A stretch of DNA of 64,000 bases from NCBI GenBank assembly GCA_947184155.2, contig CAMXCT020001779.1, positions 334,956-398,955 of the forward strand, given 5' to 3'. The position numbers and the translations under genes were made by a program. Origin of the DNA: Cladocopium goreaui. Its lineage: Eukaryota; Sar; Dinophyceae; Suessiales; Symbiodiniaceae. Shown here piece by piece: positions 1 through 64,000 of the stretch. Each line of letters opens with the position of its first letter. The first letter of the stretch is position 1. Under the pieces are notes generated by a model. The model saw nothing but the letters and a program-made list of their open reading frames with translations, searched no databases and had not been told where the DNA came from.

Positions 1-134
1 GCGATGTGAGGACATTGGTTTTGCAAAGAACAAGGGATATATTTTCAATTGGTGATGAAAAGAAAACATTTGGCAATTATGTCTAGCGTGTTCACTTTGA
101 AGAATTTAACAGCTTCTTACCTTCTGCCCTGCAG

Positions 135-426
135 GACTTCAACTTGCTCGCAGCCATCTCCACGGCAAACCACGATTCATTCCTTTTGGCCCCGTGGCGT
201 GCCTAGTCTGTAATATAAGAGTCCTCAACTGTTGAATCCGGGCACCTATCACACCACTGGAGTTTTTCCATAGCAATGTGATGGAGTGGCAAGTGAATGG
301 CGATGATATAAATTGTTGAGATTTGTTATGGGTTTGAAATCGCCAGCGGGAAGATTTCCAAACCCGACTCAGGCGCTGAAAGGCCTCTCTGGGACCATTG
401 ACATGGACTTGGACTCGGACGAGTGA
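135..426 (+). CDS. Last two exons of an unidentified gene with an acidic C-terminus
   Basis: Two exons are read: 135-198 and 347-426. The first follows a CTGCAG acceptor and gives DFNLLAAISTANHDSF followed by LLAPW. It ends in phase 1 before GT. The second follows CCAG at 346, completes the codon as Pro, reads GRFPNPTQALKGLSGT and ends in the acidic tail DMDLDSDE before TGA at 424-426. Phase agrees across the junction and third positions are GC-rich in both exons. The N-terminal part lies off the left edge. No family is recognised. The next gene is on the same strand about 1.9 kb away. Confidence 0.5.
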
Positions 427-2300
427 AGATGTTCAGGCAGGTGTTTCCCTGATTGCCTGGTGAAACCCCAAAAGAGCCAAGACTAGGGAAAACAGATCAG
501 TAATTGGCATTTAGCCAAGCATGCTTCTCATCAATAACAATTCCTATTACTAAAATTTAAATGGTTCATTATCTTGACAAAGCGGTTGTCAAATTAGAGC
601 TTCTTGCTGCTCCTCGCACAGGCCAGGATCCTTCATTCCTCAGCCCAAGCTCCCGCATCGCTCCAATGTTCCTTGACCTGCATGAGACATCAGGATGCTC
701 AAGCTCAGTGACGTGGCGTCATGGACCAGGACCACTGATGTAGGCAGATCATTTACATGATAAGTTGAAGGTCATGAAATGTTGGAAAGGCTCATACACC
801 AACTCTTATTCGTTGATGGGAAACTGCGTCTACAGGTGAAGCTGTTCATGACTTAGTTGACAATGTCAAGTTCCTGGGTACATCCATGTGTCTCTTGCCT
901 TAGTGCAAAACAGCTTACAAGTCTGTTCTACCCAAATCATAATTAAGTCTTGACTAATCATCAAGTTCTGCCTGTGACATGTTGGCGGCATGAAGGTGAT
1001 GGATACATGAAGCAGTCGACAACCAACGCCACCATTCGGTTCCGGCAGTTCAGGCTGGCAGCAGTTCATTTGGCTTCCAAAACCTTCTGGCATTTGCTTC
1101 TTGGCTCAGACTGGGACTGACGTAAACTAAGGACCCCTGAGTGCCTATAAGATGACTTCGTGAATCCAAAATATGGTAAATGGATGTAAGCTGCATGGCT
1201 GTAAAACAGAAACAGGTGAACAGAAGTGCATGTTGACGAGCAAGAATGGAATCAGAGTAGTGTAAGTTGATTTAATTTCTTCGGTTTCGCATGTCAGTGA
1301 ATAAAAGGTTTCTTTGTTATCTAGCCTGCCAGTTCCCATTGCCTGGCCTTCTGAGGCTTTTGCGGATGATCATTGGGCACCTATCATCCACCTGGCGTGG
1401 TGGGATGCGTGTGGCTTTTTGACCACTGGTCCACTGGTGGGTGGCTTACAGACCCACAAAAACATATGTAAAATCTCGTTACTGCCATTGCTAAATGGAA
1501 ATTAATATACGAACAAATCCTATGATCTATTTTTGACGAATGTTGTTTCTCATAATCTGGGAAACCTGGGATTTTAATAACCATTACCCCAAATTGAGGT
1601 ACGAAAAACAGATGATCTAATTACTTAACACCATCCCTGTGGAGACCCGTTAGAAGATTTGTTTGTTTGAGTCACCACCATCTGTGCGAAATCTTTTTTC
1701 TTAGCATCTCTAATTTGAACCAATAATTAGGAATCTAATGTTTGTCGTAGCGGTTGACCCTAGAAATGAAAATAGCCTAAAATTTAAGACTTGAAAAGGC
1801 AATTTCACTGAGATTCGATTCTCGTATTTTCTGGGGTCAGCCACGTGCTGCGAAAGAATTGCAATTGACCACCGAACGCTGAACTTTGCGTTCATGCTGT
1901 GAGGGTATGATTGGCAGTGGGTGAAATTTAAAGTGCATCCCCAAAAGTCTTATTAGAAGGTTGGTGAAAACAAGGATGGTAAGCTGCTCAGAACCAACGC
2001 TGTCACTCTCTGAGCTGTTAAAGATATGTATCTCATGTATTGGCTGCGTCGACATTGAAAATCCTGAGCTGACGGGTCGTTCCTGCTCCAAACTGGAGAA
2101 AATTTCAAACCTGTGTCAGATCAGACCTTGTTCATCGGTGTCATGCTCATGGAGTAGATACTCCATAGAAACACCAACGATGAAGTCAAACTCAATTGGA
2201 ACATGGACCACCTTATCGTAGATTTCCCTCCAAAGTCAGTGGTAGATGCGTCTCTTCAATTTGTTGGCCGTTGGCCAGAGCGTTTTGTAGTGCCTTCTTC
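427..2300. other. Non-coding gap with a decayed exon-like fragment
   Basis: No convincing exon is seen. Open frames here are short and lack codon bias. One stretch, about 2091-2167, resembles the end of the exon at 5076-5276 of the next gene (see findings). The rest is ordinary AT-leaning DNA. Confidence 0.4.
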
Positions 2301-5300
2301 ATGGGCAAAGACAAGAAGAAGGAGAAGAGCAAGAAGGCGTCTTCCGTGAAGAAGGAGTCGGTAAAGAAGAAAAAGAAGGATAAGAGAAGTTCCAAGTCTT
2401 CTAGCTCTAGGCTCTAGCAGCGACGATGCCGATGCCAAGCTCTGTCATGCAGTGGGAGCTGCGTTTGGGCTGAGACTAGGATAGGGCTTAGCCTGCTGCA
2501 AATATTTTGTAACATTCTCCTCGGAATGTTGTTTCAATAATTGGACACGCTAGCCTTTGTCTTCTTTTTACAGGACCTAGATTGAACCCAGACCTAAGGA
2601 TTCTTAGGTCTGAGTACCAAAACAGCTCCTACTGGATCCTATGTTGTATGTTGGGCCCATGTTGGGTCATTTGGGTCTGAATTTGGGGTTTTGCTGGACC
2701 ATTTGGTGATTATGTTGGGTCTAGATTGAACCCAGACCTAAGGATTATTAGGGTCGGGTTGAGTACCAAAACAGCTCCTACCGGGCTGTAAAAAATTCAT
2801 AAGATTCCAACAATCTTCACGGGCGACTTGTTTGTGTGATTTTGTTGGGCCATTTGGAAGCTATATTGGATCTATGTTAGGCCATTTCGATGTGACTTTG
2901 GGGTTATTATGCTCTCTCATTTAGAGATTTATTTTGGATCTAGCCCCAGCCCAGAAGTAAGTCAGGATTTCTTACATCTGGTTCCAAACAGCTCTTTCAA
3001 TACTCATGTCTTTCAGCTCTTCATGCTTTGCGTTTGGTTTGTGGGGGGCCATCAATAGTTTCAGATTCAATTCTATTGTCGTTGGTTTCTTTGGGTCGGC
3101 CTTGTGGGGTTCAACTCTATAGGGTGCCAATCACAGGGGCATATCATGTTTTACCATTTTATTGGCATTATAGAAGGGAATCCCCAAGACAGCCACTTAA
3201 TTCCCAGGGTGGTTCTTGGAAATATAATATATATATATATTATATATATATAACATATATAACATATATAATATATATAATAAAATGATATATGTAATAA
3301 AATATATATATGTAATAATATATATATATATATATAATGTAATATATATAATATATAACATATATAATATAATATATTTAATATTTATAATATAATATAT
3401 GTAAGATATAGTATTATAATATATATATATATATATATATTATATTAAATATAATATATTATATATATATTACATATAATATATATATATATATAATATA
3501 TATAGAAATATATATATATATATATACCAGCATTATCAGATTGGCACCCAGTGTCGAGCCATTTAATCTGGGCTTGAGGAAACCGAAGAGCCTTGAGTTC
3601 ACGGCGAAGATCTCGAAGGTTTCAGACTTGAAGCCATACATGCTTGCGAGCCTTCTTGGGAGGGCACACCAATGCATCACTGAACAATCTGTGATGTGTA
3701 TCGGTGGCGAACTCTATGAGTTGCGCAAACGTGCAGTGCAATCCACGAAAGTTTCCGACAATTCGAAGAGCCTAGAGTTGAGACTCAGACTCACAAGGGA
3801 ACTCCAACATAGCGAACAGAAGTGGAGGAACCGCATGCTCCAGATCCTGGAACAAGGACGGACAGGATTGCATGTTCTAGTTGTAGCTCTTGGCAGATTA
3901 CAAACAAATACGTGGTTACATTCTTATGTAGAACATTTAGGTTAGATTTAGATGAAGATACCTAGTCAGGAACAGGGTCCCCATCCTTGATGAACAACAA
4001 ACTTGTTTGACAAGATGTTCTGTAGGTAATGTGCAGGGGTCATTTACAAACAGCCATTCTGGATGTATCCATCTTTGTCACCTTGACAGTTTCCGGGATG
4101 ACTGACTACACCGTGATTGGGCAACACTCCAATCTGACGAGTTTGCGAAGGTTGCTGACCGGGTGGGATTGTCTCAGGAAACAATGTGACTGATTGATGC
4201 GGGACGTGTTCAATCGAGCATAGACTACTCAGGTATTTGAGGTGATTGGAATAGGCCGATGATCTGATGCAGCCATGCTGAGGAAATAAACACAAAGAAA
4301 CAGCAATATGTCTAGGTCCAACCTATGCATTTAATCTGTGTCTTGTTTTCGGTATCCAATTACCTCGCGTATGATACAACAAAAGGCATTGGGAATTGAA
4401 GCGTGTTCAATGTTCTTTTTTGACCTGTTCCATTGACCATTGATTGCATCCGGAGTAACCCTGGTTGTTCTTTTTGGTTCTATAGAGTCCACCGGCCAGG
4501 GCTATCAAGGCTGAGATCCAGCAGCACGAGAGCGACGAGGGGACCCGGCACAAATGGGCAGTGGATCTGCGTCAATTGGTTGACAATTTGAAGGCTGAAG
4601 CAAAGAAAGACATGGACAACTTAGCTAAAAGTGAAATCCCAGACTCACCTACCAGAGCATCATCGGGGGATCGTTCCAAAAAGAGCCGGGGCCGATCTAG
4701 GGAGAAGAAAAAGGATAAGAAAGACAAGAAGCATCGTGATCGTTCTGGCTCATCCTCTCCCAACCTTCATGGGCCTGGTCGTCGTGGTAAAGGGGCTTTA
4801 CGTATTGAACGCGGCAATGGTGAGGATAACATACTTGAAGAAAACAAAGCATGTGTTATCGAATCATTCGTTTGTTTTGGTGGCAAGGAATACGTAAACA
4901 TGTGTTGGAAGTGCGAGTCTTTATTGCACTGTCTCTCAACAGATGTTGGATTGGTTTGTTTAAACTGTTCAGTTTTTGACATTACTTGTACATGTCATGA
5001 TGTTTGGTAATCATACATCTATCTTTTTGGGTTCCCCTGATCCGGGTTCTCAGCTGTCCTCCACGGTTTCTGCAGGAGAGCGGCGACTCTTGCACCAACC
5101 TTCGCGTGGGACGATTCAAGAAGAATGCCAGGTTGTCTGACACCCCCAAGACAACAAACACGTTGGGGCTCTCGTCGGAAGAGGTTTTGTTCAAATTCCT
5201 TCGCCCCGAAATGGAGAAACATTTCAAGACCATATCGGATCAGACCCTGTTCGTCAAGATGTGTCACGCTGATGGAGTAGATACTTGCACATAGTCTGAA

Positions 5301-5941
5301 AAAGTTTTGATGATATGTTCTTGGGGTATGGGATTCCCCCAAACAAAACAGTACCCTGAAATCAAGACCTTTCAGTTCACATGTTTCATGAGTTGTGGGG
5401 ACCACATCTGAGGAATCCATTGGGGACTTCCTTGATGCAGTTGAACAGAATTGGCAACCAAAGCATGAAGGGCTAGGAGCTGCGGCCAAGGAGGTCTTGG
5501 GATGCATGCCATGGTCGGCCAAGCAAGCTTCACTGCAAATGGTTGAATCTGTTGGTGAGCATCTCGATGCTCAACTGAATCTGTAGTCGATTTCTTTACA
5601 GCAGTTGTCAATGGTAAAGTACTGCGGAGTAGTATTGGAATAGGCCTCCCAAGACTGCCTTTTCATTGGATAGGCTGGCTAGGTGTTTCAACAAAAAACT
5701 TTGGTCTCAGGCTGAATGGAACCAGAAGGCCAATGCTTTGCGGGATGATCGGGGTGGTGGTGGTCGCAGTCTTGATCGTCCATCACCATCGCGCTCCAGG
5801 GCTCGATCAGTCGTGGATGATGAGGAGACGAAGGAGGCGGAATGTCGTGACCGCGGGCCATCACCCAAGACAACTGCTTCGGGAAAGGGGTTGCGCAACT
5901 TCAAGCCTCTTCCTTCTGAGTCGTCTAGTGAGGACTCATGA
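2301..5941 (+). CDS. Six-exon Lys/Ser/Arg-rich protein, unknown function
   Basis: The exons are 2301-2410, 3540-3873, 4486-4794, 5076-5276, 5413-5550 and 5711-5941. Phases agree at all five junctions and give about 440 residues. Donors 1 and 3 are GC, the others GT. ATG at 2301 was chosen because a strongly basic start (MGKDKKKEKSKK) begins there. The order along the protein is: Lys-rich start; a mixed segment (about 37-148); a helical, charged segment with VDLRQLVDNLKAEAKKD, then SRGRSREKKKDKKDKKHRDRS; a globular segment with SEEVLFKFLRPEMEKHFK and LGAAAKEVLGCMPWSAK; an Arg/Ser tail (RPSPSRSRARS) ending ESSSEDS. The RS/K-rich ends recall nuclear RNA-associated proteins, but this is only composition. 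No known domain is recognised. Confidence 0.6.
2577..2996. repeat. Three diverged copies of a 65-70 bp intronic repeat
   Basis: In intron 1 of the gene above, the string AACCCAGACCTAAGGATT followed by ACCAAAACAGCTCCTAC occurs at about 2584-2632 and again at about 2727-2781. A weaker third copy (CAGCCCAGAAGTAAGTCAGG, then CAAACAGCTC) lies at about 2948-2994. Confidence 0.6.
3226..3530. repeat. AT-rich microsatellite ending next to a splice acceptor
   Basis: About 300 bases are almost only A and T, mostly TATATA with ATA/TAA variants. The tract stops about 10 bases before the AG acceptor at 3538-3539 of exon 2 of the Lys-rich gene, so it replaces the usual polypyrimidine stretch. Confidence 0.85.
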
Positions 5942-6683
5942 GTAAAGCTGAGAAACTACCGAGAAACCACATGATGTGCCAACAAGGCAATGAATGTTTC
6001 AGTTTTGTGTCGTGTCCTGCATGCCTCCTGCACGTGATAGAACAGACAACCCTATGAATGCTCAATGCTATTTAAAACCTCATTCTTTAAGGTAGATATG
6101 GGTTCATGTGGAATCGAACTCAACCTTTGATGGTTTGACGCGAGTGGACTTGCCAGCCTTTGTGGGATGCGGTCTTGAAACCACTAGAGCTCACTGCAGC
6201 TCAGCCAGAGAGCAATTCGAGAAAGGGCAAAAACATGATTCATGGACAATCTCAATGGACTTGATTGTTGGGAACAATGGAAAGTAAATCAAAAACGGAT
6301 CTGGAAAGTGTGATTAGCCTGTATTTATCTTACATGTTGTTGGATTGATGGGTACTTGAATCAGCGTGACATGATGGTGTTGATTCATACTGGCTCAGAT
6401 CTTCGATTTGTAGATCCAGGCCCCAAATTTCCACATTTCCTTTGTGACTTCACACTCTGCAGCCTGTCTCATCATCCCGATCTTGTTTTCGCCTATCCAT
6501 GTCGGAGCCTAGTGACAAGTCAGAGTTCATCATGGGAATCTAGGCTGAATTCAACCATTGATTGATACCATTCAATTTTTGACGTGTTAAGTTTTGGAGT
6601 TCTGGTGATTTCCTATTTAAACATGGGGTTGGAACATATCTAGTGGAGGGCTGATGCCTACTTGGATCAACTTGGCCGCCCAG
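5942..6683. other. Intergenic or intronic DNA without clear features
   Basis: No exon with codon bias, no tandem repeat and no inverted repeat was seen between the stop at 5941 and the acceptor at 6683. Confidence 0.4.
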
Positions 6684-8687
6684 GAGTCAAATGGACACTC
6701 GGCCTCGGAGTGCCGGAGGAAGCTTATGAAGTGGATGTGACGTCTGACCTGGGCGACTCAGTGGGATGGCTGAACTTGGAGGATAGAGACGACCCACGTT
6801 TGACCCGACTTTTGTTGTGGGTATACCAATCCCACGTGCACAAGGTCACTGGAAATGATGTGCTTTGGAACGAGGAACTCGTTTTTCTTGTCAAGGATTC
6901 GCGTTTACAACAGGCTCCCCATTGGGAAGTCGATTTGAAAGTTTTTTCCATTTGGGACCAGTGCGACTGTCAGGTCAAATTCAGACTGGCTCCCAAAGAC
7001 TCTTGATGAGTTCAATTCAATGTGTTTGCCAAAGATTTTTGTTTATAGCTATGCTCCTACGTTTCAGCCTGGGATGAAATTGGTGCAATATCCGAAAAAA
7101 GGAAATTGTCTCTGGGGCAGGGCCTATGAAAAATGGATGGGACTATAACCCCCCCAATAAGAATGGGAAAGTTTTCAAAACCCGGAATCCGGGAAACGTA
7201 CTCAATCGAGGAAACGCACTCAATCCAAGAAACGTACTCAATCCAAGAATCGTGCTCAATCCAAGAAACGCACTCAATCCAGGAAACGTTCTCAATCCAG
7301 GAAACGTTCTCAATCCAGGAAACGTTCTCAATCCAGGAAACGTTCTCAATCCAGGAAACGTTCTCAATCCAGGAAACGTTCTCAATCCAGGAAACGTTCT
7401 CAATCCAGGAAACGTTCTCAATCCAGGAAACGTACTCAATCCAGGAAACGTTCTCAATCCAGGAAACGTTCTCAATCCAGGAAACGTTCTCAATCCAGGA
7501 AACGTTCTCAATCCAGGAAACGTTCTCAATCCAGGAAACGTTCTTTTAACTTTCGGGGAGCACAGAATGAAGTTGTAAAAAAGTAGAAAGTATGTTGGCC
7601 ATAACGAATGCGAATGTGAGATTTATGAAGCTAAAACCGTGGAAGGTGTGCAAAAACGACATCGTTCTTTTTGGAACGTACTTTTTACTTTTGCAGAGTT
7701 GATGGAGGCGATGTGGAAATGGGATGGGGCTGCTGGGTGGGGAACTCAATCCAGGAAACGTACTCAATCCAGGAAACGTTCTCAATCCAGGAAACGTTCT
7801 CAATCCAGGAAACGTTCTCAATCCAGGAAACGTTCTCAATCCAGGAAACATACTCAATCCAGGAAACGTACTCAATCCAGGAAACGTTCTCAATCCAGGA
7901 AACGTTCTCAATCCAGGAAACGTTCTCAACCCAGGAAACGTTCTCAATCCAGGAAACGTACTCAATCCAAGAAACGTTCTCAATCCAGGAAACGTACTCA
8001 ATCCAGGAAACGTTCTCAATCCAAGAAACGTACTCAATCCAAGAAACGTACTCAATCCAAGAAACGTTCTCAATCCAAGAAACGTTCTCAATCCAGGAAA
8101 CGTTCTCAACCCAGGAAACGTTCTCAATCCAGGAAACGTACTCAGATCCTACATCAGTCTGTGTGGTCAATACATTGCCAACTTACCTTTGTTTGTCCAT
8201 TTGTGGGGCCATGATTTGTCAAGTACCACCTGAGTAGTAGTCCTGGTAGATAAGCCCTGAACCCTGACATATGTCTTTGCCTCGGCAGCGAACCTTGGAT
8301 GACTTCGTGAAGGGTGAGGCCAAGCGGCGCAAGCCGGATCTCTCCAGCAGCTCTAGTACAACTTCAAGTGCAGCCTTGGCACTCGAGGATGTGGATGGCC
8401 TGGGCACCCACGAACCTCGGCTGTTTGATCGAAATTCTTGTCCAGACTCCCATGACCCCGAGCAGGGTGTGCTTAGCTTTGTCCCCATGATCAAGAAGCG
8501 TAAGCGAACCATGACCGAGATCTACCAATTGATCCCTGAAGACCACCGCATTTGGACTGAGGGGTGGACGTGTATGAAAGGGTGTGATTGCTGGTTTTGT
8601 GAGATTTATCTCGGAGAAATCATTGTTGTGAAAGATCCTCACGAAACCAGCTCTAGCGATCCCTTGGCTGAATCAGACAGCCAATAA
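6684..8687 (+). CDS. 3' exons of an unidentified gene; PIP-box-like motif and basic patch
   Basis: Two exons are read. 6684-6973 follows a CCGCCCAG acceptor. It reads VKWTLGLGVPEEAYEVDV, then a charged stretch, and ends CDCQ before GTCAAA. 8289-8687 follows CTCGGCAG in matching phase and runs to TAA at 8685-8687. The second exon starts RTLDDFVKGEAKRRKPD, then a Ser-rich linker, then KKRKRTMTEIYQL, a Cys-rich stretch (CMKGCDCWFC) and the tail SDPLAESDSQ. With the Gln of the preceding exon the start reads QRTLDDFV, close to a PCNA-binding PIP box but without the final aromatic. KRRK and KKRKR could be nuclear-localisation signals. The intron carries two 18-bp minisatellite arrays. The 5' exons are not identified. 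Confidence 0.5.
7180..7546. repeat. 18-bp minisatellite array 1, about 20 copies
   Basis: The unit CAATCCAGGAAACGTTCT is repeated head to tail. Early copies vary (GAGG, AAGA, CGCA, CGTA) and later copies are nearly identical. Because 18 is divisible by 3 and the unit has few stops, long meaningless frames (QSRKRS, NPGNVL, SIQETF) open on it. It lies in the intron between exons 6684-6973 and 8289-8687. Confidence 0.95.
7742..8144. repeat. 18-bp minisatellite array 2, about 22 copies
   Basis: This is the same unit as the array at 7180-7546, separated from it by about 195 bases of unique sequence. Variants with CAAG for CAGG cluster at about 7960-8090. That suggests local block duplication inside the array. 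Confidence 0.95.
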
Positions 8688-9102
8688 TTCATTTTAAGAT
8701 ATGGATATGTGGCAGTAAACTGTCAAAGTAATTCAGCTAATTGCTTCTTTGTTTCGGAGCAGTTTCAATTCATTGACAGATGCAGCAGAGCAAACTAGCA
8801 GCAAAAGAACATCTTAGGCCTACTGCATATGGTTTAGGAGGTGTATTCCTATCAATCTACAAGTCAGTGGTTGTATGCGAGAGGTAAGGGAAATAAAGCA
8901 CAAGATTCATTGCAGAAGTACGATTGGAACCTGATGCACTTGATGAAAGGTGACAATTCCTAGCCGGAACCCTCATGGAAGGACATCAGCATAAACAATC
9001 ACATACATATACTCTGTGATTTCATCAGCTTTGTTCCAAACACCACAGCCTTGAACATCATTTAGCAAATGCGGTTTGTTTCAAATCAAAGGTCTGGCTC
9101 AG
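8688..9102. other. Gap between genes, nothing recognised
   Basis: No codon-biased frame or repeat was seen in these 415 bases. Confidence 0.35.
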
Positions 9103-9288
9103 TCTTTGCCCAACCTGCCGCTTGGGGTGTCGGCGGCGGTGGCAGAGATGGAGGTAGAACAACTAGCAATAGTTCCTCACTTGGGGGATGAGGATGATAC
9201 AATGAATGGAGTCATGGAGCCTTTTCCGGCTGGCGACCGTGTCTCAAATTGTGCCAGCCTGTCCCAGGATATGTTGGGTGGAAAATGA
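9103..9288 (+). CDS. Candidate exon of an unidentified gene
   Basis: An AG acceptor after TCTGGCTC at 9091-9100 is followed by SLPNLPLGVSAAVAEMEVEQ, then an acidic stretch (GDEDDTMNG), with stop at 9286-9288. The first 20 codons have GC-rich third positions, the rest less so, so the exon may end earlier. It could be an upstream exon of the gene at 16330-23321, with the retroelement in the intron between, or a short gene of its own. The link is inference. Confidence 0.35.
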   Translation, partial: SLPNLPLGVSAAVAEMEVEQLAIVPHLGDEDDTMNGVMEPFPAGDRVSNCASLSQDMLGGK

Positions 9289-9572
9289 AATGTTGAAACG
9301 TGACAGTTATGATTCACACAATGTTGGTAGATGATTTTGATTATATATATTCACACTGATCCTTTTTCAACAAAAATCATATGATATTGTTGTCACATCC
9401 AGGCACGTCAGCCTGGCTTCGCCAGCCTTCACTGTGTTGTCGAGTCTTGAGTTCTTTCTTTTCACCGGCAGCACTCCAAACTCAAGTAATTGGGAAGCCT
9501 TCTCAAGGCTTAGCAGCTGGGAAATCTAGTTTGATTTGCCAAGCCGTTCTAAATTCAACTCTGTGTCCCACC

Positions 9573-10775
9573 CTACCCTTCACGGGCGGGCGGGCTCGGG
9601 TGCATTGCTGCGGGTGTGTCTGGCAGCCTAGCATCACAGGCAACATGCAAAAGACGAAGAAACAAATCCCCCAACACCTTTACGCGGTCACGATTTTTTT
9701 GGGGAAATCGGATCCAAATCTCAGATGCACCTAATTCCTGTACATACGTTTCTAACATCTTGTACGATTTCCATCTACCTCTCCACTGTACTCTGGTCAA
9801 GTCTTCATTAAACTTCCTAAAGAGAAAGGTAGCCCCCCCCGGTCTCAGGGAAGAAGGTTGGAACACACAACACTGAAGGACTTCCTGCTGCACCAACTCA
9901 AGGCGAGTCTTGAAGGAGCTGACAGAACCACACCAAAGTTTTCTCCACATCGGCATTGAGCCCAGGATCAGCTGTACCCAAGCAGCAACGCCTGTTTCGT
10001 CGATGCGCACGTGCTGCGCCATTGCAGCACGAAAGCGCGTCTTCGGCTGGCCTATTCGAACGTACAAGACTTGCGGTTCCCAGTGGTCCTGTGGAAGTGA
10101 CAGGTCTCGTCGTCGCAAGCCAACAAGCTCTGAGGGTCTCAGTAAGCCAAAATAGCCTATGACCAGCAGGGCCGCAAAATGCGGCCAATTCCAGGCCAGA
10201 GCAGTACTTGCAAGCGCAAGAACGACTTGCAAAGGCATTGGTGGGTGGTGTGTCACTGGCTCCAACATATCCCACGTCTTCAGCACATTCCACGGCGCAG
10301 CAAGAGAGGATCGAAGCCAGCCAAATTGTTGGACCACCGCATTGAGACTCTCCGCCGCGGAGCGACGGCTTGCCCCCTCCAGATACAAGGTGACCATATA
10401 TTCTTCGAGCCACTCTGACAAAACATCTATGTGGTGCCGTGCCAAGAGCTCCAGAGAAGTGTCCGGAAGCTGTTCGGCCAACCACGTTTCCAGTTTGTTG
10501 AGCAGCCCTTGTCGAATGCTTCGAGTCCGCTCGGTGATCCTGCCTCTTTCGATCAATGAGCGATCTCGAAGGTGAACTGCTGGGGGCCGCGGCGCTGCCA
10601 CTAGCGGACAAAAGCAACACGCCAACAAACAGATACCAACGATTAAGGGCCCTAGAGAGCCCCTGCAGGCCATCCAACTTGCTGGCAGCCTGACGGCTGC
10701 CCTGGCGCAGTGCCCAAAACCACTTAGGCAAAGGGGTGCGAGCGCCCAGCACCTTGCGGCCCCTGCTTGGGCCAT
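9573..10775 (-). CDS. Tyrosine recombinase of the DIRS-like element
   Basis: The frame has 400 codons from ATG at 10775. Its first 45 or so codons overlap the RNase H frame and may not be used; the protein probably starts near 10640. The recombinase core is seen at residue 213 (Arg in GLLRPSELVGL, box I), residues 308-311 (SSLR in SSLRPGGATFLF, box II), residue 335 (Trp in RGRW) and the likely nucleophile Tyr344 in ETYVQE. The usual His of HxxR is Ser here. These enzymes cut and rejoin DNA through a 3'-phosphotyrosine and would insert a circular cDNA copy of the element. The frame is open to its stop at 9573, so the enzyme could still be intact, although the His-to-Ser change may weaken it. 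Confidence 0.75.
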   Translation of the reverse strand: MAQAGAARCWALAPLCLSGFGHCARAAVRLPASWMACRGSLGPLIVGICLLACCFCPLVAAPRPPAVHLRDRSLIERGRITERTRSIRQGLLNKLETWLAEQLPDTSLELLARHHIDVLSEWLEEYMVTLYLEGASRRSAAESLNAVVQQFGWLRSSLAAPWNVLKTWDMLEPVTHHPPMPLQVVLALASTALAWNWPHFAALLVIGYFGLLRPSELVGLRRRDLSLPQDHWEPQVLYVRIGQPKTRFRAAMAQHVRIDETGVAAWVQLILGSMPMWRKLWCGSVSSFKTRLELVQQEVLQCCVFQPSSLRPGGATFLFRKFNEDLTRVQWRGRWKSYKMLETYVQELGASEIWIRFPQKNRDRVKVLGDLFLRLLHVACDARLPDTPAAMHPSPPAREG

Positions 10776-12534
10776 CAGCTCTCAAAGACCAAGTTGGGAA
10801 GTGAATGCTGGCCACATGCAAATTTTTGCCTAGCAAAAAAGGGGCTTCAGATCGCATGAGTCTGTTTAAGGCAGCAGAGGGACTTCGACCCTTTCCTAAG
10901 GAACCAATATTAACACGACTATCTTGGGCCACCACAAGTCTTTTATCCCTTCCAATTCTTTTAAACAACGTCCTACGGGCTTTGGTTTCCTGTAAATTAA
11001 TATGTTCTTTTTGGCGAAACTCATACTGCACCCATGGTTTCCAAGTCAGCCCTTCCGACAACTGCACGGCCCACAGAGCCGAACCCCCCTTAGGACGGCG
11101 TCTGCCGCTGTCCCCAAAAGGTTTCAAACAAAAATCCGCATCTTGGACTAACGAGCTTTGATCCAAGAAGGGGGCGTTGTAGGGAATGTCACCGACACCA
11201 TCCTCCCAGAATGGTTGGGCGTGAGAATGCTCCCAAGCTTTCCAGAGGCTAGCAACCCGATCGCAAAAATATTCGGAATAAGCCGCAGCATTCGTAGTAT
11301 CCCCTCCATTAAGCACCAGGTGTTTCCTCTGGTTATGATGACAGCATCTTCGGCCTAATTTCTTAAGAGGCACAAAATTCGAAATCAAACAAGTTGTTTT
11401 TCTGAAGTTTCGACCAAAACGACACCAATCAAACAAGACTTCGAAAACATTTTCCCGACGAGACAACACGCGCCATGCCCCCAAAGCCCTGATAAGACTG
11501 GTAGCAGCCACCTCACCTGCCATGAAGAGCCCAAGCGTAACCTGAACCAACGCCAACAGGGCGCACTGACAAGCGTGCAGATTACCTTTCACCACACAAT
11601 CCGCAAGCACATCCAAACCCCAAGGCGCCTCCGCAGACCTCACCCTCGCAGCCTGCGACGAGGAAAACGTAGCACCAGGAGGGGCCCACCACAGAAACCG
11701 GACCTTTCCAGCCCTGACAAAAGACAAGAGGCCAAAAAACAACTCAGGGTCAAGGAGGTCCCAACCTTGTTTCACCTCGAGCGGCGGCAAGACCTTGAAA
11801 CCTTTAGCCTTCCACGCATGAGACATTTGCGCACCTCCAGCATAAACTTCCAACAAGTCAAAAGGAAACTCAAACAACGCCAAAGACGGATCAGCCAACA
11901 TCACGCGATGTTCAAAAACAACTTCCAAACTCCCATGCATTTGCCCCACACTAGCAGACCCCCTGCCTTCATCACCCGTAGACTCCTCCTCACTCAAAAC
12001 CGCCTCCTCATCCCAGCCACTGCCCTTCAAACTCGACTGCAGCCTGGACAGCAAAGGCATTCGATAACCCACCTTGTCACCACGACGCCACAACTCCCCA
12101 GACACTTCAACCCCGACTTCAGCCCGACACACCCCCGCACCAGACGGAGAGGCATCAACACAATAAAGAAAAGAATCAGGAAGAGCCCTGGCATCGCACA
12201 CGCAGAGCGGGGCGCAACTAGCCAGCACCATCAATTCGTTCCGGGCCCCCTGGGTCAGTTTAAACAAATCCTCGGGTCCCCCGGGAGAAAGTTGGTGATA
12301 GATATCATACATGAAAGCAAAAAGGGGTCGGCGAAATTGGAGATTAAAAGCCCATAACCCCGTTATAGCTTCAACCAGTTTCTGGTCAACTGGGCCACTT
12401 TTTGCCATTGAAACCGACAACTGTGCAAGTCGTAGGAGCTTACAGCGGGAAGGGCCGATGAGGCCGGCCTTACCTTCTATTTCCGCTCCCCAAACTTTTT
12501 GTGTGCAAAGACCTTCGGACTTTCTTACCTTCAT
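10560..12534 (-). CDS. RNase H with embedded cytosine-methyltransferase-like segment
   Basis: The frame starts at 12534 and stays open to 9898, but beyond about 10560 it is only a shadow of the recombinase. Residues 123-140 (LYCVDASPSGAGV) give the first RNase H Asp. Residues 509-545 (EHINLQETKAR, then VVAQDSRVNIG) give the Glu and second Asp. Residues 579-590 (FPTWSLRADGPS) give the last Asp. Between them, residues 226-410 look like a C5-cytosine methyltransferase: DLLEVYAGGA resembles the SAM-binding DLFAG motif, WWAPPGATFS resembles the catalytic GPPCxxFS loop, and FDWCRFGRNFRKTTCLISN resembles a later motif with an R-K-P-T-like core. The catalytic Cys is replaced by Gly (PPG). The N-terminus continues the RT thumb in a shifted frame. 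Confidence 0.65.
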
Positions 12535-14014
12535 GGGTCCTCAAGTCAACTGAATTATAGGCAGCTGTAGCTGCTTCAAATACCTGCTGATCGCGACCCT
12601 CTTGGGCCAGTGTGGTGACTTCATCACCTTTCCAAGGCAACAATTGTACCCCCAAGTGATCGTCAATCATTATGCCCTCATAGTAACCGCTTTCAGGTTT
12701 TGGGAGGGGGTGTCTGTAATTCAAGGTTTCTTCTGGGAGAAAGGTGCCCCAACTACGCAACAAATTAACATGACTTTCTTGAGCTATGTCAACCGCGGCA
12801 TGGTCACCCATTCCTAAACCCTTGAAACAACACACCAATCTGTCACCAGTTGTGATCCGGTTCGCTGCCAGTGCTGCTTGCGCAGCTTTCAAATGTGCCA
12901 CCTCACCCCACCGAAAACTAGGCCCTACAGGACTACTCCGGGCTCTTTTCTCAGTTGCCACATAAGCATGATAAAAATCTCGGATATCATCAACAGAACA
13001 AGCACACACCAAATCACGACCTAAGGGCAACTGAGTCAAAAGCACAGCATGGGGAAGATTTCGGGATTCACCTACCACATGATACTCGCGTCTGTTTCGG
13101 CGTTTGCGGTGCAAAATTTGACGGTCCCTATCGACATCTTTAGCGACAGCAAACAACTCACAACGATCCAAAAAATTCACCTCATCAGTTTTGCAAACAA
13201 AAAGTCTTTCCAATTGATCCCAACGGGCAAACACCTTCAACAGTTCAGTTCGAGACGCGGTACCCTTTATATGTATTGGGGGAGGCATATCTTCCGGGGT
13301 CTTTAACAAGGTATCAGGGTCTTCAAAAATAGTGCGACATTTCTCACTCAAGTACGGCCTTGGGTCAAAATTCTCAACTTTGTCAGGCAAACTCAAACGA
13401 TCTGCGACCACCGGAAGCGCTTTGGTAGCTGCAAAAGCAGCTCCCTGAGAGCTTTCACCAAACTGTCTTTTGTGACGGGCATATGGCAAACTGTCTAAAG
13501 CATCTAATTCAGACCTCAACTCACTCAAATGAGTTCCAACTGCTGGTAGCCGGAGGCCGCATCCAGACTCAGAAGTGCCCAGGCGGACCATCGACCTGCT
13601 CAGCTTCAAAAGGAAATGAACCATCTCCTCTTGTGCCTGGTTGAGTTTACACTCACGCCTCCCCCGCTCAGGAGCTACTTGCACTCCCAGGGCCTGATGG
13701 CTCAAAGCACACACCATCAGGTTCGTCCACAATTCAATGGACCTCCGAAAGCGGAACCTAGCAGCTCTTCGGCGAGAACGTCCTTGAAGAGGACCTTTAT
13801 CACAACTCCAAGGGAAAGGAGGCGGGCACGGAAAGAGCTCCTTGTCCGAAGCTCGTGGCGGTGGAGTAGCTGCTGGAGTAAAAGTACTCCGCACATAACG
13901 CGAAAAAGGCAGTGATGAATCTGTCATTGAATCAATCACATGTTCCAACCATGCTGCAACGGATGCACCCTGGTCAGATGAAAAAGAAAAGCTTTCTCCG
14001 GAATGCTCTTGCAT
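12470..14014 (-). CDS. Reverse transcriptase of the DIRS-like element
   Basis: The start is taken at ATG 14014, 15 bases after the gag stop at 14029. The frame is open upstream to 15967, but there it only reads gag out of frame. RT motifs are clear: motif A in CSVDDIRDFYHAY, motif B in FKGLGMGDHAAVDIAQ, and the catalytic motif C in EGIMIDDHLG (about 12661-12672). The last 20 codons are out of frame: the natural continuation THEGK... GLCTQKVWG lies in the frame of the next coding segment, so a frame change occurs near 12530. The enzyme copies the element RNA to DNA. Confidence 0.75.
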   Translation of the reverse strand: MQEHSGESFSFSSDQGASVAAWLEHVIDSMTDSSLPFSRYVRSTFTPAATPPPRASDKELFPCPPPFPWSCDKGPLQGRSRRRAARFRFRRSIELWTNLMVCALSHQALGVQVAPERGRRECKLNQAQEEMVHFLLKLSRSMVRLGTSESGCGLRLPAVGTHLSELRSELDALDSLPYARHKRQFGESSQGAAFAATKALPVVADRLSLPDKVENFDPRPYLSEKCRTIFEDPDTLLKTPEDMPPPIHIKGTASRTELLKVFARWDQLERLFVCKTDEVNFLDRCELFAVAKDVDRDRQILHRKRRNRREYHVVGESRNLPHAVLLTQLPLGRDLVCACSVDDIRDFYHAYVATEKRARSSPVGPSFRWGEVAHLKAAQAALAANRITTGDRLVCCFKGLGMGDHAAVDIAQESHVNLLRSWGTFLPEETLNYRHPLPKPESGYYEGIMIDDHLGVQLLPWKGDEVTTLAQEGRDQQVFEAATAAYNSVDLRTHEGKKVRRSLHTKSLGSGNRR

Positions 14015-14028
14015 GAAATCTTCACGCT

Positions 14029-15567
14029 TTACTCTGGCTTCTTCTCGTCCTTGGCTTTGCCATCTCCTTTTCCTCCTCCTTTTCCTCTTTTCTTTAGCAA
14101 CCACTCTTCCTCCTTCAGCTCGTTGATGATGGCTCCAATCCATGTCGCGTCCATCAACCGCGTGTAGATGTATTGTTTTCGGATGGAAGCGAGGTCCTGA
14201 CTGGCCCAATGGGACCATGGAGGCTCCTCTACGCCTGTCAGGCGACTTGCCACCCCCCAAGACTCGTCCAGCAGGAATTGTTCCATTGCAGATATCATTC
14301 TGACACAGTGAAGACGGGCATGTCTCTGCTTCCCTTCCAGCATCAATTTGTGAATGGTAGCAAAGCCGCTCAGTGCATACCCTGCTGTCCGCGAGCGGCC
14401 TACAGGCACTGAACGAATGAACTTCTCGGGGATCAACGGGCCCATTTCTTCGGCCCCCACCGCCCGCTGCATGCGAGCTTCCATCCTTTCCAAGTAGGCG
14501 CCCGGGTTTTGCTTCATGGCATACCGGAGCTTTTCCACTGCCTCGATGGCTTTTCCTCCGCGACTGGTAGAAGACCAGGTTTCTCCCTCCTCCTCGGAAG
14601 AGCTGCCGTTCGTGCCCACCAGGCCCGGAAGTTTCTTGTTCTTCCTGCTGCCTTTTGCTTGCATTTCCTTCATGAGCTTCAGCATGCTGATTTTCATCAT
14701 GTCGTCGACTGACGGGCCCGAAGAAGACTGGGCCATGTCTGGAACGACCAGGTTGATGCAATCTTGAGCCGTAATCCGAGAGGCTGGCTCGTCTGCAATT
14801 CTCTCTGGCCGAGAGCCCACCTCTTCTCGCATGGCTCGCAGAATTTCGGCCATGTCCTTGTCGTTGGGACCGTCGATTTGCGGAGGCGCGGCTTGTGTCT
14901 TGGCGGTCGCTTTCCTTTGAGGAGCTGGTGTCTTCACAGTCTGCAGATTTGGGTGCTTTTGAAGCTCCTCCACGCGCTTCTCCAGCTTTGCTAGGACAGC
15001 CACCACAGCCTTCAGGTCGGCTTGGGGTGCCGGATTCTCCTCCTCTTCCAAAGCTGTTTGCCAGTCCGCATCTCGGAGGGATCCACTTGTGACCCATTCG
15101 TCTACTGCATCGTCCAACTCCGCCATGTCCGGGAGCTGCTGGGCCTCTGCAAAACGCAGGTACGGCCTTCGAGTCCGAGGAGCTTTCCTTTCCAGCTGTT
15201 GTCGGATGCCCATTGTGAACTCCAACAACAGCACCTCCACTGCATCCCCTAGGCTCTCTTCTGCTTGGAGAGAAATGGTGACATGAAGGCTGGGTCCCAA
15301 AATGTCTTCGGGAGAAGCCTCTTGGCCTTGGCTCAAATCCTCGTCGGGAATTCCGTTCCCCGGTACTGCTAGAATCAAGCCACCCCGACTGACCCGACAA
15401 GGCAAAGCTAGCATCCAAACATCCCCCTCCGCAGGCCAGCGAAGAAGCAAGAGGTCGACCTCCTCCAAGTTTTTGTTCACCAACTTGAGGCTCCGGATGG
15501 TTTTCTCTGCAATGGGCATGATCTTCAAGCAAAGGTTTTGGCTGGTGGCCCTCAAGCGCTGCCACAA
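14029..15567 (-). CDS. Gag-like protein of the DIRS-like element
   Basis: The frame has 512 codons. The N-terminal half holds a coiled-coil candidate (LKAVVAVLAKLEKRVEELQKH). The middle is Ser/Glu-rich (GSSSEEEGETWSS). The C-terminal half is a globular helical region (AIEAVEKLRYAMKQNPGAY, then SHWASQDLASIRKQY) and ends in a basic Gly/Lys tail (RGKGGGKGDGKAKDEKK) that could bind nucleic acid. No zinc knuckle is seen. The role is inferred from position 5' of the RT and from the lack of enzyme motifs. The RT frame begins 15 bases after the stop in another frame. Confidence 0.6.
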   Translation of the reverse strand: MWQRLRATSQNLCLKIMPIAEKTIRSLKLVNKNLEEVDLLLLRWPAEGDVWMLALPCRVSRGGLILAVPGNGIPDEDLSQGQEASPEDILGPSLHVTISLQAEESLGDAVEVLLLEFTMGIRQQLERKAPRTRRPYLRFAEAQQLPDMAELDDAVDEWVTSGSLRDADWQTALEEEENPAPQADLKAVVAVLAKLEKRVEELQKHPNLQTVKTPAPQRKATAKTQAAPPQIDGPNDKDMAEILRAMREEVGSRPERIADEPASRITAQDCINLVVPDMAQSSSGPSVDDMMKISMLKLMKEMQAKGSRKNKKLPGLVGTNGSSSEEEGETWSSTSRGGKAIEAVEKLRYAMKQNPGAYLERMEARMQRAVGAEEMGPLIPEKFIRSVPVGRSRTAGYALSGFATIHKLMLEGKQRHARLHCVRMISAMEQFLLDESWGVASRLTGVEEPPWSHWASQDLASIRKQYIYTRLMDATWIGAIINELKEEEWLLKKRGKGGGKGDGKAKDEKKPE

Positions 15568-15899
15568 TCAAGCGCTCTAAGCCCAGCCTCGACCTTGTCA
15601 ATGCAGGGCAGCTACTGCAGGCCTGCGGCGACAAAGGTACAGCGCGCAGTGAGGTAAGAAAAGGTGGCGTAGACGCGGTTGAATGAAGGAAAATGTTCTC
15701 TGAGAGCGTGGTGCAAGGGTCGCAAAGGGGCTCAGCAATCAAAATGTAAGCAAGGCCAAAAAGCAAACACAGCAAGCTCTTCAAACAACTACTTTCCCTC
15801 GGTCTTTGACACCCACACACAGGTGCACGCGTCCGTGCAAACTTGGGCTCTAGCAAAGTGGCCGTGGTGTGGAAATTCAATCCTACTTGCACAGCTTTC

Positions 15900-16163
15900 T
15901 CAGGCACGGTAACGTTGCAATCTATCCTGCCCCGCCAGACCGCCCTCTCTTGGACGAATCTCAGCACCTTCCAGCAGAAAAATTACCAATCGTGACCCTA
16001 GCAGCCGCAAGCGGGGGCTCAGAAGGAATCCAATCACGCAACCACCAAAGCAGAATCCCAAACAAAAGCAAGTGATAGCTAAAAGAATCAGCTCGGCCAA
16101 TCGATATGGGTGATCACACAAGCCGAGCACCGGGCTAACCGCACTCAAAATATCCCTGAGCAT
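15900..16163 (-). CDS. Small hydrophobic ORF at the 5' end of the retroelement
   Basis: This 87-codon frame upstream of gag holds a hydrophobic segment (LILLAITCFCLGFCFGGCV) followed by a basic stretch (SPRLRLLGSRL). That would suit one membrane span. It is in a different frame from gag. It could be the true N-terminus of a longer gag made by a frame change, a separate small protein, or chance. Position and sense agree with the element. Confidence 0.3.
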   Translation of the reverse strand: MLRDILSAVSPVLGLCDHPYRLAELILLAITCFCLGFCFGGCVIGFLLSPRLRLLGSRLVIFLLEGAEIRPREGGLAGQDRLQRYRA

Positions 16164-16329
16164 CCAAACAGAAAGCTACAGACAACACATGTTGACTGCC
16201 CTTCCATGAAAACAATGCCTTTCATGTTTTGTTATGGTAAAATTAGTGGTCAACACTGTTTTGGGATCCCAGTGACAAACAATCTGAGCCCGTGTACTTG
16301 ATGCGCTATTTCAATGCCAGTCCTGCCAG

Positions 16330-19300
16330 GATGCTTGGACGAAGGAAGTGCAGCTACTCCTTCGCGACATGCCTGAAGTCCTTGACGACTCTCCTCATCA
16401 AGAAGCTGCTCGAGAGGAGGCGATCATGCTCTTGAGGAATGTGATTGCGTTGCGGTGGGGCTACATCATAGGATTGAAAGACAAAGTCCCTGGTTCCCAT
16501 TTCAAGTCTTTGGTGGGCGGAATGGTGTCGACTCTGAATACGCTACTTGAGGTTCATGGGCCTCACATTCCCTTTTGCCCGAATCCACCTGACAAACAGC
16601 TTGAATTGGAGAATGAGAATGCCAGCCCAGAGAAACCCCTGCCCCCACCTGATGAAGGCAGCAGTACCACAGCCAGCAGCAAATCCGCACCTCCGAGTGT
16701 ACTGCCACACGACTTCAAGTTCCTTACAGTGCATGTGGACGGCAAGAGTGAAGTTTGGACATGTCTGCAGGCAGGGGTAATTACCGTCCCTCATAATGTG
16801 GGCTGATATCCATCAAATTTCATGGGGAATACGGAATACAAATATAATTGGGAAAAGCTTCGTTTACTTAGCTGCACCGAATCAGAATAGAACTGATCAA
16901 ATATTATTGGGAAAAGCTTCGTTTACTTAGCGGCCCCGAATGAGAATAGAAATGATTACCATGAATGAAGCAACCATTGGTTGAACCCACAGATTGATAA
17001 ATATATTGATACGCCTTTCCTGTTCTGGTTTGGCCCTAAAGTGCGCCACAGGTGCCATCAGTGTGGGGAGTTGATGGGTATGTGAACTTCTACGGGATGA
17101 GCGAAGTTTGGATGTACAAGACCAAATTTTTCGCGTGGTACACCAAGTCTTTCAACGAGTTCTACTTGCCGACAGCCGCGTTTCTGGAAATGTCCCCTGG
17201 TCATGTATCTGGATATCTGATTAACAATCGATTTTGGAGGTAGGATTTGTCATAAAGAATTCCTTCGTGCAGATGCTCCTGATGTCTCCCATTATTGAGT
17301 TGGTGGACTAACTCAGGGACCCATAACTAAAATCCACCGAATGATTTATCCAATGACTTAGCTCAAAATTAGAATTCCTAAGGTCATGAGACGAAGCACT
17401 TACAGAGGAGATGACAAGCCGACCCACTATCTCCCGGTGGATGCGGCTTCTGTCATGGGTATTGTGTGTGTGGTGGGCAGCATACTGCCAGCAAAATCTC
17501 TGGCTCGCGAAGCTATGCTGATCTCAGTCACGACTCTCAAGAAGATGGAATCATGCGTGGAAAACCCAGAGAGAGAGTTGGTTGCTCCCCTGCGAAACGG
17601 GGATAAGCTCAGGTTGGAGACTAGGTCCACTGGCTTGTTTGCTTTGTCCGACCTCAAACACTTTTTCAAGAAGCTGGGAATCGACTTTACCAGGTTCGGG
17701 ATGTTTAGGTTGTTTGGATTTAGTGGAACAAACAACTGATGTTAAGAACATATACTGTTGTTGGGGATACCCAAAGGATATAAAGTCAATGACGTCAGAC
17801 ACTTTGAACATAGGGTTCCAATCTCTCCTTTCATTCCCCATCTAGGTTCAGCAAAAAATTGCCATCAGATGCTGCGGAAGTTGGCATCCCCGAGATTATC
17901 TGCACCATGTTTCGAATGAGGTGTGATCCTTCGAGCCAAGATCCGAATTCACCCATGAACCGCTTTCTGTTCAGACTAGTTCACAAATGGTGTCAGAAAG
18001 TTGAAGCATCAATGGAACAGAAACTGCAGGAGACCTGTCCAGATCCCAGCGTTGGGGCACGAGTTCATCTCTTTTTGAAAAGCTCACGGATGAAAGGCAA
18101 CAAAGCTCTCCAGCTCAGCATTGTCGGCCGCTTCTCAGCAAGGAGTGCAGGATTTATGACTACCAAGAACACGACCTTAGCTTCGCTGGGTGTCCTTCCG
18201 GCCAACAGCAGTCTTGCCCAACGAACGTGCCAGGAGTATGCCATGCGGTACTTGATCAAGTCAAACCAGCACATGAGTGAAGCCCTGTTGCAATCGAAAG
18301 TGGTAAACTTCACCTTTGACGCGGCATTCGTTGCTGAAGAACACGCGGCTTCTTCTTAGCTTATAGTGGGTATTTGTTTTGTGTGCGAACAAGTTGTGCC
18401 TGGGGAACATAGGAAATGCCTCTCAATCCTAGTAAGGCTTGTAAACTCTGTCAGGTGCTCACCGTTGTCTTTCGGTCCATTGGTAAGCAGTTCTCGGGAG
18501 CCACCCAGTTGCTGCCGACTGGTCTCAGTGCTGAGCAGTCACAGAAAGCCTTACAGGCCTTCTGCCAAGCATTCAAGACAATGTACTGCCAGTCTGGTCA
18601 GGTGCCGTCCATCCCACAGAAAATTGACTTTGGGTGGAAGGAATTTCGAGTGCCCACGAAAAACATGCTCATGGGCATTAGCAATGCGCTGGTGCAAATC
18701 ATGCCACCTGATTTCACTTTGCAAAAGTGCATTCCTCCGGTCCGTTTGGTGCCTCGAGCTACTCAAGCTGACCGGCTTCTCTTGACTGATGACGAGAAGA
18801 CAATGCTTGGACTGGGACCTTGGGCCAAAGACTGTGACCTCTACTTTGTCTACAACTACGCCTCACAGACGTGCTTTGTGGACTTTATCGAGGACAACGA
18901 CTTCTACAAGCTGTGCTTTTCAGCGGATGAAGGGACTGAGGACAGGGTTGGGTCATAAAACATGTTGCCACTGGTCTTCTCAGGATGGCAGAAAACACAT
19001 AACAAGGGGTCCTCATTCATAAAAAAATGAAGTTAGTAATCAGTGAGGGTTTAAATGTAGAGAAGCATGTTCTCACGACTGGACCTTCCCTCCAATGTTT
19101 TAGGACATATAACTAACTTTGTAAATACATGTTACGTATGAAGATACATTGCCCACATGTCATATGTGCACTATACACAAATATAATATAATAGTAATGC
19201 ATTTGTGTATCTACATGATCTAGCAAACAGGTTTCACATGATATGCATGCGCTGCAGGGCTTCCTGGTGTTCCTGCACATGAGTTGCTGCGGGGTCTACG

Positions 19301-22300
19301 CGACCTTTTGGCCGGACTTACTGCACAAGCTTGCGAGGAGATGCTGCTACGCCATGCAGCGAAGCAAGGCTCATTTGACACTTCGGAGGATCAACAAACT
19401 CTTTCGGTTGGACAGAGGACCATGGAGCACCTCGAAGTTCGGAAAACAGTTGAGTGATGCCCGCAAGATGCTGATTGATGGTCTTCAATCCTCTTCGCTT
19501 GATGAGTCGGTGATTGAAAGTTTCCTCCCTGGCATAGCCAGAGACTACAACTTGTCCGCAGACGGCTTCACAACTGTGGATTTTCTGCGAGTCCTACAAG
19601 CCAAGAGAGGACCAAATATAGGAAATTGATAACGACAGAGACCACTGGCTGATAACTGCGTGGTAGAAGTGTCACTAACATTTTGGTTCCCCAAAAATTA
19701 TGGTTCAACTTCCATTTGTTGATAAGATCGTGTCCATATATTTTCCCAACCAAAAGTCTAAGTCAACTCATAGACAAAGTTTTTGGGTCACCGTGGGGTA
19801 TGATTACAGCGCACGCACTGAAACACCAGTCCCTGAAGGAAACCACGTGTTTTCCACAGAGCACAAGGATACCCGTTGGTTCTCGTGGTGGGACCACGCT
19901 GCCAAACATGACTCTTCTTGGCATACCCAGGCTCTGACTCATATGATGTTGTGGGTGGCAGAAGGCGAGAACCCTTGGTCGAAGCTGACACCTCAGGTGG
20001 AAGGCGATAGCAAGAACCCGACCTCTTTTTCATCCCGGCAATTTGCCTGGAACGTGGCTCGTTGACAACACAGAGCAACAGGGTTGATTTGGGATCAGGC
20101 GTTTCAATGCCCAAAAATCGACCTCGTACTTCACCAAGAACATCGTACAATTGGACCACAATTTCTTTGATTCTTTTGGCGATGATAGTATGTTCTTGCT
20201 TCAGGGTTCTATCACCCCCATGTTTCTACTTAGCTACCTCGCATGTCATAGATATGCAAGTCTAAACCTCAAATCTACATGTATTGCTTTGTTCCATGGC
20301 AATCTACCTGTTTCTTCCATGTCACTGCCCAGGTCTTGAGTGACGACACGAACCAAGATGAAATGAGGTCAATGCTGACTGTCTTCAAAAGCATGAGGAT
20401 CTATGCAGCAGAGTACGAACCTTGAATTTATCAAGAGATACCTCCGAAATTTGTTTCCTACAAATGGTGTTTGTACTCGGTTTGTGTTTTGGAAATAGTA
20501 GAAAGGTTGTTGCCTGAAAGTTTTAGCTATTAACGCGGGGAAGAGCACAAGAAGTCCAGGACAGAGACCTTCAGAGACAGGATGCAGCAAGCGCAAAGCA
20601 TGCAATCAGCCTGGCAAGCGGCAAGCGCGTGCAGAAGCTGATCAGGACATCTATAGGGTCACCATTCCCGTCGGTTATTAACTGTTCTTGTTTGTCTCAT
20701 GGTTCGCACTTCGATTTTGAACTCTTGTCTTCAACACCTCCGACTCACAAAAGCAACAATCTGTTTGGATCAGGAAGACAATTTCGGATTCGACGTCTCC
20801 AGCAAGTTTGCAGTACATTGGTGCCTGCGACCCTTCACCAGAGTCGGAGGATGTCTTGCAATTCCACAGCGACCTGTTGATGTACCAGATTGAAGGTTTG
20901 CAGGGCATTTCGCCTGTTCACCAGTCTTTCCCGTGGAGAGTCGTGCAGTGTTTGGACACAGCATCATGGACGACAGTCCTGAAAGATATGAAGGAGATTT
21001 GGCAGTTCACCACTGAGTTTGCAGATACACTTCGGCAGAATGATGCTCTTTTCAACGAACTGCAAGTGACTCGCTTCCAGAACTTCCGAGACACCATGAC
21101 AAAAGCAGAGCAGCTTGTTCTTAAGTTACGCATTTTTTCGACCTCGTTTTTTTTCGCTTGTTCGGATGAAGTTTTGCAGTGAGAAACACGAAACAGTTTA
21201 ACTTTTTGCTTTCTTGTTACTCTCTAGTCGTTGGGTTTCTGTCTTTGACTGACTTCAGTCTGTTCGAGAACTCATCTCTCACCAACCACTTATAGAGACT
21301 AAGGTACTTCAAGTTTGACCCAGCTCGGATGGGAACGCCGAGCTCAGCCCCGTTCGAGGAGTCAATCTTGAGCATTTGCGGTTTGACATCGACTTCCAAA
21401 ATGGACAGCTTGCTGTCGTCCCTGCCGTGTGAGCTCGCGTTCAACCAGCTCAGGGACGCCTGCCGCAGACACAGCAAAATGGAGAAGGCCAATGGAGCAG
21501 CTTTGTTTTCAGTATGTTCAAAGGCAAGTATGAAGCACTGTTTCGGCGCTGAAACCCTTGAGCTTTCTGCCGATGATTGGGCGCAAAGCCTCCAAGGACG
21601 CAAAGAAGTCAAGACGCAGGTGCATTCAGCCATGCGATGTACCGACGTGTCACTGGGGATCAGCGCGGAAGGTCTTACAAGGAACCGGTCGTCGAAGCAG
21701 TTCACCAAACCACACATCTTTGCCTATCGACTACAGCTACTCCAAGCCTTGTCCAAGGCATTTCATGACTTCGAGGGGGCCGATCCTGATGAGCGCCGAG
21801 ATCACATCAACGCCCTCTACAGCAAGATGTGGGTGAGCAAGGTGGTGCCGGAGCTTTGGTTCCTTCGGAACAAGGGAGATCCGGACGATGGTGACAATTC
21901 CTTGGTGGTGGTTCGAAGTGGGCCATTTACCCTAGGTTGTGTGCTCATGGTCAAGTGCCAGGACGGCAACTACAAATTCCAGGACGACCCCTACGTGTTG
22001 GCTTTACCTGGTGACTTTGATGAGCGAGAAGTTGCACACATGGCGCCAATAGTCAGCACAGATGGCTTTTTGCGCTGGCACCGCGACGGAGATTGGATGG
22101 GCTTGGCCGACTACATCGCTGATGTCGGCATCATCACCATGCCAGCCAGTCTTTTTGGATTGGTTTGCAGAGAAATGAAGCTCAAGACTGGCAAGCTTGA
22201 CCACATCAACCGGTGTGAGTTCTTTTTGAAACACATGGGACGTTCACCAGACATGATTGAGAAAATCTTGGAGCAGGTCCGTGCAAACCAGAAACAGAGG

Positions 22301-23321
22301 AAGCAGACCAAGAAGAAAAAGGCTGAAGACGGTGAGGACGAGGAGGACAGACTTAGATTGCATGTTTCTGCATTTTCTGTTAGTTGGTAGTTGCGTTTTG
22401 TTCAAAAACTTTGAGGTAATCCTACATGAAACATGACTCCCAACAGTTGTTACCATCCCAATTGTAGGCTTAGGTAGGCGACTCCACCAAGATCGGCGTC
22501 GAGGCTGTTTTCGACCAACTTTACCGTGTTTTATGCTGTTTTTGGCCTCTTCTTTTTTGGGGGGGTTCGGGGGGTGGGGGTGCTAATAGCGTCCTTGCTT
22601 CTGCGTTCCAGGTCATGCTACGTTGCTGAACATCTCTTGCAACTTGCAACGCTCTTGATGCTACGTTGATGAACGTCTCTTGCAACTTGCAACGCTCTTG
22701 ATGCTACGTTGATGAACGTCTCTTGCAACTTGCAACGCTCTTGATGCTACGTTGATGAACGTCTCTTGCAACTTGCCACGCTCTTGATGCTACGTTGCTG
22801 AACGTCTCTTGCAACTTGCCACGCTCTTGATGCTGCGTTGCTGAACCAAAATATGAGGTGCGTTGGAATTGGTCAAGTCGCCTGGCATGGTTGACTAACT
22901 GGGTCAGAAGTGTGGTATGAGTGAACTAGTCCTGTGTTTGTTCAAGCTAGCTCCCACAACTTCTTGCAGTCGCATGACTCGGAGCGGTTTTGTTTTGTGC
23001 TGAAGAAAAGGTATTGAAAAACATGTGGACTATGGAACATTTGACACATCACTGCTGGACCATTCTTATCAGCACAATGTCAAATTTTGTTTACCTCAAA
23101 AGTGTTCACAGACATCCAGCCCCATCCTGCAGAACAACAATCCCATGGAACACTTGGAGGGTGAATCATCGGATGAAGAGCTCGCCGAGTTGCAGCAAGA
23201 AATTGATGATCATCACCATGCCCAAGTCCACGAAATCTTTGCTGCTGCCCAGGAAGCACCAGCAGAGGAGAAGGATGCTGACATGGCTACTCATCTTCAC
23301 GAGAATTGCAGTTTGGGATAA
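16330..23321 (+). CDS. Large multi-exon protein of unknown function
   Basis: Exons read: 16330-16770, 17052-17239, 17391-17693, 17846 to about 18329, 18455-18946, 19258 to about 19606, about 19780-20050, 20333 to about 20420, about 20560-20652, about 20814-21124, 21298 to about 22340, and about 23131-23321 with TAA. Phase agrees at every junction with exact ends, including QVPSVWGVDG, FTRFSKKLPSD and VLKLRYFKFDPAR. The first donor is GC. The product is about 1,000 residues of mainly helical, soluble character with no signal peptide or membrane span. Notable parts are an early EEAIMLLRNVIALRWGY helix, a Trp/His-rich stretch (FSWWDHAAKHDSSWH), a late Lys-rich helix (NQKQRKQTKKKKAED) and an acidic end (GESSDEELAELQQEIDD). 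No family is recognised. Upstream exons may lie beyond the retroelement. Confidence 0.65.
16842..16960. repeat. Tandem duplication of about 59 bp in an intron
   Basis: The string TTGGGAAAAGCTTCGTTTAC occurs twice about 59 bases apart. The full units match apart from several base changes (CTGCACC against CGGCCCC). They lie in the first intron of the large gene. Confidence 0.85.
22617..22847. repeat. 43-bp tandem repeat, five full copies plus part of a sixth
   Basis: The unit begins GCTACGTTGATGAACGTCTC and ends CAACGCTCTTGAT. Copies start at 22617, 22660, 22703, 22746 and 22789, with a partial copy at 22832. They differ at a few sites only (TTGCTG/TTGATG, TGCAACG/TGCCACG). The array lies in the last intron of the large gene. 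Confidence 0.95.
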
Positions 23322-23454
23322 GTTGGCCGCAGCTATCAAAATCACCAGATATTCTTTCGAATCTGATTCCAGTTCCTCTCAATAATAGTAGCTTTGTGCA
23401 TGCGTTTGGCTCGCTGGTGCACAGGATGGTCAGATACGTGTGAGCGCAGGATGT

Positions 23455-23760
23455 CCTGTCATCAAGATCATCATCATCATCATCATCACCATCATCATCA
23501 TCACCATGATCATCATCAACATCATCACCACCATCATCATCATCATCATCACCGCAGACACATCACCAACATCACCACCACGATCATCATCATTATCGTC
23601 TGCATCGCCATCATCACCATCACCATATCACCACCATCATCATTGCCTTCCTCCTCCTCCTCATCATCATCATCATCATCGTCATCATCACCATCATCAT
23701 CATCATCATCATTGTCTTCCTCCTCCTCCTCCTCCTCATCATCATCATCATCGTCATCAC

Positions 23761-23793
<33 letters not shown>

Positions 23794-24085
23794 TGTCTTC
23801 CTCATCATCATCATCATCACCATCATCATCGTCATCATCATTATCGTCATCATCGGCCATCATGATCACCATCATTCTCATCATCAACTTCTTACTTACC
23901 ACCATCATCACCTGAATCATCATCGTCATCATCATCAACTACAAAATGACCACCATGACCATCATTAACATCATCATCATCATGAACAAAATAATCAAAA
24001 CCATCACGATCATCGGTTGTCTTGATCATCAATGTCATCTTGATCATCAACATCACCATGACCATCATGATCATTAACATCATGT
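23455..24085. repeat. CAT/ATC trinucleotide satellite
   Basis: This is a long run of CAT/ATC units with CAC, CGT and CTC variants, becoming less regular after about 23900. All frames read low-complexity His, Ser or Ile runs and none is a gene. It forms the left part of the first composite satellite module. Confidence 0.9.
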
Positions 24086-24149
24086 TCCTTATTTTCCCCT
24101 GTTCCCAAAATTACTGCAAATTACTTTACTTCGTGTGATCCCCACCATG

Positions 24150-24432
24150 ACATTTATATATTTTGTTACTGGCAAATTTTCTGGCATTCTATCTGACATT
24201 TTATCTGGCATTCTATCTGGCATATCTTCTGGCATTCTATCTGGCATATCTTCTGGTATTTTATCTGGCATATCTTTTGGCATTCTACCTGGCATATCTT
24301 CTGGCATATTTTCTGACATATCTTCTGGCATTCTATCTGGCATTCTATCGGGCATATCTTCTGGCATATTATCTGGCATATCTTCTGGCATTCTATGTGA
24401 CATTCCATCTGGCATATCTTCTGGCCTCCTAT
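24150..24432. repeat. 12-bp tandem array, module copy 1
   Basis: The array is built from CTGGCATATCTT and CTGGCATTCTAT units. It follows the conserved leader ATCCCCACCATGACATTTAT at about 24140, which also precedes the second array at about 26930. Confidence 0.9.
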
Positions 24433-24438
24433 CTGGCC

Positions 24439-24745
24439 GTTGAGGTCCAGCGGTGCACACTGAGCTGGGCAGGTCCCCGGTTGAGGTCCAGCGGTGCACA
24501 CTGAGCTGGGCAGCTCACAGGTTGAGGTCCAGCGGTGCACACTGAGCTGGGCAGGTCCCGGGTTGAGGTCCAGCGGTGCACACTGAGCTGGGCAGGTCCC
24601 CGGTTGAGGTCCAGCGGTGCACACTGAGCTGGGCAGGTCCCCGGTTGAGGTCCAGCGGTGCACACTGAGCTGGGCAGCTCACAGGTTGAGGTCCAGCGGT
24701 GCACACTGAGCTGGGCAGCTCGCAGGTTGAGGTCCAGCAGCGCGC
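24439..24745. repeat. 41-bp tandem array, module copy 1
   Basis: Seven or more units start GTTGAGGTCCAGCGGTGCAC, spaced 41 bases (24439, 24480, 24521 and so on). As 41 is not divisible by 3, a frame through the array cycles through three peptides. A related 40-bp unit occurs at 27647-27926. Confidence 0.95.
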
Positions 24746-24779
24746 ACTGAGCTGGGAAGTTGGCGAAGCGCTTGGCGAC

Positions 24780-24900
24780 GAGTTGGCAAGGTTGGCAAGG
24801 CGGAAGTGGAGGTGGAAGAGGCGGAGGCGAGGAGGAGGGCGAGGAGGACAGCTAGTCGAGGAGGAGGAGGAGGAAGAGGCGGCGAGGAAATACTTAAAGG
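24780..24900. repeat. GA/GGC-rich tail of module copy 1
   Basis: A purine-rich run (GAGGAGGAGGAGGAAGAGG and similar) directly follows the 41-bp array. The same kind of tail follows the 40-bp array in module copy 2. Confidence 0.8.
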
Positions 24901-24959
24901 TTGCTTTCATTTTTGTTCCCTTCCAGTTCCCCTCCCTTGTCCCCCTGTTCTGCCCCTGT

Positions 24960-25380
24960 GTGTGCACAAGCTTCTGTGTTTAAAAGCGTCTTTGTGTACA
25001 AGCATCTCTATGCAAGAGCGTCTGTGTGTAAAGGCGTCTGTAGGCTCAGTAAAAGCTTCTGTGTATAAAAGCGTTTTGCTCCCCTTCTTGCCTTATGTCC
25101 CCCCCCTTGTTCCCCTTTTCCCCCCTTGTTCCCGTGTTCCCGCCCCTTCTCCTCTGTCCCTTTCTGTTCCCCTAATTAAGACACGTACCAAAAGCTTACT
25201 TTTCTTTATGTTTTCTTCCTGTTCCCTTCCTCTGCCCCCCTTACCATGTTCCCCCCCTGTTTCCCTGTTCCCCCCTTGTTCTTCTAATTAAGACACCAAA
25301 AGGTTGCTTTCACTTAGGTTTCCTTCCCGTGCCCTCCCCTTTACCCCTCCTGTTCCCACCCCTGTTAACCTGGGAGGATG
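24960..25380. repeat. 16-bp TGTGTAAAAGCGTCTG-type units, then a pyrimidine-rich tract
   Basis: About 24960-25075 holds six irregular units like TGTGTAAAGGCGTCTG. The reverse complement of this unit builds the arrays near 60.0 and 60.9 kb. From 25080 to 25380 the plus strand is rich in CCCCTTGTTCCC-type runs. No coding signal was seen. Confidence 0.75.
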
Positions 25381-25719
25381 CATGCATGTGCGCCATTGAA
25401 TCTCTTTTCCTGCGCGCGTACCGACACCTGTTTCCTGCGCGTAGGTGATTAAGGGATCCAGCTTGTAGATAAGCTAGATTCATGTAACCAGGTGAGCTCC
25501 TTCCCCCCTCAAAGGTGACTTGATTCATAGTGGCCCACCAAATAGGGTAACAGAACGTTAAAACAGTGATATGGTCATATGATATGTTTTTCGTTTCAGA
25601 CCATTTTAGACATCATCTTTTAGTGTGGAAAGATAGATGATAAAGATAATTCTATATCTATATCATACATATTATCAAGAATCTCCTTGAGGTAGTGCTA
25701 AGCTTGCAATTGATCCCAG

Positions 25720-26452
25720 CTCGCTCAGGAGCCCAAACGGGAAGACCCAGAACCTGATGATGCGGATTCGAAACCAGAGAAGGCGTTTATCTAAATTTGC
25801 AGACTCATGTCTGCCCACGGTTTCTCCAAACTTTGTTCAAGTCTGTTTGAGGGAATCCTTGGTGTCTCACATGACAGGACCACCCACATGACAGCATAGC
25901 CTGCATGCTGAAAGGATTGTTGTTCAGAAACAAAAGAGATCAGTGTAAATAAACACAGATTACAACCGAGGCCTTTTTTTATTCATGGATAATGTAAAAT
26001 AAACCCTTTACATGATGGACTCTTGGTTATGGATAGTTTCCAATCCCTCATTCCTGTAAGCCAAAAGATTTGCTTGGCAGGCGCAGCGAGCTGATGCAGG
26101 TGGGGTTCATGAACCGAAGCGGCCGCACGTGGCCACTGAAGCAGACCTTCCCCCTGGGCTTCAGCTACACCGAGGATACCCGGCAAAATCAAATCCCTTT
26201 GTACAGGTTCACTTGCCACCATCTTTCCGGTATGAGGGAAAGGGATCCAGAGCGGTCTCCTACCTACCAGAGGATGGTCAAATGCTTTCCCGTGGCACAG
26301 TTCGAACTTTTCAACAAGCTTTGAGCTGTGTTGTCAGCTGGAGTTGGATGTGGTGGAACACGTTGTCTAGCACGGAGCAAAGTGCCCTCCGAGCTATGGA
26401 CAGCAAACCTGTTGGGGGTTGTGCACCTTCTAAAAGAAGGAAGGTGCAATAG
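25720..26452 (+). CDS. Candidate exons of a short or partial gene
   Basis: One candidate is about 25732-25785, after CTCGCTCAG, reading EPKREDPEPDDADSKPEK before a GC donor. A second begins at about 26080 after TTGGCAG and reads RSELMQVGFMNRSGRTW then PLKQTFPLGFSYTEDTRQ, with very GC-rich third positions. From about 26205 another frame (VHLPPSFRYEGKGSRAV onward) runs to TAG at 26450-26452 and ends in the basic CAPSKRRKVQ. The join between these segments is not resolved. No family is recognised. The gene would lie between the two composite satellite modules. Confidence 0.35.
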
Positions 26453-26619
26453 AAACGGTACAAGTTTGGAAAGCAACATGAAAGGGGAGAAAAACAGAAT
26501 CAAATTGAGTGTGGGTATTGCCAGCACTGCTTGCACAAGATGTGTACCTAAAACAACCTATGATATTCCCAAAAAACATAAAGAATGGTCAGCTTCACGA
26601 ATGCAAATGTGAGAGTTAG

Positions 26620-26669
26620 AGTAGTAGTACTTGTTCTTGTTCTTGTTCTTGTTCTTGTTCTTGTTCTTC

Positions 26670-26704
<35 letters not shown>

Positions 26705-26840
26705 CTTGTTGTTGTTGTTGTTGTCGTCGTCGTCGTCGTTGTTGTTGTCTTTATGATGGTCCTTATGGTCCTTATGATGGTCCTTATGATGGTCCTTATG
26801 GTGGTCCTTATGATGGTCCTCATGATGGTCCTCATGGTTT
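26620..26840. repeat. TTGTTC/GTTGTT tract and 15-bp ATGGTCCTT array
   Basis: Hexanucleotide GTTCTT units change to GTTGTT/GTCGTC, then about six ATGGTCCTTATGATGG-type units follow. It occupies the place that the CAT satellite holds in module copy 1. Confidence 0.9.
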
Positions 26841-26934
26841 GTCTTCCATTCCTTTGACATGTATCATCTATATAAATACAGGGATAATCATCACAACTGA
26901 GGATAAAAAAAAATTACTTTACTTCTGATCCCCA

Positions 26935-27640
26935 CCATGACATTTATACATTTTCTTACTGGCAAATCTTCTGGCATTCTATCTGACATATCTTCTGACA
27001 TTCTATTTGGCATTCTATCTGGCACATCTTCTGGCATTCTATCTGACATATCTTCTGACATTCTATTTGGCATTCTATCTGGCACATCTTCTGGCATTCT
27101 ATCTGACATATCTTCTGACATTCTATTTGGCATTCTATCTGGCATATCTTCTGGCATTCTATCTGACATATCTTCTGGCATATCTTCTGGCATATCTTCT
27201 GGCATATCTTCTGGCATTCTATCTGGCAAATCTGATGCATTCTATCTGGCATATCTTCTGGCATTCTATTTGACATATCTTCTGGCATTCTATCTGGCAT
27301 TCTATCTGGCATATCTTCTGGCATATATTCTGACATATCTTCTGGCATTCTATCTGACATATCTTCTGGCATATATTCTGACATATCTTCTGGCATATCT
27401 TCTGGCATATCTTCTGGCATATCTTCTGACACATCTATCTGGCATATCTTCTGGCATATTTTCTGGCATTCTATCTGGCAAATCTTCTGGCATTCTATCT
27501 GGCATTCTATCTGGCATATCTTCTGGCATATTATCTGGCATTCTATCTGGCATATCTTCTGGCATATCTGCTGGCATATCTTCTGACATTCTTTCTGACA
27601 TTCTTTCTAACTTTCTTCTGCACATTCTTTGTCCCATATC
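26935..27640. repeat. 12-bp tandem array, module copy 2
   Basis: This is the same CTGGCATATCTT/CTGGCATTCTAT family as 24150-24432 and more than twice as long. A higher-order unit of about 60 bases (ATTCTATTTGGCATTC...) repeats three times near 26975-27150. Confidence 0.95.
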
Positions 27641-27646
27641 TTCCTA

Positions 27647-27926
27647 CATGAGGTCCGGCAGGGAACACTTGGCGTGGATACTCGCGGTTGAGGCCCGGCA
27701 GGGAACACTGGGCGTGGATGGTCGTGGTTGAGGTCCGGCAGGGAACACTGGGCGTGGCTGGTCGTGGTTGAGGTCCGGCAGGGAACACTGGGCGTGGATG
27801 GCCGTGGTTGAGGTCCGGCAGGGACCACTGGGCGTGGATGGCCGTGGTTGAGGTCCGGCAGGGAACACTGGGCGTGGATGGTCGTGGTTGAGGTCCGGCA
27901 GCGCACACTGTGGATCGCGAGTCGCA
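27647..27926. repeat. 40-bp tandem array, module copy 2
   Basis: Seven units start GTTGAGGTCCGGCAGGGAAC at 40-base spacing (27687, 27727, 27767 and so on). The unit is alignable to the 41-bp unit of copy 1 over its first 30 bases. A GA-rich tail (27927-28060) follows. Confidence 0.95.
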
Positions 27927-28060
27927 GTTGAGCAGGAGGACGAGGAGGACAACGAGGACGACGAGGACAACGAGAGGACGACAAGGATGACAAGGAGGAC
28001 GAGGAGGAGAGGAGGAGGAGGAGAGGAGGACGAGAGGAGGACGAGGCAGGAGGAGGAGGC

Positions 28061-28326
28061 AACTGACATAAAATCTAACAACCCTCACCTGGCAGGTGGG
28101 GAACAACATCGCATTTTGAATCACAAAGCCAGTCCAAGTCATGTTCACCATTTTCGCCAAAGATACGAAGAAAAAAAATATACAGTGATGGCCCTTTTTC
28201 AGTTATAAGTCAGTTTTAATTGCATTTCTGGAATCTATAATTATTCAATTATAAGCAATTATATATAACTGGTTTTTAGGGCTTTAAGTGTAGTATCCTG
28301 CTAAATGATATTGAGTATCCTTATGC
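28061..28326. other. Spacer after module copy 2
   Basis: This is AT-rich sequence with no supported exon; the plus and minus gene blocks converge around here. Confidence 0.35.
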
Positions 28327-30049
28327 GCTGTCCAGTGCCACCTCTGAGAGCCGCCAAGCTTCAAGAAGACTTGCGACAGATTGCTTAGAATGGGCAGCAA
28401 CAGACTCACCAAGGCTAACCTTGGATCAAACTGGTGGATTTTGTGGAACAGAAAAAAATAAAAACACATATATTTTGGAACATTCTGGAAAACAAAACGC
28501 AATATCTCATAGTTTCTATATAAAATTGTCTTCCCTAATTATTAGGGATTCCGGATACCTACATACATATTTATCTATTGAAATTATGTTTAAAAGAAAA
28601 CACATAGGAGCAGCACAATTCACCAAACGTTCTGGGAAAACAAAACAGCATATCTTTTGCAATTTGGTGACCTCTGTTCCTCATCCATCGACAACTGTTG
28701 TTGAGGGCTGAAGTCAATGGTATGTATCGCACCTAGACCACCTCAGCGACAATCGACCGTCATGCCAAAAAAACCATCTGCGAACGGCAGGCAACAAAAA
28801 ACAAGTTTACCGAAAAACCATCCAAAATCCATCAAAAGGCACTGGATCAAGGACTTTTAGGCTCATGTAGCAAAGTCTTTCATAGTCTGCATGTTTCCTT
28901 CTGCGGCTTCTCAGCAAGTTGCAATGAAGAGCTCGCCGATAATCTTGCTTCCGATACCACCTGGGCGGTGGATTCCTGGATTCGCAAAGGGCCCTCACCT
29001 TGGCCTGTTGTGCAAACATGATTTTTGAAGTGTCGAAGTCTCAAAAATTGCAATTCTGCTCTCTCTCTCTATAATTATATGGAAATGTGTATGTATATAT
29101 ATATAAACATATTCATATACATATTATATTATATTATATTATATTAAACTGATACTACATTATATTATGTTAAATATATGTCATATTAAATTATTCTATG
29201 TTATGTTATATTATGTTATGTTATGTTATGTTTTATAATATATTATATATACCTATATGGAATATAATATATATATATATGTGATTTACCTGGATATACC
29301 TGGATCTATTCTGGAGACAATGCCACTGCTTGTGAGCTCTTCTTTCGCGGTGAGAAACGCATGTTGGAGTGTTTCCGCAATCAACCAAAACATATATAGT
29401 CATCAAGCATTTTCCTGGATTGGTGGAACAAAATCCTCCAATCAACCATTCACCAAGGTGCACCACATGAAAACGACTCCTGCTACGACTTATCCACAAG
29501 GGACCCTTCGATCAAGGCACTCGTTGCCCAGTTGCCTCAGCCTCTCTGCATGGCTCAGGCGAGCCTCAAAACCACTGGGACGAGTGAGTCCTGGAATTTC
29601 CAACCCGCTGGGGTTGATCTGGGGGGATTCCCATGGTTTACCTATCAAAATGAGGCTTTTATGGATCCACATGCTGGTTCTATAATGTTCTATCTGGGAA
29701 GAACTAGGGCGCTGAGATCGCTGTGAGGTTGCTAGAATTACCGAGTTGCTAGAATTACCGACTGGCGATTGATGAGGTTTGATGAGGGAAAGTGAATGGA
29801 AACCAACGTAAATTGGATGGGAAATGGATGAGGAGACTTGCAAACCCAAGGTTTTTAGTCACAATCTGTTCACACACAATCACGCGACTATCGCCGTGGT
29901 AAAACATATATCATTTCGCTGGAGAAGCTCTCTGCCAATTCTGGGCACCTGCGTGCTAAACAAAACATGGGGACGATGTTCCATGCCAACAATTCGCAAA
30001 GGGCACTCTTCACCGAAATATTTTGATGCTTGCTGGTCGGTGGCTTCAA
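28327..30049 (-). CDS. Candidate gene with a TPR-like helical repeat
   Basis: Minus-strand exons read: 30049-29949 (LKPPTSKHQNISVKSALCEL then LAWNIVPMFCLAR), 29574-29505 (SGFEARLSHAERLRQLGN then ECLDRR), about 28995 to 28900, and a possible last exon about 28410-28327 ending LSEVALDSA. The first junction matches in phase (AG + T) and the second donor is GTCCCT. AERLRQLGNECLDRR fits helix A of a tetratricopeptide repeat (A..L...GN) and a phase-0 reading of the next exon (VVSEARLSASSSL) fits helix B, but another frame (WYRKQDYRRALHC) is also open there. TPRs mediate protein contacts. The start is not found. Confidence 0.4.
29085..29285. repeat. AT-rich microsatellite with TTATG/TATAT units
   Basis: TATAT, ATTAT and TTATG units follow one another for about 200 bases. 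No coding signal was seen. Confidence 0.85.
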
Positions 30050-30277
30050 CTGGAACATGTTGGCAAATACACATTGACATATAGAAAACAGTGGATCGCT
30101 CCATTTTTGAGGATGATTAGTTACAATATAAAACATCTTCGAAACAGCCAGCCAGAATAAACCTCGTTGACATTCAGAGCTAATAATCATTCGACACTAT
30201 TTGTTTAACATACTGCTTATATATATATATACATTTTGTGCCTGCTGTTTTGTTGATTGGTCTACCTGTACCTCTAT

Positions 30278-30375
30278 TAATCCCATCCCCCTTTAAAAAA
30301 AAACATCAACCATTTTTCCCAGTTGTGTGGAGTTTGGGGGTGTTTAACGTTAGGGGGAAGGGATTATTCTATTGG
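30278..30375. mobile_element. Short terminal-inverted-repeat element, family 3
   Basis: The left end TAATCCCATCCCCCTTT and the right end AGGGGGAAGGGATTA are inverted copies. The element is about 98 bases with no coding capacity. The same ends are found at 41757-42272 and 54880-55336. Confidence 0.6.
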
Positions 30376-30447
30376 CATGATATTGAAATCCCTAGTTAAA
30401 TCTCATTAAGTCCCATTAAACCACCATTGGTTGTACTGTCTGTCATG

Positions 30448-33400
30448 TCATTTTCTCAGCTTCCGTCCTTCCCCCAGGAGCCATTGCAACAGCTGCTTGC
30501 GCTCGGCATCCACTTCGCAGAAGTACCTGTGACGCTTGGGTGTGGGCCCCCACCACCTTCCCATCTATGTTACGTAATTTGACATAGCTAGCTATTGAAA
30601 ATGGTCCATTGATAATTGATACCTATTCAAAGTGGTGATTTTTCATAGCTATGTTTGTTTACCTCAAAGGGTATACGTTAAAAAAAAAACTCGGAGAACC
30701 CATGCCTGGCTTTCAACAAAAAAATCCACCATGGGTTACCCAAGCAAGTCCGGGACTTGCTCACAGGAAACTCATCTTCAAAAGCTGCTTGTGACAGGTT
30801 ACCCTCTTGGCAATCAAAGATGGCCTGGATCTTCCATGAGGCCCGCCTTTGAGGAACATATTCCCACAACTGGCTGGGCAGCAAACTTAGTAACTTGCAA
30901 CCGTCCAACACCGAGGCAAAACCATTTCGGAAGCACCAGTGATTTAATGGTGATTTAATGGTGATTTAAGATCCTGCATGCTTTGCTGCAATATGCTGCA
31001 ATCTACCCTCCTGTAGCAGCTACTCCTCCAAACCAAGGCACCTCAGCCAGTGTTCTCGAAGCATATCGCGCTGTCTCTCTTGCTCTGCATCCCATTTGGA
31101 TGGTGCCATGGCGCCAAGAAAGGCCTGTTGGAATGCTCGGATGGATCAGCTGGTCTTTGAAATCTGCTTGCGCATCTCCATTCTCTCTATCATTCTCCAT
31201 CCATATTGAGAGGTAATATCCAACTGATAATGATTTTCATCCATGTGTCACATGTCCATCCATATTCTCCATCCAATTGATATTGATTTTCAAGTTGATC
31301 CAATTAATCCAGTGATGTCCTGAGACAATTTATTCAAATGGCGAGACGCCAGGACGCAAGGACGCACTCCAGTCTGAGCCCAAACGCCTCCATCCTGAGC
31401 CTTTTTTGAAGATGTCACTCCAACATGAATGTTATCTTCAAAAAGGTTGTACGTTGTGTAGAGGGATATTAAAGATATATAAATATATAAATAATATATT
31501 GTTATCTATATAAGCTGTTATCTATATATATAATATTATTCATAATACATATATAATAATATATATATAGATAGATACCCATCACGCGATAATCCATTAT
31601 ATACACAACATAGAATATATAAAAAAAATAAAACATAATACAATATAATTTAATGGAATATAATATAGCATAACAGTATAACATAATATCATATAGTAAA
31701 ACACACACATATATATACATACAAATTCTGTGTTGATTAAGTAATAATTATGTTATTTTCAGTCATTTTCGATGGCCTTGATGCAATTCCATACATTCAT
31801 CATTGTTCCATGTTACATTATAGTCATCCACATTTCAAGGAAAACAACTTATCTTCCAAACTAATCCAAACCTACCACAGATCCACAGCACATCTGATCT
31901 GGCATCGGAGATTGCAGACAAGCAACACTGGCACCCAGTGGCATGGTCAGTGGCTCCTATGCAAAGTTCTCCCTAAAAAGGACGAGAAAAAAGCACGGCT
32001 TTTTTTGAGGTCGTAGGAAGGCAAAGCCATCTGACATGTGTTGTAAAATATCTACAATCAAATTGGTCTATATCTACAGCCGACATGTTAACATCATAAA
32101 TCATCATGAACATCTACAGAATACACACCCAATTCCGAGTCACATGCCTGGTGTTTTGTTGTACCTTGCCTCACTCTTTGGGATTTCTTTCCACATTTTT
32201 TTCGTCGCACGCTCCTGATTTGTCTCGTGAGGCTTTCCGGACCTGAGCTGATCTATCCCTATGTGATTTAAGCTGCTCAAACTGTCGGGCTGATGTCACT
32301 GATGTCCATGTTGATTCCATCTTAATTACTAAATATTACTAACATGCCCTTTTTGGATTGAGGTTTTTGCCCATGTCTCAGGTATTTAGTCGGATTTTTG
32401 GATGCTTTCCTTGTGAGAAATAGGGGTTGCAATTGGTGCAGCAACTTCGTTACGCAATGTTTGGTGTTTGGGCAGGGTGCACAATGATTCTCCTGTGAAA
32501 TCCAAAACTTGTCCTGGGTCAAAGTGTTCCGAAGAATCTACTAGTCTACAGGCTCCTCATGGGATTAGAATCTAACATACATAGACCTAGACATACATAC
32601 CATACCCTAATATCATCCCATTTCTAATGCCAAATGCAAAGCCTCTTGTCACACAGAATCCAGCAAGAAAGAAAATCATTAGCAGGATGGCTCCGGTGTT
32701 AGTGCGGCCAATACTTGAACATATGTTTGTCAAATGTTATCAGTGTACCATGTCGATCCATTACAAACATTCTCACAAAGTCTGCAGAAACTGCGGCAAA
32801 ATATATGGACCAATTGGAAGTTTTGCTTCAAGACTGGCCAGGTTGTGAGCCCAGTATGTCTCAATGCCCTTTGCATTCCTTTGCAGTTTGCATCCCTTTG
32901 CTGCATGCTGACCGCACTCCTTTTTTGTATCTGCTGCATCCAAAGCTTTGCATGGAACTGCCTCGTTTCTCAACGAGCTACTTTTTCGAGCCGCGGCCGA
33001 CGCATGAAGCATCAGGTCTGCAGGCCGTGGAAGCATCAGGTCTGCAGGCTGTGGAATATCACGCCGCGTATACGGGAAGAATCTGGCACACCGACACCCA
33101 CAGCATCTTGTGATGAAAATCCCTCATTATTGCGCTTGGCTTGGGCTTAGATTTGATGATTCTTCTATGCGCATGGATGGTACGCCTGAGGTGAGGGGAA
33201 AAACACAACAAACGGAGCACCAGAGACGGAAGTTTTTCTGACAATAATCTTTCAATCAACGACTTTCAGGCTCCAAGTTCACTTTTTGGGGCACTTTGTG
33301 AATTGGAAAAGCTTGGAGTTTCCTCTGTGGGTAACTGACCTGGCCAGTGTGGAGATGAGTTTCTTGCCGCTTCGATTTACCAACCAACGGGGCTCATCTT

Positions 33401-36400
33401 GGCAGGGATGGAAAGCACACAGCAATCCCATCCGACTCATCAGATCTCCGGTTTGGGTAAACAATGGGTAAATGTTGGGTAAACAATGGGTAAACATGAT
33501 TTTCTTCTCCAAGAAACTCTTCTCCAAACACTTGCCAGATTTTCGAACTAACACTTGCGAGACACGAGGCCATTCCCGCGCTGCATTTAGCCGCATGCAC
33601 GTAACAAATTCGCTCGTTCACACAGATGTGATTAACCTGACTGCCAGTCGCCGGGGTTGGAACTTCACCGTGTGCGATTTATGACAATGAGACAATGATA
33701 ATAATGTATAGGGGTGATAGGATGTGTGAAGACTCTTGACATCTTTTGACATATCCAAAACCTCTGAATCCAAAATAAGCCGTTAAACCTCTGAACAAAA
33801 GGGTGACAGGCAGACAATTCATGGCAAATCCAAATCAAATGTCGCCACGTCATGCCACAAAACGCTGAACCGAGGCTCTGCATGGCTCAACTCCGGCACT
33901 GCACGGCGGGTCATAGGTTTACAGCACCTGGGTTGCCCACGAAGCGTCACCCACCCCCGCAGGGGCCCATCTGATTGGTGGTTTCAATCCCTCTGAAAAA
34001 AAATCGTCAGTTGGGATCATTATTCCCAATATATGGAACAAATTAAAAATGTTCCAAACCACCAACCAGCCATGCATCCCATCAATTGACGCCGAGTCAC
34101 TAGGGATGACGGTCGTTGAACATCTCCAGCTGGGATGGCTCTCCGCCTACGACAGCATTGGATTGGTGGGAAAATCGTCACCGGAAAGCCATGGTGTTGT
34201 ACCATACAAAATAAGAATAGGATATCTTAGTTATGACCTTTTTTTGCCATAAAATATCATGAAATATAATAATACAAAATAATAAGAGGATATCCTGGGT
34301 ATACTTTGGAATGATCTTTTTTGATTCATGAATGATTTATTTCATTTTGGGACGGTTCCCCCGGTCCAAATATGATAGCTCTGTCAGCCAACGAGTAGAT
34401 GTCATATCGAGAAACTGAAGATGAACCGCATTCTTGGCTTGCCCCTGGCGAACTTCGTGATGAAAGTCACCATGATGAATGATAAAATCACACAGAAATG
34501 AACCAGATAACCAGATTTCCTAGATTTCGATAGCTATCAGTGGTACACAAGAACTGACTTAACAAACACCATTACTATACATAATCGTGGTAATTTTTGA
34601 ATGGGAAGTTGATGGTAATTTTCCCAGTCGCGTGTTTGGGACTGGGAACTATTCTATCTTTTAGGCGGTCACGTCACCGCAAGACCTGGCGACGCCGCGT
34701 CAGCAAACGCCCGGCGCGATACCTTGGCTGAGGTGGGCTGGGGTGCTGGACTTCTGCAATTGGTGGGTGTGAAAGACATTTCACAGATTTCACAGATTTC
34801 AAGCCCAATTTTAAATCGTTGACCCATGTTGACCCTTGTTGACCCATGTTGACCCATGTTGAGCCCCAATTTTACTATATTTTCAGATTTTCAATATCCA
34901 TTGGCCATCCCCGCAAAAAAAAAAAACAAAAACTACTCAAGCTGCACACTGTATACCCCACCATTCTTGATAGATTGTAATATTTCACCAACAATACACC
35001 AATATGAAATCTGCGACTGGTTAGTTGGAGATAGCTACCCCAATCTGATTCCCATCATTCCAGAGACATCGCGACATGAGGTCCTTGTATTTCATCCAGG
35101 TCATCCTCATTATATCCCACTATGACTATATCCCAATTTGACCACATTTTCAGACAAGTCACCATTCTTGGATGGTTAAAATCACCATTTCAGTTTCTCA
35201 AATCAAATCAAATCCCTATCTATCATACTTTATATATCATCTAATTACGTTTCTCTTGTTTAAAATCCATATGGGTTTCCTAAAATGAGGGTACCTTAGA
35301 CCATTTTAGTATTGAAACCATAGGTGCCTAATAGGTGACTTGGGGATCCCCCATTTTTCGAAACCCCATAGGTTCATGGAAGCCTGGTGGATGTTGCTCT
35401 AGTTCCGTCAAGGGGCAACACTCCAAGGCCTCGCTTCACCGCGGCGTTGGCCGACGGATGGGCCGGCGAAGTGCCCGGCGCCGCGGCGCCTCCAGCTGCG
35501 AAGGACAGCTCCCGGACGGCGGCCACAGCGGCAGCCTGGGACGGTGGGAAACATGGAGATTACGGCAATCCCACGTGGCAATGGAAAATCCCCCCATGAC
35601 ATCCTATAACATATGGGAATATAGAAGAAAAATGGGCAATCGACTCAATCCCTTATAAATGAAGGTAAACCATCAAAAACAGGAAAACCTGATTATGCAT
35701 GATTTGATGACTTCAAATGGGGATGTCATCGACATAATGGAGATAATGTGTTGGTTTGAAACAGGGGCTGGTAAATGTCCTAATTGAACATCATCCAAGT
35801 TTTGAACTATTGGGGATATAGTTAATTCATATTAATTCTCCAACTATTTTAATTAAATTTATTTCAAAAATCACCAAAGCACGACATTTACCAATCGCTG
35901 GATTGCTTGGAGTTTTTGTTTGGGAATGATTTTGGTAACTATTTGGGAGTATTTGTGGATTATTGGGGGACCATTTGGAGATTCTTCGGAGTTTATGTGG
36001 AATTAGGTTGAGATTATGTTGAGATGATTGCGGAGTACTTCCATCCAAAATGCTGGTGGGATGGGGTAAGACTTGCATATGGCAATCAAACATGATTGTC
36101 ATAAAGACTCTCACAATTGCAACTGAGAGTATGGCAGATTGAATGATGAAAAAATGCGCTTGGAAAGACTTGAACATGAATTGTGAGACAATCTTGCTAC
36201 AATGCCAACAGCGCATTTGCACATGTTTACACAGCATACTAAAATGATTCGTATTAATTTTGCTTTCCGGTATCTTGGCGTCAAAATACGCAAACATGAG
36301 ATCCAACAACAAAAACGACCTTACAAAGTCATACTTTTGCCAGGAACCTATGACATCAACATACGTGTGTGTGTGACATCTGAACAAATGTAAAACTTCT

Positions 36401-39400
36401 GCAGGGGGCCCGTGGACGCATAGATGGCACGGGCCAACGAAGACCCATCTATGCCGTCGTGCAAACGTACCTGCAATTTTCCAGTTTATCGTCATGGCAA
36501 CCGGCTAAGCCAAGAACCGGACCTTAGGTCATTGTTTCTAATCTAACTGCATGTGAGGGGATTCAGTTCCCAACGGATCACTTCAATGATCCATTTCTTG
36601 TCTAGTGTGATTTCCATGGTGACTCCGACATGGTGCCATGGAGCCATTTGAGGCATCCCTTTTTAGGGAGAATGAGGACAGACCTGACTTCCGAATTAAC
36701 ACATTTTAATCTGGTAATTCGTTTAAGTAAAGTGAAATAGTTGGCCATTCCGTTCTCCACTTTTTACAATGTCTCGCCGCTCCTGCTGTCTTTGCGACAC
36801 CTTGGAACTTTCATCTTTACTCTAGTGAAGCCGATCCGAACAGCCAGAAACCTCTTTTTTGGCTGATGCTCAAGCTTCTGATGCAACATGCAACATGACA
36901 GATGATCCAGGCAGGTGCATGCCTTCCAGGTGTGGCGCACTTTTCTTTTGATTGTTTTCTGGTGGGGTTAAACACTTCGTGCATCTAATTCGCTTGAACT
37001 TGAACAGCCGTTTATGCCCATGTGGCTTGATCGACCACGGTCCCGTTTTGGGAGTAACGCACGATTACTTAGGAGTGAACTGAGTTCCCTTAATTTTATG
37101 TTGTTGGTTTCTTTTTCGTCACAAACTAGTCCCCCATTCGGTCCCTAATCTCCCCCGTGCCCCTCTGTAATGTGTCCTGTGCTGGTTAGGTCCGTTTCGC
37201 TGTGTAGGTTGATTCTGGAGGTCCGTTTGTTCCCTTCCCTCCCCTGCGCTGTTTTTGGCCTTCTGCCCGTCGTTTGTGTCCGATTTTTCTCTTCCTCTTG
37301 CCTTTCAGGGTTGACCCGGCTCCGGCCGGGTGTGTGTGTGTGTGCGTAACATCTGAACAGATGTAAAACTTCTGCAGGGCGCCCGTGGACGCATAGATGG
37401 CACGGGCCAACGAAGACCCATCTATGCCGTCGTGCAAACGTACCTGCAATTTTCCAGTTTATCGTCAATGGCAACCGGCTAAGCCAAGAACCGGACCTTA
37501 GGTCATTGTTTCTAATCTAACTGCATGTGAGGGGATTCAGTTCCCAACGGATCACTTCAATGATCCATTTCTTGTCTAGTGTGTGTGTGTGTGCGCCCCT
37601 AAGAGTTCACAAGTGTAGGGTCCTTTGTAAATAAAACTCAAAGTGGCCGACTCTTCGTGATTTCAATTTTGATTCAAGCTAGAACCTATGTTTTCCTCCT
37701 GCCGTGTCATGTTCGCAAAACCCCTCAAAAAAGGTTTCGCGTTAATGAAGTTGCATATGTTCCTTTGCTTCAAACACTTGCTGAAGCAATCGGGGTTTGT
37801 TGCCGGATTCCAAGTTCCGAGGATCACATCTCCCGACTGTTCTGGATCAGTTCATCAGAATTCATCATGATATTCAGATCCTGGTTGGTGGTTTTAACCA
37901 TCTTGAAAAATATGAAAGTCAATGGGAAGGATTATCCAATGTATTAATCGAAGGAAGTTTAGAAGTCAAACTTCCGACAATATGGACAGATGAAAAGCAG
38001 AGATGGAAAGGGTTAGAGTCTTAGAGAGAAGAGAAAGAGTAGAAGAGAGAAGAGTATAAGTAGCAGAAGAAAGAAGATCCAGGTGCGCGAAAAGGTAGAA
38101 AAGTCGCGAAACACTGTGTTTTTCCAATGATTTGTGGCTCCGGAGGGTCTTAAAGTAGGCTCGCTAAAGCAGCGGGTGCAGAGCCATCTGGCCAGATGAG
38201 AGAATGAAAAAGTGCACGCCGTTGTGGCGCGAAGCACATTTGCAAGTCAAAATGTACAAAACACACCATGGTCGGACCACTTTTGGAAGTTGAGATGTCG
38301 AAAAAGTGCACGCCGTTGTGGCGCGAAGCACATTTCCAAGTCAAAATGTACAAAACACTAGGGGTTCGGACCACTTTTGGAGGTTGCGATGTCGAAAAAG
38401 TGCACGCCGTTGTGGCGCGAAGCACATTTGGAAGTCAAAAGTGTTAAAAACTGGCGGTCTCGGAGCAGTTTTGGAAGTTGAGATGTTGAAAAAGTGCATG
38501 GCGTTGTGGCGCGAAGCACATTTGGAAGTAAAAAGTGTTAAAAACTGAGGGTCTCGGAGCACTTTTGGAAGTTGAGATGTCGAAAAAATGCACGCCGTTG
38601 TGGCGCGAAGCACATTTGCAAGTCAAAATGTACAAAACACTAGGGGTTCGGACCACTTTTGGAGGTTCAGATGTCGCTTCGCCGCTTCGCTTCACTACAC
38701 GACACTACGTTACATTACACCACACTCCACTATACTACACTACATTACACTACACTACACTCCACAACACTACAACTACAACTACACAACTAGAGTACAC
38801 TCCACTACACTCCACTAAATTAAATTTCACTACACTACATTACACTACACTACGCTCCACTACACTACACTACTTTAAATTACACTACACTCCACTACAC
38901 TACACTACGCTCCACAACACTACAACTACAACCACACAACTACACTCCACTACATTCCACTACACTAATTACACTACACTACACTACATTACCCTACACT
39001 ACACTCCACTACACTACACTCCACTACACTACATTACACTACACTACCTTCCACTACACTTCACTACATTACACTACACTCCACTACACTACAACTACAA
39101 CTACGACTACACAACTACACTCCACTACAGGAAATTGCACTACACTACACTGCATTACACTACACTACATTACATTCCACTACACTCCACTACACTACAC
39201 TACATTACACTACACTACAATACACTGAATGACACTGCACCACAGATAGACAGGTAGACAGATAGACAGATAGACAGATAGACAGATAGACAGACAGACA
39301 GATAGATAGATAGATAGATTAGATAGATTAGATAGATTAGATAGATTAGATAGATTAGATAGATTAGATAGATTAGATAGATTAGATAGATTAGATAGAT

Positions 39401-42400
39401 GAGATAGATGAGATAGATGAGATAGATGAGATAGATGAGATAGATGAGATAGATGAGATAGATGAGATAGATGAGATAGATTAGATAGATGAGATAGATT
39501 AGATAGATTAGATAGATTAGATAGATTAGATAGATTAGATAGATTAGATAGATTAGATAGATTAGATAGATTAGCTAGATTAGATAGATTAGATAGATTA
39601 GATAGATTAGATAGATTAGATAGATTAGATAGATTAGATAGATTAGATAGATTAGATAGATTAGATAGATTAGATAGATTAGATAGATTAGATAGATTAG
39701 ATAGATTAGATAGATTAGATAGATTAGGATTAGATAGATTAGATAGATTAGATAGATTAGATAGATTAGATAGATTAGATAGATTAGATAGATTAGATAG
39801 AGTAGATAGATAGATAGAACAAAAGAAGGTAGGTTAGGTTTAGATAGTCAGAGAAAGAGAGAGAAATAGTGAGAGAGATCAATCACCTTTCGTTCCATCA
39901 GTGGCTTCGCTCTGCCATCCCTGATTCACAACAACCAACCTCTCCTATAGGTTTCCTATTTTTGAAACTTCCGCCACCGCCTTGTGCGGTACTACTGGTA
40001 TATATTATGGAAAATAAAAGTCATGTTTGAAACCACCAACCAGCATTGATCAGTTTGTTTTCATAACGACACCTCCACAGGTTCCAAATACTGACAGCCA
40101 GAACAAATCATCAGGCTGCCTGATGAATATCCCGGTATCTAATCGGTCAATTATATGTTGATGAACACAATTTCATCATAGACCTACATTCAGATACTAC
40201 CCTAGGTTGTATCTTGCAAACATATCAAGGGAACAGTTGTCTCTTTCCCCATTTCCGCAGGAAGTGTTCTATAAACAAATAATTTCCATTTTGGATGATT
40301 GTGCTTGGTGGAATCACCATTTCTTTTGGTTGTTTAAGCCCCATGTTTGCTGGTGAACTATGGGTAAGTCCGACATGGCACTATGATTTTTTGGGGGCCC
40401 CTTCCTCTAACTACATGGAACTGATCTGGAATCTGGAACATCGCCTTCAATGTTCCATTGGAGATGATCTTTCCCAAGACTTGGGTGATGTTTAGGACAT
40501 TTACCAAGCCCTGAAATTTAGATGACCTACATGTTTCATGGACTTGTCCATAAGTTCAGAAAGGCTCTGAAATTATCAATAATTCACTTCAGCCTGAAGT
40601 ATGGCACCTTATTTGGATAGTTACCCTCTGGTAAACTAATAGTGTGTTATTGAATATGGCCATAGAAATGGTCGATTTACCTTTTTGAAGTGGTGATTTT
40701 CCATAGTGATGTAAACGTTTACCAGGGGGTAATTATATACCCCAATCCCAACCGAGCAGCAGCTGCTGCACGGGAGGTCGCCACGCGAGCGGCGGCCTGC
40801 GGCGCCCTCTGGTCATGAAAGGTGAAAATCCTGGACGACCCCCTATAAGACATAGGGAAAAAACACATGGAAAAATCATGGGAAAATATGAGAACATCCT
40901 CGATAGATGTTTTTAATTGGAAAATCGAACTCAATGGGATTTGTCAGACCACGTTTGATTGGAGGGTAGATGTGGAAAACCCATGGTGGAACCCAAGGTT
41001 CTAATAATCTACACTCATCGTGGCTTTTACACATCTTTGATTTAGAGGAGAATTTACTTAAGCATGTTGTCTTCTTGTTTCAAGAAAATGGATCCACATG
41101 CTTCATCAAAGCCTTCACAAAGGGTACTTAAGCCATCTTAAGCCCCCAAAGCATACCCCAAACACTGCTTCGGAAGGTACGGCTGGATCCATTTTGTAAA
41201 ATTGCAATGTTACTGAATATAAGAAGCAATAAGGCTACATAATGGCAAATGTTTGTAGGTTTCAGTTGATTTGAATAATTTTCCTTCTGACATATCTCTC
41301 ACATCTGTCGAGAAAAAACTGGAGGAAGTGGGTTGATTGTTGCCAGCAAGTTCATAAAAATGTTTTATGATCTGACTTGCAAATTTGTGACCATGTTATC
41401 TGGCTAAACTTGCAATGATTCACTAACTTGAAAAAACAATTGGGACAACTTCATAAATGTCCCGCTTTACAAACTATTGCATTCATGGTCCAAATCTTTG
41501 TGAGTTCGTCTAAAGTTCGGCCAGCTAAATAAAACGTTCACTGGGTTGGGGTAGACCAACTCGCTCCTGGCAACATCAGGAATTTGCCTGAAAGGAAGGG
41601 GCTTACTGTACACTTTCTGAAACCACTTGGGAAAGAAATGGATCTTCAATGATCTTCAAACAACACTGAGGCCAATATATGGTAGTATGGAAGTTGGAAG
41701 CTGAAAATTACTATATATGCTTCTACCATAAGCACAAGTCCAGCCAATGATTCTGGTATAATCATAATCCCCACCTCCTTTTACTAAATGTACCCCAAAT
41801 ACTAAAAAACTAGGGTCTGCTTTAAATCTTGGGAAATTTCAGACTGGCCAATTTGGTTTTTAATGGATACCCTTTCGAAAACAATTTAAAATGAAGGTCC
41901 CATTTCAATCCATTTCAGGGTTTCACCCCCTAATAATAAAAACTAGTCAACCCCGGCGTGTGTTTTACTAGGGTCCGTCGTTTAAGATCGATGAAAACAA
42001 AGTATTTTATATTAAGGCTTTTAATCTAATATTACGGGAAAGCTTCAAAATCCAATTTTTGGCAACTTGATTAGATTTTACAAGGAAATCTAATCGATTC
42101 TGAAATAGAAAGTTTAGCTTTTTATATTAGGGTGTTTTAATTTAATATTAGGGGAAGCTTCGCACCCTAATACTAAATACCCCCTACAGTAATACTAAAA
42201 ACTCCTCCATGTGCCTATTATTTGGATTATTTCGGGGGGAGCGAGGGACCGTTTAGTGATAGGGGGAAGGGATTAGTATATGGCAACATCACTCTGCGAC
42301 CGCACTGCTGCACTGCTTGTTTTTTTCCCTCCAACCTACCATAGACTTTCCATAGTGGCATAGCGCGTGGACGCTTTCTGCCAGTGACACCGAGGAGGAT

Positions 42401-42414
42401 CTTCCGCAAACGAA
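30448..42414 (-). CDS. Multi-exon gene of unknown function, incomplete model
   Basis: Minus-strand exons in order: 42414-42340 (RLRKILLGVTGRKRPRA..), 40808-40741 (Ala/Arg-rich, frame uncertain), 35535-35422 (AAAVAAVRELSFAAGGAAAP then GTSPAHPSANAAVKRGLG), 34727-34686 (KVSRRAFADAASP), 31124-31042 (AFLGAMAPSKWDAEQERQRD then MLREHWL), 30846-30803 (RASWKIQAIFDCQE) and 30526-30448 with stop (YFCEVDAERKQLLQWLLGEG then RKLRK). Each has an AG acceptor. All but the last, which ends in the stop, have a GT donor. The 31042/30846 junction agrees in phase (R-R-A-S-W). Phases elsewhere leave room for missed exons, and two genes are possible. The last exons are basic and helical. No family is recognised. The left arm of the long inverted repeat and several small elements sit in its introns. 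Confidence 0.4.
30571..30674. mobile_element. Short terminal-inverted-repeat element, family 1, diverged copy
   Basis: It keeps the core GCTATTGAAAATGG and the right half GTGATTTTTCATAGCTATG followed by TTTACCTCAAAGGGTA. The left end is worn. Confidence 0.6.
31465..31735. repeat. AT-rich low-complexity tract
   Basis: TATA, ATAAT and CATAATAT runs extend for about 270 bases in an intron or gap of the minus-strand block. Confidence 0.8.
31736..34000. other. Mostly unannotated stretch
   Basis: Several short frames with AG acceptors can be read on both strands, for example on the minus strand near 33010-32950 and 33590-33540, but none has decisive codon bias or matching phase. A 24-base direct duplication (GAAGCATCAGGTCTGCAGGC) lies at about 33006-33052. 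Confidence 0.3.
34816..34863. repeat. 10-bp tandem repeat, five copies
   Basis: The unit GTTGACCCAT (one copy GTTGACCCTT) is repeated, the last copy ending GTTGAGCCCC. Confidence 0.9.
35274..35366. mobile_element. Short terminal-inverted-repeat element, family 2
   Basis: Left end GGTTTCCTAAAATGAGGGTA, right end TGGGGATCCCCCATTTTTCG then AAACC, inverted to each other. A second copy is at 59151-59245. Confidence 0.65.
36363..36611. repeat. Left copy of a 240-bp direct repeat
   Basis: From GTGTGTGTGACATCTGAAC to CATTTCTTGTCTAGTGTG it is nearly identical to 37329-37580, with a handful of base changes and one 1-base indel. Inside, GCATAGATGG and CCATCTATGC flank about 17 bases and can pair as a hairpin. 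Confidence 0.9.
37329..37580. repeat. Right copy of the 240-bp direct repeat
   Basis: This is the same sequence and orientation as 36363-36611, about 970 bases further on. It starts and ends in TG-dinucleotide runs, longer here than in the left copy. Confidence 0.9.
38212..38685. repeat. 94-bp tandem array, five copies
   Basis: Units start GTGCACGCCGTTGTGGCGCG at 38212, 38306, 38400, 38494 and 38588. Open frames across it on both strands (for example [12 protein letters not shown] on minus) are by-products of the repeat. Confidence 0.95.
38690..39245. repeat. ACTAC pentanucleotide-type satellite
   Basis: This is a long run of CACTA/CATTA/CTCCA units with interspersed AACTACAACTACA. The apparent frame 38535-39257 is a by-product. 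Confidence 0.95.
39246..39835. repeat. AGATAGATT 9-bp and TAGA tetranucleotide satellite
   Basis: It opens with AGATAGACA units, changes to AGATAGATT, has a middle block of AGATAGATG, then returns to AGATAGATT. The sharp block edges suggest copying of segments within the array. Confidence 0.95.
40622..40731. mobile_element. Short terminal-inverted-repeat element, family 1
   Basis: It starts TACCCTCTGGTAAACTAA and ends TTTACCAGGGGGTA, about 110 bases. The central ATGGCCATAGAAATGG and GGTGATTTTCCATAG are shared with the other copies. It begins about 10 bases from the putative donor of the exon 40808-40741. Confidence 0.8.
41757..42272. mobile_element. Family 3 inverted-repeat element, longer copy (about 515 bp)
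   Basis: The left end TAATCCCCACCTCCTTTTAC and the right end GTGATAGGGGGAAGGGATTA are inverted to each other. The interior is AT-rich with no frame of note. Internal TAATATTA-type motifs recur. Confidence 0.55.
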
Positions 42415-43180
42415 CTGCAGGGGAGGTAGCGGCCAGTAGAGTTGTAAGTTTATGTGCACATGAAAGTGTCGCGGTGCCCACCAATGACGTAATTAAGGAA
42501 CCACAACAACTGGTTCTCGATTATAATCCGTTTCCATGCCCATTAAAATTCAAGCGGGACAACCATGGGCAAAAAATGGTGCAAAACATGGCAAAAAATA
42601 TGACACAAATCCAAACATTTCGCCAAACAATGGAGACCAATTGGCAGTATTGCAACCGCATCCACAATGACAACATACCCCGTGGATCCCTGTGGATCCC
42701 ACACTATTCTCCCATAGCCATAGCTGCGTGTGGAAAATCCGTAAGCTGCGCGCTAACGATCTGCATGGCCAGGACAATGGACTGGACTTCAAGGAATCAG
42801 TGAAGGGACGCTTTTTTTCACAATCAAATCATCAAACATCCCTGAAACATCCCTAAACAATGCTGAACTGCGAACTCACCTGGCAAAAACCTCTCAAAGC
42901 ACCACGCTCAGAGGACGTGCTTCTTCTCCCAACATCGAAACCTGCCAGTTGGACAAGGGATAACATTGAAAAAGCATTCCTGACATGCTAAGTGCACCTT
43001 TAACATGCCCCAAAGTTCCTCAAAAAGGTTTCTCCGTCACTATCCCTCCTCTTTTTGGAGCCTTTTCTGAACAAGAAAAAAATGTGATTCAATGGGTAAT
43101 GTGTTGCTGCCGCAATAATCACTTCCCCCTAATATAAAACAGGTCTACAGTCGTAACTAGTAGGGGATTTGGGGGGTGTA
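42415..43180. other. Gap between two minus-strand genes
   Basis: The lectin stop is at 43181-43183 and the next visible exon starts at 42414, so the first exon and promoter of the next gene should lie here. None was recognised. CTTCCCCCTAATATA at about 43120 and GGGGATTTGGGGGG at about 43165 look like ends of another family 3 element lying against the lectin stop codon. Confidence 0.35.
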
Positions 43181-46100
43181 TTATATCACGGGTTCTGCAC
43201 CAATCTGCACAGGTTCGAGATCTTCAGTAACGCGCTGAACTGCTGCCAGGAGCTTGTTGTACAGTGACAGCCCAGCAATGATGATGAAGGCGATGGCAAA
43301 AATGGAGACACCAAACATCCTCACCGGGTGATGCTGGTGATGTGATAGTGCGGGTAGCTGGGGCTTCAGGTTACTTACCTATCTATCCCCATTTTTGTAT
43401 TGTTTTTTCAGGTTTTCCGCCATGTCTTCATGGCAAACCATGGCAAACCATAGCGCTCCTCTGATGTTGATTGGTCAGCTGATCCAGCACCTGCTCATTG
43501 GATTTGCTGAGGCTATCCAGATCTCCACCTAACCGCAACGATGGGGCTTTTTTTGGCCATAACAAAAAATGGGGAAGCAAATTCAGACAGCACTGAACTA
43601 ACTTGAGCCAATGTTCATTTGATGTGCATGTTTTTTAATAATAGGTTTAATAGGTGTCAAAGCAAGGTTGAACTGCTTAAATGCATGTATAGTATTATAG
43701 CATAAATGCCGGGTTTTTCAAACAAGGACTCAGCTGGCCCAGCGGTAGACTTGTTGATCCAGGGTGTGAGGTGTTGAGTGGGCTGCTCATTGGAACAATT
43801 CTTGGCACCCGACACCTCACATGAAACAAAACAACAGGCCTATTCCAGAACCAGCACGTTGGAGAAACTGATGTTATTCTGCCAGCACAATTCCCGCAAT
43901 GTGTCCGAAGAAAAAAAGATGTAAACTGCTGCTTTATTGGCCGCTTGTGCCATCAAAAAGGATTTCGGAAGACTTCAAAATCGCCTCATGCTGCATGGGG
44001 GAAAACGGAAGTTTGAACATGTTTGAACCAGGCATTCCAGGGCATCCATCATCCCGGGAATATTTCAGAAGTCCTCAACTGAAGCAAGTTGAATTGAAGC
44101 AAGCAACTGATGTCACCACCACTACTGGCAGTCTTGTGCACGTGCTCGATGTCAGAATGCAAATCCGCCAGCTTCTTCCCTCTGCGGTCCGTATCCCGAT
44201 GAGCCGTGGCGTGCATGTCCGCCAGCTCTTTCTTGATGGCCTGAGAGGACAATAGAGGGCACACACGTGTTGGTGTTTTTTTCGGGGCGCTTACCCTCTG
44301 GTAATGATTAACGTAGCTATTGAAAATGGCCATAGAAATAGTGAGTTTTCCCATTAAACATGGTGATTTTCCATAGTTATGTTAGTTTACCAGAGGGTAT
44401 AATCTACAATGTCAATCTTTAAGTACCGTAGTATTAGTATAGCATTATGGTGCAAATAATGATGGCACAAACACGATCATACTGGTGACAATATATAGCC
44501 TATTGTAGCGCTAAAGGAGATTTCCCTTAGTTGTTATTGGAAAATGGACATGTTAAACCATTTTGGGGGATCATGGTTGCAAGGTGAGATTGCTGTCCAG
44601 TGGCTTACTGTCAAAATCCATGGCACTGTGGCAGCCAGGACCACTTTTTGTCAAATGTGAATCCAAGAGTTCTAGAGGTTGGATTGTTTGTGAGCACCTA
44701 CTATCTTTGCCGGTTCAGCTGACGAGCAGTGCAAGCCCTCACAAATTCTGCAAGCCCAAGTAGCCAAAGACACGATCCACTCTGGCCCTGTGGCAACCTA
44801 TGCAGCCGAGCGTCCTCAAACTCTGCGCCAAGGTTGTGCCCAGTCTTTTTATCAATTTCTGCCTTGAGATTCCGAAAGGTCCTTGGTTGCACCCCCCACA
44901 TTCAATGTCAGATTGATCGCGGCGCAAGTCCGGTGCCACTTTCACAAATATTAGTAATATAGACAATATAGATATATAATGATATATAAATATATATACA
45001 TATAACTATTCTAGATTGTTTTTATGTAATCATAAAATATTATAAGACATCAAACTGACTCTGCTCCAATGTTTTTTCTGCCCACATGCCAGGTAAATCT
45101 GCCCTTCCCCGCCACAACCAAGTTTCTCTTCCACGGTCGCAATACGTTTGCTCAAGGCCGTGATGGAGGCCTTCATCTGCTCACCTCAGGAACCGTTCGC
45201 GACTTTCTGCGGATAATCCCCGGCCAGGGCCAATGGAATGGGATATATCATATATCATATATATATATATTACAATATATGATATATGGATATAATATAT
45301 GGTATATCTTGGTATATCTTGAAGAGATCATAGAGATCATACCATACCATCTTAGATCCATGATCCATTATAGATCCGATCCATTTTTTGTCTTGCCATG
45401 TCTTGCCTCCGTTTGTTTGTCCAGGTCACGTTGCGGCTTTGACTCAATCACGAGTTTGAAGATCTCAGTCCAGCGAAATCATAAGGTTGTAAGGGTTGAG
45501 GTTGGCTGGAACATCTCCCTTCTTAATTAGTGGGAAACCATGGGAAAAAATACCAGAAATGAGGAGTTCACTTCCAGCTTGGATTGAATGATCGTATGAA
45601 ATGATATGTGATTGGAGACCTTCATGCAAACTGCGACAGGATGCTCTGACACAGGAGGTTCCATGGGTTTGGCCTTGACAACATTTGCATCTTTTGAGTG
45701 CTGGCATGGCATTGCATGACTCTGCGCGAAGCATGGTGACATTTGCACAGCATCATCTCTCGGAAAATCAACGTTGAATCAACCACTTCCCCAAGCAAAT
45801 GCCGAAGGACTAAGCACAGTATCAGTAAAAATAACCTCCAAAACGATCCCAAAAGGAAGTAATTCTTTGATATTGGCTGACTCTGGGCACATCTACAATC
45901 CCTCTATATCTCTTCACCCTCTTCCTTCGATAGGACTTCCCAGACAAGTGCCCGGCCATGTTGGTCAAGTCTTTGATGGCCTGGAATGGAAAGCCAGTTC
46001 TGACCCTGAAACTGGCCGAGTTTTGACGATCCAAAATCAAGGTGAGGCTAGGTCCGAGGTGCATGACATTAAGCAAGAAAGGTGAAAGCAAGAAACATGA

Positions 46101-49100
46101 AGATCATGACGATGTAAACCTGGAGTATTCCGAACCACGATGCCAAGAATGAAGGACACCAAGGCCTTCCTCTCATGGTTCTTAACCACCTAGCCTGGTA
46201 GCGATGTGTCCAGCCAACCTTGACATACCTCGAGCAGTTGAAGCATCCCAGCCTCGGATTCGTCCCGATGCTCTTTGAAGCTGGAATGAGCTCCCAACAC
46301 CTTGGCGCTTTGGGAGATTTCGGGTGGACCCCCCAGTGATCAACCAAATTCGAGAGCTATATATAGTGATATATGCAAATGAATATATATATATATATAT
46401 CTCAACCTAGAATGTACATAATGTATATATATATATATATATCAACCTAGAATCAATGAACCCTCGCTGTGAAATTGGGGGAGTCACCTTGAAAATGACA
46501 TGATATGTTACAAAAAATGGTAACCACCCATTCAACAGCCCAGAGGTTGACATGATCTAAAACATTCTAAAATAATCTCAAACATGCATGCATAGAGTTA
46601 TAAGCACTGCATATAAATATGCTGTAGCAAATGCATGCAAATGCAAACCAGGCAAGAACACCGTGTGGGGCTATCAGGTGATTAAACAACGCCATGAATA
46701 TGTAATACCTCCCCTCTGATATGAAATTACTCACCATAAATCCTAGTTCAGTACTGGTTCTGTTCTTGTGGGGGCCCCACATGATCCCACATGGTACTAT
46801 GAAAATGCGCAGAATGTTAGGGGCCCGTCAAAAAATAATAGTCCCTCCAGGATGTTGTAGATGATGTTCCTTATGTGTCCTTCATAATTTCATATAATTT
46901 CTATGTTTCTAGCATTTTCCAACTTGTCTATTTTTTAGGGTTGCCCTATGGGCTTGTCTGAAAATAGTCCCAAACAAAATCTACTGATTAATCAGTGAAT
47001 AATCATGTCCCCTCTCAAACTCCTAAGTTTATAAGGGATATTAACCACAGTTGAGACACAACCAAATATCAGATTGTTGATTATCTATGTTTATATCCCA
47101 AGATTATATCCCATATTCAATCCTCCCCATGAAATATGTTCCAAAATTCCAAAATGAAAAATACGATGTTCACCGTGATTCTCCTCTTGACATTCGACCC
47201 CGGCCGATCCCCCTGCGGTATCACCGAGCCACATCCTCTTTCTCCCCCTGCGGTGGCGCAGGGGCCCCAGGGTCCATGCTGGGCATCTCATCTTCACCGG
47301 GCCCCGCGGCATGATTCAGGACCTGTATCCATGGCCGTGGGGGCGTCTCAGACACACCAGGACCGTTTGGGCCAGTTTTTTTTTGAGGTTGAACTGCCAC
47401 CAGGTGAACGCTCAGCTGGGGAAACCACTTTCAATAAATCATGATGAATCTATGGTTGGCTTCTGGAAAATCTGCAGGAAGCTGATGCGAATAGCGCACC
47501 GTGCCTGAAGCCCTTTGATCTCTACGAAAGCGCTGCGTTCCTTGGGATTGTAGGACTCCTGCGCCCAGCGGCTTGGCGGACTCTGTCAGCCATGTCAAGA
47601 GAAATATCATGAAAAAGGGAAACTACTATGAAACTATGAAACTATAAAGCATATATGATCATATATATATGCAGATATTTCATAAACTTTATGGGGACCG
47701 AAATAGGCTCTGAACCCCAAGACATAAAGAGTCAAGTCATGTACAGCCCTGTCTCCATTCCTTTGGAGCAAGGAATACATTTGAAACAAATATCTAGACC
47801 CTGTTGCCGACCTACTAAAATGACTGGCATGGCTGACAAGTTTCTTCATATCTTGTGGAGTTGCGTTTATGATTCGTGATACTTTATGAATCATGGAAAA
47901 CCAGAAGCAAACATTACCCATCGTCCAAAAATCGTCCAAATGGTTCAAATGGTATTCTTTGACACATATTTGAGGACAAAAACAACACAACAAAACACAA
48001 CTCTTCCATTTTCCAACGGTAGTCGGTAGTGATCGGTGGATATCAGTGGCCCTGCTACCTTGGTCCCACCGAAGCAGGAGAAACCAATGAAGCCACCGGA
48101 CTTCAGATTCCTCAGAAGCGACGGCAAAGATGCTGCACAAAAGGGGGTTAGAACAACATCAGCTAAGCAAACTCAGACAAACATTGAGAAATTTGCTGGC
48201 ATATTTTTTCTCCATGTGCATATGCCAAGGACAAAACTCAGAAGCAAGGAAACACTTTGTTCGTTGCTGATGTGCAATTTGCCAGCGCCACGCCAAGACG
48301 CATGGCTGAAGACACGGTTGCTCGAGTTTCTCCTTTACCTTGGTGTGAAAAACTGACTTTGGTTCTATACCCAAACCATCCCACCATAGATTCCATGGAT
48401 CATACGATATCACACGCATGAAAACATGCCAAAATGATGAGAAATTCAACTCCAGGAAAAATCATTCATTCTACTGTGCAATACATCGGTTGTTCCCTGA
48501 AGATTCTCCAAACGCTGCATTGGAAACAAATTTTCGTCAGCAGCAAAAATGCTGGAAATCCAGGATTACTTCCTGCTATATGCCTTGCAGTAAACTGACA
48601 TAGCTGTGGAACATGGCCCATTTATAGATTATTTACCTATGAAAAATTGTGATTTCCATAGCTATGTTGGTTTACCAGAGTGTACCTTTCATCCGTTCAT
48701 ATTTCCAGGCCTTTCTTCGGTTTGGCTGTTCCTATCGCGGCACCAAGGTACTCTCCACGGTGACTGTGACAGTGTCCGGGGTCACTCGGATCTTCACTAA
48801 ATGGTCCTCACCATTCCTGAGATGCTGAGCGCCTGCCAAGAGAACAAACAAAAATATGATGATCTATGGGTTTGTCAGACTTTTATGGCCAACTCATCCG
48901 TGATCACCTGTATCTGACGAGAAACCCGCGTTGATTTTCGTGTATGGATCTGGTTTTGCATTCGTGCCCCACAATCTGAAGTGGAATCCCAAAATTCACC
49001 ATGTCCAAAAGGAGCACCACCTGCCAAACCCAGTTCTTCTATATACTTGTTCCAGCTGTGCAAAGTACATCACACATCACCCAAAATTTCAGGCCCGGCT

Positions 49101-49942
49101 TGCCCAATATTGACATATTTTAATGTGGTGTACCCAAACTTAAACAATCCCTCATTAACCATCCATTAAAAGGGGTCGGGGTCATGACATACATCATCCC
49201 AAATAGGGGTAATTATACTGAGCATACCCAATTTCATTAACCTCCACGGGAGATGCTTTATTAGTGGGTTTACCACATTTACCAGGAAACGCCCAAAATT
49301 GTTGGTTTATTATATATACATATACGTATATATATATATACATACTTAAATAAACCGCTTTATATATCAGTTTCCCATACGTATATATATATATATATAT
49401 CTCTCTCTCTCTCTCTCCCCGTCCAGTTTCCCACATGTTTTCCATATTAAATGGATATTTCGAAGGCATAGGAAATTTTCAGACACAGCCATATTGCATC
49501 ATATTGCCATATCTTAAGCATCATCTTTGGTGCATGGTGAAGCCATGAAGTCGATCACGTTGAAACCCAAGGTTCCGAATGTCCAGAGCCGTCTGCTGAC
49601 CCACCTTGGGCGCGGCGGCTCAACCGCCGTTTTTGGGCTCTCAGAAATGGGGATGGGTACAATCCAGCCTATGTGGGAAACTGGCCGGAAAAAAAGGTGA
49701 AACATGGTGACTCATCTTATCTTGTATATTCATACACGATATACAATATACATTACCAATAGTACCGCGCAAGGCGGTGGCGGAAGTTTCAGAAATAGGA
49801 AACCTATAGGGGAGGTTGGTTGTTGTGAATCACGGATGGCAGAGCGAATCCACTGATGGACCGACAGGTGGTTGAGGTCTCCTCTCTTTCTCTCTTTCTT
49901 TCTCTCTTTCTCTGACTACCTACCTACCTACCTACCTACCCA

Positions 49943-49985
<43 letters not shown>

Positions 49986-50015
49986 ACCTACCTACCTACT
50001 CTCTCTCTCTCTCTC

Positions 50016-50052
<37 letters not shown>

Positions 50053-50356
50053 TTATCTATCTACCTATCTACCTATCTATCTATCTACCTATCTATCTAT
50101 CTAGCTACCTATCCATCTATCGATCGATCTATCTATCTATCTATCTATCTATCCATCTATCTCTCTATCTCTCTCTATCTCTCTATCTCTCTATCCCTCT
50201 ATCTGTCTATCTATCTATCTATCTACCTATCTATTTATCTATCTCTCTATCTCTCTATCTCTCTATCTCTCTATCTCTCTCTCTCTCTATCTATCTATCT
50301 GTCTATCTATCTATCTATCTACCTATCTATTTATCTATCTATCTATCTATCTATCT

Positions 50357-50392
<36 letters not shown>

Positions 50393-53300
50393 GTCTGTCT
50401 ATCTATCTATCTACCTGTCTATCTGCAAGCTTGAAAACGAAGGTATTCTGCGAGACTTCCGCAATGTTTTGAACTTGACAACATCAAAAACGCAGCAATT
50501 CTGCGAGACTTCCGCAATGTTTGAACTTGACAACGTCAAAAACGAAGCAATTCTGCGAGACTTCGTCATTTTTCAAAGTTGGCAACATCAAAAACGAAGC
50601 AATTCTGCGAGAATTTCTCAATTTTTGAATTTCCACGACGTCAGAAACGAAGCAATTCTGCAACACTTCCTCATTTTTCGAAGTTGACAACATCAAAAAC
50701 GAAAGAATTCTGCGAGACGTCCTTCAAAAATGGAAAGTTGAGTGCAGAGCTGACGGCCTCGTAATGCGTTTTGCGATGTTTCCACTCCATCTGTCTAAAT
50801 TACTACGCCTGCCAGGAAAAAGTGATGCCAGGTCATACGAAGTGCGGCACCTGTCACGCAAAATCATCTCAGCAAACTTGAAGATCTGAGGCTAACAGCT
50901 CTGATGAAGATGTCTCTTGTACTGTGCCTGCCACGGAAAATGCATCTTTGCAGATCCTCTTCAAATGTGCCACGCCTGCCATCGTTTTTGGACATGCTGC
51001 AAACCCTCACGTTTTGCTTGCTTTTGAGAAGGTGCAAAATCCCTTGCGCTTGCCACGCGAAACGACATCTGAACGTCCAAAAGTGGTCTCCGGAGCTGGT
51101 GTGCGTGCACTTTTTCGACATCTCAACTTCCAAAAGTGGTCCGGAGCTGGTGTGCTTTGTACATTTTGACTTCGAAACGTGCTTCGCGCCACAACAGCGT
51201 GCACTTTTTCGACATCGCGACTTCCAACCTGGTCCGACGCTGAGGTGTTTTGTACATTTTGACTTCGAAATGTGCTTCGCGCCACAACGGCGTGCAATTT
51301 TTCATCGCTCATCTGGCCAGCTGGCTCCGCACCCGCCGCTTTAGCGAGCCTTCTTTTCGACCCTCCGGAGCCACAAATCATTGGAAAAACAAAGTGTTTC
51401 GCGACTTTCCTACCTTTTCGCGCACCTGCATCTTCTTTCTTCTGACTCTTTCTCTTCTCTGATCTTCTCTCTTCTACTCTTCTCTCCTCTCTGACTCTTC
51501 CCATCTCTGCTTTTCATCTGTCCATATTGTCGGAATTTTGACTTCTAAATTTCCTTCGAATATCTAATCAACACATGGGCTTACCAGATCTTGCCAGAAC
51601 TAGCAACGGTACCCGCCTGGTTTTGAGCACAGATTTGGGCCACATGCTTGTATTTCTTTGTGATGGCAATGTATTTAATCACAACGCATTGCCCGACGAT
51701 TTTTCCAACTACATCACAAATTCAACCAAAAAAAACAAGTGTCGCCAATGGCTCCGCAACCTATACTACTTCATTCTACGTTCTTCAGCCTTGGGGAGCG
51801 TGGTTGTCGAAGTCCGGACTCAGGGGGGCCAAATTCTAGACTTGGGCACGTGCAGATTTTTGAATATGTTTCATTATATATATATATATATGTGTGTGTG
51901 TATATAGTCAAGGCTAGTGCTGAAATGTGCTAAAGCTTTTCACTCTGGGCGTACCCAATTCTAATCCCGTCAGCCCCAAATTTTGATCTGTTAATCGTTG
52001 AAACCCTCATTGCTGAGAGTTCAATCTAAATTTGGGCTGTCAAGTTGCTAGCTCCCGCTAGTTGATCAAAACTGTTTCGCGCGGTGGTATGGGATAATCC
52101 ACGAAAACCCAATGGCCACAGGTTTTGGGGCCTTTGGGGGGATCAGCATTCTGAACCTCCGCCCGCCCAATCCCATCCGCTCAAAGGGCCCCCAGGCAGT
52201 CTTTTCGCCGTCCCCGTAATGCACTCGGAGGAGACTTTGGCCCTGCTCATCTTTCACGAAGAAGACCTGGAAGCAGGTTCGCTCCCATAGATCTCAGTAG
52301 AAAAACATCACCAAACTGAATGGTTTCCAACCTGACCACATCTAACCACGATTGCTGGTGATACCCATTCTGTTGTATTTTGCTAGTAAATGCATGTGCG
52401 CACTGTACGCATATGCCTTCTCAAATCTGTCAAAGGTCTTCATCCCATTTCCAGGGGTGGAAATGAGCAAGCACGAGCCAACATAATATCAACATATAAC
52501 CATTTGTTTCCTCCCCAACAAATTGGAATTGGCGTGCCTACAAGCCACCGCAAGCTCCCCCTCCAGCACGACATGTGACTCCCAACAACAGGACCATCTT
52601 GAAGAGAGCCAACATTAAGCCAAACTACACTCCTCTAATCAAGCGTGGCAATGGAACATCCACCATTATTTAAAGATAATTTTCCCATTAGACCCTGCAT
52701 TCAGGGGATTTCCACGTGCCACGGTTGATTACCAAAGGGTATCAGTATTCGGGAGCTTCTGCAACCCCATTGGTACAAGGATGTGGGTTGATGATATCAC
52801 CGCCTGCAAGGACTGTTGCAAAGACCAAGGCACACCAAGGCCTTTGTAGTGGGTCTTGTACCCAACTTCCCCAAGATCTAGCTTGACGTAATGATTGTAC
52901 CTGTAGTCATCGAATTTAAATTGCAGAAATCATGATGTGCCCCCTGGATTGGTATGTTTGGTTGAAAAGCCCTTCACCTACATATTATATATATATATAT
53001 ATCTCTCTCTCTCTCTCCACCGCCTTCGAGAAATATGTATGTATATATTTCTCCAAACAGTGTGTCCACATTGGGGGGTTCTTACAGTAGGAGTAAAGGC
53101 GGGTGCCTGATCAGGGTGCTCCATCTGGTCTGCGGCATTTTACCTGCTTGTGAATTTCCGTGTAAAGTGGCTCTTAGTGAAATCTTGACATGCGTTTCGA
53201 CTGCGCAGGCTCGCACAAAGTGTGTGTCGCGGTTCTCGTTCCGTACAAAGTGGCTCTTGTGAAATCATGACATGCGTTTCGACCGCGCAGGCTCGCACAT

Positions 53301-53800
53301 TGTGTGGGTCGCGGTTCTGGCCTGCGGCATTTTACCCGTGAATTTCCGTATAAAGTGGCTCTTGTGAAATCTTGCCATGCGTTTCGACTGCGCAGGCTCG
53401 CACAAAGTGTGGGTCGCGGTTCTGGGCCCCGGCATTTTTCCTGTAAATTTCCTTATGAAGTACCTCTTGTGACATGTGTTGCGCATTTCGACCGCGCAGG
53501 CTCGCACAAAGTGTGCTTCCTGGTCTTGGGACCGGTCTTCCTCCTCAACATCATCATCTTCCTCCTCCTCAACATCAACATCATCATCTTCCTCTCCCTT
53601 GATATCATCATTCTCAACATCATCATCCTCCACCTCATCTTCCGCAACATCATGATCATCCACCTCATCTTCCGCAACATTATCATCCTTTCGTCATCCT
53701 CCTCAACACTATCCTCCTCAACATCATTATCCTCCTCCTTCTCTACATCATCATCCTCCACCTTGTCATTATCCACTTCATCTTCCGCATTATCATCCTC

Positions 53801-53834
<34 letters not shown>

Positions 53835-56800
53835 TCACCATCATCACCATCATCACCATCATCACCATCATCACCACCACCACCACCGTTGTCATCACCA
53901 TCGTCATCATCATCGTCATCATCATCATCATCGCCATCATCATCATCATCATCACCATCATATTGTTATTCATCATCATCATCATCACCATCATCATTAT
54001 CATCATCATTCTCACCATCATCATCAACATCACCATCAACCATCATCATCAACACCACCATTAACATCATCATCAATATCATCATCAACATTACCATAAT
54101 CATCAATATCATCGTCAACATTAACATCATCATCAACATTAAAATACATTATCCTGTTACTCCCACAGTGTTTGGGGTCTCTTGCCAGGATAATTGTTAA
54201 TATATATATATATATATATATACATACATTAAATATCTACATCACAAAATGTCCGCAAATAATGAGGACTGTTCAGGAAAAGTATGTGGCACATATGTTC
54301 AAACATTGTAATGTGGCAAACCAGATTGTACACCATCCCACAACATTCCCATAGATGATTAGCAAAAGCAGTCCCCCAATGGTAGGTTTGTGGCATGGGT
54401 CGCATCAGGCGGATCTGCAACCTTGAGATGCCGTCCACAAGGCAATCAAACATGGCTGGAAAATCCCCGAACTCAATGAAGGTTTCAATATTAATGGGAA
54501 AATCATTGAACTGAATGAAGGATTTCCCATTGTCATCTTTGATTCTTGGAAGGTATCTTAAATTGAACTTGTTGTTGGGACAGCTTGATGCATCCAAAAG
54601 CTTCAGCAACCAACCTGCCAAAAAATTGCAACTACCCCAAAAAATATGGTATGAACAAACCAAGAGTTGGCATGAACACATCAAGAATCATTCGAGCCAC
54701 CATGCAGATTAATTTCCAAAATCTAAGGTGCCACGTCCCCGCAATCAACTCATCTTGATTGTGGCTATGCTTTGTGCTCGCTGCACTAAGAAGATCGCTG
54801 GCATTCTCCTGTCATGCTGTAGCGGTCTCCAAGGCATGGTGGTCTGCGTGTAGCCAATTAGATCTAATTATTAGCCTATCCCCCTAGTATGAAATACCCC
54901 CAATCAAGCCCCGGACAAGAAAAATGTTTTGGCAATACTAAAGTGGGTTGGTCCCCCTGATTAATATACCAGAATATACCGGGGGGTGTACATCCCAATT
55001 AATCAACCCCCAACAGAGGACATCAAGTTTTTTTTGGTTCATCAATACTAATCTGTTTTAGATTTCTTCTAGGGTTATATAAAAAGAACATCAATTTAAC
55101 GTATATAGGTTGTTATCAATTGGAAGTCGATCTCTTATGACTTCAACTTAGGAGGTCTATTATTTAGGGGAAGGACCTTACCAGAACCCCTTCTCCCTAG
55201 GTACCTACCTTCTGGGGGTTGTGATTAATTCGAACTTGACATTATTATATGGCCACCCAAGATGAACAAATCAAATATTATAAACAACAGTTTCCAGGGG
55301 GATCTGGGGGGCATGTAATATTAGGGGGAAGGGATTTTGATTAGATGCTCAGCACCTTTATTGCAAGCCCTCACGAGCAATTCCGTGGAGGTGACGGATC
55401 ATCTTGCCCCATGTGCCACCGACCACAACACGGAGCTCTTAATCCCGGCCACAAAACCCCAGTCCTCAGCCCCGCATTCTCTCCCTATACCCGGTGCTCT
55501 CCTCAGAGTACCAAAACGCAAAGCCATCACCGCGGAAACCGCTGATGCCCGGCTTCGCCGAGATGGTGAACTGAGCCTCGAAGTCGTTGGTCTTCAAAGC
55601 ACTTCGACCTGCCCGGGTCGGCAAGGTATGCCAAGGGCGAATGATCACTGGGCCTGGATATCCTCAACTAGTAGGATGCAATGAGCAATTTCCATAACAT
55701 CCATACAATAAGTATCATAAGTTAGACTTATGGAAAACTATAGGCTGACGACTATGGAAATGATGTGAACTAACAATGCAAGCTGCATTCAGGTATAAAC
55801 TGTAAGAAAAACAATAACTCCATGAGCAAGTTTTCTCCTTGGGACTTTCTTTCTTCGTGGCACCGATTGGATTCCAATGGCTAATGTGAGTTGTTGGGCA
55901 CTGTCGTGGCCAGCCACTGAGTCTCTCAAGATGGTGACATTTGGAGGGTCTAGCAGAAAGCCAGACTTCCAGCCCATCATTTCATATCATTTCCATGTCG
56001 CTGGACCAACCGATGGCTTTGATCCTTCAACATCCTTACAAGGTGTTCCCTTGAAGTTTTCCCTTGAACCAAGTCCTTCATCTCAGCAACAACCGACTTC
56101 GACGTCGATGGTCCAAGCGGCTAAAGATGGTACCCACGCGATCCGCAACGCCAGGGGTCAGGATTAAGCTGCCATGACTCGGCATAGCAGTACCTGCATG
56201 GCTCAGCTTGGCTCAGCGACAGGGAACATCACCCAGTCACTGCAGCCTGGCAGCCTGGCCTGTTGGAAAAATATGGTGATATACTCTGGGGGAGAAAATC
56301 TGCCACCGTTCATGTTTAAGAACCAGTGAGTCATCAATATCAGCGTGACATGTCGAAATTTTGGGTGCGTCATCTTCAACCACAATCTATAGGTGTGATG
56401 TTTCAACTCAGCCATTGCCCATTTGGTCGATGTTTTTCGATGTTTTTTGATGTTTGGTCGATGTTGGTTCGATTTTTTGTCGAACCTTGCACTTTTGTAT
56501 CAAGTTTTTGGAAAACCCTGAACTTTTGCATCAACTGTTGCATCAGCCTTTGTACTGACCCTGCCACTCTTGTATGGTACTCAGAGTGCCATTTCAATTT
56601 TTATGTTTGAATATGTTTGATATGTTCTTTTGTTGCATCTATGTAATGCAACAGGTGCTCTGTCGTAGGCATAATATTTTTGTTAGCACTACGTCCGGGA
56701 GCAGCAACATCCATCCACCCGCGGTTGAATTGGGCCCACCCCTGTGATGACTGAATGGCTTGATGTGTGCAGTCGTGCCTTCCAGCAACTTTTCTAGTGA

Positions 56801-57623
56801 TCAGCCCCATGCCACTGAGCTGGTCTAGTCAGATTAACCTTGGTTCATCGGAGCCTTAAGAATCACCTATTTTTTCAATTTTTCTCAGCCTTTCCCATGA
56901 TGAAGGAACAAGTCATGGCCAATCTCAGATACCCGGCATTGTTACTAGCTGATGTAGATTCCCATTTTCATCCTGTCAGGGTCGACACAGAAATGAGATG
57001 AAGTGAAGGAGTTTACTCGGTTTTTTGCAGCTTTTTCCCACATGAATGAGGGTCAAAAACCGTGAAAAACATTGGTACCACGTTTAAACGTTGTTCATCG
57101 TTTTTCACCCCGAAATCGCTGGTAGTTATGGTGTTCCCCACAAGAGAATATATGAACAAATATATTATATGTATTATATATGTATGTAATCTGACGCATC
57201 CCCCTCCAGCCGTGTTTTTGAGTTCTCTCTGTGCTAATTTCTTGACCCAAACCTATGTGATCCTGTTTGGATGATCTATCCTCTGGTAATTAAAAAATAG
57301 TTATGATGCTATGGCTCATTTACTTCGATGATTTACCATGATGTACCTATGCAAAACATTGGTGCTTTTCCACTTCGCAAAACTGATGACATAAATCTTA
57401 AGGGCGATGTTTTTCCATGTTTTAACTGACGAATTATCATGAATTATCAATGGATTTCTCCTAACTTAGAGATGTTTTTCCCACCTGTGAGCTGCCACAT
57501 CTTGGCTAAGAGATTGATGTCCGGCGGGTTGACAATGGAATGGCCCGGTAGCGCTGAAGGTGCTGCAGCCGTCCGGGCCGTCAGCAGCCATAGGAGCACC
57601 ACGGCCGCAGGGGGACACCCCAT
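43181..57623 (-). CDS. L-type lectin cargo receptor, ERGIC-53/VIP36-like, 17 exons
   Basis: Minus-strand exons: 57623-57485, 56193-56122, 55608-55491, 49604-49520, 49020-48968, 48816-48752, 48132-48059, 47558-47505, 47322-47225, 46280-46229, 45980-45918, 45700-45632, 45463-45430, 45184-45103, 44881-44798, 44240 to about 44118, 43357-43181. Phases agree throughout except between the two exons at 44.9 and 44.2 kb, where one may be missing. Several donors are GC. The product is about 470 residues, close to ERGIC-53 length. It starts with a signal peptide ([20 protein letters not shown]). The lectin fold shows [24 protein letters not shown], the hallmark [38 protein letters not shown] and [13 protein letters not shown]. 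An acidic Pro-rich linker, coiled-coil exons, one membrane span ([16 protein letters not shown]) and a 25-residue tail follow. Such receptors carry glycoproteins from ER to Golgi. The Ca/sugar loop looks degenerate. Confidence 0.82.
44292..44399. mobile_element. Short terminal-inverted-repeat element, family 1, best copy
   Basis: It begins TACCCTCTGGTAATGATTAA and ends TATGTTAGTTTACCAGAGGG then TA. The termini pair over about 13 bases exactly and about 20 with mismatches. It sits in a lectin intron about 50 bases upstream of the exon at 44240. Confidence 0.85.
45240..45315. repeat. TATA-rich short tandem tract
   Basis: ATATATCATATATATA and TATATGG units lie in a lectin intron. Similar short tracts are at 44940-45010 and 46370-46440. 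Confidence 0.7.
48582..48684. mobile_element. Short terminal-inverted-repeat element, family 1, diverged copy
   Basis: The left end is worn (TTGCAGTAAACTGACATAGC). The right end TATGTTGGTTTACCAGAGTG then TA is well kept. It lies in a lectin intron. Confidence 0.7.
49915..50432. repeat. CTAC, CTGC, CTGT, CTAT tetranucleotide satellite
   Basis: Successive blocks of CTAC, CTGC, CT, CTGT, CTAT and CTCTAT units run in order. The long YLSI-type frame is a by-product. Confidence 0.95.
50445..50720. repeat. 52-bp tandem array, six copies
   Basis: The units carry ATTCTGCGAGACTTC and GACAACATCAAAAACGAAGC. Starts are near 50445, 50498, 50550, 50602, 50655 and 50706. No counterpart is present in the left arm. 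Confidence 0.85.
52076..52266 (-). CDS. Orphan exon inside the large lectin intron
   Basis: After the acceptor TGCTTCCAG the minus strand reads [20 protein letters not shown], then [20 protein letters not shown] and [17 protein letters not shown], with strongly GC-rich third positions. The lectin exons on either side join in phase without it, so it may be an alternative exon, part of a nested gene or a fragment of another gene. No family is recognised. Confidence 0.45.
52675..52742. mobile_element. Right half of a family 1 element
   Basis: TTTTCCCATTAG, GATTTCCACGTG and ATTACCAAAGGGTA match the right half of the intact copies. The left half is missing. Confidence 0.4.
53195..53520. repeat. 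About 104-bp tandem repeat
   Basis: GCGCAGGCTCGCACA recurs at about 53206, 53288, 53392 and 53496, with TAAAGTGGCTCTTGTGAAAT between. The first interval is shorter (82 bases). It leads directly into the CAT satellite, as in the 23 kb module. Confidence 0.9.
53540..54155. repeat. CAT/CCT trinucleotide satellite
   Basis: CATCATCTTCCTCCT-type units change to pure CAT with CAC and CGT variants. It lies in the large lectin intron and has no coding value. Confidence 0.95.
54880..55336. mobile_element. Family 3 inverted-repeat element (about 457 bp)
   Basis: The left end TATCCCCCTAGTATGAAATA then CCCCC pairs with the right end GGGGGGCATGTAATATTAGG then GGGAAGGGAT. The interior has no frame of note. 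It ends about 155 bases from lectin exon 3. Confidence 0.6.
57277..57346. mobile_element. Degenerate family 1 element
   Basis: TATCCTCTGGTAATTAAAAA at the left and GATTTACCATGATGTACC at the right. Its centre is shortened. Confidence 0.4.
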
Positions 57624-58103
57624 GGTGTCCCCACCTGAAGAAAAGGTAAAAAATCACATGGTGATGGCAGGTGCAATTTTTTGGACTCAATCTGTTTTGG
57701 GTGTGTTTTTTTCCTGCAGGCTTTGGTTCCAGAAGAATTTTGAGAAAAAAACATGTTGAACAACTTTGAGAACCACTTTGAATCATATGGCTGATCAGAA
57801 CTCACTGGCATTTTTGCAACGTCCTACCATGATGCCATCGCATTCATGGCAAATTTTGCATACCCAAAAAACAATCAACGTATATAGTTCAACATCATAT
57901 CCTACCTAGACCCTCCAAATATCCCAAAACAATGGTTAAAGTAACTTAGATAATCGGGTCAAACACAATTTTTATCCATTTATTTATTATGGGTATTTGG
58001 AGCGTCTAGGTAGATGCCCTACACATTCATATTTCTTGTTGTATTCCTCGATTTAGTGATACGTATCCACCCTTGAAAAAAAATATTCATCTGGCCTCAC
58101 CAG
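57624..58103. promoter_or_regulatory. Divergent strand-switch region
   Basis: The lectin ATG (57623, minus) and the first visible exon of the right-hand plus gene (58104) face away from each other across about 480 bases. Promoters for both directions would be expected here if the plus exon is near its gene start. No TATA box or other motif is recognised, which is usual for dinoflagellates. Confidence 0.3.
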
Positions 58104-61100
58104 AGCCGTCGCAGCCCGCCGTCTTTGCCGGCGAAAACAAAACCTGCAGCCTTGGGCCCTCAAGCGGCTTCGGCAATGGGCCCACTCGTCTGCTGAAGAT
58201 CTGGTGTGGTTTTGGCCTTTTGATGCCCTCTGGCAATTGAAAGAGGCATAGTCGAAACCATCTTTCCCAGGATGGCAAATCAAAAATTTATCAAGACCTA
58301 TCAAAAAATCTGTGAAAATGCTGAAACCACCAGCCACCCTGATCCCCCTGATTCACCCTGACAGGCAAATGAGGCCTTGGACATAGCAGAGCCGAATTCG
58401 CCTGGATCTCAGTTTCAGCTCTCTCAGCCACGGGAAACCAATGGAAAAAACTCCAAAATCTGAAAAGAATCAACAGTCAGAAAAGAAAAACAACGTGAAA
58501 CTGCGGCTTTGATGATTTTCCGAACTACCAGGTCCGCTTTGATGATCAACGATTCGATTAAGGGCCGGGTCATGCCGGGTCCATTAAGTTTCCAAGTTTC
58601 AACGACAGAAAAAAAAGGATCCCTTGCCTGGATCGAAAGCGCCAGAGCTTGTGATGGCGACCTGACCGGTCAGGATTCGGGGTGCCCTCTTGTGATGGTT
58701 TAATGCGATTTAATCATCCTAATATGGTGATTTAATGTGACTGAACTAGCCAAAAGATGATGATAAGCCTGATAAGCGTTCAACAAAATCGTTTAACATT
58801 GACTAAATCATCATTTTCATCCATGTTCAATAGGTACACCATCGAAGTAAATGAACCATTTTTCATGGCAAACTGTTAGATTAGCGGTGGGAAATTCGTG
58901 CTGGATGATTCTGAATGTTGCATGCAGCCACCAGTGGGTAGCCATGGTGCAGCTCGTGTCAAATCGACCTGACCATGTGGCATGCATTGATGCATTTTAA
59001 GCGTGTAGTTCACGACATTGTCAGGTGTTGAGATTGGTGGCCAACATGTTTCAATAGGCACCTTCCCTAGTTTGCTATATGATATACAAATATGTATATA
59101 TATATATATATTTATCTATTTATCTATATTATACATATATATATATAGGAGGTTTCCTGAAATGGGGGTACCCCTAAATCATCCATTTGAATAGGGATTT
59201 CCATTATAAAGCAACAATTTTGGGGATCCCCCATTTATGGAAACTCCCTTTAATCTTATGTTCTTGTCTTTGCTATGCAACTTCCCTCGAAACGTCCGGG
59301 AATGCAAATCCCCGGAGTGGATCTGTCACGATGCTGCCTCTCACTTTTCTCTGGCAAGCAATCACCTCCATATTTGTGATTTCTACACACAATTATATAT
59401 ATATATATTATTATAAATATATATATATATATATGTGTGTGTGTATGTGTGTATATGTATATGTATAACGCACACACACACACACATATATATATATATG
59501 TATATGTATATGATTATATATAGACTTCTCGCGATTTATTTCTCGATGTTTCCATATTTGATCAGAAACATGGGGTTTCAATCTGTTTCAATTCTGTGTC
59601 TAATCAATTTTCAGCTATTTCCCTAACGATTCAACTGTCTCAAGGAAAATGCTGGTTCAACCATGCCAACACCCCCGAAATACAACAGACCGCATGCAAA
59701 TTTAACTGCCACCCTAGCACAAAAAAATACAGAACATTGAAAACACTAGACGACGGATGGGCCGAGGGCGTAGAGGAGCAGAGTCATCTGTGGTTAGTAT
59801 GGAGACACTATATTACAAGACAATATATTGAAGATGTATTATAGGCAGACGAGAAGAATAGTATCAAGATAATATATCACAAACACAAGACCATAGTTTG
59901 CATCGTAAATTTCGTATAGTTTTTCACACACAGAACTTTTTACAAAGAGACGCCTTTGCACACAGAGACTTTTACACACAGACGCTTTTACATACAGGCG
60001 CTTTTACACACAGGCGCTTTTACACACAGACGCTTTTACACACAGACGCTTTTACACACAGACGCGTTTACACACAGACGCGTTTACACTCAGAAGAGCG
60101 AAGAGCGTAGAAGAGCATGTTACTCTCTTGTAAGTAGTATCAAAGACATTGTAAGATGATGCAGATGACCAGCAGAAAGGAGATAGAAATACTATGTCAG
60201 ATTCTAAGCAGAAGTAGACAAAGATAAATACAAAATTTGAGAGACCGACAGAGACAAACAGCAAAGAAACACGTACACACACACAGATACACAAAGAGGA
60301 AGACACATACACGCACGCACACACAGAGGCACAGACACACGCGCACACAAAGAGGAAGGCACATACACGCACACATTCACAGGCACAGACATACACGCAG
60401 ACAAAGAGACCGACATGGGACGCACAAACAGACACGCAGACAGACACCAGGACACACACACACTCACTCACGGCGAAGTCATCGTTGTCGTGGCCACCTC
60501 AGCAACCCACATGTGAGCAAGAACGTGCAGCCTCATGTTGTCACATGGGCAAGTGTGCGATCAGCAGCTTTATTCACTGTCGACGAAATTGACGACAAAG
60601 TCTCAGTCAATTCTGCCGATGCACTACAACAAGTCTCAACAAGTGTCTCAACTCTCAGCTTCAACTACAAAACGTCACGAACATACTTTTTGCAATCATC
60701 TTGACATCGAAACATTCCGCGGTGTCAGGGCTCCACAACCTGGCATCGAATGAACTTCAAATGGAAAACACAGAAGCTTGCACACACAGACGCTTTTACA
60801 CAATAACGTTTTCCACACAGACACTTTTACACACAGACGTTTGACACAAAAAGGCTTTTACACACAGAAGCTTGCACACACAGAGGCTTTTACTCACAGA
60901 AGCTTTTACATACACAGAATTTTACACACAGAAACTTTTACACACACACACACACTTTGACACACAGAGTTACACACAGAAGCTTTCACACACAGAAGCT
61001 TTTACAGACAGAAGCTTTCGCACACAGAAGCTTTTACACACAAACACTTTCACACACAGAGACCGAACCCATGACATCGCAATTTTACTCAATTTTTGGC

Positions 61101-64000
61101 GATCGAACCTCATTTCGTGCAAAAGGGTTGCGCCCGGACACGAGAAATCGCAATTTTACCTCCATGTTTGGCGATCGAACCTCATTTCGAACGAAAGGGT
61201 TTGCCGGACGCTTTGCAAATCGCAATTTTACCGCAGTTTTTGGCGATCGAACCTCATTTCGTGCGAAAGGGTTGCGATTGGACGCCAGAATTCGCAATTT
61301 TACCTCAGTTTTTGGCGATCGAATCTCATTTCGTGCGAAAGGGTTGCGACGGGAACCCGGAAATCGCAATTTTACCTCAGTTGTTGGCGATTGAACCTCA
61401 TTTCGTGCGAAAGGGTTGCATTTCGTGGCGTCGCGCCTTCAAGAGAGAAATAGAAAAGAAGGAGGGAGCAAGAGGGCAAGAGAGAATGTGAAGATGTGAA
61501 GATGAGAAGATTTGAAGATGCACAGATGTGGAGATGTGAGGATGTGAAGATGAGAAGATGGGAAGATATGTGAAGATGAGAAGATGTGAAGATGAGAAGA
61601 TGTGAAGATGAGAAGATGTTTCACAGACCCCCACTATTAGAAGAACCCTGCGCTCAGACGCTCTCGGGAAAAAAACATCCCAAATTTGCCCAAATGGCAT
61701 TTTTGATATTTTTCCATGGCATTTTCCATGGATTCTCAGTCGTGGCATGTTCCATAGATTCTCAGAATCTATGGAAAATGCAGTGGAAAATGTGGGAATA
61801 TTTAGATTCTCCCAATGTTGGGTTTTCCATAGTTTTCCATCGATTTCATGAAATTTTCGCTAATTTTTTGTGTTTTTCTATCGATTTTCCATCCAAAGCC
61901 AAAGCCCTTCCGCTGGCCTCCTCCTCCGAATCCGTGGATCTGGAGGCCACGGCACTGGAGTCCTCCCAATTTTCGCAGATGTTTGATGATTTTGGGGGAG
62001 TTGAATAGGATCTGGGCAAATTATATTAATTCACTAACCTGAATCCTGAAATAAGACCATATTTGGACAATTCCCCTTACTAACCATTATTCCAGTGAGG
62101 TCGCAGTGAGGTCGTTATAATTTACCCAGATAGGATGGGATAACATCATGATGATTTCGTGGTGATATTTGTTGATCTTTTTTGTGGATGAAAAAGCGTC
62201 AGAAATTGGGTGATCTAATGAATTCATGGGTTGATGATTATAAGATGATTTGAGTGGGAATTGATTCATCAGTCCAAGATGTTCAAATATTTTTTGGGAC
62301 ACCAATTTTCCACTATGCTTATCTTTTTCGATGCAATTAAACCCATGACGCTACTAAACATCCCCATTGTATGGTTCCAAAAATGTTCCAAATATGTACT
62401 GTGTAAATCCCTTACTAAACAATGGATTCTGGGGGGCGTTTCATATCAAAGAGAAGGGCCACCAAACAGATTCAAAAGTAAAATCCCATTGGAAAACATA
62501 ACGTTTCTATTTTGTGTGGGGGGTACTGTAGTAGGTATAATTGTGAACAAGTACTACCCATGTGGACACAAGACCGTATATTTGTTCCGTTCTTATAAGG
62601 TATATATTATTATATTATTATAGGCAGTCCAATAATTTTAGGTACTTAAGTAGTACTTAAGCCAACTGAAGAACACGTTTTGCTGGGTACCTAACTGGGA
62701 GGCACCTACCGTATCTAAGATTTGAGATAAGTATAGATAAGTTATGTAGTTTTGTAGTAACGCAAAAGCAAATATCAGAATACCACACCAGAATATGGCC
62801 TGAAAAAAGGTGGAGTCCCTTCACTCTGGGTAGCTGGCCATTGAAATCCATGGTGAAATCCATGGTGAAATGATGGATTCTCCACATTGCTAGCTTACTG
62901 GGGAGTATCCCATCATAACATGGGTCTTTTTTAGCCCCAATCGGGGATGGTTCAGAAGTTCAGATGCCTATTTGAGATAATCATCCTGGGTATAGTAGGG
63001 ATGAAATAAGCACTTTTTGGAAACCCTGGGATCAACACAAATACTTACAATGAATTGTAGATATTCTTCTGGATACATTGGATACATTGGACATCGCAAT
63101 CCTGATTCACCTAAGCTGGGGAACTGACGAATCCCAAAGAAAAATGGATCACCAGTGTTTGTTTCGCTTTTCCAGGTAAGAATTGCAGGGATCAGCCAAC
63201 CAATGAACATGGACCTGCGATCTTCGCAACGGACTGTAGATTCACTGTAGATGCACAATAATCCAGAAACATCTGCTGGCAACGGAGGCTTCGCCAGTTG
63301 CACAGTCCTCGGCTTGATCTTCCCTGACCTTCAGCTTCCCACTTCCACCGTCATCCTCCGAAAACGTCGGGCAGCAAAGATCAGATTGGAACTAACAACA
63401 CACGACATGCTGCCATGCTATTGCCCTGTTGACTGTTGAGATCTCAATGCTCCGGTCCTACCGTCTGGTAAACTAACATAGCTATTGAAAATGGCCATAG
63501 AAATAGTGGATTTACCCATTAAACATAGTGATTTTCCATGGTTATGTTAGTTTACCGGAGGGTATCATTCCCTGGGGACAATCCTGGCCCATGGATTCAA
63601 TGGATCCCAATCCCCGGCCATCCCCGGCCTTGTCATCCCGCGCTATCTTCGTGAGTGTGTCAGGCTCACCACCTCTCTGGGACGGAACCTCCAGGCGTGT
63701 CGGTGGAACTGCAGGAACCTCCTCCCGGTGATTCATCAACGTTGGTTTATGAACCCCGGTAAGTATACAGTATACATCTACCGTCGAATCTACCGTCTAC
63801 CATGAATATCAGTTAAGCTGCTTATAAACGTAAAATCCACTTTGTCGCCATCATTCATCAAATTTCATCAGTTGATATCAATTGATCAGATCACTTATAT
63901 AATCCTAAATAAATTAAATATCACAGAAATAGAAGCTGCCACCAATGCATCAGCCCAAGGCCGGCGCCTGAGGATGCTCAGCATTTCGTTGAGTTTTCTC
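58104..64000 (+). CDS. Plus-strand gene with Cys-containing exons, runs off the window
   Basis: Candidate exons: 58104 to about 58190 (PSQPAVFAGENKTCSLGPSS), 58380 to about 58435 (ANEALDIAEPNSPGSQFQLS), about 58532-58582 (SALMINDSIKGRVMP), about 58643-58690 (RACDGDLTGQDSGCPL), about 59260-59350 (VRECKSPEWICHDAASHFSL before a GC donor), about 61896-61990 (AKALPLASSSESVDLEATAL), 63664-63758 (AHHLSGTEPPGVSVELQEPP before GTAAGT) and 63933-64000 (SCHQCISPRPAPEDAQHF). The last two join in phase. Scattered Cys and a possible N-glycosylation site (ENKT) suggest a secreted or surface protein, but no signal peptide or family is recognised, and more than one gene is possible. Introns hold several satellites. 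Confidence 0.4.
59090..59150. repeat. TATA microsatellite
   Basis: ATATATATATTTATCTATTT and ATACATATATATATA. It directly abuts the family 2 element at 59151. Confidence 0.75.
59151..59245. mobile_element. Short terminal-inverted-repeat element, family 2
   Basis: Left end GGTTTCCTGAAATGGGGGTA, right end TGGGGATCCCCCATTTATGG then AAACTCC, inverted to each other. It is about 95 bases and matches 35274-35366 at both ends. Confidence 0.7.
59392..59525. repeat. TA and TG/CA dinucleotide tract
   Basis: ATATATATATAT, GTGTGTGTATGTGTG and CACACACACACACA runs follow in series. GTGTGTGTATGTG and CACACACACAC could fold back on each other. Confidence 0.85.
59935..60095. repeat. 16-bp array CAGACGCTTTTACACA, first block
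   Basis: About ten units (ACACAGACGCTTTTAC with CGCG variants). The unit is the reverse complement of those at 24960-25075. Confidence 0.9.
60240..60475. repeat. ACACAGAC-rich low-complexity tract
   Basis: CACACACAGA, CACGCACGCAC and GACAGACAC runs. Frames on either strand are low-complexity by-products. Confidence 0.85.
60775..61058. repeat. 16-bp array, second block
   Basis: CACACAGAAGCTTTTA and CACACAGACGCTTTTA units, with AGCTT replacing CGCTT in most copies. It is the same family as 59935-60095. Confidence 0.9.
61078..61432. repeat. 72-bp tandem array, five copies
   Basis: Units start CGCAATTTTACCTCAGTTTT at 61078, 61149, 61221, 61293 and 61365 and include GGCGATCGAACCTCATTTCG. At 72 bases the unit keeps several frames open, so the repeated peptide NEVRSPKTEVKLR on the minus strand is likely a by-product. 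Confidence 0.95.
61485..61622. repeat. GAAGATGTGAAGATGA short tandem tract
   Basis: About 140 bases of GAAGATGA/GAAGATGTG units directly after the 72-bp array and a short A/G-rich link. Confidence 0.9.
62010..63450. other. Intronic DNA with few features
   Basis: No codon-biased exon of confidence was seen. A worn family 1 copy may lie at about 62820-62910 (GTAGCTGGCCATTGAAATCC to GCTAGCTTACTGGGGAGTA). A weak plus-strand exon candidate is near 63270-63370 (FASCTVLGLIFPDLQLPT). Confidence 0.3.
63459..63564. mobile_element. Short terminal-inverted-repeat element, family 1
   Basis: It starts TACCGTCTGGTAAACTAACA and ends ATGTTAGTTTACCGGAGGGT then A. The two ends pair over about 22 bases with few mismatches. 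It is 106 bases. Confidence 0.85.

Follow-up and report, generated by a model that had tools for sequence, protein, structure and literature searches.

A predicted C5-cytosine-methyltransferase-like domain within the RNase H of a DIRS-like retrotransposon lineage of Cladocopium goreaui

The window, the whole 64,000-nucleotide stretch of Cladocopium goreaui DNA analysed here, is part of contig C1779. It carries a retrotransposon of about 6.84 kb at 9387..16224, the extent of which is given by two further copies and an empty site. The element and its coding features are on the minus strand, and positions are those of the window. An AT dinucleotide is present at both joints of the element (9386-9387 and 16224-16225). 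A DNA search with window 7000-17500 found the two copies on contigs C2045 and C207, 100% identical after rounding from window position 9386 to 16233 and 16227, respectively. At the empty site, C21:233667/233668, the two sequences flanking the window element (98% and 100% identity) are contiguous and share one AT. Because of the two near-identical copies and the empty site, the lineage of the window, which lacks the catalytic Cys described below, has moved recently, and it did so at an AT dinucleotide.

Tyrosine-recombinase elements carry split direct repeats, and a circle is inserted by the recombinase. The left 181 bases of the element (repeat A, 9385..9565) and the right 62 bases (repeat B, 16164..16225), both without assigned strand, have second copies beside the C2045 and C207 elements. 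The extra repeats A and B are adjacent there and share the same AT. The window copy lacks a second A or B and any direct repeat of 18 bases or longer. Split direct repeats are thus seen at C2045 and C207, and the empty site shows that insertion produced no long target-site duplication. These terminal repeats and the empty site are consistent with a circle having been inserted by a tyrosine recombinase.

The coding region of the window copy consists of three frames. The first, open from stop to stop at 12470..15982, has the reverse transcriptase (RT) at its end. Motifs aligned over 20 families place the RT motif A Asp at 12989-12991 and the first Asp of IDDH at 12662-12664. None of 20 members gives a Pfam RT match, and the RT profile against the PDB yields no RT, only a spurious match to 1yir at E 0.42. 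The second, ORF 9898-12540, encodes the RNase H and the insert, and contains all motif strings cited in the original prediction (VDASPSG, DLLEVYAGGA, WWAPPGATFS, CRFGRNFRKTT and HINLQE). The third frame (9573..10781) has a C-terminal part resembling a tyrosine recombinase, with Arg at 9843-9845, a GRW motif and Tyr at 9744-9746. Of 19 families, at least 90% retain this Arg and Tyr; the position of the box I Arg (10137-10139) varies among them, His being the majority residue. PF00589 matches three of the 19 members weakly (best E 0.064), and the recombinase profile against the PDB yields nothing but spurious hits (NUP93A at 0.0081). By the motifs of RT, RNase H and recombinase, the last assigned by motif, the element appears to be of the DIRS-like, tyrosine-recombinase type. 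An open frame of 2,027 residues in the C2045 copy shows that longer intact copies exist. In L014, L015 and their relatives, the RT, the insert-bearing RNase H and the recombinase-like part share one open frame.

The genome searched comprises 1.17 Gb in 6,202 contigs. It contains the core of the dinoflagellate spliced leader 172 times, against 0 for the reversed control, as expected of a dinoflagellate, and its size and its number of PF00145 matches (125) agree with the values given for Symbiodinium by de Mendoza et al. 2018 (PMC5890265). A 471-residue stretch gave 133 matches in it, some places giving two. Thirty loci were taken from this search and 30 from a second one with 104 matches. Both end motifs lie in one open frame in 52 of these 60 loci, so that L008, L009, L010, L019, L025, L027, L047 and L049 were dropped. 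Removal of 20 loci more than 95% alike left 32 families. L028, L034 and L054 are truncated and were excluded from the RNase H profiles; L034 was also excluded from the tree and the CpG test. Six further families of a distant branch, chosen from 150 matches to the insert of L030, bring the set to 38 non-redundant families. All 150 candidates scored, out of 1,368, matched the L030 insert, and about 115 of them, counted by eye, lie in open frames of at least 1,000 residues. The insert-bearing family is large in this genome. Relatives were found neither in viral contigs with four queries, nor in prokaryote genome contigs or in phages with one query each. A chance occurrence of the motifs is ruled out by the 133, 104 and 150 matches together with the invariant residues.

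The insert covers about 210 residues at 11227..11859, assigned by profile comparison and by motifs that appear in the C5-methyltransferase order. The motif I Glu (in DLLEVYAGGA) is at 11848-11850, the motif II Glu at 11776-11778 and the motif III Asp at 11758-11760. Motif IV (WWAPPGATFS) has Gly in place of Cys at 11674-11676, as the original prediction had stated. The putative motif VI Glu is at 11512-11514. A VIII-like block (CRFGRNFRKTT) has its Cys at 11422-11424 and its Lys at 11398-11400, and an X-like Tyr, placed by eye, is at 11278-11280. The motif I Glu, the motif I Gly and the motif II acid do not vary in the 38 families, and the motif VI Glu is present in 37 of them (31/32 in the initial set). 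Within the initial 32, the motif III Asp is found in 30 and the Cys and Lys of the VIII-like block in all. The six families of the distant branch keep the same residues. Past the VIII-like block, a Cys (37/38) and a His (38/38) are also conserved (window 11254-11360), with CxC...H in many families; they are possibly a metal site.

The likeness to C5-cytosine methyltransferases was examined by profile-profile comparison. Profiles of the insert were built from 31 sequences (A5) and from seven short-form and related sequences (A6); the target, A7, comprised Dcm and seven phage C5 enzymes. With hhalign, A5 and A6 match A7 at probabilities of 87.6 and 87.7% and scores of 49.6 and 48.5. Motif I is placed on motif I and PPC on PC. 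Sixty shuffles of the A7 columns for each profile reach maxima of 18.2 and 16.6, and the reversed controls 23.3 and 24.9. Six Dam-type enzymes score 24.3 and 23.5, near the reversed control, and a Dam-type domain as in DIRS1 was rejected on this ground. Together with the conservation of the motifs, these comparisons bear out the proposed C5-methyltransferase likeness, and the insert is predicted to be a strongly diverged domain of this kind.

The insert could instead be another Rossmann-type or unknown domain that resembles C5 enzymes at motifs I and IV only. Such a reading draws on the local alignment, which is confident over motifs I-IV alone, and on the silence of Pfam: PF00145 matches 0/31 inserts and 0/17 longer stretches, and NCBIfam does not detect the domain either. 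Motif VI reads E(Q/T/N)P here versus ENV, and the VIII block has a Lys versus an Arg pair. Yet in global mode the A6 alignment, though not that of A5, sets E.P on ENV and C.FG...K on the PQ.R.R block, and the Dam enzymes behave as the reversed control does. Among 177,635 PDB sequences, the matches at E up to 10 are C5 enzymes only, all weak (4h0n at 0.18, 0.82 and 0.68; 3g7u at 1.8), and A6 matches nothing. The spurious PDB matches of the RT and recombinase profiles mean that such weak E-values prove little by themselves. Two PHROGs named DNA methyltransferase match four and one of the 31 members (best E 0.053 and 0.0072), weakly and beside four unnamed PHROGs. On balance, a domain unrelated to C5 enzymes is improbable. 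AlphaFold2 models from a single sequence have mean pLDDT of 32.7 and 42.4, too poor for a fold. Elsewhere in the genome there are 125 PF00145 matches in frames of 133-558 residues, none of them, by eye, at the places of this family.

The first part of the RNase H (12028..12186) contains the first Asp at 12154-12156 in VDASPSG. The second part (10762..11076) contains the Glu at 10987-10989 in HINLQE and two Asp residues at 10921-10923 and 10774-10776. Both parts align with the uninterrupted form. The wide gap between the first Asp and the Glu, put at about 385 residues in the original prediction, is real and measures 389. The four carboxylates D, E, D, D are invariant in 38/38, 38/38, 37/37 and 35/35 families (32/32, 32/32, 31/31 and 29/29 in the initial set). 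Of the alignment columns of the 38 families that are filled in 30 or more rows, exactly eight are acidic in at least 97%: the four carboxylates of the RNase H, a Glu at the end of the RT and, within the insert, the acids of motifs I, II and VI. In the 32 inserted families the Asp-Glu spacing is 329-414, the Glu-Asp spacing 22-25 and the Asp-Asp spacing 49 residues. Five of the six later families have Asp-Glu spacings of 327-348; the sixth has TDSS, which the search pattern missed.

The same genome holds sisters that lack the insert. Six of them (L090-L095) were found with a query of the joined halves and chosen for a match spanning the join or for absence from the methyltransferase lists, and hence are not a random sample. 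All six have the same two RNase H parts joined, and all six have an RT with the motifs of the inserted families. Their spacings are 81-94 (Asp-Glu), 25-26 (Glu-Asp) and 49 residues (Asp-Asp). Relative to these sisters, the inserted forms have about 240-330 additional residues and the window copy about 300. The borders of the insert are imprecise, as the alignment places roughly ten residues from the insert-free forms within it. Because six sisters carry the same RNase H without the insert, the methyltransferase-like domain is placed, by this alignment, inside the RNase H with no carboxylate lost. The nesting that had been proposed is thereby upheld. A segment lying past a complete RNase H, the arrangement that would have spoken against it, is less likely, as the sisters carry both halves uninterrupted.

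It may still be asked whether the first Asp belongs to another domain, with a whole RNase H past the insert and the methyltransferase between RT and RNase H. Neither form finds a match among cellular and phage RNase HI profiles: the joined halves score 14.9, with shuffles up to 20.0, and the insert-free form 19.5. The insert-free Asp-Glu spacing is also longer than the 38 residues of E. coli RnhA (Glu-Asp 22, Asp-Asp 64). Against an unsplit RNase H, the interval between insert and Glu has no other conserved Asp in the 38 families, and both halves align with the uninterrupted sisters. The L090-L095 profile scores 258.5 against the joined halves (probability 100, 161 columns) but 200.0 against the second half alone, so the first half adds to the match. 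We consider an unsplit RNase H very improbable. Since the RNase HI profiles are silent on both forms, the name RNase H is a putative one that relies on motifs, spacing and the position after the RT. According to both de Mendoza et al. (PMC5890265) and Muszewska et al. (PMC3783388), standard profiles perform poorly in detecting the RT or RNase H domains of elements of this type.

The motif IV Cys is present in 33 of the 38 families (27/32 in the initial set). The other residues are Gly in the window family and L057, Ala in L005, Ser in L006 and Arg in L011; L010, outside the count, has Ala. The surroundings of motif IV vary as well (PPC, PVC, PIC, VPC, TPC and LPC). Aligning the copies answers whether PPG is fixed or private: it is found in all three near-identical copies (L001-L003), and the nearest other family, L004, 54% identical, has PPC.

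A tree of 31 families was built with the motif IV column removed and long branches flagged. It joins the window family with L004, which keeps the Cys, at support 100/100. The branch sister to this pair (100/100) holds the families with Ala, Ser or Arg. L057, with Gly, groups with L046, with Cys, in a distant clade (99/97). Because the Cys is present in both deep branches, the tree suggests that it is ancestral. If so, the drawn tree would imply at least three losses.

The dN/dS of the insert is low in families keeping the Cys. Among 16 related pairs, examples are L029/L043 (0.030/0.373), L036/L039 (0.007/0.081), L015/L033 (0.007/0.056) and L012/L013 (0.004/0.025). The Cys-lost copies are too alike for such an estimate: the window copies differ by 0-1 changes in the insert, and L006 differs from L008 by one synonymous change, two non-synonymous changes and one stop in 1,071 bases. 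The CpG observed/expected ratio is 0.38-0.71 (median 0.63) in 32 Cys-keeping families and 0.54-0.75 in five Cys-lost families. The two groups do not differ in CpG depletion (p 0.37), which speaks against a strong CpG effect.

These data bear on whether the domain methylates in any family. It might derive from a C5 methyltransferase and serve throughout to keep the split RNase H and the RT together, as a spacer or by binding nucleic acid. The repeated loss of the Cys while the rest of the domain stays, the recent movement of a Cys-less lineage, the lack of a CpG effect and the varied surroundings of motif IV are in keeping with this reading. However, the Cys in 33/38 and the motif VI Glu in 37/38 families suggest selection for catalysis in most families, and methylation in none of them seems rather unlikely.

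We favour, with a probability of roughly 0.6, that a DIRS-like lineage gained a C5-methyltransferase-like domain within its RNase H, that the Cys form methylates the element's own nucleic acid, and that the domain of the window lineage is non-catalytic. A dinoflagellate DIRS-like lineage would have taken up the domain after the first RNase H Asp and before the segment with the Glu. In families keeping the Cys, we infer S-adenosylmethionine-dependent methylation of the element's cDNA, RNA-DNA hybrid or RNA. Methylation would occur while RT and RNase H hold the nucleic acid, and would mark it before the recombinase inserts it. The stretch between motifs VIII and X is short, which suggests that the substrate may be presented by the RNase H cleft and not by a large target-recognition domain. 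Methylation of cDNA was proposed for the Pol-borne Dnmt3 by de Mendoza et al., in the text consulted (PMC5890265). Most probably, the domain started out methylating the cDNA or hybrid of its own element and is non-catalytic in the lineage of the window.

In that lineage the domain is probably non-catalytic, with Gly for Cys and the acids of motifs I, II, III and VI kept. The kept acids and the recent movement of this Cys-less lineage speak for a non-catalytic role. It may persist as a part of the split RNase H that serves structure or binds SAM or nucleic acids. Cys-less elements could conceivably be served in trans by other elements. A bolder and tentative extension, with the odds against it, is that the RNase H and the methyltransferase are interleaved as a single enzyme, in which the cleft acts as target recognition and passes RNA-DNA hybrid or new cDNA to the methyltransferase, so that cDNA is marked while it is made. 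The domain would later have become a pseudoenzyme in several lineages, kept as the RNase H is built around it.

Dinoflagellates are already known to carry retrotransposons with cytosine methyltransferases. SymbioDIRS-Dnmt3 of Symbiodinium (de Mendoza et al. 2018, PMC5890265) is, in the text consulted, likewise a dinoflagellate tyrosine-recombinase element with a cytosine-methyltransferase domain in Pol along with RT and RNase H, and purifying selection acts on that domain. It was found with PF00145, groups with eukaryotic Dnmt3 and keeps the key residues. The present domain, in contrast, is silent in Pfam (0/31), has a short form, lacks the Cys in the window lineage and is predicted inside the RNase H, a comparison that leaves the domain order of SymbioDIRS-Dnmt3 aside. 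DIRS1-like elements, as described in the text of PMC3783388 and PMC3266345 consulted, also combine RT, RNase H, methyltransferase and tyrosine recombinase in one element. Their methyltransferase is a Dam-type N6-adenine enzyme listed after the RNase H, whereas the present domain matches no Dam profile and is placed within the RNase H. In the text of the literature searched (including PMC5890265, PMC6338049, PMC3783388 and PMC3266345), as distinct from figures and supplements, no methyltransferase is described inside an RNase H or another catalytic domain of Pol.

Relative to C5-cytosine methyltransferases such as Dcm and DNMT2 (PF00145), the insert has motifs I-IV in register, the acids of II and III and a putative motif VI Glu. 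It differs in escaping Pfam, in having no large target-recognition domain, in its altered motifs VI and VIII and, in the window, in the missing catalytic Cys. The insert-free L090-L095 share the RT, the two RNase H parts and the spacing after the Glu with the inserted families, and differ in having no methyltransferase-like insert. With inserted and insert-free sisters in one genome, the natural states before and after the insertion can be compared, to ask how a replication enzyme accommodates a foreign domain. The repeated loss of the Cys makes the need for methylation in such elements testable. Because Pfam misses the domain, similar elements may have been counted as DIRS elements free of methyltransferase.

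Other repeats of the window lie outside the element. Two blocks of 18-base tandem repeats occur at 7042-8150, and copies of this region are present elsewhere in the genome. Several minisatellites, with units of 9-12, 41 and 43 bases, occupy 22572-24800.
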